Both the position numbers and the translations under genes were made by a program. The notes beneath the pieces were generated by a model, which ran no database searches, had not been told where the DNA came from, and was given only the letters and a program-made list of their open reading frames with translations. This document shows, piece after piece, positions 1-64,000 of a stretch of 64,000 nucleotides of DNA. Source of the DNA: Tumebacillus lacus (lineage in GTDB: Bacteria; Bacillota; Bacilli; Tumebacillales; Tumebacillaceae); the NCBI RefSeq assembly GCF_026410385.1, contig NZ_JAPMLT010000005.1, forward strand, positions 186,001-250,000, in the 5' to 3' direction. Every line of letters begins with the position of its first letter. Position 1 is the first letter of the stretch.

Positions 1-16
1 TTTTTTGATACGGGTC

Positions 17-25
17 TGTTATAAT
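17..25 (+). promoter_or_regulatory. Extended -10 promoter element for the thioesterase-fxsA operon
   Basis: A perfect TATAAT at 20-25 is preceded by TG and one base (TGnTATAAT). The -35 box would lie at or beyond the left edge. It sits 34 bases before the GTG start at 60, so it probably drives the first genes of the window. Confidence 0.55.
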
Positions 26-59
26 ACATGAGAAAGCGGTATAGAGGAGGAATCTGCCT

Positions 60-485
60 GTGACTGACACCTATACAACAGACATTCGCGTTCGTTATTC
101 GGAGACCGATCAGATGGGCATCGTCTACCACGCCAACTATCTGGCCTGGTTTGAAGTCGGCCGCACCGAGTGGCTGCGGGAGTCCGGCTACACCTATCGG
201 GCGCTCGAAGGGGAAGGGCTGATCATGCCGGTCACCGAAGTGGGTTGCAAGTATCACCAATCGGCACACTATGACGACCTGATCCGCGTGACCACCTGGA
301 TTGAATCCTACAACAGAGTCAGGATGCGCTTTGGCTACGAAGTCCGTCGGGAGGACGGGACGTTGCTCGTCACCGGATTTACCGAGCACGTTTTTCTCAA
401 TGAAAGCGGGCATGTGGTGCGCTTGCACAAAACGCATCCGGAGCTGTATGAAGAGATCGCCTCGAAGGCGAGGGATCGGGCATGA
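60..485 (+). CDS. Acyl-CoA thioesterase, YbgC/4-hydroxybenzoyl-CoA thioesterase (hot-dog) family
   Basis: A single hot-dog domain of 141 residues, the usual length for the YbgC/FcbC family. The N-terminal stretch RVRYSETDQMGIVYHANYL carries the family signature, including the Asp of DQMGIVYH that acts in catalysis in studied members. It likely hydrolyses short or medium acyl-CoA esters in the cytosol; the true substrate cannot be read from sequence. The GTG start at 60 follows GAGGAGG at a good distance. The 3' end overlaps the ATG of the FxsA gene by four bases (ATGA), which suggests translational coupling. Family assignment is firm, substrate open. Confidence 0.9.
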   Translation: MTDTYTTDIRVRYSETDQMGIVYHANYLAWFEVGRTEWLRESGYTYRALEGEGLIMPVTEVGCKYHQSAHYDDLIRVTTWIESYNRVRMRFGYEVRREDGTLLVTGFTEHVFLNESGHVVRLHKTHPELYEEIASKARDRA

Positions 486-874
486 AGAGGATCCTGCTGA
501 TCCTTTTCATCGTCATTCCGGCGCTGGAAGTGTTCACGCTGATCCAGGTCGGACAAGTGATCGGCGGCTGGCCGACCTTCTTCCTGATCGTCGGCATCAG
601 TTTCCTCGGTGCCTACCTGGTGAAACAGCAGGGCATGCGCACGCTGGCTCAGGTGCGGCATGAGCTCGCCTCCGGGATGATCCCCGGCGAGTCGCTGCTC
701 GACGGGGCTTGCATCCTCGTGGGCGGCACGCTCCTGCTGACGCCGGGGTTTCTCACCGACATGGCGGGCTTCGTCTTGCTCTTGCCTTTTGTGCGAACCC
801 CTGTGAAAGCGATCTTGAAAGTCTGGTTGATGAAGCAGATGCAAAACGGCCGCTTCCTCTACTACCGCCGTTAG
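482..874 (+). CDS. fxsA: FxsA family membrane protein
   Basis: A 130-residue protein with an N-terminal hydrophobic helix (about residues 3-25), a second near 27-45, the GxxLVKQQG region and a C-terminal hydrophobic stretch LLTPGFLTDMAGFVLLLPF, all typical of FxsA/YtzA. FxsA was named for relieving phage T7 exclusion by F plasmid when overproduced in E. coli; its normal role is not established. In B. subtilis the homologue lies beside the citZ-icd-mdh region, as here. The gene is coupled to the upstream thioesterase by an ATGA overlap. Confidence 0.9.
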   Translation: MKRILLILFIVIPALEVFTLIQVGQVIGGWPTFFLIVGISFLGAYLVKQQGMRTLAQVRHELASGMIPGESLLDGACILVGGTLLLTPGFLTDMAGFVLLLPFVRTPVKAILKVWLMKQMQNGRFLYYRR

Positions 875-895
875 GAAAAAGGAGATGGCTTTGTC

Positions 896-1804
896 ATGCG
901 CCAGAATTCATTGCCCGTCCCGCCGTTTGTTTTTCTGCTGATCGGCGTGCTCGCCGTCTCCTTCTCGGCGATCCTGATCAAATGGTCAGACGCACCGGCG
1001 GCGATCCTCGGGCTGTATCGGCTCGTGTTTACGCTCGCTCTGCTCGGGCCTGTTCTGTTCACCGCATCCTCCCGGCGGGAGATGCGCAGCTTTAACGTCC
1101 GCACATGGGTGCTGATCGCCCTGTCCGGGGCGTTTTTAGCGTTTCACTTTATCTTCTGGATCGGCTCGTTGAAATACACAACGGTCGCCTCTTCGACGAT
1201 CCTGATCACCCTGCAGCCGATCTTTGTCATGGTCATCGCCTATTTCGCACTGAAAGAGCGTACCGGCTGGCGGGCGGTGTCGGGGGCGGGCATCGCGATT
1301 CTCGGGTCGTTTTTCATCGGGTGGGGTGACTTTCGGATCAGCGGGGCGGCGCTGTGGGGCGATTTTCTGTCTCTGCTCGGCACGCTGGTCGTCTCGTGCT
1401 ACCTCGTGATCGGCCAACATCTGCGCAACGCTGTCTCGTCGATGGTCTATTCGTTGCTCGTGTATGTATTTGCCATTGTCGTGATGTTTTTCTATTGCAT
1501 TTGGGAAGGCTATTCGTTGGCGGGCTATCCGGGACGGGAGTGGATGTTGTTCATCCTGCTGGCCGTCATTCCCACCGTGTTTGGGCACACGCTGTTCAAC
1601 TGGCTGCTCAAATACATGAACGCCGCCACCATCTCAATGGCGATCCTCGGCGAGCCGATTGGAGCCACGGTCCTCGCGTGGCTTTTGCTCGGCGAAGCGG
1701 TCACCTCTTCGCAGTGGGTCGGCGGCGCGATCATCATGAGCGGCATCTGGCTGTTCATGACCGCTTCCAAACCGCAAAAAGCGTCAGAGGGTTTCACAGC
1801 GTGA
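896..1804 (+). CDS. EamA/DMT family transporter
   Basis: A 302-residue integral membrane protein with about ten hydrophobic segments and two tandem EamA halves, the second beginning near residue 155. Motifs such as ALSGAFLAFHFIFWIGSL and LGEPIGATVLAWLLLGE are typical of the drug/metabolite transporter superfamily. Such proteins export or import small metabolites; the substrate is unknown. ATG at 896 follows AAGGAGA. It lies 21 bases after fxsA on the same strand and probably shares its transcript. A weak inverted repeat (GGGAT/ATCCC) follows the stop. Confidence 0.88.
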   Translation: MRQNSLPVPPFVFLLIGVLAVSFSAILIKWSDAPAAILGLYRLVFTLALLGPVLFTASSRREMRSFNVRTWVLIALSGAFLAFHFIFWIGSLKYTTVASSTILITLQPIFVMVIAYFALKERTGWRAVSGAGIAILGSFFIGWGDFRISGAALWGDFLSLLGTLVVSCYLVIGQHLRNAVSSMVYSLLVYVFAIVVMFFYCIWEGYSLAGYPGREWMLFILLAVIPTVFGHTLFNWLLKYMNAATISMAILGEPIGATVLAWLLLGEAVTSSQWVGGAIIMSGIWLFMTASKPQKASEGFTA

Positions 1805-1835
1805 AACAACGGTTCGGGATATGAAAAATCCCTTG

Positions 1836-1862
1836 TTGACCCCCTCAAACCTATGGTATGCT
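1836..1862 (+). promoter_or_regulatory. Candidate promoter for icd-mdh
   Basis: TTGACC at 1836-1841 and TATGCT at 1857-1862 have a short 15-base spacer; an alternative -35 is TTGTTG at 1833-1838 with an 18-base spacer. It lies about 165 bases before icd, leaving a long leader that contains the inverted repeat at 1956-1987. Confidence 0.35.
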
Positions 1863-1955
1863 TTATGCAAGATCTGGCACTTTTACAAGACGTATGAAGT
1901 AGCGGGGAATGCGTCAAGGTAAGCGTTTTCTTCTACCATCGAATCAGTGAAAAGC

Positions 1956-1987
1956 GGGTAAGGAGACCATTCTTGGTCACCTTACCC
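1956..1987 (+). promoter_or_regulatory. Inverted repeat in the icd leader
   Basis: GGGTAAGG, one unpaired base, GACC, a six-base loop, GGTC, one base, CCTTACCC: a strong 8+4 bp stem. No T-run follows, so it is not an ordinary terminator. It lies about 40 bases before the icd start and could be a regulator binding site or an mRNA leader hairpin. The function is inferred from position only. Confidence 0.5.
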
Positions 1988-2026
1988 ACTCATATATCTG
2001 TACATACACAGAGGAGGTCATGATTC

Positions 2027-3319
2027 ATGTTTGAGAAGTACACTGCACCTACCGCCGGTGAAAAGATCACCATCGGTGAAAACAGCCAACTGAACGTCCC
2101 GAACAACCCGATCATTCCGTTCATCGAAGGTGACGGCATCGGTCCGGACATCTGGAACGCATCCGTTCGCGTCATCGACGCAGCTGTTGAGAAAGCTTAC
2201 AACGGCGAGAAGAAAATCGAATGGTTCGAAGTGCTGGCAGGCGAAAAGGCGTTTAACCAGACGGGCGAATGGCTCCCGGCTGACACCTTGACCGCATTCC
2301 GCGAGTATCTCGTCGGCATCAAAGGCCCGCTGACCACTCCGGTCGGCGGCGGCATCCGTTCCCTGAACGTTGCCCTGCGTCAAGAGCTCGACCTGTTCGC
2401 ATGCGTGCGCCCGGTGCGCTACTTCAACGGCGTTCCGTCCCCGGTCAAACACCCGGAGCTGGTCGACATGGTCATCTTCCGCGAAAACTCGGAAGACATC
2501 TATGCGGGCATCGAGTACGCAGAAGGCACCGACGAAGTGAAAAAGCTGATCTCCTTCCTGCGTGAAGAGCTGGGCGCGAAAAAGATCCGCTTCCCGGAAA
2601 CCTCCGGCATCGGCATCAAGCCGGTCTCCAAAGAAGGCACCGAGCGTCTCGTTCGCTCCGCGATCGAATACGCGATCAAACAAAACCGCAAGTCGCTCAC
2701 CTTGGTGCACAAAGGCAACATCATGAAGTTCACCGAAGGCGCCTTCAAAACTTGGGGTTATGAATTGGCCGAGCGTGAATATGGTGATAAAGTGTTCACT
2801 TGGGCACAATATGACCGCATCAAAGACGCAGAAGGCACTGACGCGGCGAACAAAGCTCAATCCTCCGCGGAAGCAGCGGGCAAGCTGATCGTCAAAGACG
2901 TCATCGCCGACGCATTCCTGCAACAGATCCTCACCCGTCCGGCTGAGTACGACGTCATCGCGACCCTCAACCTGAACGGCGACTATATCTCCGACGCACT
3001 GGCTGCACAAGTCGGCGGCATCGGCATTGCGCCGGGCGCAAACATCAACTACGTGACCGGTCACGCGGTCTTCGAAGCAACGCACGGCACCGCTCCGAAG
3101 TACGCGGGTCTCGACAAAGTCAACCCGGGCTCGGTCATCCTGTCGGCTGTCATGATGCTCGAATTCCTGGGCTGGCAAGAAGCGGCTGACTCCATCGTCA
3201 AGTCTCTGGAAAAGACCATCGACCAAAAGACGGTCACCTATGACTTCGCACGCATGATGGAAGGCGCAAACGAAGTGAAAACGTCCGTATTTGCAGACGC
3301 TCTGATCAAGAACCTGTAA
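2027..3319 (+). CDS. icd: NADP-dependent isocitrate dehydrogenase
   Basis: This 430-residue protein converts isocitrate to 2-oxoglutarate with NADP in the TCA cycle. It has the full length and motifs of the E. coli/B. subtilis Icd type: the substrate-binding serine loop [13 protein letters not shown], the [12 protein letters not shown] segment, the lysine region [13 protein letters not shown], and the metal-binding [20 protein letters not shown] at 2027 follows GAGGAGGT. It is followed 40 bases later by mdh, and both share codon style typical of highly expressed genes. In B. subtilis citZ lies directly upstream; here it is 14 kb away. Confidence 0.97.
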
Positions 3320-3359
3320 GTCTGACAGATCACGAATCAGCGAATTGGAGGAGAACGCC

Positions 3360-4298
<939 letters not shown>

Positions 4299-4311
4299 TC
4301 GAATTTTCAAA

Positions 4312-4347
4312 AAAGAGACCCCGGAGTGTAACGTCCGGGGTCTCTTT
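4312..4347 (+). terminator. Rho-independent terminator after mdh
   Basis: A 14-bp perfect stem AAAGAGACCCCGGA / TCCGGGGTCTCTTT with an 8-base loop begins 14 bases after the mdh stop. Confidence 0.85.
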
Positions 4348-4967
4348 GTGTCTAATGACATGAAACGACCGATTTTGTGGGGGTTACAATTCGACTAAAA
4401 ACTTCGAAATCGTGTAGAATACTGTAGAATGATGTCGTTTGAGTCTGGAAATATTCTAGTATTGTGACGAATATAGTCATAAATTACTCGCAAGACCTAC
4501 ACGTTTGTGTTATTGTATTTCTTGTGGCTGCTTGTATTGTGACTATTCCGTGGAAATAGAGGGGCATATTCGCTCGTTTCTCACCGTAATTTATCTGTGG
4601 ACGAGTGTCCCGTCGTGGACTATAATTTTCGTGAATAGTCAGTAATTTTATCTCGGGTATTAGGCTGGAGCCTTACCATACAACTACTTTTAACATCTTC
4701 AGGTGACTACTCCATGATGAGGGGGGCTGCGGGGGCGAAGGAAATGCAGAAGCGTTGTACGAAACCGCTTCCATCATTTTCGCAAGGGAACAAAAAGGGC
4801 ATGGATTTCAGAGGGCCGGTGGCAGAACAGGGACGCTTGCAGTGGTGGGCACCGCAGTCGATTCCCATTAAAAATCACTGGCGAAAGCAGAGAAAAAAAA
4901 GTAGACTAATGGCTGTATCTTCAATCACTCGTAAAAAACAAAAACTACTCTTTTGGGAGGTGTGGTT
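4348..4967 (+). other. 620-bp gene-free, AT-rich region upstream of oppB
   Basis: No convincing gene was seen. The first part (about 4380-4700) is clearly richer in A+T than its surroundings. It repeats ATTGTGAC at 4461 and 4536, and has TGACTATTC (4541-4549) facing GAATAGTCA (4633-4641), a 9-bp perfect inverted repeat. It probably carries the promoter and regulatory sites of the opp operon. An oppA binding-protein gene, often found at this position, is absent. Confidence 0.5.
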
Positions 4968-5897
4968 GTGCTTCGTTTTATCCTCCGTCGTTTCGCTTAT
5001 GGACTGATCACCCTCTGGGTCATCGTCTCGCTGACCTTCATCTTGATGCATAACCTTCCGGGCGATCCGTTTGCCAACTCGGAAAAATTGACGCCGGAAG
5101 CTCGCGCAATCCTGATGAAAACTTACGGTCTGGACCAGCCGATCTGGATCCAGTACGGTGCATATGTCAAGAAGGTCTTCTCTCTGGACCTTGGGGTTTC
5201 GTTCTACTATCCGACAAGATCGGTTAACGAGATCATCGCGGGCACGTTCCCGACTTCTGCACAACTCGGTCTGTTTGCGATTACGATTGCTGTAATCGTC
5301 GGTCTCACTCTCGGTATCATCGCTGCGTTGAACCACAACAAATCGTGGGACTACTTCGCAATGTTCACAGCGATTGTCGGTGTCTCGGTGCCGGCCTTCG
5401 TTATCGGTCCGCTGCTGTCCTACTATGTAGGTGTTAAGCTCGGCATCCTGCCGCCGGCACTGTGGAAAGGTCCGGAGTACTGGGTACTGCCGACCATCAC
5501 CCTGTCGTTCACGACGCTGGCTACCATGGCTCGTATGATGCGTACGTCCATGCTGGACGTCATCAACCAGGACTACATCAAGACTGCAAAATCCAAAGGT
5601 CTGTCCCAGATTACGATCGTCTTCAAACATACGATCCGTAACGCGATCATGCCGATCATCACGATCCTTGGCCCGCTGACCGTCAACATCATCACCGGTA
5701 CTCTCGTCGTCGAGCAGATCTTCGCAGTTCCGGGCATGGGCAAACACTTTGTCCAGTCCATCTCGACCAACGACTACACGATGATCATGGGTCTGACGAT
5801 CTTCTACTCGGCGCTTCTGATCCTGGCGATCATCATCACGGACATCCTGTACGGGATCGTTGACCCGCGCATCCGTCTGTCGAAAGGTGGGAAGTAA
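4968..5897 (+). CDS. oppB: Oligopeptide/dipeptide ABC transporter permease, OppB type
   Basis: A 309-residue permease with six predicted membrane helices. The N-terminal segment RRFAYGLITLWVIVSLTF and the LPGDPF motif are diagnostic of OppB/DppB. The EAA loop (ARMMRTSMLDVINQDYIKTA..GL) contacts the ATPase subunits. It forms the membrane channel with the next gene product and imports peptides or related solutes, possibly nickel. The GTG at 4968, seven bases after GGGAGG, is preferred over the upstream in-frame TTG at 4953, which overlaps the ribosome site. First gene of a tight oppBCDF operon. Confidence 0.93.
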   Translation: MLRFILRRFAYGLITLWVIVSLTFILMHNLPGDPFANSEKLTPEARAILMKTYGLDQPIWIQYGAYVKKVFSLDLGVSFYYPTRSVNEIIAGTFPTSAQLGLFAITIAVIVGLTLGIIAALNHNKSWDYFAMFTAIVGVSVPAFVIGPLLSYYVGVKLGILPPALWKGPEYWVLPTITLSFTTLATMARMMRTSMLDVINQDYIKTAKSKGLSQITIVFKHTIRNAIMPIITILGPLTVNIITGTLVVEQIFAVPGMGKHFVQSISTNDYTMIMGLTIFYSALLILAIIITDILYGIVDPRIRLSKGGK

Positions 5898-5899
5898 CG

Positions 5900-6814
5900 A
5901 TGCAAACTGTAGCACAAGAAAAGTTCAAACCGATCTCCAAAGATCAAAACGCAGAACGCGTCGTTCGCCCATCGATGAGCTATTGGGCAGACGCTTGGCG
6001 CCGCCTGAAAAAGAACAAACTCGCAATGGTCGGTTTGATCGTTCTCGTCGTTCTGACGATTCTGGCGATCATCGGTCCGTTCGTTCAACCATATTCGTAT
6101 CAAGAGCAAGATCTTGTTGCGCGTAACCAAGCTCCGAACGCACAACACTGGTTCGGCACCGACGACTTCGGTCGTGACCAATGGGTCCGCATCTGGTGGG
6201 GGACTCGTATCTCCCTGTTCATCGGGATCACGGCAGCCGTCCTCGACTTTACCATCGGGGTTCTGTACGGCGGGATCTCCGCTTACTTCGGCGGCCGCGT
6301 CGATGACATCATGCAACGCTTCATTGAGATTATCTACGGCATTCCGTACCTGATTTTGATCATTCTGTTGATCATGGTCATAGGACCGGGCGTCTTCACG
6401 ATTATCTTGGCACTGGCAACAACAGGCTGGGTGGGCATGGCGCGACTGGTTCGCGGTCAGATCCTCTCGCTGAAAGAACAAGAGTACGTTCTGGCAGCCC
6501 GCACCCTCGGTGCATCCCCGGCGCGCATCATCCTGCGCCACCTGATCCCGAACGCACTGGGCGTCATCATCGTCAACGCGACGTTCACCGTTCCGGGTGC
6601 TATCTTCGCCGAGGCCTTCCTGTCCTTCATCGGTCTTGGCATCAAGGTTCCGCTCGCGTCGCTCGGTTCCTTGCTCAACGACGGCGTCGGCTCCATGCGC
6701 AACTTCCCGTGGCGCCTGATCTTCCCGTCGATGGTCTTCTCGCTGATCATGCTGTCCTTCAACTTGCTTGGCGACGGCCTGCGCGACGCGCTCGACCCGC
6801 GACTTCGTAAATAA
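5900..6814 (+). CDS. oppC: Oligopeptide/dipeptide ABC transporter permease, OppC type
   Basis: A 304-residue permease with a cytosolic N-terminal tail (SMSYWADAWRRLKKNKLAMVG) typical of OppC/DppC, then about six membrane helices. The periplasm-type motif HWFGTDDFGRDQWVRIWWG is highly characteristic, as is the EAA loop near ILSLKEQEYVLAARTLGAS. It pairs with OppB; its ATG lies 2 bases after the oppB stop. The substrate cannot be told from the permease alone. Confidence 0.93.
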   Translation: MQTVAQEKFKPISKDQNAERVVRPSMSYWADAWRRLKKNKLAMVGLIVLVVLTILAIIGPFVQPYSYQEQDLVARNQAPNAQHWFGTDDFGRDQWVRIWWGTRISLFIGITAAVLDFTIGVLYGGISAYFGGRVDDIMQRFIEIIYGIPYLILIILLIMVIGPGVFTIILALATTGWVGMARLVRGQILSLKEQEYVLAARTLGASPARIILRHLIPNALGVIIVNATFTVPGAIFAEAFLSFIGLGIKVPLASLGSLLNDGVGSMRNFPWRLIFPSMVFSLIMLSFNLLGDGLRDALDPRLRK

Positions 6815-6826
6815 GGAGGTATCGCC

Positions 6827-7855
6827 ATGAACAACATTCTCGAAGTAAAAGACCTAAAAGTGTCGTTCCACACCTACGCTGGTGAAATTCAAGCGGTGCG
6901 CGGCGTTACCTTCAACCTGAAAAAAGGTGAAGCGCTGGCGATCGTTGGTGAATCCGGTTGCGGCAAATCCGTAACTTCTCAAGCGATCATGCGTTTGATC
7001 GCAACCCCGCCGGGTGAGATCAAATCGGGTTCCTCGATCCTCTTCGACGGTAAAACCGACATCGTAAAACTGACCGATAAAGAAATGGAATCCGTTCGCG
7101 GTTCCGAGATGGGCATGATCTTCCAAGACCCGATGACCTCGCTCAACCCGACCATGAAGGTCGGCGCGCAGATCACCGAAGGTCTGATCAAGCACCAAGG
7201 TCTGTCCAAGCAAGCTGCGCGTGAACGCGCGATCGAAATGCTTCGTCTGGTCGGCATGCCGAACCCGGAAGCACGCATCGACCAATATCCGCACCAATTC
7301 TCCGGCGGTATGCGTCAACGCGTCATGATCGCCATCGCGCTGGCGTGCAACCCGAAACTTCTCATCGCCGATGAGCCGACCACCGCTCTCGACGTGACGA
7401 TCCAAGCTCAGATCATCGACCTGATGCGCGATCTGCAAGAGAAGACCGGCGCTTCCATCATCATCATCACCCATGACCTCGGCGTCGTAGCCGACATCGC
7501 ACAGCGCGTTGTCGTTATGTATGCAGGCAAAGTCGTCGAACAAGGTTCTGTTGATGATATTTTCTACAATCCGCAACATCCGTATACCTGGGGTCTGCTG
7601 CGCTCTGTTCCGCGTCTCGACAACGACGAGAAAGAGCCGCTGGTTCCGATCGAAGGTACCCCGCCGGATCTGTTTGCACCGCCGAAGGGCTGCGCGTTCG
7701 CTGCTCGCTGCCCGTACGCGATGGAGATCTGCCTCGAATCCGATCCGGAAATCGAGAACGTCTCCGCAGGTCACAGCGCTGCTTGCTGGCTTCTCCACCC
7801 GAACGCTCCGAAAGTTGAACGTCCAGTAGAAGTGGGGGGGCATCACAATGGCTAA
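6827..7855 (+). CDS. oppD: Oligopeptide ABC transporter ATP-binding protein, OppD type
   Basis: A 342-residue ABC ATPase. Walker A is GESGCGKS, the Q-loop lies in MIFQDPMTSLNPTM, the ABC signature is FSGGMRQR, Walker B is LLIADEPTTALDVT and the switch histidine is in IITHDLGVV. The C-terminal oligopeptide-transporter extension contains the cysteine cluster CAFAARCPYAMEIC, which in several relatives binds an Fe-S cluster. It powers transport with OppF. The stop overlaps the oppF start by 8 bases. Confidence 0.94.
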   Translation: MNNILEVKDLKVSFHTYAGEIQAVRGVTFNLKKGEALAIVGESGCGKSVTSQAIMRLIATPPGEIKSGSSILFDGKTDIVKLTDKEMESVRGSEMGMIFQDPMTSLNPTMKVGAQITEGLIKHQGLSKQAARERAIEMLRLVGMPNPEARIDQYPHQFSGGMRQRVMIAIALACNPKLLIADEPTTALDVTIQAQIIDLMRDLQEKTGASIIIITHDLGVVADIAQRVVVMYAGKVVEQGSVDDIFYNPQHPYTWGLLRSVPRLDNDEKEPLVPIEGTPPDLFAPPKGCAFAARCPYAMEICLESDPEIENVSAGHSAACWLLHPNAPKVERPVEVGGHHNG

Positions 7856-8810
7856 CACCGATAACATTCTCGAGGTCAAAAACCTCAAGAAATACTTCGA
7901 TATGGGCCGTGGCAGTGTTCTGAAGGCAGTCGACAACGTCTCCTTCTCGATCAAGCGCGGCGAAACGTTCGGTCTGGTCGGCGAGTCCGGTTGCGGCAAG
8001 TCCACCACCGGTCGTACGATCATCCGTCTCTACGGCGCGACCGAAGGTCAAGTCCTGTTCAACGGTCAAGACGTCCACAAAATGGGCGGCCGCGACCTGC
8101 GTTCGTTCAACCGTAAAATGCAGATGATCTTCCAAGACCCGTACGCATCGCTCAACCCGCGTATGACCGTCGGCGACATCATCGGCGAAGGCATCGACAT
8201 CCACAAGCTGATGGCAGGCCGTCAACGCCAAGAGCGCATCTACTCCTTGCTGGAAACTGTCGGTCTGAACTCCGAGCACGCTTCCCGCTTCCCGCACGAA
8301 TTCTCGGGCGGTCAGCGTCAGCGTATCGGCATCGCGCGCGCTCTGGCTATCGAGCCGGAGTTCATCATCGCGGACGAACCGATCTCCGCACTGGACGTAT
8401 CGATCCAAGCGCAGGTCGTCAACCTGATGAAGGAACTGCAAGAAGAGCGCGGCCTGACCTACCTGTTCATCGCCCATGACTTGGCGATGGTCAAGCACAT
8501 CTCCGACCGCATCGGCGTCATGTACCTGGGCTCGCTGGTTGAGGTGGCAGAAGGCAACGAACTGTATCGCAAGCCGTTGCATCCGTATACCCAAGCGCTG
8601 CTCTCGGCGATCCCGATCCCGGACCCGGAGATCGAACGCACCCGCGAGCGCATCATCCTCGAAGGCGACGTTCCGTCCCCGATCAACCCGCCATCCGGTT
8701 GCCGTTTCCGCACCCGTTGCCCGAAGGCAATGCCGGAATGCGCGCAGATCGTACCGGAGCTCAAAGAAGTCGAGCCGAACCATCACGTGGCTTGCCTGCT
8801 TTACTCCTAA
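7848..8810 (+). CDS. oppF: Oligopeptide ABC transporter ATP-binding protein, OppF type
   Basis: A 320-residue partner ATPase of OppD. It has Walker [24 protein letters not shown], signature FSGGQRQR, Walker [15 protein letters not shown] and switch HD, plus the C-terminal extension with [14 protein letters not shown]. Last gene of the operon, followed by a terminator at 8827. No oppA solute-binding gene lies in the operon or elsewhere in this window, so the binding protein must be encoded elsewhere. Confidence 0.94.
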
Positions 8811-8826
8811 TACCGTTTCAAATGAC

Positions 8827-8861
8827 AAGTGCCATCCGAAACCTTTCGGGTGGCACTTTTT
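8827..8861 (+). terminator. Rho-independent terminator after oppF
   Basis: Stem AAGTGCCA(T)CCGAAA / TTTCGG(G)TGGCACTT followed by a T-run. It lies 17 bases after the oppF stop. Confidence 0.85.
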
Positions 8862-8864
8862 CTA

Positions 8865-8873
8865 TGCTACAAT
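8865..8873 (+). promoter_or_regulatory. Extended -10 promoter element for polA
   Basis: TGCTACAAT: TG, one base, then TACAAT (8868-8873), directly after the oppF terminator and 53 bases before the polA start. No good -35 is visible. Confidence 0.45.
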
Positions 8874-8925
8874 AGAACGCAGCAGTACAATTGAACGCAG
8901 GACAAACCCCTAAGAGGTGGATAGA

Positions 8926-11610
<2,685 letters not shown>

Positions 11611-11640
11611 CGAACAACAGACAGAGAGGATGACCCCTTG

Positions 11641-12480
11641 ATGCCGGAATTGCCGGAGGTTGAAACGGTTCGACGAGGGCTGGCCGCGCTGGTGATCGGC
11701 AAGACGATCTCCCGCGTGACCGTCACGCTCGGCCGGATCATCCGCACGCCCGATGATGTCGAACAGTTTAAGCTGATGCTCGAAGGGCTGATCCTCGACG
11801 AAGTCAGCCGCAGAGGGAAATACCTGTTGCTGGGCGTCGGCCCCTACACGCTGGTCTCGCACCTGCGCATGGAAGGGCGCTACGGGCTGTATCGGGCGGA
11901 GGACCCGGTGGAGAAGCACACGCACGTGATCTTTCATTTCACCGACGGCACCGAACTGCGCTACAAGGACGTGCGTCAATTCGGGACGATGGACTTGGTG
12001 CCGCGGGGTGACTTTTCCTCGTTGCCGGGTCTTCAGTCGCTCGGGCCGGAGCCGCTCGACGAGTCGTTCACTTCCGAGGTGTTCGCCGGGCAGGTGCGCA
12101 AACGGCGGAGCGGCAAAATGAAAGTTTTGCTCCTCGATCAGACATTTGTCGCGGGGCTTGGCAATATTTATGTGGATGAGGTGCTGTTTCAATCGGGCGT
12201 CCACCCGGAGACAGCAGCGCCGCAACTCTCGGACGAGCAAGTGACTCGCATGCACGCGGCTATCGTCGATGTGCTGCGCCGTTCGGTGGAACTGGGCGGC
12301 TCGTCGATCAAGTCGTACGTCAACGGCTACGGCCAAGAGGGCGGCATGCAGCATCAACTGCGCGTCTACGGCATGGAGCGCACGCCCTGTCCGCAATGCG
12401 GCGTCGAGATCGTCAAAACGCGCGTCGCCGGTCGCGGGACGCATTTCTGTCCGGTCTGCCAACCGGAGCCAAAAGCCTGA
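11641..12480 (+). CDS. mutM: Formamidopyrimidine-DNA glycosylase
   Basis: A 279-residue base-excision repair enzyme that removes 8-oxoguanine and FaPy lesions and nicks the strand. The start MPELPEVETVRRGL supplies the catalytic Pro2 and Glu3, so the ATG at 11641 is certain (the in-frame TTG just before it is not used). LGNIYVDEVLF and the C-terminal zinc finger with CPQC...CPVC are present. It lies in the order polA-mutM-ytaF-coaE. Confidence 0.97.
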   Translation: MPELPEVETVRRGLAALVIGKTISRVTVTLGRIIRTPDDVEQFKLMLEGLILDEVSRRGKYLLLGVGPYTLVSHLRMEGRYGLYRAEDPVEKHTHVIFHFTDGTELRYKDVRQFGTMDLVPRGDFSSLPGLQSLGPEPLDESFTSEVFAGQVRKRRSGKMKVLLLDQTFVAGLGNIYVDEVLFQSGVHPETAAPQLSDEQVTRMHAAIVDVLRRSVELGGSSIKSYVNGYGQEGGMQHQLRVYGMERTPCPQCGVEIVKTRVAGRGTHFCPVCQPEPKA

Positions 12481-12567
12481 CCGAAGTCCTGACTCATCGT
12501 CTGGAAAACACTCTTTCCCTGCCCAGCGCATATCGTGTAGGCAGATTGCAGGGAAGGAGGAGACAGC

Positions 12568-13239
12568 GTGTTACACTACATGTCTCTCTTCGTGCTGGCA
12601 TTTGCCGTCTCGCTGGACGGCTTCGGAGTCGGGCTGACGTACGGCCTGCGCAAGATCCGCTTTCCGTGGTGGTCGTTGCTCGTCGTGACGTTTTGTTCGG
12701 CCTTGACGATCCTGCTGGCGATGCAGCTCGGGATGTTGCTGTCCGGCTACGTGTCGACGCAGCTCGCCAAGGACGTCGGAGCTGTCATCCTGATCGGGGT
12801 GGGCAGTTTTGCCATCTACAACGTGGTGACGCAAAAAGAAAAAGAGCCGGTCGAAGAACAGGCTGCATCCGGCACGGGCACAGACATCTATGCGGAGCAG
12901 ACCGTGTTGCATCTGGAGTTGAAAAAGATCGGTCTTGTGATCCAGATATTAAAGACGCCATCCTCTGCTGACGTCGACCGCTCCGGCGACATCTCGTCAA
13001 AAGAGGCGATCCTGCTGGGATTTGCTCTTTCGATGGACGGTTTTGGCGCAGGGATCGGGGCGTCGCTGGTCGGATTTCACTCCATTCAGACGGCCTTGAC
13101 GATTGCGCTGATGAATCTGTTGTTTATCTATACGGGAATGCGCGTCGGAACGCGGTATGCGGACTTGAAACTGTTTCGCAAATTGGCGTTTCTGCCGGGG
13201 ATGATGTTGGTCCTGATCGGGATCAGCAAATTTTTCTAG
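12568..13239 (+). CDS. ytaF: Sporulation membrane protein YtaF (MntP-like)
   Basis: A 223-residue membrane protein made of two similar halves, each with the motif (A/L)SLDGFG or LSMDGFGAG, as in the YtaF/MntP manganese-exporter superfamily. About six membrane helices flank a hydrophilic central loop (residues 88-140). YtaF is linked with sporulation in Bacillus; its transport activity is unproven. GTG at 12568 follows GGAAGGAGG at seven bases. Its neighbours match the B. subtilis locus. Confidence 0.9.
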   Translation: MLHYMSLFVLAFAVSLDGFGVGLTYGLRKIRFPWWSLLVVTFCSALTILLAMQLGMLLSGYVSTQLAKDVGAVILIGVGSFAIYNVVTQKEKEPVEEQAASGTGTDIYAEQTVLHLELKKIGLVIQILKTPSSADVDRSGDISSKEAILLGFALSMDGFGAGIGASLVGFHSIQTALTIALMNLLFIYTGMRVGTRYADLKLFRKLAFLPGMMLVLIGISKFF

Positions 13240-13251
13240 AGGAGGAACGAT

Positions 13252-13869
13252 ATGATCGTAGGGCTGACCGGTTCGATCGCAACAGGGAAGAGTACAGTCT
13301 CGAAGATGCTGGCCGAGCACGGCGCGGTGATTATCGACGCCGACAAGATCGTTCGCCGCGTGCAAGAGCCGGGCCAGCCGGCTTGGCGCGGCATCGTCGA
13401 GCACTTCGGAGAGGGCGTGTTGCAGGAAGACGGCACGCTCGACCGGGCAAAGCTCGGCGATCTCGTGTTCCAAGACAGCACGAACAGACAGCGCCTGAAT
13501 GAGATCGTGCATCCCATCGTCCGCGAAGAACGCGACCGGGAGACGGCACAGGCACGGGAGCGCGACAGCCAGGCGATCATCATCTGGGACATCCCGCTTT
13601 TGATCGAAACGGGGATCTACAAGGACGTCGACCGTGTGGTGGTCGTCTACGTGGATCAGGAGACGCAACTGTCGCGTCTTCTTTCGCGGGACGAGCTTTC
13701 GGAGGAGCAAGCCAAGGCACGAATCGATGCCCAGATGCCGATTGAGGAGAAAAAGGCATATGCCGATTATCTGATCGACAACCGAGGCACGCTGGAGGAG
13801 ACGGCGGAGCAGGTGCGCCGGGTGTACGAGCAGTTGCGGGAACTCGCGGCGCAGGAGCGGACCGAGTGA
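13252..13869 (+). CDS. coaE: Dephospho-CoA kinase
   Basis: A 205-residue P-loop kinase that carries out the last step of coenzyme A synthesis, phosphorylating the 3' hydroxyl of dephospho-CoA. It has Walker A GLTGSIATGKST, the DADKIVR motif, HP(I/V) in NEIVHPIVREE and WDIPLLIETG. Its stop overlaps the GTG of the next gene by four bases (GTGA). Confidence 0.96.
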   Translation: MIVGLTGSIATGKSTVSKMLAEHGAVIIDADKIVRRVQEPGQPAWRGIVEHFGEGVLQEDGTLDRAKLGDLVFQDSTNRQRLNEIVHPIVREERDRETAQARERDSQAIIIWDIPLLIETGIYKDVDRVVVVYVDQETQLSRLLSRDELSEEQAKARIDAQMPIEEKKAYADYLIDNRGTLEETAEQVRRVYEQLRELAAQERTE

Positions 13870-14456
13870 TCTGGCCGCGCATTTCGTGGGCGCTGACTCC
13901 GCAGGCCAAGCGCAAGATCGGCTTTCTGCTCAGCCTCCTGCTGATCGTCGTCGTCATGGTGAGTTCGAATTGGTTTTGGCGGCTGTTGTACCCGATTCAT
14001 CACGAAGCGTTGATCCGCGAGGCGGCGACGGTCAACGGGCTTGATCCGCTGTTGATCGCAGCGCTGATCCGCGTCGAGAGCAAATTTCAGGCGGAAAATG
14101 TGTCGCGTGTCGGAGCGGTGGGCCTGATGCAGTTGATGCCCGATACGGCCGAATGGGTCGGGCAGCAGAGCGGGCTGCCGTACGGCGGCGTGCAAGAGCT
14201 GGCCGTGCCGGAGACGAACATCCGGCTCGGGGCGTGGTATCTGGCCAACCTCTACCAGCAGTTTGACGGCAATGAGACGGCTGTGATCGCCGCCTACAAT
14301 GCCGGGCCGGGGCGGGTGAAGGGCTGGATTCGCGATGGCAAATGGGACGGGCAGTTTGCGACGGCCGACCGCATCCCGGTGGGGGAGACGCGCCATTATG
14401 TGCAGCGCGTGTTCTACAACTACGAGAAGTACAAGGATATTTATCCCGACTATTGA
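13866..14456 (+). CDS. Lytic transglycosylase, SLT domain
   Basis: A 196-residue protein with an N-terminal membrane anchor (about residues 17-35, GFLLSLLLIVVVMVSS) and an extracellular Slt70-like domain. The catalytic glutamate is in IRVESKFQ, followed by GAVGLMQLMPDTA and the AYNAGPGRV motif. It cleaves peptidoglycan glycan strands to anhydromuropeptides. Coupled to coaE by overlap. Homologues sit at the same place in other Bacillales and may act in vegetative growth or sporulation. Confidence 0.92.
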   Translation: MIWPRISWALTPQAKRKIGFLLSLLLIVVVMVSSNWFWRLLYPIHHEALIREAATVNGLDPLLIAALIRVESKFQAENVSRVGAVGLMQLMPDTAEWVGQQSGLPYGGVQELAVPETNIRLGAWYLANLYQQFDGNETAVIAAYNAGPGRVKGWIRDGKWDGQFATADRIPVGETRHYVQRVFYNYEKYKDIYPDY

Positions 14457-14514
14457 TCGGATACATAGCACCCCTCTGCCGGGCGGACACTACGCCGTAA
14501 AGGAGGGGATGGCG

Positions 14515-14721
14515 ATGAGCAGGAACAACAAGCGGGACGACAATCTCAATCCCTTGACCCACAACGACATGAAAAACCATATGCTGTCCGGAGACGAGAT
14601 CAACGTCACCACCCGCGGCGATCAAGAGGACTACGAGATCGACCGCATACCGGGCGACTCCGGCGGTCTCAAGGACTCCCTGGTCGACCTGCCGACCGGC
14701 AAGCACAAGATCCAAGAATAA
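14515..14721 (+). CDS. Small hydrophilic protein of unknown function
   Basis: A 68-residue protein beginning MSRNNKRDDNLNPLTHNDM, rich in Asp, Asn, Gly and Lys, with no membrane segment or signal peptide. ATG at 14515 stands eight bases after GGAGG; the ATG at 14509 is too close to the site. It is followed by a good terminator, which supports a real gene. I do not recognise the family. It lies 58 bases after the lytic transglycosylase on the same strand. Confidence 0.7.
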   Translation: MSRNNKRDDNLNPLTHNDMKNHMLSGDEINVTTRGDQEDYEIDRIPGDSGGLKDSLVDLPTGKHKIQE

Positions 14722-14726
14722 CCCAC

Positions 14727-14762
14727 AAAAAGACCTCCGCTGTCCAAGGCGGGGGTCTTTTT
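14727..14762 (+). terminator. Rho-independent terminator after the 68-residue gene
   Basis: Stem AAAAAGACC(T)CCGC / GGCGGGGGTCTTTTT with a T-run, starting 5 bases after the stop codon. Confidence 0.85.
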
Positions 14763-14782
14763 GCCGATGACAAGGGGCACGC

Positions 14783-14815
14783 AAAAAAAAGCCCTCGCGG
14801 CATCGCGAGGGCTTT
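14783..14815 (-). terminator. Rho-independent terminator of hpt
   Basis: Perfect stem GCCCTCGCG / CGCGAGGGC with a four-base loop; read on the minus strand it is followed by eight Ts. It lies 15 bases beyond the hpt stop. Confidence 0.85.
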
Positions 14816-14830
14816 GCCGGCTCGCCTCGC

Positions 14831-15364
14831 CTACTCTTCGACCGTTTCGCGGACGAAGATGTACGGCAGGTTGCGGGCATAGTCGCCGAGGTTCAAGCCA
14901 TAACCGGCGACGAACAGGTCTTCGATCGTGATGCCGGTGTAGTCGAGCGGCACGTCGACTTGACGGCGCGACGGTTTGTCGAGGAACGTGCAGGTCTTGA
15001 GCGACGCCGGACGTTTCTGCTGCAAGTGGTCGAGCACCCCGCGCATCGTGATCCCGGTGTCGAGGATGTCATCGACGACCAGCACGTCCTTGCCTTCGAT
15101 CTCGGTGCGAATATCGTGGACGATCTCCACGCGTCCGGCCGATTCCTCGCCGTGCCCATAGCTCGACGTGGTCATGAAGTCCACGTTTACCTGCAAGTCG
15201 ATCTCGCGCACCAGATCGGCTGCAAAGACAAAAGAGCCGCGAAGCAGCGAGACCACGACGATCTCCTTGCCTGCGTATTCTTCGGTGATCTGTTTGCCGA
15301 GCTCTGCGACCCGCGCTTGGATCTGTTCGCGGCTGAAGAGGATGCGGTCACGAGTTTTTGTCAT
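14831..15364 (-). CDS. hpt: Hypoxanthine phosphoribosyltransferase
   Basis: A 177-residue purine salvage enzyme that makes IMP or GMP from hypoxanthine or guanine and PRPP. The PRPP-binding motif VLVVDDILDTGITM is complete, LLRGSFVFAADLVRE lies in the first half, and the flexible loop has TTSSYGHG. ATG at 15364 is followed by MTKTRDRILFSREQI, a normal N-terminus. It is a single gene with its own terminator. Confidence 0.95.
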   Translation of the reverse strand: MTKTRDRILFSREQIQARVAELGKQITEEYAGKEIVVVSLLRGSFVFAADLVREIDLQVNVDFMTTSSYGHGEESAGRVEIVHDIRTEIEGKDVLVVDDILDTGITMRGVLDHLQQKRPASLKTCTFLDKPSRRQVDVPLDYTGITIEDLFVAGYGLNLGDYARNLPYIFVRETVEE

Positions 15365-15494
15365 TCTGATCTTCCTCCCATCTCCGACTGTTTCTAAGAA
15401 TCGTTGGTATGTAAAAAGAATGTCTGTATTGTAACGTACCTGTCAAATCCAAGCAAGCTACCTCCAGTATGTGACGAAAACAATTTCTCTACAC

Positions 15495-15534
15495 CAAAAA
15501 GACCTTTGCCGGCCGACACATGCCGCAAAGGTCT
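15495..15534 (-). terminator. Rho-independent terminator of the PIN-like gene
   Basis: Stem AGACCTTTGC / GCAAAGGTCT with a GC-rich loop; on the minus strand a T-run follows. It lies 9 bases beyond the stop at 15543. Confidence 0.75.
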
Positions 15535-15542
15535 CTCTTCGG

Positions 15543-16268
15543 TCAAAACAACACCACCCACAGCGAAGCGACGAGCATCACCGCAAAAGCGCCGAAGATC
15601 CACGGCAACATCGGGTTGCCTGCGGTCGCTCTGTCCGGCCGCTGTGCAGCCTGTGTGCCGCTCGCTTCGGCGAGGGTCAGCACAGGGGCACTGCCCGCTC
15701 CTTCCTGCGCCTCATAGGCCGCCAGCGGCTCGCTGGAGGGGAGCAGGTCCTCGTCTTCATACTCTTCACCCATGGCCTCGGGTTCGTCGACGAGAAAGCC
15801 GAAATCGGCCACATCGACCACCGTCACCGGGATGCGGTGCTGAATGATGCGCTGTTGAAATTCAAGCTGATCGGTGATCAGGGGCGCGTTCAATTGCTTG
15901 GCGGTGAGGATCAACTCCGTCTCCACCGGGTCGAACGATTCGCCGTATTCGGCGTTGTCGAGCGCATAGACCACCGTGAACGTCACGCGATCGGAAAAAA
16001 GGATCGGGGAGCTCTTTTGCCAAGGCACCCGAAGCGACCGTTCGATCTTCTTCTTGACGAACGGTTGCTCAAAGAAGGAGATCACAGCTTCCAAGCTCTG
16101 CCGCACGTGTTCGTTTTGAGAAGGGTCGGTGACGATCTGCTCGCTGTCCCGCAAATCATACAGTTCTAAGATTGTCGAATGTGGCACATAGTATTCGACC
16201 GGCTCCGTCGGATATAAGAGTTCGCCGAAAATCGCAAAAAGCACAGGTTCAAGCACAAAACGTTGCAT
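15543..16268 (-). CDS. Tail-anchored protein with a degenerate PIN-like domain
   Basis: A 241-residue protein. Residues 1-155 resemble a PIN nuclease fold: the end of the domain reads ETELILTAKQLNAPLITDQ (116-134), the usual acidic helix followed by the TxD strand. The first catalytic aspartate, expected in YYVPHSTILELYDL (26-39), appears replaced by His/Ser. Residues 160-215 form an acidic, low-complexity linker. Residues 219-241 are one hydrophobic helix at the extreme C-terminus, so the domain should face the cytosol. The start at 16268 is chosen because AAGGAGTGG precedes it; upstream in-frame starts have no such site. The PIN call rests on pattern only. Confidence 0.6.
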   Translation of the reverse strand: MQRFVLEPVLFAIFGELLYPTEPVEYYVPHSTILELYDLRDSEQIVTDPSQNEHVRQSLEAVISFFEQPFVKKKIERSLRVPWQKSSPILFSDRVTFTVVYALDNAEYGESFDPVETELILTAKQLNAPLITDQLEFQQRIIQHRIPVTVVDVADFGFLVDEPEAMGEEYEDEDLLPSSEPLAAYEAQEGAGSAPVLTLAEASGTQAAQRPDRATAGNPMLPWIFGAFAVMLVASLWVVLF

Positions 16269-16346
16269 TTCGCTCCACTCCTTCGAAAAAAGCATATCGG
16301 AGGAAGCCGTCAGATGCAACATTTTTTACATGAAAAGTAAAAAATG

Positions 16347-16381
16347 AAAAGGACCTGTCCTCCGGTTGAACAGGTCCTTTT
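16347..16381 (-). terminator. Rho-independent terminator of sda
   Basis: A 12-bp perfect stem AAAAGGACCTGT / ACAGGTCCTTTT with an 11-base loop; Ts follow on the minus strand. It separates sda from the PIN-like gene. Confidence 0.8.
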
Positions 16382-16419
16382 CGCACTTCTGGCAGTCCAT
16401 ATGCTGTTGGGACGGTAGG

Positions 16420-16560
16420 TTACGATGCGATCGTGACAGGGACTGCAAGACCTCGTGAATGGATCTCAAGAAACAGAAGTTCGATGAACTGCGTGTCTAA
16501 CTTCTGCCGTACTGCATTGCGATAGGCTTCGAGCAGAAAATCGTCAGTGAGTAAGTGCAT
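16420..16560 (-). CDS. sda: Sporulation histidine kinase inhibitor Sda
   Basis: A 46-residue helical hairpin protein. MHLLTDDFLLEAYRNAV matches the Sda pattern (MxxLSDELLIESYxxA), followed by LDTQFIELLFLEI. Sda binds the dimerisation domain of sporulation kinases (KinA, KinB) and blocks phosphorelay entry when replication is disturbed. ATG at 16560 is preferred over a longer in-frame ORF reaching 16653, because the protein then starts exactly as in the family and GGGGTG precedes it. Its upstream region carries perfect DnaA boxes, as the B. subtilis sda promoter does, so regulation by DnaA is expected. Confidence 0.9.
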   Translation of the reverse strand: MHLLTDDFLLEAYRNAVRQKLDTQFIELLFLEIHSRGLAVPVTIAS

Positions 16561-16662
16561 CCGATTCACCCCACAGTCAGTCTCGTACTCTACCAAATCC
16601 CGCGCGCGAGTTGGTGTTGGTATGACTATATCATGGAAAACAGAACCGAACAAGCGTTCCGG

Positions 16663-16773
16663 TTATCCACAGTACCCTGTGCACAGACTGTGGAAAGGTT
16701 GTGGATGCATTGTGGAAAAGGCGTATATTTCCAGTAAAGATCGCATGGAACAATGGGGACAAACTTATCCACA
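16663..16773. promoter_or_regulatory. DnaA-box cluster between sda and citZ
   Basis: Two perfect DnaA boxes TTATCCACA at 16663-16671 and 16765-16773. Near matches on the other strand lie at 16689 (TGTGGAAAG), 16700 (TGTGGATGC) and 16711 (TGTGGAAAA). Five sites in 111 bp sit directly upstream of sda. B. subtilis DnaA is known to bind upstream of sda and to control it, so this is most likely a conserved checkpoint regulatory site. Confidence 0.8.
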
Positions 16774-16825
16774 GTTTCCAGAATTCGACTGCATGCCAGA
16801 AGAAAAAAATTTTTTCGACAAGAAA

Positions 16826-16855
16826 TTCGACCGACCCGCCCAATTTAGGTATAAT
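16826..16855 (+). promoter_or_regulatory. Candidate sigma-A promoter of citZ
   Basis: TATAAT at 16850-16855 is perfect. TTCGAC at 16826-16831 is a fair -35 with an 18-base spacer. It lies 27 bases before the citZ ATG. The proximity of the DnaA boxes means one region serves both divergent genes. Confidence 0.6.
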
Positions 16856-16882
16856 TAGAATGAATCTAGGAGGTGCTTCAAC

Positions 16883-18037
16883 ATGTCAGACACGAAAGCA
16901 AAAACCAATGCAGGTCTGCAAGACGTAGTAGCAGGCGAATCCAACATCTGCTTGGTAGACGGCAAGCTCGGCCGCCTCGTCTATCAAGGGTACGATATTA
17001 ACGATCTTGTAGGAAAAGCTTCTTATGAAGAAGTCGTTTATTTGCTGTGGCACGGCAAGTTGCCGACCCAGCCGGAACTCGACGCGCTGGACCGCGAACT
17101 GAAAGCAAACCGCGAGATCCCGGCCGACGTCCTCACGCTCGTGAAAGCGCTTTGCGAGTCCAAGTCGGCACCGACCGGCATGGAGATCCTGCGCACCGTC
17201 ACTTCCTATGTGGGCGCTCTCGACGCGGACAAGTCGATGACCCGCGAAAACCATCTCCGACAATCGGCGAAATTGGTCGCACTTCTGACTTCTGTCACCG
17301 CTGCCATCGGGCGCTTCACCCAAGGCAAAGCATACGTCGCGCCGCGACATGACCTCGGTCACGCGGCAAACTTCCTTTATATGCTGCACGGCGAGGAAGC
17401 GGACGCTCTGTCGGTTGAAGCGTTCGACGTGGCGTTGATTCTCCACGCGGACCATGAGTTTAACGCTTCGACGTTCACCGCGCGTTGCACCGTCGGTACG
17501 CTGTCTGACGTTTACTCCGGCGTCACCTCGGCGATCGGCGCGCTGAAAGGCCCGCTGCACGGCGGCGCCAACGAAGACGTGCTCCGCATGCTGATGGAGA
17601 TCGATGACATCGCGACCACCGCCGATCTGCTGCGGGATCGGCTGAACAACGGCGTCAAGGTGCCGGGCTTCGGCCACCGCGTCTACCGTTCCTACGACCC
17701 GCGCGGCCTTGTGCTCAAGCGATATGCGAAGGAACTGACCGCAAAAGTCGGCGTGACCAAGTGGTACGAGATGACCGAGATCGCGGAAGCAGTCGTGCTG
17801 GAGCACTTTGCGAAAAAAGGAAAAGATCTCAAGTACAACGTCGACCTCTACTCCGGCTCCCTCTACAACGCGATGAACATCCCGGTCGAGCTGTTTACCC
17901 CGCTGTTCGTGATGTCCCGCGTCTCCGGCTGGACGGCGCACATCCTGGAGCAGTATGCCAACAACCGCATCATCCGTCCGGTCGCTGACTATGTCGGCCC
18001 GGTCGATCAGGCGTTCCAGCCGATCAACGAGCGATAA
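16883..18037 (+). CDS. citZ: Citrate synthase
   Basis: A 384-residue type II-like Gram-positive citrate synthase, which condenses acetyl-CoA and oxaloacetate. The catalytic residues are visible: His in GPLHGGANEDV, His in PGFGHRVYRSYDPR, and Asp in KYNVDLYSGSLY. The N-terminal GLQDVVAGESNICLVDGKLGRLVYQGYDI is typical. ATG at 16883 follows CTAGGAGGTG. In B. subtilis citZ heads the citZ-icd-mdh operon; here it is a single gene with its own terminator. A 2-methylcitrate synthase activity cannot be excluded. Confidence 0.94.
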   Translation: MSDTKAKTNAGLQDVVAGESNICLVDGKLGRLVYQGYDINDLVGKASYEEVVYLLWHGKLPTQPELDALDRELKANREIPADVLTLVKALCESKSAPTGMEILRTVTSYVGALDADKSMTRENHLRQSAKLVALLTSVTAAIGRFTQGKAYVAPRHDLGHAANFLYMLHGEEADALSVEAFDVALILHADHEFNASTFTARCTVGTLSDVYSGVTSAIGALKGPLHGGANEDVLRMLMEIDDIATTADLLRDRLNNGVKVPGFGHRVYRSYDPRGLVLKRYAKELTAKVGVTKWYEMTEIAEAVVLEHFAKKGKDLKYNVDLYSGSLYNAMNIPVELFTPLFVMSRVSGWTAHILEQYANNRIIRPVADYVGPVDQAFQPINER

Positions 18038-18043
18038 ACGTCC

Positions 18044-18079
18044 AAGCGGGTCTCTCTTTTTGAGAGGCCCGCTTTTTTT
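18044..18079 (+). terminator. Rho-independent terminator of citZ
   Basis: Stem AAGCGGG(T)CTCTC / GAGAG(G)CCCGCTT followed by seven Ts, six bases after the stop. Confidence 0.88.
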
Positions 18080-18153
18080 CTTTCCAGAAAGGGAATGTCT
18101 GAGGGATTGCCGAATAGATAGAAGAAGCGGAAATAGTAAGGGGGTTGTCGATA

Positions 18154-18783
18154 GTGATCGTACAACAGTTAAAATTGGAAGTGCATAAAGTGATCACGAT
18201 AGAGCCGTCTGCGAACTTGAAATCGCTGCTCGAGACGCTGGATCGTTCCGGGTTCCAGCACATCCCGGTCGTCAGCGACGGGATCTTCTACGGCATGGTC
18301 GGTTACGCAGATGTTCACAAAGCATTTTTCGAAAGCCAGACAGACAGAGAGAAATTTCTGGCGGAAACCACGGCGGAGAGCATCGCGGTCAACCGCGGCG
18401 CGACTATCCATGAAGAAGGCCATATCGAAGACATCCTGAAAGGGATCGACCGCGTGCCGTTCCTCGCGGTGCTCGACGAGAGCAACCGTTTCAACGGGAT
18501 CGTGACAAAAAGCGCGTTGACGGAGATGATCCGCGACGGTCTTGGCATGCACAAACCGGGCGTTCGTTTGACGGTGTCGATGCCGGAGATGCAAGGCTAT
18601 CTGGAGAAGTTCGCCATGGTCGTCAAAGACCACAGCAACATCTTCGGCCTGCTCGTCCTCGACGACAACACCTCGTTTGGCTACCGTCGCGTCACGTTCA
18701 AAGTGTCGCCTGACACCAACATCGACGCACTGACAGAAGATCTCAAACACATCGGCGTCCGCGTGTTCGACGTCGCCAAGTAA
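18154..18783 (+). CDS. CBS-pair protein with C-terminal ACT-like region
   Basis: A 209-residue soluble protein. Two CBS motifs cover about residues 1-125 (motifs HIPVVSDGIFYGMVGYADV and FLAVLDESNRFNGIVTKSAL). The last 70 residues (VRLTVSMPEMQGYLEKFAMVVKDHSNIFGLLVL) look like an ACT domain. CBS pairs bind adenine nucleotides; CBS-ACT proteins of this build include c-di-AMP receptors such as CbpA of Listeria, but the ligand here is unknown. GTG at 18154 is nine bases after AAGGGGG; the TTG at 18145 is too close. A terminator follows. Confidence 0.8.
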   Translation: MIVQQLKLEVHKVITIEPSANLKSLLETLDRSGFQHIPVVSDGIFYGMVGYADVHKAFFESQTDREKFLAETTAESIAVNRGATIHEEGHIEDILKGIDRVPFLAVLDESNRFNGIVTKSALTEMIRDGLGMHKPGVRLTVSMPEMQGYLEKFAMVVKDHSNIFGLLVLDDNTSFGYRRVTFKVSPDTNIDALTEDLKHIGVRVFDVAK

Positions 18784-18802
18784 TCACATACCTGACAGCG
18801 AG

Positions 18803-18841
18803 AAGCGCTCACATCTGATCTTTGATGTGGGCGCTTTTTTT
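18803..18841 (+). terminator. Rho-independent terminator after the CBS-ACT gene
   Basis: Stem AAGCGC..ACATC / GATGT..GCGCTT followed by a T-run of seven. Confidence 0.85.
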
Positions 18842-18903
18842 CACCATCCGGCCGCTGGGCACATATCATGACAGCGACTAGGAGCAGAAAGGAGTGAGAG
18901 GCA

Positions 18904-19728
18904 GTGCCATTGGTCGTCATTGATCCGGGGCATGGGGGAAGAGACCCGGGAACGAGCGGAAACGGGTATCAGGAGAAGACGCTGGTCTTGAGCACAGCGA
19001 TAATGTTGCGCGATGCGTTGCGACGTTGCGGGGTGAACGTGCTCATGACGAGAGAGACAGACACGCTGCCTTTGCCAAGCGGGACGATCGGTCAAGATCT
19101 GGCGTACCGCGCCGATCTCGCCAATCGAAACAACGCGGACCTCTTTGTGTCCTGGCACATCGATTCGGCAGCAAACGCGACCGTAAGCGGCGTCGCCGTC
19201 TGGATCTATCCGGCGACGCGAGGCACGCGGACGGAGACTTGGGCGCAGCGGATCTCCGACGGGATCGCAGCCAATACGGGGCAGCGCAACCGAGGCGTGT
19301 ACCTCGGAGACTTCCAAGTGTTGCGCGAGACGGAGATGGACGCGGTGCTGGTGGAGGCCGGGTTTATCACCAACGCGCAAGAGGCGAACAACCTCGCCAA
19401 CACGGAGTTTCAGCGGGCTCAGGCGGAAGGAGCGGCTCGGGCGATCTGCGACTTGTTCGATCTGCCGTATGTCGCCCCGGTGCGACCCGACCCGACGCCG
19501 CGCCCGACCACACCGCCGCCTGCGACGGAGCAGCCGCCCGCGCAGAATCGGCCGGAAGAGTGGCCCGACTGGGCAGAAGATGCGATACGCAGCATGATCG
19601 AATGGGGCGTGATGACCGGCTATCCGGATGGTTCCTGGCGGCCGGATCAGAACGTGACGCGCGCGGAGCTGGCCGTGGCGTTGACCCGCTTTTACAACTT
19701 CATCCGTGGTGGAAACGGAGGTGTCTAA
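18904..19728 (+). CDS. N-acetylmuramoyl-L-alanine amidase with one SLH motif, endolysin-like
   Basis: A 274-residue amidase_3 protein. Zinc ligands and catalytic residues can be seen: His10 (DPGHGG), Glu24, His85 (VSWHIDS) and Glu151 (LVEAGFITN). A Pro-rich linker (about 186-218) leads to a single S-layer homology motif (220-268, ending in GVMTGYPDGSWRPDQ and TRAELAVALTRF). There is no signal peptide, unlike the cell-wall amidases of sporulation. With the holin-like gene directly behind, this looks like a phage-type lysin or a host-adopted one. GTG at 18904 follows AAAGGAGTG. Confidence 0.88.
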   Translation: MPLVVIDPGHGGRDPGTSGNGYQEKTLVLSTAIMLRDALRRCGVNVLMTRETDTLPLPSGTIGQDLAYRADLANRNNADLFVSWHIDSAANATVSGVAVWIYPATRGTRTETWAQRISDGIAANTGQRNRGVYLGDFQVLRETEMDAVLVEAGFITNAQEANNLANTEFQRAQAEGAARAICDLFDLPYVAPVRPDPTPRPTTPPPATEQPPAQNRPEEWPDWAEDAIRSMIEWGVMTGYPDGSWRPDQNVTRAELAVALTRFYNFIRGGNGGV

Positions 19729-19734
19729 CGGGCG

Positions 19735-20124
19735 ATGACAGAACAAGTGATGGCGTACTTGGATCAGGGTCTAGGCATCGTGTTGGAAATCGCCATCCTC
19801 GCCGGTCTCTTCTTTTTACGCAAATTGCGCGGGAACGTCGAAGGGTTTTTTGATTCCCGAACGAACGCGCAGAAGCGTCAACTGCTGGCCCAACTGGGCA
19901 AGGAAGCGTTTGCCTATGCGGAGACGGTGTACCGCGGCGGTGACGGGCCGGCCAAATTGAACGAGGCGGTTCGCTATATGATCGACCGCTGTGAAGACTG
20001 CGGGCTTGGCGAAGTCCCGATGAAGGAGATGCGCGCCGTGATCGAGGGCGCGTGGCTCGACGACCGCCGCAAAGCGGGACTCGGGGTGGCGACGGTGTCG
20101 ACCTACAGAGCCGAACAGCGGTGA
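19735..20124 (+). CDS. LL-H-type phage holin-like membrane protein
   Basis: A 129-residue protein with one N-terminal membrane helix (about 12-32, LGIVLEIAILAGLFFLRKLRG) and a charged cytosolic tail. The pattern of an N-terminal anchor followed by QLGKEAFAYAETVYRGGDGPAKLNEAV is that of the LL-H holin family, whose members often stand beside an endolysin. It begins 6 bases after the amidase and ends before a bidirectional terminator. It may release the signal-less amidase. Confidence 0.78.
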   Translation: MTEQVMAYLDQGLGIVLEIAILAGLFFLRKLRGNVEGFFDSRTNAQKRQLLAQLGKEAFAYAETVYRGGDGPAKLNEAVRYMIDRCEDCGLGEVPMKEMRAVIEGAWLDDRRKAGLGVATVSTYRAEQR

Positions 20125-20126
20125 CG

Positions 20127-20162
20127 CAAAAAAACTCTCTCGGCTATCGAGAGAGTTTTTTT
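20127..20162. terminator. Bidirectional terminator between the holin-like gene and the VanZ gene
   Basis: AAAAAACTCTCTCG / CGAGAGAGTTTTTT with a five-base loop: T-runs on both strands serve both convergent genes. Confidence 0.88.
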
Positions 20163-20629
20163 ATGTACGGGACGATCAGCAGAGCCAGCAACACGCCGCA
20201 CGCATCGACCCACACATCGATGCTGTGTCCGGTGCGGTGAGGCACAAACGTCTGGTGCCACTCGTCGGACGCCGCATAGAGCACGGAGAGGACGAAGGTG
20301 ATCCCCCATACGGTCGGACGACGCAACGCAGTGGCCGTCCACATCCCCCACATCAACGCGGCGAGGATGAAGAACTCGGTGACATGGCCGCCTTTGCGAA
20401 TGAAGAATTCGACAAAGTGGAACGGGTTGCGGTACGAGACCAGTCCGCCGTCGTACGTGAACTCGACGGGTGGGATCAAGCGGGCCAACGTCTGCTCGGA
20501 GACGAGCGTGTGCAGCCACGGCTTCAAGTCTTGCTGCTGATACGGTTCGCCCGATTTCCAAAAGATCAAGGCCATCCACAGCAGTGTCAGGATCAGAAAC
20601 AGGGTGAAACGGCGGCGACGCACGATCAA
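20144..20629 (-). CDS. VanZ family membrane protein
   Basis: A 161-residue membrane protein with four hydrophobic segments. The central RKGGHVTEFFILAALMWG and YAASDEWHQTFVPHRTGHSIDVWVD match the VanZ-like family, where the conserved His/Glu and DE(W/I)HQ residues lie near the membrane face. VanZ gives low-level teicoplanin resistance in enterococci, but chromosomal homologues mostly have no assigned role. TTG at 20629 lies about eight bases after AGGAGG. Confidence 0.88.
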   Translation of the reverse strand: MIVRRRRFTLFLILTLLWMALIFWKSGEPYQQQDLKPWLHTLVSEQTLARLIPPVEFTYDGGLVSYRNPFHFVEFFIRKGGHVTEFFILAALMWGMWTATALRRPTVWGITFVLSVLYAASDEWHQTFVPHRTGHSIDVWVDACGVLLALLIVPYIKKLSR

Positions 20630-20687
20630 GCCGCGACACCTCCTCCTTGCAATCTAGGAATCTGTCAGATGCTTTACATGATTACAG

Positions 20688-20726
20688 AAAAGGACAAGAC
20701 CTGCAAGTGCAGATCTTGTCCTTTTT
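20688..20726. terminator. Bidirectional terminator beside the first CBS gene
   Basis: AAAAGGACAAGA(C)CTGCA / TGCAG(A)TCTTGTCCTTTT, a long stem with Ts on the plus strand and T-rich sequence on the minus strand. It lies 15 bases beyond the CBS gene stop at 20742. Confidence 0.8.
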
Positions 20727-20741
20727 GGCTGTCGCGGCCGA

Positions 20742-21182
20742 TTAGTGCAGGTCCGCGCGATCCGGTTCGGAGATCTCCGAGAGGGCGTATCCGGCTTCAT
20801 CCTCATGGATGCCTTCCACCGCCAAGTCGCCGATGGCGCAGATGCCGACCAAGCGGCCGTCTTGGACGACCGGCAGACGGCGGACTTGGTGAGTCGCCAT
20901 CAGCTTGGACGCTTCGTGCGCATCGGTGTCCGGAGTGACAGACACGACTTGGTCCGTGTAGCACTCACTGACTTTGGTGGAGTTGACGTCCATGCCTTTG
21001 GCGACGGCACGGATGACGATGTCGCGGTCGGTCATGACGCCTTCGAGGCGCTGCGAGCCGTCGTTCGATACGATCGGCACGATCCCGACATCGAGCTCCT
21101 CCATGATTTGCGCAGCTTGTTGCAGGGTGTCGTTGGTGGTGCAGCTTTCCACATCGGGGGTCATCAGGTCACGGATTTTCAT
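20742..21182 (-). CDS. CBS domain protein (paralogue 1)
   Basis: A 146-residue protein consisting almost wholly of two CBS motifs: MKIRDLMTPDVESCTTNDTLQQAA and VVSVTPDTDAHEASKLMATHQVRRLPVV. Such stand-alone CBS pairs (YhcV/Hrp1 type) bind AMP-like ligands; function unknown. It is very similar in layout to the next gene upstream, from which it surely arose by duplication. Terminator at 20688. Confidence 0.88.
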   Translation of the reverse strand: MKIRDLMTPDVESCTTNDTLQQAAQIMEELDVGIVPIVSNDGSQRLEGVMTDRDIVIRAVAKGMDVNSTKVSECYTDQVVSVTPDTDAHEASKLMATHQVRRLPVVQDGRLVGICAIGDLAVEGIHEDEAGYALSEISEPDRADLH

Positions 21183-21262
21183 CGAATCGCCTCCTCAACA
21201 GAGTTGGATATCCGTTCGTCTGCTAGTATGCCGCAACGGTACGGGCCGTATGAAGGTAAAAA

Positions 21263-21712
21263 TTAGACCTGCGCTTCGCCGAGCGGGCGCGCCGGGTACG
21301 AGATCTCATGCAAAGCAACGCCTGCTTCGTCTTCGAGCGGGCCTTCTTCCGCGAGGTCGCCGATCGAGACGATCCCGACCATGCGGTTCTGGTCGTCGAC
21401 CACCGGCAAGCGGCGGATCTGGTGCTCGGCCATCAGTTGCAACGCTTCCTCCGAGTTGGAGCGCTCCTCGATGGTCACGACTTTGCCCGACATGCAGTCG
21501 CCGATTTTGGTCTGTCCGTTCATGCCTTTGGAGACAGCGCGCACGACGATGTCGCGGTCGGTGATCATGCCTTGCAGATGGTTGTTCTGTACGCAGACCG
21601 GGATGACGCCCACGTTCAGGTCGAGCATCAGCTTGGCTGCATCCTGAATCGTGTGCTCAGGTTTGAGCGTGACGACATCTCGGGTCATCAGTTCACGAAT
21701 TGATTTTTTCAC
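21263..21712 (-). CDS. CBS domain protein (paralogue 2)
   Basis: A 149-residue CBS pair, same architecture as its neighbour: MKKSIRELMTRDVVTLKPEHT, ITDRDIVVRAVSKGMNGQ and LMAEHQIRRLPVVDDQNRMVGI. The GTG at 21712 after GGAGGG is preferred over an ATG at 21730 that precedes the ribosome site. The two tandem paralogues share long identical stretches (for example TDRDIVVRAV.KGM), suggesting a fairly recent duplication or shared constraint. Ligand unknown. Confidence 0.86.
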   Translation of the reverse strand: MKKSIRELMTRDVVTLKPEHTIQDAAKLMLDLNVGVIPVCVQNNHLQGMITDRDIVVRAVSKGMNGQTKIGDCMSGKVVTIEERSNSEEALQLMAEHQIRRLPVVDDQNRMVGIVSIGDLAEEGPLEDEAGVALHEISYPARPLGEAQV

Positions 21713-21746
21713 GGTCTCGCCCTCCTTCACCTTTTTATGAAGACAG

Positions 21747-21779
21747 AAAAAAAGCTGGCGGGAGCGTCCCCGTCAGCTT
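21747..21779 (-). terminator. Rho-independent terminator of the DUF4383 gene
   Basis: Stem AAGCTG(A)CGGGG / CCCG(C)CAGCTT on the minus strand followed by seven Ts. Confidence 0.8.
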
Positions 21780-21804
21780 GTAGTATGCGGTGCGGCAAAG
21801 GGTG

Positions 21805-22146
21805 TTATGCTGCCTTTTCTTTCTCGCCGAACGCGGCATACAGACCCCATGCGCCAAGCAGGATGTGCACCAGATTTTCGACCACTTCCAGATGGATGCC
21901 GACCAGCTCCGGCAGGAAGAAGCCGACGATGCCGAGCAACAGATAGACCGCGCCGAGGATCTGCGCGTACAGCTTGGCCCACGCCTCGTTGCGCGCAGCG
22001 GCGAGACCGAGGAACCCGAGCACGAGGTGGACGACATTGTGGGTGGTATCAAAATGGATCAGTCCGAGGAGGTCCGTAACGAAGAAGCCGAGCACACCGA
22101 GGAGCAACGCCAGCCAACCTGCAGTCCGAGCAAATACCTTCGTCAT
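21805..22146 (-). CDS. DUF4383-like small membrane protein
   Basis: A 113-residue membrane protein with four hydrophobic helices arranged as two repeats, each containing a (N/E)(V/L)VH(L/I)(V/L)LG motif (HNVVHLVLGFLGL and ENLVHILLGAWGL). This internal repeat with NxVHxxLG is characteristic of DUF4383. Function unknown. The gene stands alone, upstream of the two CBS genes on the same strand but separated from them by its terminator. Confidence 0.8.
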   Translation of the reverse strand: MTKVFARTAGWLALLLGVLGFFVTDLLGLIHFDTTHNVVHLVLGFLGLAAARNEAWAKLYAQILGAVYLLLGIVGFFLPELVGIHLEVVENLVHILLGAWGLYAAFGEKEKAA

Positions 22147-22341
22147 ACCGTATTCCCTCCTAATGATGAATGAGATGCGGGGCGATTGACCCCGCTCATG
22201 AACGGTATATGGGCAGGTTCGAACGATTATGACAAAGGAAGCGAGCCGCGGACTCAGGTTCTGTTTTTCACAATCGACTCATAAACCAACAGGGAGATAT
22301 GGTCGTCCGACTGGGGCGTACAAAAAAGGAGTGAAAGCCAG

Positions 22342-22755
22342 TTGGTGCAAGATCGGTACAGAAGGTTCGCACGGTATCGCGATGACCGGCTGCATGCGGT
22401 TGCTCTCGACCCGAACCGCCTGTGGGTGTATTGGGACGAAGGGACGGCCGTGCAGCGGATCGCGAGCAGGGGATTGCAAGAAGGCTGGGAGAGCCTGCCA
22501 CGCTATGTCCGTGTGAGCGGGACAGACGGGGAGGCGAGGATGTGGTCGGTCGCCGGAGGTGCGGGTTCGATCTATGTGGAATCAGACGCGGCGGGCGACC
22601 GTTGCCGGGTGGAGTACGGGATCGGAGCGCCCGGCGGCTTTCTCCCTTTGTTTGAGCGGGACGTCAAGTTGCCGGGCGGACAGGGGGGCGAAGCACGACT
22701 GCGACGGGAACCCGCGACGAGCTTTAGCGCGTACACGATCTATACCCAGGCGTAA
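22342..22755 (+). CDS. DUF4912 family protein
   Basis: A 137-residue protein; RDDRLHAVALDPNRLWVYWDE matches the start of DUF4912 (an Arg/Asp-rich lead, then xWxYWE), and SFSAYTIYTQA the end. DUF4912 proteins are commonly found beside GH57 enzymes, as here, and may be carbohydrate-binding. TTG at 22342 (or GTG 22345) follows AAGGAGTG. It is the first gene of a four-gene alpha-glucan cluster; the next RBS overlaps its stop. Confidence 0.78.
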   Translation: MVQDRYRRFARYRDDRLHAVALDPNRLWVYWDEGTAVQRIASRGLQEGWESLPRYVRVSGTDGEARMWSVAGGAGSIYVESDAAGDRCRVEYGIGAPGGFLPLFERDVKLPGGQGGEARLRREPATSFSAYTIYTQA

Positions 22756-22767
22756 GGAGGCGGGGCT

Positions 22768-25599
22768 GTGAAGTATATGGCGATGGTTTTGCATGCCCAT
22801 CTCCCTTATGTGCGCCATGAGGAGAGCAGGCAGGCGTTGGAAGAGCGATGGTTGTTTGAAGCGTATTCGGAGACGTATCTGCCCTTGTTGGCGATCTGGG
22901 AGCGTTTGGAGCGCAAGGGGACACCGTTTGCGTTCGCCTTGACGGTGTCGCCGACGCTGTTGACGCTGCTGTGCGACAGCGAGATGTCGGCCCGCTACGT
23001 CCGCCATCTGAAAAAGACGGTGGAGCTGGCACGGCGCGAGTTGGTGCGGACGGTGCACGAACCCAAGGTGCAGCGGCTGGCGCGGATGTATTATGCCCGC
23101 TATGTGGAGCTGCTGGACCGATTTGAACGGTATGGACGGAACATCGTGCCGCAACTGGTCGGGTTGGCCGACCGGGGTCATTTGGAGATCTTGACTTGCG
23201 CGGCGACGCACGGATTTTTGCCGGCTCTCGGCAATCGAAACTCGCAGCAGGCGCAGATTCGTGTAGCGGTGGAGACGCACCGTCGATTGACAGGTCGGAC
23301 TCCGCGCGGGATCTGGCTGGCCGAATGCGGCTATGTGCCGGGCATCGAGAGCGTGTTGGAGGAGCAGGGGTTGCAGTATTTCCTCGTCGATTCGCATGCG
23401 TTTGACTCTGTGGCCGACAGCACCGTCTACGCACCGCTCCGAGTGGGGTCGTCGCAGGTGTACGCGCTGGCTCGCGACCCGGAGGCGGCGAGGCAGGTGT
23501 GGAGTTCCTTTGTGGGCTATCCGGGCGACCCGGACTACCGGGAGTATTATCGGGACATCGGTTTTGATCTGGACTTTGAAACGGTGAAAGATTTTGTGCA
23601 TCCGGACGGGATTCGCGTGAACACGGGCATCAAATACCACCGCATCACCGGATCGGGCGACCAGAAAGAGCTGTACCGACCTGAAATCGCGGAGCAAAGA
23701 TGTCAGGAACACGCCGCGCACTTTGTCGCATCCCGCAGACAAAAGCTTGACGAAATCACTCATTTCCTAGGAAATAATGGTCAGCCGCCGCTGATCGTGG
23801 CGCCGTACGATGCTGAATTGTTCGGTCATTGGTGGTTTGAAGGCCCGCAATGGCTGGAACAAGTCGCGCTCCAGTCGGCTGCAGCCGGGGTGGAGATGAC
23901 CACACCCGGCCGCTATCTCGATCTGTACCCGGAAGCGAAGTCGGCCGAGATGTCGATGACGTCGTGGGGACGGGGGGGCTACGCGGAGGTGTGGGTTAAT
24001 CCGGCCAACGACTGGATCTATCCGCATTTGCACCGGATCGAAGAGCGGTTGATCGACCTTGTGCGTCGCAAGCAGCGGGACGGCATGGATGATCTGACCG
24101 CGCAGGCGTTGAGACAGATGGCGCGGGAGGTGCTGCTGGCCGAGTCGAGCGACTGGGCGTTCATCATGACGATGGGCACGACGGTGGAGTACGCGGTGCG
24201 GCGAACTGAGGAGCATCTGCATCAGGCCGCTTTGCTCGCCGAGGCGATTGAAACGGGCTCCATCGATGAGGCGGTCCTGCGTGCGTTGGAAGCGGCCTCA
24301 CCGATCTTCCCGGATTTGAATCTCGATGTGTTTTTGGACGGATGGGATGCGGAGAACACCGCTCGCCGCCGGGTGTTGATGTTGGCGTGGGAGTTTCCGC
24401 CGCGCACGGTGGGCGGGTTGGCACGTGCGGTCTACGATCTGTCGCGGGCGTTGGCGCAGGAAGGGGCGGAGGTCCACGTGGTCACCTGCCACGGGGACGA
24501 GACGTTGGAGCGCGAGGTCGTCGAAGGCGTGTGCGTGCATCGGGTGACTGCGCCTGTCTATGAAGACGGAGGCGATTTTGCCTTATGGGCGACGTTGCTG
24601 AACATCCGATTGGCAGCGATGGCCAACCGGGTCCTGAGCGCATACGGCCCGTTTGACGTGATCCATGCGCACGACTGGCTGGTGGTCGACAGTGCGCTGA
24701 TGCTCTCCGAGATGTCCGGCTGTCCGCTGGTGTCGACGATACATGCCACGGAGTACGGCCGCCATCACGGACTGCACAACGACCTGCAGCGCAAGATCGC
24801 AGGGATCGAGCAAGAGTTGGCGCATCGGTCTCGCGAGGTGATCGTGTGTTCGGAATATATGCGGGCGGAGATGCGGTTTATCTACCAGGTGCCGCCGGGA
24901 AAATTGCGCGTGTTACCAAACGGCGTCGATCTGGCGGAAGTGACGAGGGGCACACAACAAGCGCTGGGTCTGCCAAGGCAAAGGCGCGGGAAGGACGCCG
25001 GTGCGACCGTCTTTTATGTGGGGCGGCTCGTGCGGGAAAAAGGCGTGCAAGTGTTGCTGGACAGCGCTCCGGCTGTGTTGCGCGTGTTCCCGGACACGGT
25101 GTTTCAGATCGCAGGCAAAGGCCCGATGCTGGAGGCGTTGCAACGGCAGGCGGCAGAGCTTGGCATCGGGCACGCGGTGCACTTTCTCGGCTTTGTCGAC
25201 GACGAGCGGCGCAATCAGCTGATCGAGCAGGCGGACGCGGCCGTCTTTCCCAGTTTGTATGAGCCGTTTGGCATCGTGGCGCTGGAGGCGATGGGGATCG
25301 GCACGCCGACGGTGGTGTCGCAAACGGGCGGACTTGCCGAGATCGTCGAGCACGAAGTCGACGGGTGGCTGGTCGAGCCGGGCGACAGTGCACAATTGGC
25401 GTCGACGCTGTTGAAGATCCTCAGTGACCCGGAGCTGGCGCGGGAGGCGGCGGCACGGGGGCGGGAAAAGACGATCACCCGATACGGCTGGGGATCGATT
25501 GCGCGCGGGACGTTGCAAGTGTATGAAGATGTGATCACAGAGCACCAAAACGGCCGTCCGGAGGTCGCAGAGAGAGAAGAAAAACCGGTCACTTTATAG
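22768..25599 (+). CDS. GH57 branching enzyme-like domain fused to GT4 glycosyltransferase
   Basis: A 943-residue two-domain protein. Residues 1-520 are a GH57/DUF1957 glucan-branching-type domain: [10 protein letters not shown], the nucleophile Glu186 in [10 protein letters not shown], the acid Asp348 in [15 protein letters not shown], and the C-terminal helical region. Residues 534-925 are a GT4 transferase related to glycogen synthase: [44 protein letters not shown] and the [12 protein letters not shown] motif. Both active sites look intact, so one protein could elongate and branch an alpha-glucan. GTG at 22768 follows AAGGAGG. The sugar donor and product are unproven. Confidence 0.88.
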
Positions 25600-25619
25600 G
25601 GAGACGGGGGAACTCGAAC

Positions 25620-28049
25620 ATGAAAGCTGTCATTCTCGCCGGTGGGAAAGGGAGCCGTCTGCGTCCGCTGACCTGCAACAAACCGAAGCCGATGGTGCCG
25701 CTGCTGGGTATTCCCTGCATGGAATACACGATTGACCTGCTGCGGCGGACGGGGATCACGGAGATCGCCGTCACGCTGCAATACATGCCGGACGCGATCC
25801 GGGGCTATTTTGGCGACGGGTCGGAGTTTGGCGTGAAGATGCATTATTTTGAAGAGCATGCGCCGCTGGGCACGGCCGGATCGGTGAAAAACGCGCATGA
25901 GTTTCTTGACGAGACGTTTCTCGTCATCTCCGGCGACGCGCTGACCGACTTCCATCTGCTCGACGCGCTGCGCAGCCATCAGGAGAAAGGCGGGCTCGCC
26001 ACCATTGTGCTCACCCGCGTGGAAACGCCGCTGGAGTTTGGCGTGGCGATCACCGAGGCGGACGGGCGGATCGTGCGCTTTTTGGAGAAGCCGTCGTGGG
26101 GCGAGGTCTTTTCCGACACGGTGAACACCGGCATCTATCTCTTTGAAAAAGAAGTCCTCGATTTCATCCCCCGCGACCAAGAGTTTGATTTCAGCAAAGA
26201 CCTGTTCCCCTTCCTGATGGCGAACGGCTACCCGCTGCACGGGCATATCGCCGACGGCTACTGGTCGGACATCGGCAATCTGGCGCAGTATCGCCAGACC
26301 CAATTTGACATGCTCGACGGCAAGGTGCAGGTCGGCATTCGCGGCACCCGCGTCGCGCCGCGGATCTTCGTCGGGCAAGGCGTGGAGATCGGCGACGGCG
26401 TGGATCTGGCCGGGCCGTGCTTCATCGGGCGCGACACGGTGATCGAGCCGGGCGTGACGGTGGGACCGTATACGGTGATCGGTGAAGGCAATCTGATCAA
26501 AGCGGGCGCGTCGCTCAAGCGCACCGTCGTCTGGAACGGCAACTACATCGGTGAAGGCGTGGAACTGCGCGGGGCGACGTTGTGCGGCAACGGGACGCTG
26601 GAAGGGCATGCGGCGGCGTTTGAAGGAGCGGTGATCGGCGACGCCTGCACGTTGGGTGCCAAGTCGGTCGTCAAGCCGCAGGTGAAGCTGTGGCCGGCCA
26701 AACGCCTGCAGGAAGGAACGATCGCCCACACGTCGCTGATCTGGGGCGAGAAACTGGAGAAGCATCTGTTCGGGCTGCAAGGCGTGCAGGGCATCTGCAA
26801 CGTCGACCTCACCCCGGACTTTGCCGGGCGGCTGGCGGCGGCCTACGGCGCGACGCTGCCGTACGGGGCGCGGGTGGTGATCTCCTGCGACGACGACCCG
26901 TTTTCCACGCTGATCAAGCGGGCGTTTGCAGCGGGACTGCACTCGGCGGGCGTGCATTCGCAGGACGCGGGACTTGGCACGACGCCGATGTTGCGCCACG
27001 CCGTTCGCTTGCTGGAAGCGCAGGGCGGGGTGCACGTCCGCCGCTTTGGGGCGACCGGCGATGACCGCCTCTTGATCGAATTTGTCGACAGCGCCGGGTT
27101 GAATATCGACAAAGGGCTGGAGCGCAAGATTGAAAACGCATATTGGCAGGAAGATTTCCGTCGGGCGCACCGGACGCAGATCGGCCGACAAGAGTTCAGC
27201 CCGCAGTTGACCGAGACGTACATCGCCGACCTGCTTCGCCAAGTGGATGCCGATGAGATCAAGCGCGAACGGTTCCGGATCGCCTTGCAGATCGAAGGCG
27301 GGCAGCTCGCCGCCGTGGTCGCGCCGCTGTGCGAGGCGCTCGGCATCAAGGCGGTGCACATCCCGGCAGAGGAGGCGGCGCACGGAGAGTTGCAAGCGAC
27401 GGTCGCAGGCGGGGCTTGCCACCTCGGGGTGCGGATCGATGAAAACGGTGAAAAGATCGCCTTGGTCACCGAGCAGGGACAGATCGTGGAAGGCGACCTG
27501 TTGCTGGCGTTGCAGATGCTCGTCCACCTGACGACCGGCGGCAAACGGTTTGCCGTGCCGGTGACCGCTCCGACGGTGCTGGAACTGCTGGCCACACAGT
27601 TTGCCGGCGAGGTGGTGCGCACCAAAGCCAACCCGCGCTCTTTGATGGAGCCGATGCAAAGCGAGGCGTTCCCGATGCTCCACGACGGGCTGTTCACCTG
27701 GGTCAAGGTGCTCGGCTCGCTGGCCAAAGGAAGACGGACGCTGTCGTCGCTCCTCGGCGATATCCCGCATTTCCACATCTTGCGCCGGGATGTGCATTGT
27801 CCGTGGGAGGAAAAGGGCCGCGTGATGCGCCTGTTGATCGAGGAGACGAAAGGCGAGACGGTCGAACTGCTCGACGGGATCAAAGTGTTCACCGAGAGCG
27901 GCTGGACGCTGATCTTGCCCGACTCGGATGAGCCGCTGTTCCAGGTGTTCGCGCAGGGAGCGACCAAGCAAGAGGCGGAAGAGTTGGCCGGCAGTTTTGC
28001 GGAAAAGATCCGCGTCTACCAATCAGAACATGCGAAAGGACGTGGATAG
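25620..28049 (+). CDS. Nucleotidyltransferase-LbH-phosphohexomutase-like fusion protein
   Basis: An 809-residue protein. Residues 1-235 are a sugar nucleotidyltransferase ([18 protein letters not shown] then [23 protein letters not shown]), like mannose-1-phosphate guanylyltransferase or glucose-1-phosphate transferases. Residues 245-380 are left-handed beta-helix hexapeptides. Residues 385-805 follow the phosphomannomutase fold, but the TxSHNP serine loop is missing (residues 470-490 read [19 protein letters not shown]) and the DGDxDR metal loop is RIDENGEKI, so mutase activity is unlikely. It probably makes an NDP-sugar for the GT4 domain upstream. Confidence 0.88.
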
Positions 28050-28050
28050 G

Positions 28051-30045
28051 GTGCCACGAACGCTGGTCATCGGCAACGGTCACATGTTCATCGGCTTTGA
28101 CGGAGCGACGAACATGCGCGACCTCTATTACCCGTACGTAGGTCAGCTCAACCACATCGGCGGCAATCGCAACTCCATCGGCGTCTACGTCGACGGTCAT
28201 TTTTCATGGTGCGACGAATCAGGCTGGGAGATCCGCTCCCGGTACCGGCCCGGCACGCTGATCACCGATGTCTGCGCTCGCCACGCGGAGATGGGCGTGA
28301 CGCTCCACATGGAGGACGCCGTTCATTTCCGGGAACACGTGTATGTGAAAAAAATCCGGGTCGTCAACGAGCAACCGCATGTGCGCGAGATCCGTATTTT
28401 CTTCACGCACGACTTTTGCATCGACGAGACGGAGATCGGCGACACCGCCTGTTACGACCCGGTGCTCAACGCCGTCTACCACTACAAGCGCAGTCGCTAT
28501 CTGCTCGCCAACGGCTACACGCATCTGGGCGGCCTGTTCCAGTACACGACCGGCATCAAGCGATTCCACTCGCTGCAGGGCACGTGGAAAGACGCGGAGG
28601 ACGGCGAGCTGTCGGGCAATCCGATCGCGCAAGGGTCGGTCGACAGCACCGTGTCGTTTAAACTGCACGTGCCGGGAGACGGCGAGGAGACGATGTACTA
28701 TTGGATCTCCGTCGGCCGCACCTTCCCCGAGGTGAAGGAGAGCAACGCGTGGGTGTTGCAGCGGACGCCGGAGCGGTTGTTCCATGAGATCGACGCGTAT
28801 TGGCGGGAGTGGTTGCGCCAGTCGCATGCGGAGTTTGGCGATCTGCCGGAACCGATCATCGAACTGTATAAACTGTCCTTGATGACCGTGCAGACGCTGT
28901 CGGACGCAAACGGCGCGATCATCGCCGCCAACGACACCGACATTTTGCAATACAACCGCGACCACTACTCGTACATGTGGCCACGAGACGGCGCGTTGAT
29001 CGCGCACGCGATGAGCCAAGCCGGCTTTGAACGGATCGCCAATCGGTTTTTCAGGTTTTGCGAGGACGCGCTGACGGCGGGCGGATTTTTGTTGCACAAA
29101 TATAACCCGGACGGTTCGGTCGGCTCCAGTTGGCACCCGTATCTCAAGGACGGCGAGCCGCAACTGCCGATCCAAGAGGATGAGACGGGGCTGGTGCTCT
29201 GGGCGCTGTGGGAGCATTATCAAAAATACGGCGATGTCGAACTGGCCGAGTCGCTGTACCCGACGCTGATCGCTCCGGCGGGTGACTTCCTCATCGAATA
29301 CGTCTACCCGCAGTTGAACCTTCCCATCGAAAGCTACGATCTCTGGGAGGAGCGGCGCGGCATCTTTACTTTCACCGTCTCCACCGTGATCGCCGGCGTG
29401 CGGGCCGCGCGCAATTTTGCTCAGGTCTTTGGCGATGTCGAGCGGGCGCAGCGGATGCAGAGCGCGGCTGAGCGGCTGCTGGAAGGCCTCGACCGCCATC
29501 TCTACGACCCGGTGTTGGGCCGGTTCCTGCGCGGTGTGGAGTTGGGTGCGGGCGGCGAGATCAAAAAAGACAAAACGCTGGAGTCCAGCCTCTACGGGTT
29601 GTTCCACTTTGACATCCTCTCGCCGGACGATCCCCGCCTGCAAGCGACGATGGAGCGGGTCTGGGAGGGCCTTCGCGTGCGCACCGACGTGGGCGGCGTG
29701 GCTCGTTACACCGACGACGGCTATTTCCGCAAATCGGGCGACATCGAGAGCGTGCCGGGCAATCCGTGGATTATCTGCACGCTGTGGGAAGCAGCCTGGC
29801 GGATCGAGGCGGCCGAAACGCTGGAAGACCTCGCAGTCGCCAAGGAGATCTTTGAATGGGTGCTCCGCCATCGCTTGGAGAGCGGCTTGCTCCCGGAGCA
29901 ACTGCATCCGTACAAAGGGACTCCGCTCTCCGTCGCGCCGCTGACGTGGTCACACGCGACGCTGGTGCAGGAAGTGCTGCGCTACGGGCGGCGGTACCGG
30001 GAGTTGGCGAACAAATCGATGTTTGCGGGGAAAGAAACCGAATAG
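28051..30045 (+). CDS. Glycoside hydrolase family 15 (glucoamylase-like)
   Basis: A 664-residue enzyme. The N-terminal beta-sandwich (1-250) is followed by an alpha/alpha barrel with YSYMWPRDGALIAHAM, the catalytic acid Glu in YDLWEERRGIFTFT, and the catalytic base Glu in LLPEQLHPYKGTPLS. GH15 members release glucose from alpha-glucans or act on trehalose or dextran. There is no signal peptide, so it acts in the cytosol, probably trimming the product of the neighbouring synthase. GTG at 28051 is chosen for the AAAGGA site upstream; it abuts the previous stop. Terminator at 30058. Confidence 0.9.
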   Translation: MPRTLVIGNGHMFIGFDGATNMRDLYYPYVGQLNHIGGNRNSIGVYVDGHFSWCDESGWEIRSRYRPGTLITDVCARHAEMGVTLHMEDAVHFREHVYVKKIRVVNEQPHVREIRIFFTHDFCIDETEIGDTACYDPVLNAVYHYKRSRYLLANGYTHLGGLFQYTTGIKRFHSLQGTWKDAEDGELSGNPIAQGSVDSTVSFKLHVPGDGEETMYYWISVGRTFPEVKESNAWVLQRTPERLFHEIDAYWREWLRQSHAEFGDLPEPIIELYKLSLMTVQTLSDANGAIIAANDTDILQYNRDHYSYMWPRDGALIAHAMSQAGFERIANRFFRFCEDALTAGGFLLHKYNPDGSVGSSWHPYLKDGEPQLPIQEDETGLVLWALWEHYQKYGDVELAESLYPTLIAPAGDFLIEYVYPQLNLPIESYDLWEERRGIFTFTVSTVIAGVRAARNFAQVFGDVERAQRMQSAAERLLEGLDRHLYDPVLGRFLRGVELGAGGEIKKDKTLESSLYGLFHFDILSPDDPRLQATMERVWEGLRVRTDVGGVARYTDDGYFRKSGDIESVPGNPWIICTLWEAAWRIEAAETLEDLAVAKEIFEWVLRHRLESGLLPEQLHPYKGTPLSVAPLTWSHATLVQEVLRYGRRYRELANKSMFAGKETE

Positions 30046-30057
30046 CTCTGCCCGTGC

Positions 30058-30099
30058 AAAAAAGCGTGCCTCCGCTGTCGGAAGCACGCTTTTGTTTTT
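30058..30099 (+). terminator. Rho-independent terminator of the glucan cluster
   Basis: AAAAAGCGTGC..CCG / CGG..GCACGCTTTTG then more Ts, 13 bases after the GH15 stop. Its 3' end meets the stop region of the convergent SLH gene. Confidence 0.8.
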
Positions 30100-32299
30100 A
30101 CCACGGGTAGATGCCGATGTTGTCATCCATGCCGGGGATGCGTTCGAGGATCGTCACCACTTCGGCGAGGGTGATGTTCGCTTTCGGGCGAAACTGGTTG
30201 TTCGCACCGCGCATCACGCCAAAGGAGTAGCCGATGGCGACAGAGCCTTGCGCCCATTCGGAGATCTCTTGGCTGTCCGCATAGGGCAGTTTGAAGATCG
30301 AGTGGTCCTGCGACAGGCGTTTGTACCCGGCCATGCGGGCAAAGATCGTCGCCGCCTCTTCGCGGGAGATCGCGTCGGTCGGGCGGAACGCGTCGCTTTT
30401 GCGGATCCAGCCTTTGCGGTACGCCTCCTCGATCTGAACAAACTGCGGATGGTCCTGCGAGATATCCGGGAAGGTCGGTTCCGTTTTTTCATTTGGAACG
30501 TACGCGACGGTGCGGTCCACCGCAAGGCGGATCAGTTCGGCGCGGGAGATCGCTTGATCCGGATGCGCTTTGCCTTCTGCCGACACGTTCAAGTGGCCCA
30601 GTTTCGCATAGCGGGTGAGCACCTCCTCCGCCCAGTGACCGACGATGTCGGTCGGCATCGACGGTTTCGGTTTCGACGCTTCTCTTTCGTTTTCGAGGAA
30701 CGGTTTGCCCGTATGCGCGTTGAGCACAAAGTCCAGATAGCTCGCCCGTTTCGGCGCATAGACCGGCACGGTCTCCGTTTCGCCGCTGTCCTTGTGGACG
30801 ATCAGCCATGACAGACGAAGCGGGATCTGATCGAGCAGAATCGACTCGGCGCGTTCCGGCGTGATCACGCCTTGAGCGGACGGATACGCGGTCAGTTCCT
30901 CTCCGTTCAGGAAGTCGGTTTGCACGCGCAGCAACTGGCCGGCCGCGTCAAAGTACAGCTGGACTCCGCCGTCTGTCGCCAAACCGTTGTGAAGTTGGGG
31001 GAATCGGACGACTCGTTGCTCGTTGCCGTTTTCGAACTCCAGCGGACCGTCGGTCAGGCCCAGCAGGCCCAGACGGTTCGGGAACAGACCGGTGACGAGT
31101 TCCACCGCCTTTGCTTTCACATCGGCATCGGACATCGCAGGCAGACCGTTCACGGGCGGATCACCAAAGTCATACAGGTGGGCCAGTTCGCCTGTGCTCG
31201 CATCGACCGAAAGAGAAATGTCATCGTCCAGATTGTTCGACTGGTGGTGAAGGTACCGCAACTGCCAGATTTTATGGCCGTCTTTTTCTGTGTACTGCGT
31301 GGAATGCGGGATATACCCTTCCCGGATCAACCCGTTTTTTTCAACGAGGTCGAACACTTCTTGCTCGGTCAGCGCCGTGGCTCGCTCACGGGGCGCGACC
31401 GGGCCGTTCGGTTGAAAGGGTGGCGTCCGGGTCAGGTTTGGTTCGGCGACCGGTCGACCTTGCAGGTCCAGGTATTCCCCGCTGCGTGCGTCAAACAAGG
31501 GCAGGTATTCGTGTTCGGCATAGCCTGTCGGGTTCCCGGAAGTCGAGCGGTACAAAGGCTTGTAGACTACCGTATATTCCGATTTGCCTTGGGAGTCGTA
31601 CCGCCGCTCATAGCGGAGTTGCATCTCCAGCGTCTTGGCAAACAGGTCCTTGACTTGCTCCACAGTGAGCTTCGACTCGACCTCCGGCAGTTCGACGTCG
31701 GTCCAGTTCAGGTGAAACTGCGTGACTTCGCCGCCGGGAGACACTTCCATCCAGATGCGGTCGTTGATCACATACGCGCCGTCCCGTGTCTTCCGATCCC
31801 AGTTTAACCGCATAGTACCGGTCGGTGTTTGCCAACCGGTCGAGGCGTTGCGAGCCAGTTCGGGGAGAACTTGCGGCGCATATCGTTTCAAAAATGCCTC
31901 GCCGTTCTCGAACTGTTGGTCGAGGGTAAACTCTTTCGCCTCGGCGGTGGACGGGCGGGTCATGGCGAGCAGTTGGCCTGTATTTGCATCGAGAGTGGCC
32001 AGCAGAGTGCCGGAGCCCTTCGTGCTTTCAAACCACATCGACCAACTGGGAACGGTCGCTTCTTTCTGCCATTCGCCTGCCCCCTTCTGGTACAGGGCGA
32101 CGGAGCGAACCGACCAGTCCGACTCCGCCAGCGCAAACATGTCGCGCGCCTTCGCGACGGCCGCATCTCTCGACAGTTGGACCGCGCTCGTGTTCATTTC
32201 TGCCGCCAGAGCAGGAGCGACGGGGAAGACGGTGACGCCGCTCAGAAAAAGGCCGGCGGCGACCAACAAGGGCAGAAAAGACCCGTTGCGTTTTTGCAT
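30098..32299 (-). CDS. Secreted YcdB/YcdC-repeat protein with C-terminal SLH domains
   Basis: A 733-residue envelope protein. A signal peptide (LPLLVAAGLFLSGVTVFP..ALA) is followed by repeated PepSY/YcdB-YcdC-like modules with the phrase LDANTGQLLAMTRP, FDARSGEYLDLQGRP and VDASTGELAHLYDFG, and then two to three SLH motifs (about 560-725, for example FPDISQDHPQFVQIEEAYRKGWI and SEWAQGSVAIGYSFGVMRG). It should be anchored to secondary cell-wall polymer outside the cell. ATG at 32299 fits GAGAGGAG better than the ATG at 32320. Precise role unknown. Confidence 0.85.
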   Translation of the reverse strand: MQKRNGSFLPLLVAAGLFLSGVTVFPVAPALAAEMNTSAVQLSRDAAVAKARDMFALAESDWSVRSVALYQKGAGEWQKEATVPSWSMWFESTKGSGTLLATLDANTGQLLAMTRPSTAEAKEFTLDQQFENGEAFLKRYAPQVLPELARNASTGWQTPTGTMRLNWDRKTRDGAYVINDRIWMEVSPGGEVTQFHLNWTDVELPEVESKLTVEQVKDLFAKTLEMQLRYERRYDSQGKSEYTVVYKPLYRSTSGNPTGYAEHEYLPLFDARSGEYLDLQGRPVAEPNLTRTPPFQPNGPVAPRERATALTEQEVFDLVEKNGLIREGYIPHSTQYTEKDGHKIWQLRYLHHQSNNLDDDISLSVDASTGELAHLYDFGDPPVNGLPAMSDADVKAKAVELVTGLFPNRLGLLGLTDGPLEFENGNEQRVVRFPQLHNGLATDGGVQLYFDAAGQLLRVQTDFLNGEELTAYPSAQGVITPERAESILLDQIPLRLSWLIVHKDSGETETVPVYAPKRASYLDFVLNAHTGKPFLENEREASKPKPSMPTDIVGHWAEEVLTRYAKLGHLNVSAEGKAHPDQAISRAELIRLAVDRTVAYVPNEKTEPTFPDISQDHPQFVQIEEAYRKGWIRKSDAFRPTDAISREEAATIFARMAGYKRLSQDHSIFKLPYADSQEISEWAQGSVAIGYSFGVMRGANNQFRPKANITLAEVVTILERIPGMDDNIGIYPW

Positions 32300-32372
32300 G
32301 TGACAAATAACTCCTCTCATCTTTGGGAAAAGAACTATATTTTAGAAAATATTGTCTATCAGAGTATACCAT

Positions 32373-32422
32373 AAAAAGACAGCGCGCTGTCCCAGGAAGT
32401 CGGTCAGCACGCTGTCTTTTTC
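32373..32422 (-). terminator. Rho-independent terminator of the XRE-TPR gene
   Basis: AAAAAGACAGCG / CGCTGTCTTTTT with an inner GCTG/CAGC pairing; a T-run follows on the minus strand. It lies 9 bases beyond the stop at 32431. Confidence 0.8.
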
Positions 32423-32430
32423 ATACAGGA

Positions 32431-33717
32431 TTATAAAATAATCCCGCGCATTTTCAAGTTGTCGGTCAGGCATTGCTTCATATATTGAAGGCATTCGTTC
32501 GCCCGCGAATACTCGCCGCGTTTTTGATAGAGATCACCGAGCATCGACCACGTTTCCGCCAGTTCGGCCAACTGATCATAGGCGCGATAGATCTGCGTCG
32601 AGCCTTCCAACGCTTTCACAGCGGCGTCGGTGTCGCCGAGTTTGTCCTCGATCAGGCCGAGCGTGCGCAGCACCGGCGCTGCTTCCTTGGCGCGCTGCGG
32701 CAGGTCGCGCAGGGCGAGGGTGCACTCGTTTTTGCCGTCGAGATATTCGCCTGCCCGCAGGTGCATGCGGGCGATCTCGGCGCGCACCGCCGCTCCTTCG
32801 TTCGTGTAGCCGTGGCGGTTGTATTCGTCCAGACATTGGCGGAAGATGCGCATCGCCTCGGTGACTTGGCCTTCTTCGCCTTTGAGCAGGCCGTAGTTTT
32901 TCTTCACATCGATGGAGAGCTTGATGTTTTTCAACGATTCAAAGATCGCGATCGCATATTGGGAATACTCGGTCGCTTTTTCATATTCGCGCATTTTCTT
33001 ATAGCTCAGCCCAAGGCCGATATAAGTGAAGCCGATCTGTTCAAAATGGCTGGACGACGACAGGAACTGGTACGCCATCCCAAAGTACTCCAGCGCTTCT
33101 TCAAATTCGCCGAGCTGGTTGTGGACCTCCCCGAGGTGCGTGAGGATCTGCGACTGCAGGAACGGCTCCGGCTGGGAGAGTTGGTCAAACTGCTCATACG
33201 CTTTGCGCCAGTGAAAGATCGCCATATGGTATTTGCGACGCTCTTTTGCGATCAGTCCCAGTTTCAGCAGGCCCTGCAAGGACGCGGTCGGGATGCCTTT
33301 GGTGATGCCCAGTTCGATCACCCGGTCAAACAGCAAGATCGCATCGTCATACCGCTTCATGGCCAGATAGCAATCGCCCAGATCAAAATTGACGTCGATC
33401 TGATTGAGATTGGGGGCGGGCTTTTCCAATAAGGACTCCAGCAGAGTGGCCGCCCGTTCAAAATTGTTGGAGGCGAGCAGCGCTTTGGCAACTTTATGCG
33501 CGCTGGTCTGTTCCAATTGGGTCTGCACGTCTGATAAAAAATGTTCGAGCGGGGTCTCCAGTTTCTCCGCGATTGCTTCGAGGACTTTGTAAGAGGGGTT
33601 TGCTTTATCCGATTCAATTTGGGAAATCATGCTCGGCGTGACGAGACCGTTGCCAAGATCGCTTTGGGTGAGACCTTTTGCGACCCGGAGTTCCCGAATT
33701 TTCTGTCCCAACGACAT
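32431..33717 (-). CDS. XRE-family HTH regulator with TPR repeats
   Basis: A 428-residue protein. Residues 1-65 form an HTH_3 domain (IRELRVAKGLTQSDLGN, then MISQIESDKANPSYKVLEAIAEKL). Residues 75-420 hold about eight TPR-like helical repeats (for example DLGDCYLAMKRYDDAILLF, HLGEVHNQLGEFEEALEYF). This is the RRNPP/Rap-PlcR-like design in which a peptide often binds the TPR part; no small peptide gene is evident next to it. It could also be a sporulation-linked tetratricopeptide regulator. Target genes unknown. Confidence 0.85.
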   Translation of the reverse strand: MSLGQKIRELRVAKGLTQSDLGNGLVTPSMISQIESDKANPSYKVLEAIAEKLETPLEHFLSDVQTQLEQTSAHKVAKALLASNNFERAATLLESLLEKPAPNLNQIDVNFDLGDCYLAMKRYDDAILLFDRVIELGITKGIPTASLQGLLKLGLIAKERRKYHMAIFHWRKAYEQFDQLSQPEPFLQSQILTHLGEVHNQLGEFEEALEYFGMAYQFLSSSSHFEQIGFTYIGLGLSYKKMREYEKATEYSQYAIAIFESLKNIKLSIDVKKNYGLLKGEEGQVTEAMRIFRQCLDEYNRHGYTNEGAAVRAEIARMHLRAGEYLDGKNECTLALRDLPQRAKEAAPVLRTLGLIEDKLGDTDAAVKALEGSTQIYRAYDQLAELAETWSMLGDLYQKRGEYSRANECLQYMKQCLTDNLKMRGIIL

Positions 33718-33885
33718 ACTCTCAAAACCTCCACGTATGTGATGCGTATAGGCTCCATTTTACTACTTTAGGTATAGCGAATAAAGAGCAAAATAAAGTT
33801 TATATGAACTTTTTTTATAACTTAAGTGATAACGGAAAGCAAATAAGTAATAGTTCTAAGGTTTATCTACAAATGGATATTTATG
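33718..33885. other. AT-rich intergenic spacer upstream of the XRE-TPR gene
   Basis: Conspicuously rich in A and T compared with both neighbours, with runs such as ACTTTTTTTATAACTTAAG. It must contain the minus-strand promoter of the regulator gene. No reading frame or tRNA was seen. Confidence 0.45.
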
Positions 33886-33916
33886 TAAAAGCAGCCCGAC
33901 GACATCGCCGGGCTGT
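33886..33916 (-). terminator. Rho-independent terminator of the PIG-L gene
   Basis: CAGCCCG / CGGGCTG stem read on the minus strand with four Ts after it, 11 bases beyond the stop. Confidence 0.7.
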
Positions 33917-33926
33917 TCCACATCGT

Positions 33927-35282
33927 TTACAAGCGGACGCGTCGCCAAGGTGTTTTGTCAGCGAGGAGGCCGTGTGCGCGCACTTCCGCAGAGAGCAAGA
34001 CCGTCTGTGCGTCTGACAGAGCCGAGCGGGGGATGGACAGGAGCAGCCGGTTGCCAAAGCATTGCAGGTCGGGCTGTTCCCCTTGGAGGAGGGGGAGCAT
34101 CGTCCGGATGCGGCCGCTCTCGACGTAGAGATCGAGCCGGGAGCGTGTGCTGTCCGGCAACCGCAGATGCAGCGCGTAGTCGTAGCCGAGCCGGACGCTG
34201 CCGCCAAACTCCAAGCACAGCCAGAGCCGGTCGGCATCGCGGGCCGCGCCGATCTTTTGCAGATCGGCGTTTGACGATTGCGCCGCCGTCTGATCGTGTG
34301 CCGGGTCGCAGACGATCATGTGAGGCAGGGGCGATCTTTGCAAAAAGACCTGTGTGCCGCGGCCTTGCAGTGGGGCGACTTGCGGCAAGGAGTAGGCGGC
34401 GGTCAGTTCGTTGGTGCGGACAAAGGAGGTCAACAGATCGCGCATCACCCGCACCTGCGAGCGGTGGGTGAGAATCGAGGTATGCTTTTGCGACTGCTCC
34501 AAAGCGGTCAGCGGCTGTTTGTTCCAGCGCACGCCGTCGATGTGAGCCAGCCGCGCCGGCGGGGCGAGCGACTTGACCGGGTGATAGGTACGAGGGCTGG
34601 GATAGTCCGGATAATGCACCAGATACGTGAGTTCGCGGGGAGCACTCTTGGTTTTGGCCAGTGCGTACTGAGTGAAGGCGGACGTCGACCAGTGATCGCG
34701 GTGCACATCGTGCGGATCGGGATAGAGGACGTCGGTCGGCCGAAACTCGCCGATCACCCGCGTCAGGTCGAATGACACCGACTGGCCGCAGTACGGCGCA
34801 CCGCGACGGTAAGCCAGCCGGTACGGCACCTGTTGATGGCCGTTGATCCCGCGATACGGACGTGTTGTGTCCCAGTGCGTGTCCCACAACTGGTGAAGTC
34901 CTGCGTCCGGATAGCCGAGAAACAAAATGTCCCGCTCCGTCAGGCCGATCTTTTTGGCGGCTGCCAGCTCCTCCCGCTGACGGAGCAGCCCGAGCCGGTA
35001 CATGTCGTCCGACGTGGGAGACGCGATGCCAAACGCCCGTTTGGCGGCGGTGCGAAACCCGTCGCCGTTCGTCATCACGACGAGCCGCACCTGTCCGCCT
35101 GCGTGCAGCGTGCGTTCGATCAAGCCGGTGCCGGCCAGCGATTCGTCGTCCGGATGCGGCACGATCACCAGCAAGCGCGTGCGGGGGCCGGGAGTGAAAG
35201 CGGCGGCCTTGGCCAGGCCCGGCTGCCAGGCGAGCAGCAGTGAGCCGATGAGGGCGGAGAGCAGCAAGCGGCGAAACCACAT
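33927..35282 (-). CDS. Secreted PIG-L family deacetylase
   Basis: A 451-residue protein with a signal peptide (residues 1-27, LLLSALIGSLLLAWQPGLAKA). The zinc-binding motif PHPDDESLAGTG is followed by the third ligand region DPHDVHRDHWSTS. Such LmbE-like enzymes remove N-acetyl groups from amino sugars. The last 130 residues are a separate beta-rich domain, which I do not recognise. The exported location suggests an envelope glycan or a scavenged substrate. Confidence 0.88.
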   Translation of the reverse strand: MWFRRLLLSALIGSLLLAWQPGLAKAAAFTPGPRTRLLVIVPHPDDESLAGTGLIERTLHAGGQVRLVVMTNGDGFRTAAKRAFGIASPTSDDMYRLGLLRQREELAAAKKIGLTERDILFLGYPDAGLHQLWDTHWDTTRPYRGINGHQQVPYRLAYRRGAPYCGQSVSFDLTRVIGEFRPTDVLYPDPHDVHRDHWSTSAFTQYALAKTKSAPRELTYLVHYPDYPSPRTYHPVKSLAPPARLAHIDGVRWNKQPLTALEQSQKHTSILTHRSQVRVMRDLLTSFVRTNELTAAYSLPQVAPLQGRGTQVFLQRSPLPHMIVCDPAHDQTAAQSSNADLQKIGAARDADRLWLCLEFGGSVRLGYDYALHLRLPDSTRSRLDLYVESGRIRTMLPLLQGEQPDLQCFGNRLLLSIPRSALSDAQTVLLSAEVRAHGLLADKTPWRRVRL

Positions 35283-35409
35283 GGGTCGACCTCTCCTTTC
35301 CCCGAGAATGGCATAGAGTCTTTGGGTACATTGTGCCGAAACACCCCCTGACCTTATTCAGAGTAGAGGACTTTCTGCGAGGGTACACTGAAGAATGGAG
35401 GTGAGCCAG

Positions 35410-35685
35410 ATGACAACACGCAAAACGGGCGAACGCGCGAAACTTCGCGAACGGAATGTGAACAACGATGAGTTGAATGCTCCGTGGCGCAACACGCCGC
35501 TCGACAACTGGAGCAAAGACACCGATCCGTTTATCATGTCCGGGGACAAATACGTGGACAACGACCACGACCTCGGCACGACGCGGCGGGAGAACATCGA
35601 ACTGCTGAACGGTCAGCGCAATCCGGTCATGGCTCCGTTCATGCACCCCACGCACGATGTGTCGATGCGAAATGGGGACAAGTGA
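35410..35685 (+). CDS. DUF3905-like small protein
   Basis: A 91-residue hydrophilic protein. The central NTPLDNWSKDTDPFIMSGDKYVDNDHDLG and the end MHPTHDVS resemble DUF3905, a Bacillales family of unknown role (from memory). ATG at 35410 follows GGAGGTGAG; the ATG at 35395 overlaps that site and is rejected. No signal peptide or membrane helix. It is transcribed convergently with the M23 gene. Confidence 0.75.
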   Translation: MTTRKTGERAKLRERNVNNDELNAPWRNTPLDNWSKDTDPFIMSGDKYVDNDHDLGTTRRENIELLNGQRNPVMAPFMHPTHDVSMRNGDK

Positions 35686-35707
35686 CATCGGCTCCCTGCC
35701 GCACAAC

Positions 35708-35740
35708 GAAAACAGCCACCTGCAGCGGGTGGCTGTTTTC
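35708..35740. terminator. Bidirectional terminator between DUF3905 and M23 genes
   Basis: GAAAACAGCCACC / GGTGGCTGTTTTC with a seven-base loop: T-rich on both sides. Confidence 0.82.
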
Positions 35741-35741
35741 G

Positions 35742-36794
35742 CTATTTCTTCTTCTTTTTTGCTTTTTTCGTCTCCCGCTCCCATTTGCGCAGGTGCGGCG
35801 TCGGATCAAACGCCCATTCGCGCGTCCCCGACTCGCGATACATCCCGTAATGCAGATGCGGCGCAAACTTGCCGGACGTGCCCGGTTTGCCGTAGCCGCT
35901 GGAGCCGACCGAGCCGATCAGTTGACCCGGCTTGACCAGCGAGCCGTGTTTCAGCCCTTTTTCAAAGCCGCGCAGATGCGCGTAATAGTGATAGACGTTG
36001 TTGAGATCGCGGATGCCGATCCGCCAGCCGCCGTATTTGTTCCAGCCGATCACCTCGACGACGCCGTACGACGTCGACACCACCGGCGTGCCGCTGCCGG
36101 CAAAGATGTCGCACCCTTCGTGGACACGGCGTCCGCCCCAACCGCGCGGATCGCCCCACGTCGAGCGATAGGAATAATTGTAGCGCAGCGGGATCGGGAA
36201 CGAGTGGCCGCGCACGTCGGTCGTGCCCGCTTCTTTAAAGATCTGAGCAAATCCGGTGATGCGGTCGACGACCAGCCCGTCGCGGTAATACTCCCACAGG
36301 GAGACCCGGATCGCTTGCTCATTCGTGCCTTCCTTCGCGAGCAGTTTGGCCATCGTGTACATCGCGTCCACCGGGTCGGTGCGATCCGCTTTTTTGTCGT
36401 TGTTGCCATCGAGGCCGATGCCGCCGAAGATCTGGATCGTCATCGGATTGATATCCTCAGCCGTCGGATTGGTCGCGCCGCTCCATTTCTCCGCCGGGAT
36501 CTGGACTTGGATCGGCGACGTGTTGCGCTCTTCCTTTTTCCTGCGCCAGTGGATGCCCATCTCATACTGATTGACCGCCGCGAGATAGTACCAAGGGACC
36601 CGCGTCTTGCGTTCGACCTGTTGCAGCACCGGCATCTCTTGCTGAGCGACTTCGGCGGAGACCAAGTCGAGCGACTCCGGGTTTGCCGCCTTGGCAGCGA
36701 CCGTTGTATCGGTCGCGGCCGCAAACGACGGCAGCGGCCAGAGAGTGAGCGTGAGCATCAACGGCAACATCCAGGCTGTCTTGCGTGTCTTCAT
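35742..36794 (-). CDS. Secreted M23 family metallopeptidase
   Basis: A 350-residue exported protein with a signal peptide (residues 1-27). Residues 45-185 are a lytic-transglycosylase-like helical region (VPWYYLAAVNQYE..). Residues 200-335 are an M23 (LytM/lysostaphin) domain with the zinc ligands in RVHEGCDIFAG and HLHYGMY, and the YHYYAHL strand. It probably cleaves peptidoglycan cross-links. The Lys-rich tail is unusual. Its start lies 12 bases after the stop of a 53-residue gene, so the two are co-transcribed. Confidence 0.9.
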   Translation of the reverse strand: MKTRKTAWMLPLMLTLTLWPLPSFAAATDTTVAAKAANPESLDLVSAEVAQQEMPVLQQVERKTRVPWYYLAAVNQYEMGIHWRRKKEERNTSPIQVQIPAEKWSGATNPTAEDINPMTIQIFGGIGLDGNNDKKADRTDPVDAMYTMAKLLAKEGTNEQAIRVSLWEYYRDGLVVDRITGFAQIFKEAGTTDVRGHSFPIPLRYNYSYRSTWGDPRGWGGRRVHEGCDIFAGSGTPVVSTSYGVVEVIGWNKYGGWRIGIRDLNNVYHYYAHLRGFEKGLKHGSLVKPGQLIGSVGSSGYGKPGTSGKFAPHLHYGMYRESGTREWAFDPTPHLRKWERETKKAKKKKK

Positions 36795-36806
36795 CGCATG
36801 ATCACC

Positions 36807-36968
36807 TCAATATTCGTCGATCTTCAATTCTTCACCCAGCACTTGCATCGCATCGATCTTGCGCTCTTTCTCCAACAGTTTTGCGTGGCTTTCATCGGCG
36901 ACGTTGAAGTAGAAAAATTTATCTCCTTGTTTCTGAGGAACCGTTTTCCGTGTTTGCTTGTTTGCCAT
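36807..36968 (-). CDS. Small conserved-looking protein upstream of the M23 gene
   Basis: A 53-residue ORF, MANKQTRKTVPQKQGDKF.., ending in [19 protein letters not shown] ribosome site precedes ATG at 36968. Basic N-terminus, acidic C-terminus, no membrane helix. The stop is 12 bases before the M23 start, and its tail contains that gene's ribosome site (GGTGAT). Function unknown; support comes from start signal and operon position. Confidence 0.6.
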   Translation of the reverse strand: MANKQTRKTVPQKQGDKFFYFNVADESHAKLLEKERKIDAMQVLGEELKIDEY

Positions 36969-37222
36969 CGCGTCTCACCCCTCGATTGATCTTGATCTAG
37001 TGTACCCGCTCTGCACCTTCGTTTGAGAGGGAAATGATGGGGGATACAAGGCGGAACAGGGGACAAATGTTAAGATTGTGTAAAACATGTCTCTTTTTGT
37101 CGAACGGGTATTGTCAGCGTCGATGGGAAAGGATAAATTGATAAAGGATTTATACCAAGCCGATACATATTCTTAGCAAAAATGGACTTGAAATCGAACT
37201 GTCATAGGGAGGACAACCTGTC

Positions 37223-37846
37223 ATGTTGCGACTGGGACCGAAAAACGACGCATTCTTTGACCTGCTGGAACAGGAAGTCAACAACGTACATCGCGGAGCC
37301 AAGCTGTTGGTGGACCTGATGGAGAACTACACGGATGTGCAGGCGAAGTTCGATCAAATTCAAGACGTGGAACATAAAGGGGACGCGATCACCCGCCAAG
37401 TGATGGAGAAACTCAATTCTTCCTTCGTAACCCCGATCGAGCGTGAAGACATCGCTGCGATGGCGTTCACGATGGACGAAGTGCTCGACATCATCACCGG
37501 CGTCGCCGACCGTTGCGTGCTCTATCGCATCGGCGCTCCGACCCCGGAGATCATCGCGCTGTCCCGCGCCATGGAAGGCGCGACCGCAGAACTGGTCAAA
37601 CTGGTACACCTGCTGCGCGAACTGAAATACGACAAGATCCCGGGCCTCGTCAAAAACGTCAAGAAATGGGAGTCGGAGTCCGACCAGATCTATCGTCGCG
37701 CCGTGGCGAAACTGCTCAACGACGAAAACGCCAACCCGATCTACGTCATCAAGTGGAAAGAGATCTACGAGAAGTTGGAGGACGGCGTCGACTTCTGCGA
37801 AGACGTGTCCAACCTGGTGGAAGGGGTCGTCCTGAAAAATGCTTGA
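37223..37846 (+). CDS. DUF47/PhoU-like regulator of Pit phosphate transporter
   Basis: A 207-residue all-helical protein of the DUF47 (YkaA, PhoU-like) family: FFDLLEQEVNNVHRGAKLL at the N-terminus, then DVEHKGDAITRQVMEKLN and FCEDVSNLVEGVVLKNA at the C-terminus. DUF47 genes almost always precede pit genes and are thought to gate phosphate uptake. It overlaps pit by 8 bases, so the two are coupled. GGGAGG precedes ATG 37223. Confidence 0.92.
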   Translation: MLRLGPKNDAFFDLLEQEVNNVHRGAKLLVDLMENYTDVQAKFDQIQDVEHKGDAITRQVMEKLNSSFVTPIEREDIAAMAFTMDEVLDIITGVADRCVLYRIGAPTPEIIALSRAMEGATAELVKLVHLLRELKYDKIPGLVKNVKKWESESDQIYRRAVAKLLNDENANPIYVIKWKEIYEKLEDGVDFCEDVSNLVEGVVLKNA

Positions 37847-38843
37847 TGCGGGCCTGTCTCTGATCATCCTCGTCGTCATCTTGGCGCTGGCGTTTGACTT
37901 CATCAACGGCTTCCACGACACGGCGAACGCGATCGCCACCTCGATCTCGACCAAGGCGTTGAGCCCGAGAGCGGCGATCATCCTCGCCGCTTCCATGAAC
38001 CTGTTGGGCGCGCTCACCTTCACAGGCGTGGCCAAGACGATCGGCAAAGGCATCGCCGACCCGTTCAAGCTGAGCAACGGTCTGTGGATCGTCGCGGCGG
38101 CGATGCTCGCTGCGATCATCTGGAACCTGATCACGTGGTACTATGGGATTCCGTCTTCCTCGTCCCACGCGTTGATCGGCTCGCTGACCGGGGCTGTCAT
38201 CGCGGCTGCCGGATTTTCCGCGATCAACTCCGGCGGCTTTGTCTCGATCCTCAAGGCGCTCCTCTTCTCGCCGATCATCGCACTGGTCGTCGGTTTTGTG
38301 GTGATGTTGCTGTTATATTGGATCTTCCGAAACGCCAACCCCGGCAAGATGACGCGCACTTTCCGGGGGTTCCAAGTGCTCACCGCTGCGTTCCAAGCGT
38401 TCATGCACGGCACCAACGACGCGCAAAAAGCGATGGGCGTCATCACCTTTGCGCTGATCGCCGGCGGTTTCCAAACCACCGATGACATCCCGCTCTGGGT
38501 CAAGCTGGCTGCGGCTGCCGCGATGGCGGCGGGCACCGCGTCCGGCGGCTGGCGGATCATCAAAACGGTCGGCACCGGCATCATCAAGATCAAGCCGGTC
38601 AACGGCTTTGCTGCCGACTTGACCTCGGCGTCTGTCATCCTGACCGCGACGCTGTTGCATCTGCCGGTCTCCACGACGCACGTCATTTCGTCGGCGATCA
38701 TGGGTGTCGGTGCGGCCAAAGGCTTCAACAAAGTCAAATGGGACGTGGCGGGCAAGATCGTCACGACTTGGATCATCACCTTGCCGATCACGGCGGTGCT
38801 GGCTGCGTTGATCTACTGGCTGCTCGATCTGTTGTTCATCTAA
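37839..38843 (+). CDS. pit: Low-affinity inorganic phosphate transporter, Pit family
   Basis: A 334-residue membrane protein with about ten helices and the two PiT signature repeats: FDFINGFHDTANAIATS near the N-terminus and QAFMHGTNDAQKAMGVI in the second half. It imports metal-phosphate with protons or sodium. It begins inside the DUF47 gene and ends before a terminator at 38860. Confidence 0.94.
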   Translation: MLDAGLSLIILVVILALAFDFINGFHDTANAIATSISTKALSPRAAIILAASMNLLGALTFTGVAKTIGKGIADPFKLSNGLWIVAAAMLAAIIWNLITWYYGIPSSSSHALIGSLTGAVIAAAGFSAINSGGFVSILKALLFSPIIALVVGFVVMLLLYWIFRNANPGKMTRTFRGFQVLTAAFQAFMHGTNDAQKAMGVITFALIAGGFQTTDDIPLWVKLAAAAAMAAGTASGGWRIIKTVGTGIIKIKPVNGFAADLTSASVILTATLLHLPVSTTHVISSAIMGVGAAKGFNKVKWDVAGKIVTTWIITLPITAVLAALIYWLLDLLFI

Positions 38844-38859
38844 ATACGTATCTCAGGAT

Positions 38860-38897
38860 CACCTTCGCTCGCAAATTCGGGCGGAGGTGTTTTTTTA
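38860..38897 (+). terminator. Rho-independent terminator of pit
   Basis: CACCT(T)CGCTCG / CGGGCG(G)AGGTG followed by eight Ts, 17 bases after the stop. Confidence 0.8.
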
Positions 38898-38995
38898 TTT
38901 CCGCTTGTGAATAGGTGCTTCGAGTTGGAGACACACTGAAAAGCGAGGGAGCAAAACACCTACATACTTTCGTTCGCGATGGAGGGAAACAACAG

Positions 38996-40042
38996 ATGAA
39001 TCAACAGTTTGGCACCAACATGATGATGATGGGCGGCCTGCCAAATGCTGGCGGTCAACAACAAGGACAAGGGTTCAACTCCTTTAACCAAGGCTTCACG
39101 AATCAAGGTCAACTGCAACGGATCCATCAAAACTCCCTGTTTGGCGGGCAAGAATCCCAAATGAGCGGCAACCCGCAGGTGCAACGCATCCATCAAGCCA
39201 CGATGCAAAACGGCATGATGGCGCAACCGCAATTCGCACAAAACGGCGGTTTTAACCAAGGCTTCCAAAACCAGTCGTTTAACCAAGGCTTCCAGAACCA
39301 GAACCTGCCCAATGGCGGCGGTCTGCAACAAAACCAAGGCTTCAACACCTTCCCGCAAAATTTCCAAAACCAAAGCTTGCAAAACAGCGCGCAACTGCAA
39401 CGCATCCATCAAAACTCGCTGTTTGGCGGTCAAGAGAGCTCGTATTCTTCGCCGCAAGTACAACGCATCCATGAAGCGTCGATGCAAAACGGCATGATGG
39501 CGCAACCGCAAATCAACCAATACGGGCAACAATCCTTCGGTGGCGGCTTCAACCAAGGCTTCCAAAATCAATCGCTCCCGAACGGCGGCGGCCTGCAACA
39601 AAACCAAGGCTACAACCAAGCGTTCAACCAAGGCGGCATGATGATGGGCGGTCAACCGTTCACCCAATCGACGATCCCGCAACAACAGCTCGACCGCATT
39701 CATCAAGCGTCCCTCTTCCAAGGCCAGTCCCAACTGGACAATCCGGCTCTGGGGCAAATTCATCAACGCACCATCAACGGAGAAGAAGCGAACGTCATGC
39801 GCGCAGGCTTTGGCGGCGGCTCGATGATGGGCAGCTCGATGATGGGCGGCAACATGGGCTCCCAGATGGGCATGATGGGCAATCAAGGCGCATTCCGTGC
39901 CGTCATGAACGCGGACCAATTCACCAACCGTTTTGACTCCGAGGGTCCGAGCTCTTACCCGGCGTCGATGTACACCGGCCAAAACCAGTATGACCATGTA
40001 AACCAATCGGTCCTGAACCAAATGGTCGGCCGTCAGTTCTAA
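38996..40042 (+). CDS. Gln/Asn/Gly/Met-rich repeat protein of unknown function
   Basis: A 348-residue low-complexity protein without signal peptide. RIHQ or RIHE motifs occur at residues 42, 64, 136, 157 and 233, plus QIHQ at 254, each followed by a Ser/Thr. Residues 39-134 are nearly repeated at 133-226 (RIHQNSLFGGQES then VQRIH(Q/E)A(T/S)MQNGMMAQPQ), a duplication of about 93 residues. Stretches FNQGFQNQ and a Met/Gly-rich tail separate them. ATG at 38996 follows GGAGGG; a strong terminator follows. Structural role (coat, matrix) is only a guess. Confidence 0.75.
   Translation: MNQQFGTNMMMMGGLPNAGGQQQGQGFNSFNQGFTNQGQLQRIHQNSLFGGQESQMSGNPQVQRIHQATMQNGMMAQPQFAQNGGFNQGFQNQSFNQGFQNQNLPNGGGLQQNQGFNTFPQNFQNQSLQNSAQLQRIHQNSLFGGQESSYSSPQVQRIHEASMQNGMMAQPQINQYGQQSFGGGFNQGFQNQSLPNGGGLQQNQGYNQAFNQGGMMMGGQPFTQSTIPQQQLDRIHQASLFQGQSQLDNPALGQIHQRTINGEEANVMRAGFGGGSMMGSSMMGGNMGSQMGMMGNQGAFRAVMNADQFTNRFDSEGPSSYPASMYTGQNQYDHVNQSVLNQMVGRQF
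39115..39676 (+). repeat. Two in-frame ~280-bp repeat units inside the Gln/Asn-rich gene
   Basis: The first unit starts at about 39115 (CAACTGCAACGGATCCATCA) and the second at about 39397 (CAACTGCAACGCATCCATCA). The third-position differences between copies show the protein sequence has been conserved after duplication. Confidence 0.7.
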
Positions 40043-40061
40043 GCCTTTTATTTGAAAGAAG

Positions 40062-40101
40062 AAGAGTCGGTCACCTCTCGCGGGGAAGCCGACTCTTTTT
40101 T
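40062..40101 (+). terminator. Rho-independent terminator of the Gln/Asn-rich gene
   Basis: AAGAGTCGG / CCGACTCTT stem with six Ts, 20 bases after the stop. Confidence 0.85.
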
Positions 40102-40195
40102 GTAACATCTGGAAAACAGGAAAACCCTCTGCCTGTCACGAATAGTTTGAATAACGAATCACGGACTGAAAGACAGAAGAGGGGGAGGTAGTACC

Positions 40196-40495
40196 ATGAA
40201 CGAAACGCTGGTACAAATCAAAGGCACGCTGCTCACCGCGCCGACATCCTACCAGAGCATCGAGGAGGCGGACGAGATCTTCCTCGCCCGATTTGCGCCG
40301 GAGAGTGCCGTCCTCGTCGGCGAACAGGAGGCAGCGGAGCTGTATCTCAACTTCGGCGGTCATCTGCCGGAACTCGCAGTAGGCGACACGATCACCGTCG
40401 CCGGGACGGTGGAGGAGCGCCAAACGGTCACCCGTTCCGGAAAAATGCGTCGCGGCGGCACCTTTCATTTGATCGTGCAGGATTGGAAACGGTAA
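40196..40495 (+). CDS. Small protein, possibly OB-fold
   Basis: A 99-residue protein, MNETLVQIKGTLLTAPTSY.., mainly beta-strand-like alternation, with LAVGDTITVAGTVEERQTV reminiscent of an OB-fold nucleic-acid binding strand pair. No membrane segment. GGGGGAGG precedes ATG at 40196. I do not recognise a named family. Its neighbour downstream is on the same strand 50 bases later. Confidence 0.6.
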   Translation: MNETLVQIKGTLLTAPTSYQSIEEADEIFLARFAPESAVLVGEQEAAELYLNFGGHLPELAVGDTITVAGTVEERQTVTRSGKMRRGGTFHLIVQDWKR

Positions 40496-40545
40496 GTTGT
40501 GGTACACTAGAGAAGATACTTGCTATGCAGTAGGAGGAATCTTCT

Positions 40546-40812
40546 TTGACTTACAATGACAGCGCGAAATCCCTGCTCGACGACCTGTTGAGCCCGATCC
40601 CGTTCTTTGCCCGTCCGATGGCGAAAAAAGCGATCGAAAAAGAAATCTTTGCTCAAGCAGAAGCAGCCGGCCATGCAACGGTTGACGAAGACGACGTGGT
40701 GCGCGGTTACATCATCGCCGGCACGAAAAAAGACACCGACAAGGAAAAGATCAAATCGGTCCTCACTGGCAAGGGCTTCGATATTTCCAAGTACCAAGAC
40801 CTGTTGGCGTAA
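40546..40812 (+). CDS. PCP_red-domain small protein
   Basis: An 88-residue protein; IPFFARPMAKKAIEKEIFAQAEAAGHATVDEDDVVRGY matches the short helical PCP_red domain first described in light-independent protochlorophyllide reductase subunit B (small P-F-x-R and E-x-x-A-x-x-x-G pattern). Stand-alone versions occur in non-photosynthetic bacteria and have no assigned role. TTG at 40546 is eight bases after AGGAGG. A bidirectional terminator follows. Confidence 0.72.
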   Translation: MTYNDSAKSLLDDLLSPIPFFARPMAKKAIEKEIFAQAEAAGHATVDEDDVVRGYIIAGTKKDTDKEKIKSVLTGKGFDISKYQDLLA

Positions 40813-40828
40813 TGAGGCCAGAAAGCAA

Positions 40829-40872
40829 GAAAAAGAGCACGCTTCCCGATGACAGGGAGCGTGCTCTTTTTT
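40829..40872. terminator. Bidirectional terminator between PCP_red and lipoprotein genes
   Basis: AAAAAGAGCACGCTTCCC / GGGAGCGTGCTCTTTTTT: long stem with T-runs on both strands. Confidence 0.88.
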
Positions 40873-40882
40873 GTATTCAGCC

Positions 40883-41524
40883 TCACCGGGTGTCGATGTT
40901 CCAATACGGATTGCCGTTTGTCCCGTACGCCCGCACTTGCACAAAGCGGGGATCGAACGCTTTGCGGACAAAGATAAACCCGCGGTTGTGCGACACGTCC
41001 AGCCGGTCTTTGCGTCCGTCGCGGTAGTTGACCTCGATGTGCTCGATAAACGGATTGTACACCCGCCCGGCCAGCACGCCGTAGCCGGGGTTGATCTCAT
41101 TGTTCGGCGGGATCGCCCGCACGACCACGAGGTCTTGCGCCGGGTCGGTCACTGCCATCGGCCAGCGCGCGTGATGCACCGTGACCGAGCCGTCGGCACG
41201 GCGTCCGGCGAAGGCGAGTCCGTCATTGTTTGGCACCGCATACAGCACATACGTCCCGCCTGCGACATCCTGCGTTTGCAGCACCCGGAACTCGCTGCGC
41301 GCCTGCGCCGCCACCGGCATCGCCCGGAACAACTCCTCCTCAAACGCCCGCATATCCCCCGGACGCAACGGCAACGTGCCCGTCACCGAAGGACCGCCGA
41401 TCTCTTGCACCTGCGCACGATCCGGCACCGGGGTCCCATCTGCCTGCGTACACCCGCTCACCACCACCGCACTCATCAACGCCACTGCCGTAAAACCGGC
41501 CACACCACGATTCACCAACCACAT
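40883..41524 (-). CDS. Predicted lipoprotein of unknown function
   Basis: A 213-residue protein beginning with a basic-hydrophobic leader and the lipobox VVVSGC, so it should be lipid-anchored outside the membrane. The mature part is soluble (residues 25-213) with RVLQTQDVAGGTYVLYAV and PNNEINPGYGVLAGRVYNP, unknown to me. ATG at 41524 has AAGGAGG before it; the longer frame from 41584 does not fit a signal peptide. Terminator shared with the convergent gene. Confidence 0.72.
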   Translation of the reverse strand: MWLVNRGVAGFTAVALMSAVVVSGCTQADGTPVPDRAQVQEIGGPSVTGTLPLRPGDMRAFEEELFRAMPVAAQARSEFRVLQTQDVAGGTYVLYAVPNNDGLAFAGRRADGSVTVHHARWPMAVTDPAQDLVVVRAIPPNNEINPGYGVLAGRVYNPFIEHIEVNYRDGRKDRLDVSHNRGFIFVRKAFDPRFVQVRAYGTNGNPYWNIDTR

Positions 41525-41597
41525 ATGTAAACAGCCTCCTTCCGGAACTTGGAGTAAGTTGTGTGTAGTGTGCCCTCTCCACAATCTTTCAGTCTCC

Positions 41598-41606
41598 TGC
41601 TATAAT
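41598..41606 (+). promoter_or_regulatory. Extended -10 promoter of the phosphatase gene
   Basis: TGCTATAAT: TG plus one base before a perfect TATAAT at 41601-41606, 34 bases upstream of the ATG at 41641. The -35 is weak. Confidence 0.55.
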
Positions 41607-41640
41607 GGAAGACTATTCTAAATTTTAGGAGGTAAATCAC

Positions 41641-42228
41641 ATGCAGATCTTGTTGATTCGTCATGGGCAGTCGGAAGCCGACTTGCTCGATGTACACGAA
41701 GGGCGGGCTGATTTTCCATTGACGGAACTTGGCATCGAACAAGTGCACAAGATGGCGCAGCGGGTAGCGAACGAGTTCCCGCCGGAGATGATCTGGGCCA
41801 GCACGCTCCAACGTGCGAGTGAAACTGCCTCCGTGTTGCAGCGTACGGTCGGCTGTCCGATTGAGTACCTGCCGGAACTGCGGGAGATGGACAACGGTGA
41901 GCAGGCCGGGCGGCCGATCACCGAAGGGCCGATGCCGTGGGAACTGTTGCACCACGAAAAAGTGGGCACCACCGGCGAGAGCTGGATCGAGTTTCGAGGA
42001 CGCGCCGAACAAGTCTTTTCCTACATCCGCGAGCACAGCCGCCCGTACAAACGCATCGCCATCGTCGCGCACGGCGGCACGATCTCGCGTCTGATCGAGA
42101 CGTTCCTGCAACTGCCGGTGATCCACAATCTTTATTTTCACACAGACGACACAGGCATCCACCTGCTGGAATACAACGACATCGGGAGAAAGATCTCCTT
42201 CACCAACAGCACCGCTCATCTGGACTGA
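41641..42228 (+). CDS. Histidine phosphatase family protein
   Basis: A 195-residue protein of the phosphoglycerate mutase-like phosphatase superfamily. LLIRHGQSEADLL has the phosphorylated histidine, WASTLQRASETA the second Arg, and IAIVAHGGTISRLI the second His. Substrate unknown: candidates are sugar phosphates, phosphorylated vitamins or proteins. GGAGGT precedes ATG. Single gene. Confidence 0.9.
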   Translation: MQILLIRHGQSEADLLDVHEGRADFPLTELGIEQVHKMAQRVANEFPPEMIWASTLQRASETASVLQRTVGCPIEYLPELREMDNGEQAGRPITEGPMPWELLHHEKVGTTGESWIEFRGRAEQVFSYIREHSRPYKRIAIVAHGGTISRLIETFLQLPVIHNLYFHTDDTGIHLLEYNDIGRKISFTNSTAHLD

Positions 42229-42245
42229 ACGACCGTTTGGAACGT

Positions 42246-42274
42246 TTGTTTTCCCCGTGCCCTTTCGCTATACT
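42246..42274 (+). promoter_or_regulatory. Promoter of the iron-alcohol dehydrogenase gene
   Basis: TTGTTT at 42246-42251 and TATACT at 42269-42274 with a 17-base spacer, 32 bases before the start codon. Confidence 0.6.
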
Positions 42275-42306
42275 TTACATTAGTAAGGAAAGGGGGATAC
42301 ACCCAC

Positions 42307-43503
42307 ATGTTGGATTTCTCATTACATATGCCGACGCGCATCGTGTTCGGGCGCGGCGAAGTGGAAAAGGCGGGGGCAGAGGCGGCGAAGATCGCAGGGA
42401 AAGCGATGATCGTCACCGGACGCACCGCAACGAAGAAAACGGGCGTGCTCGACCGCGTGGTCAAGTCGCTGGAAGGAGCAGGCGTCGAGGTGGTCGTCTA
42501 TGACCGGATCGAGCCGAACCCGCGCACGCATACGGTCGACGAGGGCGGCCGCATCGCCCGCGAGGAGAACGTCGGTCTGATCATCGGTTTGGGCGGCGGG
42601 TCGCCGATGGACGCGGCGAAGGCGATCGCCGCCGTCGCGATGTCCGGCCACCCGAGCCACTGGTATATCGGCGGCAACAAGACGGGCAAATGGCAAGACC
42701 TGCTGCCCGTGCAGGAAGCCCTGCCGATCCTGACGATCCCGACGCTGGCCGCCACCGGTTCGGAGGCGAACAGCGGCAGTGTCCTCACGCACGAGGAGAC
42801 CAAAGAAAAAGGCGGCATGAGCGGCCCGGCTCTCTTCCCGCGCATCGCGATCATCGACCCGGAATTGACCTACACCGTCTCGCCGGAGTACACGGCGGAC
42901 GGCGCGGTCGACATGTTTACGCATCTCTACGAAGCGTATCTGACCGGCGAAGAGGATGCACGCGTTCAAGACCACATCACCGAAGGGCTGATCCGCGCCG
43001 CTGTGGAAAACGGCCCGATTGCCGTCAAAGAGCCGCAAAACTACGAAGCGCGCGCCGCGTTGATGTGGGCGTCGACGCTGGCGTTGATCGGTCTCCCGAA
43101 CGCAGGTCGCGGCGGCGCGTTCCCGGTGCACGCGATGGAGCACACGCTGTCGGCGTTTTATGACATCTCGCACGGCCGCGGCCTCGCCGTTCTGACCCCG
43201 GCGTATTTCGAGCGGGTGGCGGCAGACCGTCCGCACCGTTTGGCACGCCTTGGCCGCAACGTGTTCGGCATCCAGGAAGCGGATGACCGCGCAGCAGCCG
43301 AGCAAACCATCGCTGCTGTCGTCAACTGGTTCCAGTCGATGAACGTTCACGTTAAGCTCAGCGATCTCGGAATCTCCCGCGATTCCCTCGCTGAAATGGC
43401 GGCGGAAGCGGTGCGCGTCGGCGGACGCGGCGCTGGCTTTATCCATGCCACCCGCCAACTCAACGATAAGGAAGTACTCGCGATCTACGAAGACAGCTTC
43501 TAA
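42307..43503 (+). CDS. Iron-containing alcohol dehydrogenase
   Basis: A 398-residue class III (iron-type) dehydrogenase. GLGGGSPMDAAKAIA binds NAD(P); metal ligands are Asp and His in VDMFTHLYE and His in HAMEHTLSAFYDISHGRG. It is closest in style to butanol dehydrogenases (YugJ/YugK, BdhA type), which reduce aldehydes. AAGGGGG precedes ATG. It ends at a perfect palindromic terminator. Confidence 0.92.
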   Translation: MLDFSLHMPTRIVFGRGEVEKAGAEAAKIAGKAMIVTGRTATKKTGVLDRVVKSLEGAGVEVVVYDRIEPNPRTHTVDEGGRIAREENVGLIIGLGGGSPMDAAKAIAAVAMSGHPSHWYIGGNKTGKWQDLLPVQEALPILTIPTLAATGSEANSGSVLTHEETKEKGGMSGPALFPRIAIIDPELTYTVSPEYTADGAVDMFTHLYEAYLTGEEDARVQDHITEGLIRAAVENGPIAVKEPQNYEARAALMWASTLALIGLPNAGRGGAFPVHAMEHTLSAFYDISHGRGLAVLTPAYFERVAADRPHRLARLGRNVFGIQEADDRAAAEQTIAAVVNWFQSMNVHVKLSDLGISRDSLAEMAAEAVRVGGRGAGFIHATRQLNDKEVLAIYEDSF

Positions 43504-43524
43504 GGCAGGTTCTTACTGTCATTC

Positions 43525-43555
43525 ACCACTCGACCATATGGTCGAGTGGTTTTTT
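43525..43555 (+). terminator. Palindromic terminator of the alcohol dehydrogenase gene
   Basis: A 26-bp perfect palindrome, ACCACTCGACCAT and its complement, followed by six Ts. Confidence 0.85.
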
Positions 43556-43556
43556 C

Positions 43557-43586
43557 TTGCATCCGCCAACCACTCGCGCGTATGAT
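43557..43586 (+). promoter_or_regulatory. Candidate promoter of the Mpo1-like gene
   Basis: TTGCAT at 43557-43562 and TATGAT at 43581-43586, spacer 18; 30 bases before the start codon. Confidence 0.45.
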
Positions 43587-43616
43587 AAAGAAAAGAGCAT
43601 AAAGGGGGAGTGTCGC

Positions 43617-43910
43617 ATGGAAAAACGCCTGTCCTTCATGGAGACCTACAAGCGCGACCACCAGCACCCCGTCAACAAACTGACACACGCGATCGGCATC
43701 CCGATGATCGTCGTCTCGCTGCCGCTCGTCTTTTGGAGCTGGCAATGGGCGCTCGTGCTGTTTGTCGTCGGCTGGATCTTTCAATTCGTCGGCCATTACT
43801 TCGAAGGCAACCCGCCGTCTTTCTTGAAAAATCCGATTTTTCTGTTAGTAGGACCGTTGTGGATACTCAAACGGATCTGGGGTGCAGCGACGGGCAAGCC
43901 GTTGAAATAA
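43617..43910 (+). CDS. Mpo1/DUF962-like membrane protein
   Basis: A 97-residue protein with two to three hydrophobic helices. HPVNKLTHAIGIPMIV and FVGHYFEGNPPSFLKNP match the DUF962/Mpo1 family, with the conserved His of HxxxN..H and GHxxFEGN. Yeast Mpo1 is an iron-dependent 2-hydroxy fatty acid dioxygenase; the bacterial activity is not proven. ATG at 43617 follows GGGGGAG. A terminator is shared with the convergent AlaX gene. Confidence 0.85.
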   Translation: MEKRLSFMETYKRDHQHPVNKLTHAIGIPMIVVSLPLVFWSWQWALVLFVVGWIFQFVGHYFEGNPPSFLKNPIFLLVGPLWILKRIWGAATGKPLK

Positions 43911-43918
43911 GAAAGCAA

Positions 43919-43970
43919 AAAAAAGAGACTCGACGGTCACAGCACAGCGACCATCGAGTCTTTTCTTTTT
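43919..43970. terminator. Bidirectional terminator between Mpo1-like and AlaX genes
   Basis: GACTCGA(C)GGTC / GACC(A)TCGAGTC flanked by A-rich and T-rich runs on both strands. Confidence 0.82.
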
Positions 43971-43972
43971 GC

Positions 43973-45175
43973 CTACAGACGAGCGGCCAACAACCGCTCC
44001 GCATGCGCCAATACGTCCGGCGCACTCTTCCCGGCCGACCCGCCGCCTTGGGCGAGGGACGGGTTGCCGCCGCCTTTGCCGTCGATGAGGAGCAGGGTCT
44101 CTTTCAGCAGTTCGTTCATCGGTACCATGACCTCGCCGCCGCGGGCAAAGACGAGCTGCGTCTTCTCGCCGCCGGTCACCAGCAACGCCACCGCCTGCGG
44201 GTCGAGCGAGGCGATGCGTTGGCCGAGGCGTTGCAACTCCTGCATCGAGCGGCCTTCGAACGCCTTGGCGACGAGGAGGACGCCGTTCTGGTCGCGGGCG
44301 GCGGCGTACAGCGTGTCCGCTTCCGCCTCCAGCAGTTTGGCGTTGGCTTCGGCCAGCGCTTTTTCCAGCTCTTTGCGCTCTTTCAGCAGGCGAGCCACGC
44401 CGTCCGGCAGCTCCGCTTCGCCTGCGGTCAGATGGCGGGAGAGTTGGCGCAGCACGATCTGTTTGTCGGTCATCGCCTGCCACGTCCGCCAGCCGCAGAC
44501 AAACTCGACGCGCACATTGCCTTTGTATTTCTCCCAGCCCAAGATCTTGATCATGCCGATCTCGCCCGTTCGTGCCGGGTGCGTGCCGCCGCACGGGCTG
44601 TAGTCAAACCCGTCCACCGTCACGATGCGGATGTTTTCCGTCACGGACGGCGGTTTTCGAAGCGGCATCCGGGCCAGTTCTTCCTTGTCGACAAAGCGGC
44701 AGAGGATCTCGCGGTCTGCCAGCACGATCGAGTTGGCCAGCCGCTCCACCCCTTCCGCGATCTCCTGCGTCAGATCGGGCAACGTGATGTCCACCGTCAC
44801 CACCTCGCGCCCGAGGTGAAAGCCGACCGTCTCGCCGTCGAACAACTGCTCAAACGCCGCCGAGAGGATGTGCTGTCCCGTGTGCTGCTGCATGTGATCG
44901 AAGCGGCGCGTCCAATCGATCCGCCCTTCGATGGAGAGCACATCGAGCAACGGCGCGTCCAGGCGGTGACGGATCTCGCCGTCCACCTCTTCCACATCGA
45001 CCACCTGCACGCCGTTCAGCGTGCCGAGGTCGCACGGTTGTCCGCCGCCGGTGGGGTAGAACGCCGTCTCGCTGAGCACCACATACGGCGTGTCGTTCGG
45101 TTCCGTCCCGTGACCGGTCACCGTGGCGGTAAACTCGGTCAGATAGGGGTCTTCATAAAAAAGTTTGCGCGTCAT
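43973..45175 (-). CDS. Alanyl-tRNA editing protein (AlaX-type with DHHA1)
   Basis: A 400-residue protein with no aminoacylation domain. It has an N-terminal beta domain (PTGGGQPCDLG), the editing site with Zn motif His94 and His98 in DHMQQHTGQH and C-x-x-x-H in SPCGGTHPARTGEIG, a coiled-coil linker (about 235-285), and a DHHA1 C-terminal domain (GGNPSLAQGGG). It hydrolyses Ser- or Gly-tRNA(Ala), protecting translation. ATG at 45175 is used; GAGGAAAGGA lies upstream, and the more distal GTG at 45205 is rejected. Confidence 0.92.
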   Translation of the reverse strand: MTRKLFYEDPYLTEFTATVTGHGTEPNDTPYVVLSETAFYPTGGGQPCDLGTLNGVQVVDVEEVDGEIRHRLDAPLLDVLSIEGRIDWTRRFDHMQQHTGQHILSAAFEQLFDGETVGFHLGREVVTVDITLPDLTQEIAEGVERLANSIVLADREILCRFVDKEELARMPLRKPPSVTENIRIVTVDGFDYSPCGGTHPARTGEIGMIKILGWEKYKGNVRVEFVCGWRTWQAMTDKQIVLRQLSRHLTAGEAELPDGVARLLKERKELEKALAEANAKLLEAEADTLYAAARDQNGVLLVAKAFEGRSMQELQRLGQRIASLDPQAVALLVTGGEKTQLVFARGGEVMVPMNELLKETLLLIDGKGGGNPSLAQGGGSAGKSAPDVLAHAERLLAARL

Positions 45176-45216
45176 CCAGCAAAACGTCCTTTCCTCATCA
45201 CCCAAGCAACACCTGA

Positions 45217-46410
45217 TTATCCTTCCAAAATTCCCGATTCCTTGATCCGGCGCACGACCTCTTGAAGCCGTTCGACCGGCTGCACCAGCGCGATCCGCAC
45301 ATAGCCGCGCCCTTGCTCGCCGAACGCTTCGCCAGGGATCACGCCGACCCCGGCCTCGCGCATCAGACGGAACGCAAACTCGCGAGTGTCGACCTCATAC
45401 GGCAGTTTGGCCCAGACGAACATCGTCGCCGCCGGTTTGTCGACCGTCCAGCCGATCTCCGCCAACCCGTCCACCAGTGCGTCGCGGCGCGCTTCATACG
45501 TTTTCGCCATTTCTTTCAGATAGGACTGATCCCCGGTCAACGCCACCGTCGCCGCATGCTGCACCGGGCCGAACACGCCGTAGTCGATGTTCGATTTCAG
45601 CATCGCCAAAGCGCCGACCACTTTTTCATTGCCGACCAAAAAACCGATGCGGCTGCCGGCCATCGAGAAGCTCTTCGACATTGAGTGGAACTCCACCGCG
45701 ATCTCACGCGCCCCTTCGACCTGCAGGATCGACAGCGGGCGATAGTCGTCAAACGTCAGCTCCGAATACGCCAGATCGTGGACGAGGATGATCTCGTTTT
45801 CCTTGCAGAACCGAATTGCCTTTTTGAAAAACGCTTCATCTGCCATCGCCGGAACCGGATTGCCCGGATAGGCGAGCAGCATAAATTTGGCTCGACGGCG
45901 CGTCTCTTCCGGGATCGCGTTGAAGTCGGGCAAAAACCCGTTGTCTGCCAAGAGCGGCATCCGCGCGATCTCACCGGACGCCAGGTACACGCCCGCCTCG
46001 TACACCGGATACGCCGGGTCGGGCAGCAGCGCGACATCGCCAGGATTGAGCAGAGCGGCGGGCAGGTGCGAGAGGCCGTCCTGCGAGCCCATCAACACCA
46101 GCACTTCCTTCATCGGATCGAGTGCCGCCACCCCGTCAAAGCGATTGCCGTACCAGTCGGCAAACGCCTGACGCAGCGTCGGAAAGCCCTGCTGATGCGC
46201 GTAGCCGAACGCGTTCGGCCGGAGGACCGCGTCGATCAGCGCCTGTTGCACGTGAGCGGGCGGCGGCAGGTCGGGCGAGCCGATGCCAAGGTCGATGATG
46301 TCGCGGCCTTGTGCGATCAGGGAGTGCTTGAGATTCGCCATCTCGGTAAAGATCGAGGAGGACAGAAATTGCAACTTATCGGATTGAATCGAACGTTCGG
46401 TCAAAAACAT
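45217..46410 (-). CDS. Class I/II aminotransferase
   Basis: A 397-residue PLP-dependent fold-type I aminotransferase. The PLP lysine is in SMSKSFSMAGSRIGFLVG. Other marks are FGYAHQQGFPTLRQAFADWY, YPGNPVP (in place of NPTG) and the arginine of GRGYVRIALVQP. LL-diaminopimelate aminotransferase-type and aspartate aminotransferases share this pattern; the substrate is undetermined. GGAAGGGGA precedes ATG at 46410. It follows the AlaX gene in orientation, 41 bases upstream, so both may be co-transcribed. Confidence 0.88.
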   Translation of the reverse strand: MFLTERSIQSDKLQFLSSSIFTEMANLKHSLIAQGRDIIDLGIGSPDLPPPAHVQQALIDAVLRPNAFGYAHQQGFPTLRQAFADWYGNRFDGVAALDPMKEVLVLMGSQDGLSHLPAALLNPGDVALLPDPAYPVYEAGVYLASGEIARMPLLADNGFLPDFNAIPEETRRRAKFMLLAYPGNPVPAMADEAFFKKAIRFCKENEIILVHDLAYSELTFDDYRPLSILQVEGAREIAVEFHSMSKSFSMAGSRIGFLVGNEKVVGALAMLKSNIDYGVFGPVQHAATVALTGDQSYLKEMAKTYEARRDALVDGLAEIGWTVDKPAATMFVWAKLPYEVDTREFAFRLMREAGVGVIPGEAFGEQGRGYVRIALVQPVERLQEVVRRIKESGILEG

Positions 46411-46538
46411 GGAAACGATTCCCCTTCCGGTCTGTATCAAGCCTGTTACGAAATTCGGTTCAGCGGTCTGCGAATCCTTCCCTCTTATGGTAGGATGGAA
46501 AAAGAAATAAGGGAAGAGTCAAAAGGAGAATTTCATCC

Positions 46539-47321
46539 ATGAATGATGTGGTCAAATATGAAAAAATCGCCGACGAGCACCTGGCCGTCCTGCGCATCGA
46601 TCGCCCGGAAGCGAGCAACGCCATCTCCACAGCCGTGATGGAAGGACTGGCAGCCGCTCTCGAACAGGCGCGTCAGGATGACGATGTGCGCGCTGTCATC
46701 CTGACCGGCACCGGCGACCGCGTGTTTGTTTCCGGCGGCGACCTCAAAGAATTTCACGCCGACCTCACCGACGAAGAGCGCGTCTACGAAAAAATGTCGC
46801 AGATGCGCCGCGTCCTCGAGACGATCCACCTGTTCCCCAAACCGGTCATCGCCGCTGTCAACGGTGCGGCTCGCGGCGGCGGCGGGGAAGTCGCGTCCGC
46901 CTGCCACTTCCGCGTCGGAGCGGACACCGCCACCGTCGGATTTATCCAAGTCAAACTCGGCATCGCGCCCGGCTGGGGCGGCGGCGTGCTGCTCTCAAAG
47001 ATCGTCGGTCGCCAAAAAGCGCTGGCCCTGATCCTGCGCGGCGACATCATCGACGCCCGCGCCGCGATGGAGCTCGGATTCTTTGATATCGTCTGCCCGC
47101 AGGACGAGATCCTGCACTACGCCCGCATGTACGCCAAACCGCTGACCGCCAACTCCCCGAAGGCCGTGCAGAGCCTTCTGCGCCTGCTGCGCGAACAAGA
47201 GAGCCTGCCCGTCACCGATGCGATGGAGCGGGAAAGTCGCCTCTGCGCCCAGCTCTGGGGTACCCCGGAGCACGACGCGGCCGTCTCCTCGTTCCTCTCG
47301 CGCAAAGCCCGGAAGGAGTGA
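46539..47321 (+). CDS. Enoyl-CoA hydratase/isomerase family protein
   Basis: A 260-residue crotonase-fold protein: LRIDRPEASNAIST, ILTGTGDRVFVSGGDLKEF, the oxyanion-hole segment NGAARGGGGEVASACHFRVG and LGIAPGWGGGVLLSKIVG. Members add water to or isomerise 2-enoyl-CoA. The catalytic Glu pattern is partly altered (AARGGGGE), so the reaction is not predicted here. It ends 8 bases before the nurA start and is likely co-transcribed with nurA-herA. It is probably not part of the repair machinery. Confidence 0.88.
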   Translation: MNDVVKYEKIADEHLAVLRIDRPEASNAISTAVMEGLAAALEQARQDDDVRAVILTGTGDRVFVSGGDLKEFHADLTDEERVYEKMSQMRRVLETIHLFPKPVIAAVNGAARGGGGEVASACHFRVGADTATVGFIQVKLGIAPGWGGGVLLSKIVGRQKALALILRGDIIDARAAMELGFFDIVCPQDEILHYARMYAKPLTANSPKAVQSLLRLLREQESLPVTDAMERESRLCAQLWGTPEHDAAVSSFLSRKARKE

Positions 47322-47328
47322 GACGCCC

Positions 47329-48387
47329 ATGAGCGGCCTGTTCACCCTCGCCGAACAACTGCAAGGACTCAACCGCACTCTCGACACGCGACGCCAAGAA
47401 CTCGTGCCTCGGAGCAAACTGCGCGCCGGGCTGGAAACGTACGTCGGTGAGTTTCGCAAAGCCCGCCGCTTGGACGAGACGGCGACACAGCGCCTGTTTC
47501 AAGGGCGGTCCCTCGTCGGCGTCGACGGCTCCGTCAACCAATTTGGCGGCAACTATCCCTACACCATCCAACTGTTCAAAGCGCTCGCCAAATCCACGCA
47601 GCGTGACAAACACAACGAAAGCGACGTCGAGATCGTCTCCTTGTTCTCGCCGCTGATCGGCGACGACCACCGCGCCGTTCGCCGCTTCATGGAAGAAAAG
47701 CGCGAAGAACTGCGCGTCGCCCCGCAGGAGGATCGCGAGTTGGAACGCGACCTCGCCGAGTCCACCGCCTACGGGATGCTGATCGAACAGCGCATGGTCG
47801 AGATGGAGATCGACGTCGCGATGGACGCCATCCGCCGCTTCGACCCGTACCTCGTGATGATGGACGGCGGATTTTCCCGGCTGAAGGGCAAGGGCGGCGA
47901 AAAATGGGACGAGCTCGCCGACCTCGCCGAGCTCAAAGGCACCATCCTCGTCGGCGTTATCGAAGAAGTCGGCTCCTATCGCTTAAAATCACGGTTGCTG
48001 CCGGAAGAGCACCTGCTCGAAGGCTTCATCCGCGGTCACGACCGGGAGATCCTCTTTGGCACCCTCGACGAAGGCGAGTGGCTGAAGACCAGTCTGGAAA
48101 ATCCGATCAAAAACGACTTCTACACCGTCTTCACTCGCCTCGCCGACCAACCGCAGGCGGGGGCGTGCGACTTCCTGCGCTCGCAGGCTGAGCACGCGGA
48201 CGACATCATCGATTTTCTCTACACCATCACCCCGCACAAATCGCGGGGCATCCCGCTCTGGCTCGACCTCGTCGACGCCGAAGCGCGCCTCACCAAAAAA
48301 CAGATCGACCTGATCGTGCGCAGCAACCTTGACCTCGCGCACATCGAGACCTTTTTACGACCGCAACGGGAACGGAGGGACTTCTAA
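47329..48387 (+). CDS. nurA: NurA domain 5'-3' nuclease
   Basis: A 352-residue protein with the NurA-type RNase H-like nuclease core: Asp66 in LVGVDGSVN (first metal ligand), the central MMDGGFSRLKGKGG segment, and the C-terminal RSNLDLAHIE. N-terminal residues 1-60 are helical. In archaea NurA is a dimer that degrades DNA ends while docked on the HerA hexamer. ATG at 47329 follows GGAAGGAG. It lies three bases before herA, so the pair is translationally linked, as in archaea. Firmicute NurA is little studied. Confidence 0.85.
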   Translation: MSGLFTLAEQLQGLNRTLDTRRQELVPRSKLRAGLETYVGEFRKARRLDETATQRLFQGRSLVGVDGSVNQFGGNYPYTIQLFKALAKSTQRDKHNESDVEIVSLFSPLIGDDHRAVRRFMEEKREELRVAPQEDRELERDLAESTAYGMLIEQRMVEMEIDVAMDAIRRFDPYLVMMDGGFSRLKGKGGEKWDELADLAELKGTILVGVIEEVGSYRLKSRLLPEEHLLEGFIRGHDREILFGTLDEGEWLKTSLENPIKNDFYTVFTRLADQPQAGACDFLRSQAEHADDIIDFLYTITPHKSRGIPLWLDLVDAEARLTKKQIDLIVRSNLDLAHIETFLRPQRERRDF

Positions 48388-48390
48388 CAC

Positions 48391-50256
48391 ATGCAGATCG
48401 TCGGCCAAACCACTCAGCTCGAAGCGTGGGTGGCCTCACGCACCCGCCCCTTTTCCATCAACGAGATCTTGATCATCGAAGACAGCGGCCACCGCGACCC
48501 GAAAGCGGAAGTCGTCGAGACCCGCACCTTCAACCGCTACATCCCGCTCGCCTCCGAGCAGCACAACCTCGTCGACGACAGCGTCCTGCGGGGACTGCGC
48601 CAAGTGGGGTTTGACATCGAAGACGAAGAGATCCACCTCGCCAAACTGCGCCTGCTCGAAGAGCTCGCCACCCCCGTCCGCGTCGGATCGCGCGTGCGTG
48701 TGCCGCAGTTTTCCGAAGTCGAGAGCCTCCTCATCAAACGCCGTCCCAAGGACGGCCTGACCCTTGGCGTCATCCAAGGCACCCGCGAAGTCGCGGAAGG
48801 CATGCCGCCCGATCTTCAGGACGTCGCGTTGCTCTTCGACAAAGAAGACGGCGTCCAGCGTCAAGACGGCGTCCCGTTCGTCTTTGACTACCGCTCGATG
48901 GATCAATATCCGCACATCGGCATCTTCGGCGGCTCCGGCTCCGGCAAATCGTTCGGCACGCGTGTTCTATTAGAAGAAATCATGAAACAGCGCGTCCCGG
49001 CCGTCGTCTTCGATCCCCATTTCGAGATGACGTTCGACAACGAATTTCCCGGCCTGCCCGACCACTACCGCGAGTCCTACAAGAAAAAATTCGTCCTCCT
49101 CGTCGCGGGCACAGACATCGGGATCGACTTTGTCGACCTGACAGCCGACGATATCGTCTCGCTGCTTCGGGCGTCGTCCGGCTCCATCACCGACGCGATG
49201 GAGACAGCCATCAAATCCATGCACAAAAAAGGGGACAGCTACCTGTCCTACTCCACCCGCATGGCCAACCTGGCCGAAGCGCTCGACAACGAAGCGGAGA
49301 TCCGCGAACAAGCCCGTGACCTCGCCATGCTGCCGGTCGACGAGCGAGAACGCGTCCACACCCTCTCCAAACTGCTCAAAGAATACAAAGACAAAGTCGG
49401 CGGCTTCTCCGGCACCTTGCGCTCCGTCATGCGGCGCATGTACCGCCTTGAGATGGAAGGTGTCTTTACCAACGCGGGCACCAAATTGGTCGAAGAAGCG
49501 TTCATGAAACGCCAGCTCGTCGTCATCCGCGGCTCCATGTACTTCTTGAACGTCTTCGCCTTCTACGTCGTCCGCAAACTCTATCGCAAGCGCCGCGAAT
49601 ACCGGGATTCCATCCAAAAAGGTCGTCCCATCGAAGAGGCGTTTCCGCCGTTTGTCATCATCACCGACGAGGCGCACAACTTTGCGCCCAAAGGCGACAT
49701 CCCGGCCCCGGCCAAAGGCGTTCTCAAAGAAATCGCCCAAGAAGGCCGTAAATACGGCGTCTTCCTCGTCTTTGCCACCCAAAGACCGGCCTTGCTCGAC
49801 GACACCATCACGGCCCAGCTCTCGACCAAAATGGTCTTTCGCACCGTGCGCTCCGTCGACATTGCCGTCATCAAAGAAGAGACCGACATCACGCCCGAAG
49901 AGGCGAACCGCCTGCCGTACCTGTCGTCCGGCACCGCCTTCATCTCCTCGGCCATCACCGGTCGCACCACATCCGTGCGGATACGAGTCTCCAAAACCAC
50001 CTCGCCGCACTTCAAAAACCCGTTCGAAGAACTCGAAGAAGCGTTCGCCGAACAAGACAGCAAACTCTGGGAGGCACTGGAGGGGCAATTGCCCATCGAT
50101 GCGTTCAACCTGAACGCCTACCTCACCGAAATCGGCCGCAAAGTCGGCCGCCCGGTCACCTACGACGAGTTGGAGCACGCCCTCGACGACTTTGCCGATC
50201 AGGGCAAACTCGTCCGGGAAGACACCCCGTTTGGGTCAAGATATAAGAAAGTTTGA
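48391..50256 (+). CDS. herA: HerA-type DNA translocase/helicase (DUF87)
   Basis: A 621-residue hexameric FtsK/HerA superfamily ATPase. Residues 1-140 form a HAS-barrel (SINEILIIE ... FNRYIPLA). Walker A GGSGSGKS lies at 180-187, Walker B in FVIITDEAHNFAP near 420-430, followed by the sensor VFATQRPALLDDTI. The C-terminal part has a DUF853/HAS-like beta cap. HerA translocates DNA in both directions and with NurA resects ends to 3' overhangs. It directly follows nurA, so it most likely forms HerA-NurA. Confidence 0.92.
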   Translation: MQIVGQTTQLEAWVASRTRPFSINEILIIEDSGHRDPKAEVVETRTFNRYIPLASEQHNLVDDSVLRGLRQVGFDIEDEEIHLAKLRLLEELATPVRVGSRVRVPQFSEVESLLIKRRPKDGLTLGVIQGTREVAEGMPPDLQDVALLFDKEDGVQRQDGVPFVFDYRSMDQYPHIGIFGGSGSGKSFGTRVLLEEIMKQRVPAVVFDPHFEMTFDNEFPGLPDHYRESYKKKFVLLVAGTDIGIDFVDLTADDIVSLLRASSGSITDAMETAIKSMHKKGDSYLSYSTRMANLAEALDNEAEIREQARDLAMLPVDERERVHTLSKLLKEYKDKVGGFSGTLRSVMRRMYRLEMEGVFTNAGTKLVEEAFMKRQLVVIRGSMYFLNVFAFYVVRKLYRKRREYRDSIQKGRPIEEAFPPFVIITDEAHNFAPKGDIPAPAKGVLKEIAQEGRKYGVFLVFATQRPALLDDTITAQLSTKMVFRTVRSVDIAVIKEETDITPEEANRLPYLSSGTAFISSAITGRTTSVRIRVSKTTSPHFKNPFEELEEAFAEQDSKLWEALEGQLPIDAFNLNAYLTEIGRKVGRPVTYDELEHALDDFADQGKLVREDTPFGSRYKKV

Positions 50257-50286
50257 AACCTATCACCCTCCCATTCGTAAATCAGA

Positions 50287-50292
50287 TATAAT
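50287..50292 (+). promoter_or_regulatory. -10 box of the AIM24-like gene
   Basis: Perfect TATAAT about 85 bases upstream of the start at 50376; no good -35 was seen. The gene likely has its own promoter instead of belonging to the nurA-herA transcript. Confidence 0.35.
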
Positions 50293-50375
50293 AAGGAAAT
50301 AACTGTCTGTGTATCTCCTCTCTACAAACGACCACACTGAACGGAGATACGCCATACGAAGGGAGATTTCAAACC

Positions 50376-51167
50376 ATGAACGCGCACGAAATCGACTATA
50401 AAATCCACGGTGACGACATGCAATTTGTCGAGATCGAACTCGACCCGCAAGAAAGCGTCATCGCCGAAGCGGGAGCCCTGATGATGATGGAGGATGGCAT
50501 CCAAATGGAGACCATCTTTGGCGACGGAGCCGACGGCGGCGGCAAAGGACTGATGGGCAAACTGTTCGGGGCCGGCAAGCGCCTCCTGACCGGCGAATCC
50601 CTCTTCATGACCGTCTTTACCAACACCGTGCCGGGCAAAAAGCACGTCTCCTTTGCCTCTCCGTACCCGGGCAAGATCATCCCGATCGATCTCTCGGCGA
50701 TGGGCGGCAAAGTCATCTGCCAAAAAGACGCCTTCCTCTGCGCGGCAAAAGGCGTATCTGTCGGCATCGAATTCCAGCGCAAACTGGGTGCGGGCTTCTT
50801 TGGCGGCGAGGGCTTCATTATGCAGAAGCTCGAAGGGGACGGCCTCGGCTTCATCCACGCGGGCGGCACCATCTACGAGCGCGAGTTGCAGCCGGGCGAA
50901 GTGCTCCGCATCGACACGGGTTGTCTCGTCGCCTTCACCCATAACGTTGACTACAACATCGAATTTGTCGGCGGCGTCAAAACCGCCCTCTTCGGCGGCG
51001 AGGGCCTCTTCTTCGCCACCTTGCGCGGACCGGGCAAAGTCTGGGTGCAGTCTCTGCCGTTCTCCCGTCTCGCGTCCCGCGTCTTTGCAGCGGCCCCGCA
51101 AGCGGGAGGCCGCAGCAAAGGCGAAGGCTCCATCCTCGGCGCCATCGGCGACTTCTTCGAAGATTAA
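50376..51167 (+). CDS. AIM24/TIGR00266 family protein
   Basis: A 263-residue beta-rich protein of the TIGR00266 (AIM24, YwpF-like) family: [20 protein letters not shown] at the N-terminus, [22 protein letters not shown] and [19 protein letters not shown] near the C-terminus. AIM24 is needed for respiratory complex organisation in yeast mitochondria; bacterial homologues are of unknown role. GAAGGGAGA precedes ATG 50376. Terminator downstream. Confidence 0.88.
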
Positions 51168-51189
51168 ATTTCATTTTCAAATAAACCCA

Positions 51190-51231
51190 AAAACGTCTTG
51201 CAGATCACATTTCTGCAAGACGTTTTCTTTT
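51190..51231 (+). terminator. Rho-independent terminator of the AIM24-like gene
   Basis: AAAACGTCTTGCAG / CTGCAAGACGTTTT perfect 14-bp stem, then Ts. Confidence 0.88.
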
Positions 51232-51305
51232 ACAATAGGCATAGACACCATTTCTAAACATAGTCATATAATAAGTGTGTAAAGACACAAAGGAGGCAAC
51301 TACCC

Positions 51306-52181
51306 ATGACCACCCCTCAACGCGTGGCAGAAAATGTGACGGGGGATTTCTACGTCACCACAGCTTGCATCGACTGCGGCACGTGCCGGATGCTGGCACC
51401 GGATGTGTACACCGAGACCGGCAAATACTCCGCCGTGCGGCATCAGCCGCAGACCTCGGACGAGGTCCAAAGATCTGTGTATGCCTTGTTGGCCTGTCCG
51501 ACAGCGGCCATTCGGTGTAACAACCCGGATCTTAAAGCGACCATTCAAAACGCCGCATCCGACTTCCCTTTGCACCTCGAAGGAGGAGTCTACTACAACG
51601 GCTTCACCTCCCGCCATGCCTACGGAGCCAGCTCTTATTTCATCCAGCACCCCGATGGGAACTGGATGATCGATGCACCGCGCTGGCTGCCGTCACTCGT
51701 CAAAAAATACGAAGCCCTCGGCGGCATCTCCACCATCCTCTTGACCCATCAGGATGACATCGGTGATGCGGAGCGTTATGCGGCGCACTTTGGGGCCAAG
51801 CGCATCATCCACGAGTACGAAAAGCACGCCCAGCCTGATGCGGAGCATATCCTCCAAGGGCGAGAGGACATCCAGTGGCACCCTGATTTTCAGATCCTGT
51901 TCACCCCTGGCCACACCAAAGGGCACGTCTCCTTGCTCTACAAAAATCGCTTCCTCTTCAGCGGTGACCACCTTGCGTGGGACTCGGAGCGCGACACTTT
52001 CAAATACTACAAAGAATTCTGCTGGTACTCCTTCGACGTCCAAAAAGAATCCATCGCCAAACTGACCCAGCATCGTTTTGCGTGGCTCTTGCCGGGTCAC
52101 GGGGGTCAAAAACTCCTCGACGAAGCCGACATGCATCGTCGTTTGACCGAACTTGTTGCTATAATGAAAAGCAACAACTAA
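51306..52181 (+). CDS. Ferredoxin-like domain fused to MBL-fold hydrolase
   Basis: A 291-residue protein. Residues 14-72 form a short ferredoxin with Cys21, Cys24, Cys27 and Cys64 (CIDCGTC ... CP), suited to one Fe-S cluster. Residues 85-285 are an MBL-fold domain: the metal motif is TILLTHQDDIGDAERY instead of HxHxDH, then FTPGHTKGHVSLL, FSGDHLAW and LLPGHGG. The fold may be a redox-linked hydrolase. ATG at 51306 follows AAAGGAGG. The gene lies between unrelated genes. Confidence 0.85.
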   Translation: MTTPQRVAENVTGDFYVTTACIDCGTCRMLAPDVYTETGKYSAVRHQPQTSDEVQRSVYALLACPTAAIRCNNPDLKATIQNAASDFPLHLEGGVYYNGFTSRHAYGASSYFIQHPDGNWMIDAPRWLPSLVKKYEALGGISTILLTHQDDIGDAERYAAHFGAKRIIHEYEKHAQPDAEHILQGREDIQWHPDFQILFTPGHTKGHVSLLYKNRFLFSGDHLAWDSERDTFKYYKEFCWYSFDVQKESIAKLTQHRFAWLLPGHGGQKLLDEADMHRRLTELVAIMKSNN

Positions 52182-52203
52182 CGGAAAAACGGGGGTACGG
52201 GAG

Positions 52204-53352
52204 ATGGTCAGCATCCAGTTTCGAGATGACGAATACAAGGTGGAGCGCGGTGGTGAAGTCATCGCCCTCTTGCCCAAAGAATACGCCTTGTTTCGCTGTC
52301 TCTACGAAAACAAAAACCGAGCCTTCTCCCGCGAACAACTCCTGAATCAAGTGTGGGCCTTGGAAGCCCCGACCGATCGGACCGTTGACGACCATGTTTA
52401 TCGGCTCCGCAAAAAACTGAGTGTCTGGGGGCACCTGATGACCCTTGAGACCGTGCGGGGCATCGGATATCGTTTGACAGTCAAAGCGGCAGAGCAGATG
52501 GCAAATCCTTTGCTCGGTGATCCTGAGTTCATGGAACAGATCCAGCGCGTGTTGACCAAATATCAGCAAGTGGGGCAAGGAGACGCCATACGCATGCTGT
52601 TGGAGCAGCAGAAAATGATCGGGATCGAAGAAGTGCCGTTTTTCACCAACTACCTGCATATGATCGCGGGGGAGTTTGGGCGATTGGTGGAATCGGACCT
52701 TCCCTTTTGGGAGCGGGCGTATGCGTTGTTGCATGTGTACTGTCAGGTGACAGAGGATCTGGAGCAAGCCCTTGATTTTTATGAACGGGCGATCGCGGCA
52801 AAAAAACTGCCCGAGCCGGAGCATCGGGAGTTGGAGATCCTCAATGTCTTGGATCTCTATCTCTGGACGGGGCGAGCGACCAAAGCTGTGGAACGGCTGG
52901 CCATCACGCATGAGACCGTCAAAAAATACGACATGGAGCCTTTCCTGACGCCGGTGGCGATCACCGAGGTCAAAGTCTATCTCTCTGCGGGGGATGACGA
53001 GATGGCGGAGGCCAAACTGCGCGAGTCGGAAGCTTTGTTGGAGATGCATCCGTATCTGCGGGAGACGGGGAACTTTTACATCACCAAAGGGATCTGGTTG
53101 CTGTATCGGGGTCAAAGGAGGGAAGGGGAGCGATGGATCGAAGAGGGATTTGAGGTTCTGGAGCGATCCCGATTTGTCCCGATAACCTTGAGATCCCTTC
53201 GCTACGTCACCCACTACCTCACCACCAAAATCCAAGCCCCCGACCTGCTCGCACGCTATCGAAAGCGCGAAGCGGCCCTCGCTGACCGATACAGATACAA
53301 AACCCTTGAACCGGCGGTCTACCGGCTGCTCCACCAAAACCTATCTCCTTGA
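52204..53352 (+). CDS. Winged-helix DNA-binding protein with TPR-like C-terminus
   Basis: A 382-residue protein. Residues 1-95 are an OmpR/PhoB winged-helix domain (ALLPKEYALFRCLYENKNRAFSREQLL then VDDHVYRLRKKL and TVRGIGYRL) without a receiver domain. Residues 105-375 are helical repeats similar to TPR or BTAD (HVYCQVTEDLEQALDFYERAI). This is the SARP/AfsR-like design, a DNA-binding unit joined to a signal-sensing repeat. It directly precedes the three hairpin elements at 53375-53735. Confidence 0.8.
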   Translation: MVSIQFRDDEYKVERGGEVIALLPKEYALFRCLYENKNRAFSREQLLNQVWALEAPTDRTVDDHVYRLRKKLSVWGHLMTLETVRGIGYRLTVKAAEQMANPLLGDPEFMEQIQRVLTKYQQVGQGDAIRMLLEQQKMIGIEEVPFFTNYLHMIAGEFGRLVESDLPFWERAYALLHVYCQVTEDLEQALDFYERAIAAKKLPEPEHRELEILNVLDLYLWTGRATKAVERLAITHETVKKYDMEPFLTPVAITEVKVYLSAGDDEMAEAKLRESEALLEMHPYLRETGNFYITKGIWLLYRGQRREGERWIEEGFEVLERSRFVPITLRSLRYVTHYLTTKIQAPDLLARYRKREAALADRYRYKTLEPAVYRLLHQNLSP

Positions 53353-53374
53353 CGAGTGCGGGACGAACGACAGG

Positions 53375-53447
53375 ACCGGCAGACGATGCTTGGAGGCGAG
53401 ATAGGGGCGCAAGCGACTTCGCGAGCCGACAAGTATCGTCTGAGCGG
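53375..53447 (+). repeat. Structured hairpin element, copy A
   Basis: A 63-nt core hairpin (53380-53442). Arms CAGACGATGCTTG and CAAGTATCGTCTG pair over 13 bp including one G-T position; outer ACCG/CGGT extends it. The loop contains GAGATAGGGGCGCAAGCGAC and CTTCGCGAG, with its own short stem. Copies B and C share this core. Confidence 0.75.
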
Positions 53448-53509
53448 TCCGGTGCCAGGTCACCGGGCAGGTGCTTTTGATCTGCAAGGGTGGGCTGTTG
53501 GAAAGGGAG

Positions 53510-53590
53510 AAGGCACGGCAGATGATGCTTGGAGGCGAGATAGGAGCGAAAGCGACTTCGCGAGCCAACAAGTATCATCTGCCGGGCCTT
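53510..53590 (+). repeat. Structured hairpin element, copy B
   Basis: Same architecture and same 63-nt span as copy A. The arms are CGGCAGATGATGCTTG and CAAGTATCATCTGCCG, with AAGGC/GCCTT outside. Relative to copy A, one base in the left arm changed from C to T and its partner changed from G to A, so pairing is kept. Confidence 0.75.
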
Positions 53591-53660
53591 GGCACCTGGA
53601 TTGCGAGAGCTGGTTTTTAGTGATGATGGAGGCTGACCATGTTGGGTACCTCCGTCGGCG

Positions 53661-53735
53661 GGGGGCGGGGAGGTTCCATCTCGTTCGCGAAGTCGCTTAC
53701 GCTCCTATCTCACTCGATTGGAACCTCCCCACCCC
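53661..53735 (-). repeat. Structured hairpin element, copy C, inverted
   Basis: The same core on the minus strand (53681-53715, GAGATAGGAGCGTAAGCGAC then TTCGCGAA), but the arms are entirely different: GGGGAGGTTCCATC and GATTGGAACCTCCCC, extended by GGGG/CCCC. Shared core with unrelated but paired arms argues for a fold-constrained element. Confidence 0.7.
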
Positions 53736-53790
53736 GCTCTCGCCCGAGTGGTCGACGCAAGGGCGAAAGGATTGGGATGGCTTGCGCCAC

Positions 53791-53873
53791 TGACATGCTC
53801 ACTGATATGCTCCCTGATATTGCTCCCTGATATTGCTCCTATTGCCCTTATTGCTCTGATATTGCTCTGACAT
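53791..53873 (+). repeat. Degenerate short tandem repeat of TGATATTGCTCC
   Basis: About six imperfect copies of a 12-15 base unit (TGACATGCTC, TGATATGCTCCC, TGATATTGCTCCC twice, TTATTGCTC, TGATATTGCTC). It stands between the hairpin elements and the MFS gene. No reading frame uses it convincingly. Confidence 0.6.
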
Positions 53874-53922
53874 TTCCTCTTTATGATGATCCTTAGATGG
53901 TCATTGGAAAGGGGATTTTTTT

Positions 53923-55170
53923 ATGGCACAAGGGAGCATTTGGGGGAATCGAGTGTTTCGGCGGATGTTTGCGGCGTATTCGCTGTCCACGTTTGGGGAT
54001 TGGTTCGATATCATCGCCATCGCCACGTTGCTGGGTCTGATTTGGAAAGTCGATCCCGTATGGATTGGGCTGACGCCCATTATGTACGCATTGCCGGGGA
54101 TCTTGTTCGGGCAGGCGGCGGGAGTGATCGCGGACCGGGTGCCGAGACGGACCTTGATGATCACAGCCGATCTACTGTCTTGCGGGCTGACTGTCGGGCT
54201 GTATGTTGCAGAGACACCGTATCTGATCTTTCCGTTGTTGCTCCTGCGGTCGTTGGCGGGCGTGTTCAACGTGCCGGCCCAGCAGTCGCTGACGCGGCGG
54301 GTCGTCGCAGAGGAGCAGTTGCTGCAGGCCGCGTCGTGGAACGGGCTGGTCAACCAGATCGCCAAGATCGGAGGACCGTTGATCGGCGGGGCCCTGCTGG
54401 TCTGGCTGTCGCCTCAGGCGTGCCTGCTGGTGAATGCGGTGAGTTTTCTTATCTCCGCCCTGATCTTGATCTCAACCGGGCGGATCGAAGGGGATACCGC
54501 GAGTGCGAGTGAAGAGGCGGTCAAACGTTCGTTTCGCGAGGAATGGCGCGAAGGCTGGCAGGTGGTGTTGGGCAATCGCGTGCTGCTGTCGACCACGATC
54601 TTCGGGTTCTTTGGGATGATCGCAGTGGTGTTGATCGATTTTCAGACCACCGTGCTCCTGCGCGACCTGTATCCGGGGAACACACAGTTGTTCGGCTGGT
54701 GCATCGCGACCTCCGGCGTCGGGTCGGTCATCAGCATCACCCTGCTGAAACGGCAGAAAGAACTTCGTTCCTATGGATGGCTGTTCGGTGGCGGATATCT
54801 GCTGATCGGGATCGGCTTTGCGGGGAACGGGCTGTTGGAGCCGGGAGCTGCGGTGGGCTGGCTTCTCGCATTCTCTTGGCTGGTCGGCCTCGGAAACGGA
54901 ATGTGGATCGTCACCGGGACCTATTTATTTCAAAAAGAGCCGCCCAAAGAGACCATCGGGCGCGTCAACGGCATCCAAAACTCGATCTCCTCGGTGGTGC
55001 TCGTCACCGTCCCGCTCATCGGGGGGTGGCAAGTTCAAGAGTGGGGAGCCTCGTCAGCCTTTTTTGTTAATGGCTGCGCCGTGGCAGTCGTCGGCCTGAT
55101 CGGCGTGCTGTTTCAAGCCAAGATCTGGAGTCGGAACAACGCCCAAAAGAGCCACCATCTTCCCCAATAG
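53923..55170 (+). CDS. MFS family transporter
   Basis: A 415-residue protein with about twelve membrane helices of the MFS_3 type (EntS-like exporters): FRRMFAAYSLSTFGDWFDIIAIATL at the N-terminus, GQAAGVIADRVPRRTLMITADL (loop 2-3 signature) and NVPAQQSLTRRVVAEEQLLQAASWNGL. It probably exports a small molecule or drug. ATG at 53923 follows GGAAAGGGG. Its hairpin terminator overlaps the stop codon. Confidence 0.88.
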   Translation: MAQGSIWGNRVFRRMFAAYSLSTFGDWFDIIAIATLLGLIWKVDPVWIGLTPIMYALPGILFGQAAGVIADRVPRRTLMITADLLSCGLTVGLYVAETPYLIFPLLLLRSLAGVFNVPAQQSLTRRVVAEEQLLQAASWNGLVNQIAKIGGPLIGGALLVWLSPQACLLVNAVSFLISALILISTGRIEGDTASASEEAVKRSFREEWREGWQVVLGNRVLLSTTIFGFFGMIAVVLIDFQTTVLLRDLYPGNTQLFGWCIATSGVGSVISITLLKRQKELRSYGWLFGGGYLLIGIGFAGNGLLEPGAAVGWLLAFSWLVGLGNGMWIVTGTYLFQKEPPKETIGRVNGIQNSISSVVLVTVPLIGGWQVQEWGASSAFFVNGCAVAVVGLIGVLFQAKIWSRNNAQKSHHLPQ

Positions 55171-55185
55171 GAGGATGGTGGCTCT
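55148..55185 (+). terminator. Terminator-like hairpin at the end of the MFS gene
   Basis: AGAGCCACCATC / GATGGTGGCTCT, 12-bp perfect stem; the TAG stop lies in the loop region. Only a weak T-run follows. Confidence 0.6.
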
Positions 55186-55293
55186 CCTGTTATTATTCAA
55201 TCCCCCATATCTTGCAGGAAAAATGGTATCTTTGTTGAAGACGTTCCCTTTAGGAAAACGAGATTTTGATCAGAGAAAGGAGGATCTCCTCCT

Positions 55294-56283
55294 ATGAAAC
55301 TATTATATCTAACGGATACTCATATCCGCGCCAGTTCGCCGCAGAACCGCACCGACGATTTTGTCACCACCCTCAAAAATAAAATGAGGGAAGTGAACGA
55401 GATCGCGCAACGTGAAGGTGTGCAAGCGATCCTGCATGGCGGGGATTTTTTTGACATTCCGTCGCCAAGCCTCGCCGTATCCGGCGATTTTGTCTCGATC
55501 ATGAGCGAAGCAGGCGTCCCGATCTACGGGATCGCAGGCAACCATGACATATTCGGCCACAACCCCGACACCCTGCCCAGAACCGTCCTCGGTTTCCTTG
55601 ACCGTCTGGGCATCGTCAAACTGATCCACCCGGGCCAACCGCTCCTCCTCAAACACAACGACGTGCAAGTCCAAATCTCGGGCCAGCACTATCATTACGA
55701 TCTCGACCGACGCGACCCCCGACTCGACTACGTCATCGACCACGTCGAAGGGGACATCGGCATCCACCTCGTCCACGGCATGCTGATGGACAAAGCGTTT
55801 ATCGAAGGCGTCGCCCACACCCGCGTCGACCAGATCCTCGACACCAAGGCGCACCTGACCCTCTGCGGCCACAACCACATCGGCTGGCCGGAAGTCAAAC
55901 ACGACGGCAAGATCTTCTACAACCCGGGCGGTCTCACCCGCCTCTCCAACCACCCGGCAGACGCAGGCCGCACCCCGCAAGTGCTGATCCTCGACATGAC
56001 CGGCGGCGAACTGAAAATCAAAAAAGTCAAACTCAAATCCGCCCCACCCGGCGAAGAAGTCCTCGACCGCTCCAAAAACGAAGAGGCCGCCTTCATGCAA
56101 CAACGCCTCGCCGAGTTTGTCCAAGGCATCAAAGCAGCCGGCGACTACAAAGTCATCGACATCGGCGCCATCATCGACGAGATCGCCGGCCGCGAAGGAC
56201 TGCCGACCTTCGTCCGCGAAGAAGCGATGTCCCGCATCGCAGCCGCTCAAGAACGCCTGTCCAAAGGGGAGGGTGAACGATGA
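55294..56283 (+). CDS. Mre11/SbcD-like DNA nuclease
   Basis: A 329-residue metallophosphoesterase. All five phosphoesterase motifs are present: Asp8 and His10 (LTDTHI), GGDFFD, GNHDIFG, His in HLVHGML and CGHNHIGW. It is shorter than typical SbcD (about 390), with only a small cap domain at the C-terminus. Mre11 makes endo- and 3'-5' exonucleolytic cuts at DNA ends, controlled by Rad50. Its last codons overlap the ATG of the Rad50-like gene by four bases (ATGA), a strong sign of a complex. GAAAGGAGGA precedes ATG. Confidence 0.9.
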   Translation: MKLLYLTDTHIRASSPQNRTDDFVTTLKNKMREVNEIAQREGVQAILHGGDFFDIPSPSLAVSGDFVSIMSEAGVPIYGIAGNHDIFGHNPDTLPRTVLGFLDRLGIVKLIHPGQPLLLKHNDVQVQISGQHYHYDLDRRDPRLDYVIDHVEGDIGIHLVHGMLMDKAFIEGVAHTRVDQILDTKAHLTLCGHNHIGWPEVKHDGKIFYNPGGLTRLSNHPADAGRTPQVLILDMTGGELKIKKVKLKSAPPGEEVLDRSKNEEAAFMQQRLAEFVQGIKAAGDYKVIDIGAIIDEIAGREGLPTFVREEAMSRIAAAQERLSKGEGER

Positions 56284-57875
56284 GCACCAAAACGATCCGC
56301 AACCTGCGCATCGAACATTTCCAATCCCATGAACTGACCGAGATGGCGTTCGACGACGGGTTGAACGTCATCGTCGGCCCGTCCGACTCCGGCAAATCGG
56401 CCGTCATCCGAGCCCTGCGCTGGCTCCTCTTCAACGAGCCGCGCGGCTCCGACTTCATGCGCGTCGGCCACAACAACGTCCGCGTCTCCATCGAGCTCGC
56501 CGACGGCGCACGCGTCACCCGCGAACGCACCCCTTCGAAAAACCGCTACATCGTCGTCAACACTGAGGGCGAAGAGCAGATCTACGAAGGATTTGGCAAC
56601 TCCGTCCCGCAGGAAGTCATCGACGTCACCGGCGTCGCAAAAGTCATGCTTGACGAAGACACCGAGACCGTCCTCCACCTTGGCACCCAGCTCGAACCGG
56701 CCTTCTTGCTCGCAGAACCCGGCTCGATCAAAGCCAAAGCCATCGGCCGTCTCAACGGCGTTCACATCATCGACGCCGCCTCGCGGGACACCCATCGCGA
56801 CCTGACCCGCCTCACGCAGGAGGAAAAACAATACCGCGAACAGCTCGCCGAAGTTGAAGAGGAGCTCGAACAATTTTCCGACCTGCCGTATCTGGAAAAC
56901 ATCCTCCTCCTCGTCGAGATGAAGCAAGCCGAACTCAAAGCGCTTCACGCCCGACGCGAGAAGTTGCAAACCCTGCATCAAAAATACAAAGCCACCCGCG
57001 CCGATCTCGCCCTTACCGACGAGATCCTCTCGCGCACCGAACACCTCGACCGCGCCTCCCTGCAAGCGGAGCGCGCCGTCACTTTGCAAACCAAGACCCT
57101 GCGTCTGCGCCAAGCCGCTCAGAAACTGGCCCGCGTCGCCGACGGGATCGAGCAGACCGACCGCATCCTTGCGGCCACCGGCGAGCTTGACCGCGCAGGG
57201 GACCGCCTGCACACGGGCGAGGCCAAAGTCGCGCGGTTCCGCCGCCTGCGCACCCTCGCCGATCAGCGACAGCAGACGAACGCCGTCCTGCAAAACGTGG
57301 ATCGCATCCTGCACCAAACAAACGGCCTTGATGACGCCGCGAGCCGCGTCACGCGACTCGAACGGTCGAAACACCGCCTGTCCACGCTGACAGCCCTCGC
57401 CGCCAAACGCAGCGACACCGGCGGCATGCTCACCAAAATCGACCGCATCCTCGCCCGGACCGAGCCGGTCGCAGCGGCGGAGCAGAGCCTCGACATCCTC
57501 GCCCAAAAACGCGCCAAAGCCAACGCCCTGCGTGATCTGCACAACAAAAAGCAAGACGTCGAACGACTCCTCTCCCGCCTGGGACAGATCATGACACAGC
57601 TCGAACGGACGGCACGGGCCGAAGACTCGCTCGCTCGCCTGCAATTCCTGACCGACCGTCAACAGCGTCTGATGCAAATGCAAAACGGCCTGTTCGACGT
57701 CACCGACCGCTTGAAAAAAGCGGACGTCTACCTGCACACCAACGCGATGGAACTCACCCAGCTGATCGACGAATACAGTCGTGAACTGAAGCAATCGGCT
57801 TCCTGTCCGGTCTGCTTTACACCGATCGACGAACACACGACCGAACGCCTGCTGGAAGAATTCCGCAGCTTTTAG
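56280..57875 (+). CDS. Rad50-like protein, N-terminal ATPase half with coiled coil and zinc hook
   Basis: A 531-residue protein. Residues 1-165 are an N-terminal SMC/Rad50 ATPase lobe: Walker A GPSDSGKS (33-40) and Q-loop Gln138. Residues 180-505 are a long coiled coil composed of 47-residue repeats. The CPVC zinc hook (509-512) stands near the end, and only 19 residues follow it, so the returning coil and the Walker B lobe are missing from this chain. They are supplied by the gene at 58157. It overlaps the Mre11 gene by 4 bases. Zinc-hook dimers would bridge two such half-molecules. Confidence 0.88.
   Translation: MSTKTIRNLRIEHFQSHELTEMAFDDGLNVIVGPSDSGKSAVIRALRWLLFNEPRGSDFMRVGHNNVRVSIELADGARVTRERTPSKNRYIVVNTEGEEQIYEGFGNSVPQEVIDVTGVAKVMLDEDTETVLHLGTQLEPAFLLAEPGSIKAKAIGRLNGVHIIDAASRDTHRDLTRLTQEEKQYREQLAEVEEELEQFSDLPYLENILLLVEMKQAELKALHARREKLQTLHQKYKATRADLALTDEILSRTEHLDRASLQAERAVTLQTKTLRLRQAAQKLARVADGIEQTDRILAATGELDRAGDRLHTGEAKVARFRRLRTLADQRQQTNAVLQNVDRILHQTNGLDDAASRVTRLERSKHRLSTLTALAAKRSDTGGMLTKIDRILARTEPVAAAEQSLDILAQKRAKANALRDLHNKKQDVERLLSRLGQIMTQLERTARAEDSLARLQFLTDRQQRLMQMQNGLFDVTDRLKKADVYLHTNAMELTQLIDEYSRELKQSASCPVCFTPIDEHTTERLLEEFRSF
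56877..57803 (+). repeat. 47-residue (141-bp) tandem repeats in the Rad50-like coiled coil
   Basis: D-x-I-L-like motifs recur at residues 247 (DEIL), 294 (DRIL), 341 (DRIL), 388 (DRIL), 435 (GQIM) and 482 (DVYL): exactly 47 apart each time, without gaps. A more diverged unit fits residues 200-246. Within units, Ala at position 13, Leu/Val at 17, Leu at 31 and Leu/Ile at 43-44 are mostly kept. The nucleotide spacing is exactly 141 bases (57159, 57300, 57441). Confidence 0.85.
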
Positions 57876-57905
57876 GCAGCAGATATAAAGGAGGTACGAC
57901 CCCTG

Positions 57906-58160
57906 ATGAGCACCGCAATGGAAAACAAACTGTCCGTACTCAAAGAAGGCCTCGCCAAAGCGAAAGACATGCGCTACAAAGCCGAACTGAAAAAAGACTC
58001 CCTGCTCAAACAGCAAGAAGAAATCCTCGAACAGATCCGCGCCGAGCAAGTCGACCCGGACTCGCTGGAACTGGAGATCGACAAACTGGAGCAAGAGATC
58101 GCCGCTCTGGCCGATGAAGTCGATTCCCTGATCCCGTGGGATCTGATCAACAAGCAATGA
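57906..58160 (+). CDS. Small coiled-coil protein of the Rad50-like operon
   Basis: An 84-residue, highly charged protein that is almost wholly helical: LSVLKEGLAKAKDMRYKAEL, KKDSLLKQQEEILEQIRAEQ and ELEIDKLEQEIAALADEV. It stands between the two Rad50 halves, with AAAGGAGGT before it, and overlaps the next gene by four bases (ATGA). It may be a linker or a free coil segment that joins the halves, or a regulatory partner. No known family was recognised. Confidence 0.75.
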   Translation: MSTAMENKLSVLKEGLAKAKDMRYKAELKKDSLLKQQEEILEQIRAEQVDPDSLELEIDKLEQEIAALADEVDSLIPWDLINKQ

Positions 58161-58834
58161 CGAACGGAACCGATTTCTCCCGCATCGATCTCGCGGTCGC
58201 TTCTCTGCGCGATCATTACAACCGCCGTCGCGGGGAGCAGGACGCCGTCCTGCGCAAGAAAAAGACGGTGGAAGATCGCCTCGAAGAAAAGCGGCACGAC
58301 ATCGACAAACTCCAGCAGGTAAAAATTCTGCTCCAAGAGTCGGCCGTCTTTGCCCGCGAGCAGGCGCGCCGTCAGATCGAGACGATGGTCACCAACGCCT
58401 TGCAGTTTATTTTCGGTGACCGCGACATGGAGTTTCGCGTCACCATCGACGAAGTGCGGGGACGCGCCGAGGGAGAGTTTCTCGTCGTGTCGTCGTACGG
58501 CGGCGAGATCCCGGTCGAGACGCGCCCGCAGGACGCGCGCGGCGGCGGGGTCGTCGACGTGATCTCGCTGGCGTTGCGGGCTGCTTTGCTGCACGCCAAC
58601 AAACCGAAGCTTGACGGCCCGATCATCCTCGACGAGCCGGCCAAACACGTGTCGGACGAGTACTCGCGCCAGGTCGCCGAGTTTTTGAAACAGCTCTCGA
58701 CCGCGTTCGGTCGGCAGATCATCATGGTCACGCACAACCAGCATCTGGCGAACACGGGGGATACTTCCTACATCGTCGAGATGCGTTCGGGGAAAAGCTA
58801 TGTACGAGTCTTTCAGGCGATCGAACAAGCCTAG
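58157..58834 (+). CDS. Rad50-like protein, C-terminal ATPase half
   Basis: A 225-residue protein. Residues 15-75 are a short coil. The rest is a C-terminal Rad50/SMC lobe: signature-like [19 protein letters not shown] (in place of LSGGE), Walker [21 protein letters not shown], and the switch histidine [11 protein letters not shown]. It lacks Walker A, so it can only work with the gene at 56280. ATG at 58157 overlaps the preceding stop; the upstream frame start at 58136 is not used. A two-chain Rad50 is rare. Confidence 0.85.
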
Positions 58835-58872
58835 ACTTTCACGCATACTTCTCCGGAAAAGGGGGTTGGCGC

Positions 58873-59268
58873 ATGGACACGATGGGCAGACACGTCATCG
58901 CCGAGCTGTGGGAATGTGATTCCGACCTGCTCAACGATGAAGCGGCAGTCGAACGGATCATGGTCAACGCGGCTCTCGAATCGGGAGCCGAGGTTCGCGA
59001 GGTCGTGTTTCACAAATTCACACCGCTGGGCGTCAGCGGCGTGGTGATCATCTCGGAGTCGCATTTGACGATCCACAGCTTCCCTGAGCACGGGTATGCG
59101 AGCGTGGACGTCTATACCTGCGGCGACCGGATCGACCCGGCCGTCGCCGCCGATTACATCGCCAAAGGCCTGCGCACCAAGCGCAAAGAGACCGTCTTTG
59201 TGCCGCGCGGCCAAGGCAACATGAACGCGAAAGATCTGAAAGTGGAACTGGTGGAAGCAGCGAAATAG
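58873..59268 (+). CDS. speD: S-adenosylmethionine decarboxylase proenzyme
   Basis: A 131-residue Bacillus SpeH-type AdoMetDC, making decarboxylated SAM for spermidine synthesis. [13 protein letters not shown] at the start and [25 protein letters not shown] hold the self-cleavage site between Glu62 and Ser63, where Ser63 becomes the pyruvoyl group. GGGGG precedes ATG. A terminator follows. Confidence 0.96.
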
Positions 59269-59275
59269 GGCAGCG

Positions 59276-59307
59276 GAGAACTCCTTGATTTGGAGTTCTC
59301 TTTTTTT
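59276..59307 (+). terminator. Rho-independent terminator of speD
   Basis: GAGAACTCC / GGAGTTCTC with a seven-base loop and seven Ts, just upstream of the tRNA promoter. Confidence 0.88.
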
Positions 59308-59319
59308 GCGAAAAAGGGG

Positions 59320-59348
59320 TTGCGTTTTCTGCGCATCCGTCATATAAT
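59320..59348 (+). promoter_or_regulatory. Promoter of the tRNA cluster
   Basis: TTGCGT at 59320-59325 and a perfect TATAAT at 59343-59348 with a 17-base spacer, 45 bases upstream of the first tRNA. Confidence 0.72.
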
Positions 59349-59392
59349 AAATTCTGTCGCCGGGGAACACGGCACACACGAGAGACACTCTC

Positions 59393-59467
59393 GGGGGATT
59401 AGCTCAGTGGTAGAGCACTGCGCTGGCAGCGCAGGGGTCAGGGGTTCAAGTCCCCTATCCTCCACCA
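59393..59467 (+). tRNA. tRNA-Ala (GGC)
   Basis: Acceptor GGGGGAT / ATCCTCC with one G-T pair, anticodon loop CTGGCAG, T-loop TTCAAGT, CCA encoded. First of seven tandem tRNA genes. Confidence 0.95.
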
Positions 59468-59475
59468 ACCATCTC

Positions 59476-59551
59476 GGAGGTTTAGCTCAGCTGGGAGAGC
59501 ATCTGCCTTACAAGCAGAGGGTCGGCGGTTCGATCCCGTCAACCTCCACCA
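59476..59551 (+). tRNA. tRNA-Val (TAC)
   Basis: Acceptor GGAGGTT / AACCTCC, anticodon loop TTACAAG, T-loop TTCGATC, CCA encoded; 76 nt. Confidence 0.95.
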
Positions 59552-59560
59552 TCTTTACTT

Positions 59561-59637
59561 GGAGCTGTGGTGTAGTGGCCTAACATGCCCGCCTGTCACG
59601 CGGGAGACCGCGGGTTCGAATCCCGTCAGCTCCGCCA
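59561..59637 (+). tRNA. tRNA-Asp (GTC)
   Basis: Acceptor GGAGCTG / CAGCTCC, anticodon loop CTGTCAC, G discriminator base, CCA encoded; 77 nt. Confidence 0.95.
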
Positions 59638-59655
59638 TTTTAAAACACAATACAC

Positions 59656-59731
<76 letters not shown>

Positions 59732-59762
59732 TTTACTTTTGAATAAAGCAGCATCACCCGAT

Positions 59763-59837
59763 GCGGAAGTGGCTCAGGGGTAGAGCATCGCCTTGCCAAG
59801 GCGAGGGTCGCGGGTTCGAATCCCGTCTTCCGCTCCA
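59763..59837 (+). tRNA. tRNA-Gly (GCC)
   Basis: Acceptor GCGGAAG / CTTCCGC, anticodon loop TTGCCAA, CCA encoded; 75 nt. Confidence 0.95.
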
Positions 59838-59842
59838 TATCT

Positions 59843-59916
59843 GGAGGTATAGCCAAGTGGTAAGGCATGGGACTGCAAATCCTTGACCCCCGGTTCAAAT
59901 CCGGGTACCTCCTCCA
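59843..59916 (+). tRNA. tRNA-Cys (GCA)
   Basis: Acceptor GGAGGTA / TACCTCC, anticodon loop CTGCAAA, CCA encoded; 74 nt. Confidence 0.95.
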
Positions 59917-59922
59917 TAACAT

Positions 59923-59998
59923 GCTGTCATAGCTCAGTTGGTAGAGCACCACCTTGACATGGTGGGGGTCACAGGTTCGAGTCCTGTTGATAGCACCA
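59923..59998 (+). tRNA. tRNA-Val (GAC)
   Basis: Acceptor GCTGTCA / TGATAGC with one mismatched or wobble position, anticodon loop TTGACAT, CCA encoded; 76 nt. Last gene of the cluster; the cluster thus codes Val twice, with anticodons TAC and GAC. Confidence 0.94.
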
Positions 59999-60006
59999 AA
60001 CAGTAG

Positions 60007-60034
60007 CACCCCTTCGACGAAGGGGTGTTTTTTT
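60007..60034 (+). terminator. Rho-independent terminator of the tRNA cluster
   Basis: CACCCCTTC / GAAGGGGTG with a three-base loop and seven Ts, nine bases after the last CCA. Confidence 0.9.
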
Positions 60035-60172
60035 GTGCGTAGGCCGTATTTTTTCTTCATAAGTCGATATTTATTGTATAAGAAGGAATTGCGGGGAGGT
60101 TATTTGAAATGAGTGAATGAGAAATTCTGAAGGCACGCTCGGACTAACCAAATGATAAAGGGTGATTGCTTC

Positions 60173-60478
60173 ATGCAGATTTCGTGGAAATGGGTTTGGG
60201 TAATAGTAGGAGTGTCTGTCTGCTTGGCATTATGGCTAACTCCTGACACCATGCAATATTCGACAACATCTCAATTCAAAATTATTGACAAAGGGCAGGA
60301 AAACTATAAACTTTGGATTCTAGGCTATAACCCGTAAGAGGAGCAAAAAAAGGAAATCAGGCTGTTTATAGAAGATCGTAGCATTTGGAATTTGATCTCT
60401 GAAGATGAAATTTATATAATAACTTATACATACAAAGAGGGTGAGGAACCGGTTTTCCTAGAGATTGCACCCTACTAG
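60173..60478 (+). pseudogene. Small membrane-anchored protein gene interrupted by an in-frame TAA
   Basis: ATG at 60173 follows AAAGGGTGA. The first part (54 codons) is a short membrane helix (WVWVIVGVSVCLALWL) and a polar stretch ending LWILGYNP, then TAA at 60335-60337. The same frame continues without another stop for 46 codons (EEQKKEIRLFIEDRSIWNLI, later IYIITYTYKEGEEPVFLEI) to TAG at 60476. The downstream part looks like real protein, so the gene was probably one frame of about 100 codons. AT-rich compared with its neighbours. Family unknown. Confidence 0.65.
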
Positions 60479-60489
60479 GCAAAAGTTCC

Positions 60490-60522
60490 AGAGCAGCTCT
60501 ATTCCGGAGAATGCTCTTTTTT
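60490..60522 (+). terminator. Terminator after the broken small gene
   Basis: AGAGC / GCTCT stem with an inner CTC/GAG pair and a T-run; 12 bases after the final stop at 60478. Confidence 0.55.
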
Positions 60523-60615
60523 CGTCCTCATTTTCTTTCCCCTCTTCGTGCAACCTAATCAAAACTCGTTCGTATATCTTCTTTGTACGAAACAGAGGAG
60601 GGTCCCACAAACACA

Positions 60616-61590
60616 ATGGGCATATGGGAATCGTTGAAAAAGGGCAACACGTCTTCACTGATGGCAGCATCGGGCAATCTGGTCTTGGCCGTCGCCAAAG
60701 GAGCGGCCGCTGCGGTCAGCGGGAGCAGTGCGATGTACGCGTCCGCGATGCACTCGGTGGCGGATACGGTCAATCAAGGCTTTGTCTTTGCCGGCAGCGT
60801 GCTGGCGGAGAAAAAACCGACGCCGCGTTTTCCGTCCGGGTTTGGCCGGGTGATCAACATGTTCGTGATGGTGGCGGTGATCGTCGTCACGATCATGGCG
60901 GTGGAGACGATTGAAAAAGGCTGGGAGATCATTCAGCACCCGAAAGTCTCCAGCGATATCTGGCTCAACGCAGGTCTGCTCTTTGCCTCCATCGTCATCG
61001 ATGGGCTGATCCTCGTTAAAGCGATGAAGGAGATCGTCAAAGAATCGGACCAACAAAAAGCCCCTGGCTCTCTGGTCAAAAAGGCGCTCGGCAATCTCAA
61101 ACTGGCCTCCCCGCCGACGAGACTGGTCTTCTACGAAGACTGCGTCGCGACGCTCGGTGCGTTTCTCGCCCTGCTCGCCGTCGTATTGGCTCCGATGACC
61201 GGCATCTATGCGCTGGAAGGCGTGGCTGCGATCTTGATCGCGTGCCTGCTCTTGTTCATCGCGTTCAAGCTCGGCTATGAAAATATGATCGGCCTGATCG
61301 GGGTCGCCGCTCCGAAAACGGTCGAGGACCGCGTGGCAAACATCATCTTTGCCGACCGGGAAGTGGTCGACATCAACAAGATGCGCATCCTGCAAGAAGG
61401 CCGTTCCTACCACGTCGAAGCGTATATCGAACTGCGCAAGGGCCTGTCCCTCGCCGACGCCGACGACATCAAGTTTCGCATTCAAAGCTCCCTCACCGCC
61501 GACAAAGACATCACGGACGCCACCCTCGGCATCCTCGAAGACAACGATGTCCGCAACTGGCGTGCGGAGGAAGTCCACATAGAAAACTAA
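60616..61590 (+). CDS. Cation diffusion facilitator family transporter
   Basis: A 324-residue protein with about six membrane helices and a C-terminal cytosolic domain (from about 245, VEDRVANIIFADREVVDINKMRI). Metal site residues lie in MHSVADTVNQGFVF (HxxxD) and YEDCVATLGAFLA (in place of HxxxD in the fifth helix). CDF members export Zn, Mn, Co or Fe. ATG at 60616 stands 13 bases after GAGGAGGG; the TTG at 60583 precedes that site and is rejected. Metal specificity is not determined. Confidence 0.85.
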   Translation: MGIWESLKKGNTSSLMAASGNLVLAVAKGAAAAVSGSSAMYASAMHSVADTVNQGFVFAGSVLAEKKPTPRFPSGFGRVINMFVMVAVIVVTIMAVETIEKGWEIIQHPKVSSDIWLNAGLLFASIVIDGLILVKAMKEIVKESDQQKAPGSLVKKALGNLKLASPPTRLVFYEDCVATLGAFLALLAVVLAPMTGIYALEGVAAILIACLLLFIAFKLGYENMIGLIGVAAPKTVEDRVANIIFADREVVDINKMRILQEGRSYHVEAYIELRKGLSLADADDIKFRIQSSLTADKDITDATLGILEDNDVRNWRAEEVHIEN

Positions 61591-61599
61591 CGCACACCA

Positions 61600-61636
61600 A
61601 CAGCCGAAGCGGATGAAACGCTTCGGCTGTTTTTTC
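61600..61636 (+). terminator. Rho-independent terminator of the CDF gene
   Basis: ACAGCCGAAGCG / CGCTTCGGCTGT with a seven-base loop and six Ts. Confidence 0.9.
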
Positions 61637-61667
61637 GTACTACCAGATAAAGGGAGGTGCGGATCGA

Positions 61668-61874
61668 ATGAGAACTGTTTGGCAACTGATCACTTTCTCC
61701 AGCATTTTGTATGTCCTGTTTCGATTGGATTATCTGTTCTTCAGAGCTGTCGAGCGTTTCTTTTCCTGGCCGGTGCAGGCTGTGCTGTTCCTTTGTTCGT
61801 TGCCTGTCGTGTTTGTGGTGACGCTCGTGCTGACGAAGTTGATCAGCGACCGCTATTTCAAAAAGTCGTACTGA
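61668..61874 (+). CDS. Small two-helix membrane protein
   Basis: A 68-residue hydrophobic protein with two membrane helices (about 7-26 and 35-58), MRTVWQLITFSSILYVLF to the end LISDRYFKKSY. AGGGAGGTG precedes ATG 61668. Function unknown. It is convergent with the RDD gene, whose stop lies 4 bases from its own. Confidence 0.65.
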   Translation: MRTVWQLITFSSILYVLFRLDYLFFRAVERFFSWPVQAVLFLCSLPVVFVVTLVLTKLISDRYFKKSY

Positions 61875-61878
61875 CAAA

Positions 61879-62262
61879 CTAGCGCTTCACCACCAGCGTC
61901 CCGGCCAAGATGTCGTGCAGAGCTTGCTTTTTCTCCGTGAACGCCGCCATGATGTAGCCGATCAAGAGGAGGATCGCGGAGATGATCTTGCCGAAATGCC
62001 GCCCGGTCGCGCGGCCAAATCCGATGCGGTTGCCGTCGAGGTCAGTGACGCGGATGCCGATCACTTTTTTGCCGAGTGTCGCTTGATGTGCGGACGACTC
62101 CATCAGCGCATAGTACAGCCAGCCGGTCAGCAAGGTCAGCACCGAATACAAAAATTCGTCGCCGGTCATCCCCCGCAGTACACCGTTGACCAATCCCATC
62201 AAGATCCAGTCGATGATCACCGCCCCAAAGCGCAGCCAAAAGCCTGCATAACTCGTTGACAT
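61879..62262 (-). CDS. RDD family membrane protein
   Basis: A 127-residue protein with three to four membrane helices. GFWLRFGAVIIDWILMGLVN is the RDD signature region (R and D residues in the first helix), TLGKKVIGIRVTDLDGNRIGFGRATGRHFGK is the conserved central loop and KKQALHDILAGTLVV the end. RDD proteins are thought to transport ions or small molecules. The start at 62262 follows AAGGGGG; the frame continues upstream to 62286 without a good site. Confidence 0.88.
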   Translation of the reverse strand: MSTSYAGFWLRFGAVIIDWILMGLVNGVLRGMTGDEFLYSVLTLLTGWLYYALMESSAHQATLGKKVIGIRVTDLDGNRIGFGRATGRHFGKIISAILLLIGYIMAAFTEKKQALHDILAGTLVVKR

Positions 62263-62407
62263 GTCGTAACAATCCCCCTTTTCCACGTACTCTTTCTATC
62301 CTATGAAGTGAGGCTTTGTCTCTAGACGCCAGCGGAGCGGCAGACGCACACCAACACGATCTTTGTCGCATATGGTGGGATAGTGACTGCACCGGAGGGA
62401 CGACAGA

Positions 62408-63403
62408 ATGCGAAATGCATGGTATGTGGCGGCCGAGAGCCGCGAGTTGCAGGACGACGAGATGATGGCGGTGACGATCTTGGATGAAGAGATCGTGCTG
62501 TTTCGAGACGGCCGCGGGCAGGCGCACGCCTTGCAGGATCACTGTCCGCACCGGGGGGCAAGGCTGTCGGACGGGCGGCATCACGGGGAGCGGATCGCCT
62601 GTCCGTTTCACGGCTGGGAGTTTGGCGGCGACGGTCGGTGCAGGCTGATCCCGTCGAACGGGCCGGATGCCAAGATCCCGGATAAAGCCCGTGTGACCGC
62701 GTATCCGTTGCAAGAACTGGGGGGCCATGTCTGGGTGTGGATCGGGGAAGCTGAGCGGGTCACGCCGCTCGATCTGCCGCCGGAGTTGACCGACCCGACA
62801 TGGCGGGCGGTACCTTTTCGGGCGGAGTGGAAGGCCCATCTGACGCGGGTGATCGAGAGCATCCTCGACGTGTCGCATCTGCCCTACGTCCACCCGGAGT
62901 CGACGGGGGATGTCGATCCGCGTGTGGAAGGTCCTGCCTTTCAGGTGAACGAGCGGGAGATCGTGGTCATCGCCAAGCCGTTCCACCCGCTGCTGCAAAC
63001 ACCGGGCGGCTATGTGGACGACCGCAAAGCCTCGACGATCACCTTTCAGTTCCCCAATCAGATCATCCTGCGCACCGACATGATGGAGGAAAAGGTGATG
63101 GCGACCTACCTGACCATGACGCCGGTGGCAGGCGGCGGGATCGTGCTGTACGGGCTCGCGTTGCGCAATTTCTTTCAAGACATCGAACTGATCGACGATG
63201 TTCATTATGAGCACAACGTCACGGTGCTGGAGCAGGACCGGCCGGTCGTCGAGGCGCTGCGCCCGCGCATCTCACCGTTGGATCTGGAGCGGGAGGTGCA
63301 CGTCCGCTCCGATGCACAGCAAGTGCGGTACCGGCTTCTCTTGAAAAAGCAACTGGAGCGAGAGCAAGCTTCCGACCCTTATTACGGGCAAGACAAGAGC
63401 TGA
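62408..63403 (+). CDS. Rieske non-heme iron oxygenase, alpha subunit type
   Basis: A 331-residue oxygenase. The Rieske [2Fe-2S] ligands are Cys46, His48 (DHCPHRG), Cys65 and His68 (CPFHGW). Mononuclear iron ligands are in ESILDVSHLPYVH (His157 and His162, with the bridging Asp154). The fold resembles aromatic ring hydroxylase and pheophorbide/vanillate-type oxygenases; the substrate is unknown. No separate reductase gene is seen near. It is followed at 26 bases by a methyltransferase gene. Confidence 0.88.
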   Translation: MRNAWYVAAESRELQDDEMMAVTILDEEIVLFRDGRGQAHALQDHCPHRGARLSDGRHHGERIACPFHGWEFGGDGRCRLIPSNGPDAKIPDKARVTAYPLQELGGHVWVWIGEAERVTPLDLPPELTDPTWRAVPFRAEWKAHLTRVIESILDVSHLPYVHPESTGDVDPRVEGPAFQVNEREIVVIAKPFHPLLQTPGGYVDDRKASTITFQFPNQIILRTDMMEEKVMATYLTMTPVAGGGIVLYGLALRNFFQDIELIDDVHYEHNVTVLEQDRPVVEALRPRISPLDLEREVHVRSDAQQVRYRLLLKKQLEREQASDPYYGQDKS

Positions 63404-63428
63404 TGAGAAAGGCGGAGGGACGGTCACG

Positions 63429-64000
63429 ATGAGAGACGAACAAGTCTGGCAGACGCTGCGGGAACTGGAAGAGCTGGAGCAACGGGAGGACCTGCAAGAG
63501 GGACTGTGGCGGATCAGCGAGGAGACGGGGCTGTTGTTCAATCTGATCTTGCGCCACAGCGGGGCGAGGCGCATCTTGGAGATCGGCACTTCAAGCGGCT
63601 ATTCGACGCTCTTTCTCGCCGACGCAGCCCGTGCGAACGGGGGCAAGGTGGTCACCTGTGAGATGAGCGAGTACAAGATCGGGCTGGCCAAAGAGACATT
63701 TGCCAAAGCCGGTCTGGCGGAGCATATCGTGTTGCTTGAAGGCAACGCGCTGGAGAGAGTCGATGAACTGGATGGGCCGTGGGATTTTATTTTCCTCGAC
63801 GGAATGAAGGATGAATACATTTTCTACTTCAGCGAGCTCTGGTCGAAGCTTCGTCCGGGCGGCTTGATCGTCGCGGACAATATGATCTCTCACGAAGGGT
63901 ACCTCGGCATCGAAGCGTACAAATTTACGGTCGACTGTTTTGAGGATGCCGCATCGGTCACTGTCCCGATCGGTTCCGGCGACCGCTTCACGGTAAAATT
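63429..64000 (+). CDS. O-methyltransferase family protein, cut by the right edge
   Basis: A partial ORF, at least 190 residues, that runs off the window. Residues 40-170 are a class I SAM-dependent methyltransferase: ILEIGTSSGYSTLFLADAA (motif I), VTCEMSEYKI, and FIFLDGMKDEY with the catechol O-methyltransferase-like metal and SAM region. It may modify the product of the Rieske oxygenase upstream. GGAGGGA precedes ATG at 63429. Confidence 0.82.
   Translation, partial: MRDEQVWQTLRELEELEQREDLQEGLWRISEETGLLFNLILRHSGARRILEIGTSSGYSTLFLADAARANGGKVVTCEMSEYKIGLAKETFAKAGLAEHIVLLEGNALERVDELDGPWDFIFLDGMKDEYIFYFSELWSKLRPGGLIVADNMISHEGYLGIEAYKFTVDCFEDAASVTVPIGSGDRFTVK

Follow-up and report, generated by a model that had tools for sequence, protein, structure and literature searches.

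Genes for NurA, HerA, Mre11 and Rad50, the four functions of the archaeal nurA-rad50-mre11-herA operon (Sulfolobus, Pyrococcus, Thermococcus), lie on one strand of a 64,000-nucleotide stretch of the Tumebacillus lacus genome (contig NZ_JAPMLT010000005.1, positions 186,001 to 250,000), referred to here as the window. As in archaea, these genes are often neighbors, and their occurrence in a bacterial host raises the question of whether they constitute one set and what role such a set would have. The comparisons described below support the four functions as a real, co-inherited set. This is probably a housekeeping set for DNA-end processing, composed of HerA, NurA, Mre11 and a Rad50 made of three polypeptides, where most sampled Bacilli have SbcCD.

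Gene content of the locus

A sequence-only reading of the window had placed NurA and HerA back to back, as Pfam matches and coordinates confirm (Table 1), with herA starting 3 bases after the end of nurA. It had also described Mre11 as overlapping a Rad50-like gene, and the overlap of mre11 and rad50N is indeed 4 bases. The split it reported in Rad50 is likewise real, but involves three genes instead of two, the central 84-residue coil having been overlooked. In the window's genome, herA and mre11 are parted by four unrelated genes (50376..55170). For rad50C, the ATG at 58157, which overlaps the stop of the preceding gene, is more likely to be the start than the GTG at 58136.

Table 1. Features of the nurA-rad50C region, in window coordinates.
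Feature	Position	Strand	Evidence or remark
nurA, 352 aa, RNase H-like nuclease	47329..48387	+	Pfam NurA 7.8e-13, 48.9 bits vs cut-off 21
herA, 621 aa, FtsK/HerA-type translocase	48391..50256	+	Pfam DUF87 (HerA central domain) 1.3e-16
AIM24-like gene	starts 50376	+	unrelated non-member between herA and mre11
ferredoxin-lactamase fusion gene	starts 51306	+	unrelated non-member between herA and mre11
winged-helix/TPR gene	starts 52204	+	unrelated non-member between herA and mre11
MFS gene	starts 53923	+	unrelated non-member between herA and mre11
terminator-like hairpin, 16 pairs, 5' of mre11	55148..55185	+	consensus scan only
mre11, 329 aa	55294..56283	+	P. furiosus Mre11 profile match 6.7e-9
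rad50N, 531 aa	56280..57875	+	AAA_23 4.8e-15; phrog_16465 6.7e-69
rad50M, 84-aa helical coil protein	57906..58160	+	phrog_18563 7.5e-12
rad50C, 232 aa from GTG (225 from ATG 58157)	58136..58834	+	phrog_15167 5.9e-61
gene presumed speD-like	58873..59268	+	non-member, 3' of rad50C
terminator-like hairpin with T run	59275..59301	+	consensus scan only

The presumed speD-like gene comes next after rad50C both in the window and in 6/6 family relatives read, and is probably part of the mre11-rad50 transcript, whose likely end is the hairpin downstream of it. Neither this gene nor an AIM24 match was found in 17 kb of G010, a genome from a different family of the order in which herA adjoins mre11. The consensus scan returned 29 terminator-like sites, as compared with 14.7 expected from shuffles, while the promoter scan gave no excess over chance. 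LexA-like palindromes numbered 41 against 34 by chance, the sole exact site (16648) being distant from the nurA-rad50C genes, and an Rfam search of 46.0-60.5 kb found tRNAs only.

NurA, scoring above its Pfam cut-off, was modeled by AlphaFold2 (pLDDT 90.3, pTM 0.87), and the predicted fold confirmed its identity. In a Foldseek search of this model against 350,542 chains, the top 3 were T. kodakarensis HerA-NurA chain G. The best structural match was S. solfataricus NurA (Z 18.6, 4.0 A, 260 aligned; VIA), and ranks 1-8 (VIA) were all NurA or TdpAB, followed by a Thermotoga putative nuclease (rank 9, Z 12.2) and Endonuclease V (rank 10, 11.8). A profile search against PDB sequences found no NurA, and the matter was settled by fold. 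The acidic active-site residues D66, E160, D179 and D238 are invariant in 14 sequences. The fold is close to that of archaeal NurA, whereas the D. radiodurans enzyme, from the likewise bacterial HerA-NurA pair of Deinococcus-Thermus, is a weaker match at rank 12 only (Z 11.5). D. radiodurans is said, in a passage of PMC12977600, to lack Mre11-Rad50.

HerA matches HerA chains in the PDB (e.g. 8xau, 1.8e-14; 4d2i, 9.9e-13) and contains an ATPase core of HerA/FtsK type in which both Walker motifs, A and B, are present; Walker A (180-187) and DEAH (426-429) are invariant in 14 sequences. Its N-terminal part, where a HAS barrel would be expected, has no Pfam match at 0.01, and its scores against NCBIfam equivalogs fall under the curated cut-offs (60.9 bits vs 800 and similar). 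Judged by sequence, it is therefore HerA-like and outside the named equivalogs. Domain searches placed neither NurA nor HerA in an unrelated family. The phosphoesterase motifs of Mre11 are complete, with D8, H10, D51, N83, H84, H161, H193 and H195 invariant in 32 sequences, although the protein scores under the NCBIfam curated cut-offs for both Mre11 (43.1 bits vs 500) and SbcD (31.4 vs 77.65).

Co-inheritance with NurA and absence of SbcC

Distribution was assessed in 250 Bacilli and 245 Clostridia. Because the Mre11 alignment matches 213/250 Bacilli at 0.001, mostly as SbcD-like background, split-type Mre11 was defined in Bacilli as a score of at least 440 bits (33 genomes), and in Clostridia limits of 1e-30 (Mre11) and 1e-10 (NurA) were applied. 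The next scores in Bacilli belong to G221 (260 bits, megaplasmid) and G205 (239 bits, prophage), followed by values of 51 bits or less; both genomes lack NurA and have an SbcC match, and both were omitted from the Bacilli count, which would be 32/35 with them. All 46 NurA-positive genomes among the 495 have split-type Mre11 (Bacilli 32/32, Clostridia 14/14), and 46 of the 51 genomes with split-type Mre11 carry NurA. Fisher tests gave 1e-39 for Bacilli and 1e-19 for Clostridia, values uncorrected for kinship and inflated by it, as the 32 Bacilli genomes fall in 8 families. The class of G044, outside the 495, comprises 4 genomes only, with Mre11 in 2.

Gene order was examined in 80 of 91 confirmed Rad50C stretches, and Mre11 and all three Rad50 genes are present in 62 of these loci. 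NurA occurs in 28 of 30 genomes chosen from the 80 loci (mostly isolates, some recurring in the class sample), including 23/23 that are recA-linked. Where NurA lies outside the Mre11 locus (26 genomes), HerA always adjoins it on the same strand, within 300 bases in 25 cases and at 711 bases in one. Neighborhood searches also show that the grouping exceeds chance, nurA being found on the same strand roughly 3-20 kb from mre11 in 7/7 sampled genomes of the family. The four genes are co-inherited but adjoin in one clade only. Halalkalibacterium halodurans also carries the set (loci L105 and L162).

An SbcC-type match was found in 0/32 Bacilli with NurA and split-type Mre11 and in 180/218 other Bacilli. 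This comparison covers Bacilli, with 3 candidates scored per genome; every genome stays below the curated cut-off of TIGR00618, and some matches are fragments. In relatives, with up to 14 candidates scored, the counts were 0/10 vs 21/31. The remaining 38/218 other Bacilli are also without a match, and G076, the sole Bacilli genome with strong Mre11 and no NurA, has SbcC. An ordinary SbcCD in the window's genome was considered and rejected, as no SbcC match there extends beyond a stretch of 55 residues (3.8e-5). Bacterial SbcCD resembles the present set in pairing a nuclease of the Mre11 type and a hook ATPase of the Rad50 type, and apparently fills the same niche in Bacilli. The sequence-only reading had instead proposed a complete alternative resection or defense system in place of AddAB, and the co-inherited four-function set is the part of that proposal that stands. 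A check of the window's genome found an AddAB-like pair, and AddAB has therefore not been replaced there; the missing enzyme is SbcC. In G036, AddA is above cut-off.

Co-inheritance could also arise if split Mre11-Rad50 (MR) and HerA-NurA were two separate housekeeping modules, both useful after loss of SbcCD, that share neither a DNA end nor a contact. The two do lie apart in the recA-linked clade, five genomes have strong Mre11 without NurA (G076, G046, G368, G461 and G503), so MR can dispense with NurA, and the phage collection, which does contain split MR, yields no match to the window's NurA. This reading is nonetheless unlikely, as all 46 occurrences of NurA were accompanied by split-type Mre11, and the order nurA-herA-mre11-rad50N-M-C is contiguous in 11 loci and again in G010.

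HerA with Sir2 or DUF4297 constitutes an anti-phage defense system, and TdpAB also has a defense role. A comparable function here might be suggested by the match of HerA to PADLOC HerA models (best 8.4e-24), by TdpAB chain G as the seventh structural match of NurA, and by two plasmids in which HerA accompanies split MR with methyltransferases nearby. Against this, the set is present in 7/7 sampled genomes of its own family, recA adjoins in 41/62 complete loci (rny is present in 39/62), no mobile-element protein turned up among the ten searched with Pfam in the 47.3-58.8 kb interval, and SbcC is missing where the set is present, fitting a replacement. No Sir2 or DUF4297 effector lies beside HerA, whose neighbors are NurA and the AIM24-like protein, and no PADLOC model matches NurA or Mre11; PADLOC naming of the genes was set aside, having yielded just distant HerA and AAA ATPase matches. 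A defense system is accordingly quite improbable.

Rad50 in three genes

Rad50N is composed of a Walker A lobe, an arm of 47-residue repeats and a CPVC zinc hook near the C-terminus, of which CP.C is invariant over 62 sequences. Rad50C carries a short coil, RGGG at 135-138 and the Walker B LDEP, and RGGG, LDEP and KH are invariant over 34 sequences. The usual Rad50/SbcC signature is LSGG-type, and in Rad50C it is replaced by this RGGG. Walker A, hook and Walker B are thus all present, spread over two proteins. In 62/62 complete loci the CPxC lies near the end of the N-half, with no CxxC in M or C, and in place of a single polypeptide with the hook between matching coil arms there is an ascending arm of 248-348 residues against about 80 from M and, by visual estimate, roughly 60 from C. 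In a profile search Rad50C matched the C-terminal fragment of Rad50 from P. furiosus (1e-7), this species being the best match in the PDB for Mre11 also. Rad50N scores below cut-off with the Pfam hook model (18.6 vs 24.3 bits) and the NCBIfam Rad50 model (65.2 bits, curated cut-off 700), and its predicted structure is weak (pTM 0.35).

The repeat is pronounced in the window's Rad50N (lag-47 z 10.4), and arm length varies in 47-residue steps in 60/62 proteins. The period was not evident in every relative: an Alkaliphilus plasmid (L182) gave z 1.1 and a Geobacillus plasmid (L181) z 2.0, and a prophage (L147) has lag 47 and not lag 94. SbcC, in contrast, is one polypeptide of some 1000 residues that carries the hook mid-chain, and two examples (L143, 1041 aa; L144, 1004 aa) have no 47-residue period. 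From the archaeal operon the set differs in its three-gene Rad50, repeat arm and RGGG, as well as its recA linkage in one clade and its bacterial host.

The presence of three short frames in place of the usual one, and of N itself in two frames at locus L121, might suggest a Rad50 broken by frameshifts or sequencing error. The split is identical, however, in 62/62 complete loci as well as in relatives from phages and plasmids, and in Acetivibrio mesophilus the C-half is encoded at a separate locus. The split is therefore no artifact, and this explanation can be virtually discounted.

Split MR is also found in phages and plasmids, the N-half ending soon after the hook. It occurs in Bacillus phage vB_BboS-125 and, in more divergent form, in Microcystis phage Mvi-JY20, and no NurA was seen beside it in the phage and plasmid stretches read. 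T4 gp46/gp47 and phage SbcCD-like proteins are likewise phage recombination MR, T4 gp46 being a single chain. In three plasmid versions Mre11 is fused to Rad50N, resembling Mre11/Rad50 fusions such as Mimivirus R555. Those proteins are fused and not split; the portion of PMC3175470 consulted describes no separately encoded C-half, and reports that one P-loop segment was not observed in a Bacillus phage and an Anaerostipes fusion. The open-licence literature searched yielded no split Rad50. In four plasmid records with complete split MR, the genes are annotated as metallophosphoesterase, AAA family ATPase or hypothetical protein, annotations that the present finding corrects.

A proposed mechanism and its meaning

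In the favored reading, that of a housekeeping set, the proteins may act jointly on DNA ends. Rad50N would contribute three elements, namely the lobe with Walker A, an arm built of about five to seven helical repeats of 47 residues, and the CPxC zinc hook. Rad50C would add the lobe that holds the signature and Walker B, along with a short coil, and Rad50M a helical segment of the returning arm. United in trans, N and C would form one ABC head, and two such Rad50 units would dimerize via ATP and hooks with an Mre11 dimer at the base. The MR complex may then open blocked or hairpin ends, after which a HerA hexamer, in putative contact with MR, would feed the duplex to the NurA dimer, whose action would leave DNA available to RecA; these enzymatic steps, and with them the polarity of resection, are putative.

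A broader proposition, about evenly poised, is that this is a distinct Rad50 class, an ABC clamp of three subunits in which separately encoded halves build the head in trans and the arm is a modular rod growing by whole 47-residue units, and that with HerA-NurA it replaced SbcCD in several Bacillota lineages, possibly after phage or megaplasmid exchange. If true, the head would be separable by loss of the C subunit, a form of clamp control absent from single-chain Rad50. A Rad50 divided at the hook allows each half to be purified, titrated and labeled separately, and under the 47-residue rule the arms found in nature form a series of graded lengths. According to parts of PMC12977600, a role for HerA-NurA alongside Mre11-Rad50 in resection is disputed, and T. 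kodakarensis HerA-NurA is argued not to resect. Because HerA-NurA and Mre11-Rad50 are co-inherited in Bacillota, including H. halodurans, this disputed partnership becomes testable by gene removal.

Gene order and identity of the products

The 4.18 Mb genome holding the window belongs to Tumebacillus, a genus placed by NCBI in the Alicyclobacillaceae. The sequence-only reading had recognized nurA, herA, mre11 and a split rad50 in this stretch, and that observation stands. Two terminator-like hairpins, found by consensus scan only, suggest by their positions that mre11 through speD form a single transcript.

Features of the window
Feature	Position	Strand	Remark
nurA	start 47329	+	window gene calls, Pfam
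herA	start 48391	+	3 bases after nurA; window gene calls, Pfam
Four unrelated genes	between herA and mre11	+	
Ferredoxin-type 4Fe-4S domain and metallo-beta-lactamase domain in one protein	51306-52181		
Terminator-like hairpin	55148-55185		
mre11	start 55294	+	
rad50N	start 56280	+	4-base overlap with mre11
rad50M (small gene)	start 57906	+	
rad50C	start 58136 or 58157, end 58834	+	ABC signature region RGGG (in 58136-58834)
speD-like gene	after rad50C	+	
Terminator-like hairpin	59275-59301		
Seven clustered tRNA genes	59393-59998		plus strand; right after the operon/speD-like gene

NurA exceeds its Pfam cut-off, and when its AlphaFold2 model (pLDDT 90.3, pTM 0.87) was compared with 350,542 PDB chains, the three top hits were all Thermococcus kodakarensis NurA. 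In VIA-align, the best row was Sulfolobus solfataricus NurA (Z 18.6, 4.0 A, 260 residues) and ranks 1-8 were all NurA or TdpAB, followed by a Thermotoga putative nuclease (12.2) and by Endonuclease V and Argonaute (from 11.8), with Deinococcus radiodurans NurA only twelfth (11.5). HerA contains the DUF87 core and matches solved HerA chains, and the phosphoesterase motifs of Mre11 are kept across 32 sequences. Because none of Mre11, Rad50N and HerA reaches the NCBIfam cut-off of its named family, these proteins are relatives of the curated groups rather than members.

A Rad50 in three pieces

The most surprising part of the set is Rad50 itself. The Walker A lobe lies in Rad50N, which carries CPVC at its end, while RGGG and LDEP lie in Rad50C, whose profile matches the C-terminal fragment of Pyrococcus furiosus Rad50; Rad50M is a coil protein and a PHROG family member. 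RGGG is invariant in 34 sequences (the window and 33 aligned relatives). The canonical Rad50 signature has Ser where rad50C has Arg, and a Ser-to-Arg change at this site is reportedly harmful in P. furiosus Rad50.

When genome_contigs (84,980 species) was searched with the Rad50C alignment, 91 stretches were confirmed; judged by their titles, they appear to come from Bacillota. Eighty were studied, and separate frames for Mre11, N, M and C were all present in 62; among the remaining 18 are orphan C genes and stretches truncated where a contig ends. In each of the 62 complete loci a CPxC stands 10-45 residues before the end of the N frame, and no CxxC occurs in their M or C frames. Acetivibrio mesophilus (G046) holds Mre11, N and M together (L150, 6675-9408) and C alone at a different locus (L073, 9905-10600), between a folD-like gene and rny, and three further genomes (G368, G461 and G503) have Mre11-N-M with no C within the 16-17 kb read. 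Together, the separate frames, the displaced C gene and the C-less loci show that the pieces are separate proteins and that the split is real. In one Thermoactinomycetaceae MAG, Rad50N itself lies in two frames (L121, 1926-3437), perhaps owing to a sequencing error.

The part of Rad50N that leads from the Walker A lobe to the hook resembles itself at lags of 47 and 94 residues (z 10.4 and 7.6 for the window protein; means of 5.9 and 4.0 over 62 proteins). Counted from conserved D165, the first hook cysteine lies 250-251 residues away in 12 of these 62 proteins, 297-298 in 40 and 344-345 in eight, with two outliers (246 and 293), and this clustering indicates that the arms vary in whole 47-residue units. 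Neither of two SbcC proteins has the period, nor does a YhaN-like protein. In the AlphaFold2 model of Rad50N, which is weak as a whole (pTM 0.35), the head matches SMC and Rad50 heads and the arm helix is broken near 199, 253, 301 and 350.

Distribution and linkage of the set

Among 41 relatives, NurA and a strong Mre11 match coincide in 10 genomes, and neither is present in the other 31, three weak Mre11 matches (5.5e-4 to 2.9e-6) being left out of the count. The two genes are linked in all seven sampled genomes of the window's own family, about 3 to 20 kb apart, and all six genes are contiguous in a genome from another family (G010). In class-wide samples, NurA was found in 32/250 Bacilli and 14/245 Clostridia, and split-type Mre11 in 33 and 18, respectively. 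All 46 NurA genomes carry split-type Mre11. The proposal that the four functions form one set is well supported by inheritance. Five genomes have Mre11 only (G076, G046, G368, G461 and G503). Thirty genomes were also drawn from those behind the 80 loci; 28 contain NurA, and the other two are orphan-C genomes. Where NurA lies outside the Mre11 locus (n=26), HerA adjoins NurA, within 300 bases in 25 and at 711 in one.

Two arrangements recur. NurA and HerA lie within the stretch read in 13 of the 62 complete loci (11 contiguous, two Tumebacillus) and RecA in 41; the two never occur together, and eight loci have neither. A tree built on Mre11 and Rad50C together, from 59 loci, the window and two phage versions that served as an arbitrary root, resolves two clades, one linked to NurA (support 0.989) and the other to RecA (0.93); loci that lack both neighbours are found in each. 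Adjoining the split genes of one family is a second AAA ATPase/phosphoesterase pair of YhaN/YhaO-like type, or its phosphoesterase (L146, 778-5087; L149, 6276-7526).

Mobile elements also carry the split genes. Bacillus phage vB_BboS-125 has them with Mre11 downstream, a 47-residue period, a hook distance of 298 and, between Rad50N and Rad50M (L014, 5173-5745), a gene for an AP2-domain protein, which may be a homing endonuclease. A prophage holds another version, and Microcystis phage Mvi-JY20 a more divergent one, its M frame named by position only. The window's NurA found no match among 50,697 phage records. Rad50C matches occur in nine plasmid records; of five examined, four hold the whole split system, three of them with Mre11 and Rad50N fused, and HerA is present in two of these three. 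In the plasmid versions at L148 (2780-8830) and L183 (4552-10596), from an Aneurinibacillus megaplasmid, and at L180 (Paenibacillus polymyxa pSC2), Mre11 and Rad50N form one protein, M and C remain separate genes, a HerA adjoins them and DNA methyltransferases are close by. No NurA lies within the 16-17 kb read around the plasmid genes, and the 47-residue period is present in two of four plasmid N-halves measured and absent from two. Mre11/Rad50 fusions have been described, two with a P-loop segment not observed (PMC3175470); we infer that these may be of the same type.

Relation to SbcCD and AddAB

A review mentions NurA and HerA homologues in Firmicutes in one line (PMC8708640), a second paper doubts resection by HerA-NurA and describes D. 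radiodurans as without Mre11-Rad50 (PMC12977600), a third treats the Deinococcus HerA-NurA pair (PMC9960219), and a fourth gives Staphylococcus aureus as without NurA-HerA (PMC11442139). In the open-licence literature no paper was found that treats a split Rad50, or HerA-NurA together with Mre11 in Bacillota; the restriction to such papers makes this absence weak evidence.

The SbcC comparison covers Bacilli and the 41 relatives. Scoring three candidates per genome against TIGR00618 (E at most 1e-25) gave an SbcC-type match in 180/250 Bacilli and in 0/32 of those that carry both NurA and split Mre11-Rad50 (Fisher 3e-21, ignoring kinship; the 32 lie in eight families). No genome exceeds the TIGR00618 curated cut-off, a few matches are fragments, and eight of 14 controls, among them Bacillus subtilis and Escherichia coli, register at 1e-25. 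The Bacilli exception with split Mre11 and no NurA (G076) does have an SbcC-type match. Among the relatives (E below 1e-30), the match occurs in 0/10 with the set versus 21/31 others.

The case of AddAB is different. The window's genome encodes a divergent AddAB-like pair of 1229 and 1091 aa (L145, 4430-11390); both proteins have PD-(D/E)XK nuclease domains and score well under the curated cut-offs for AddA and AddB. Elsewhere, no match to AddA in one sampled genome (G029) surpasses 4e-24, and another (G036) has AddA over the curated cut-off. The reference point for the set should be SbcCD rather than AddAB.
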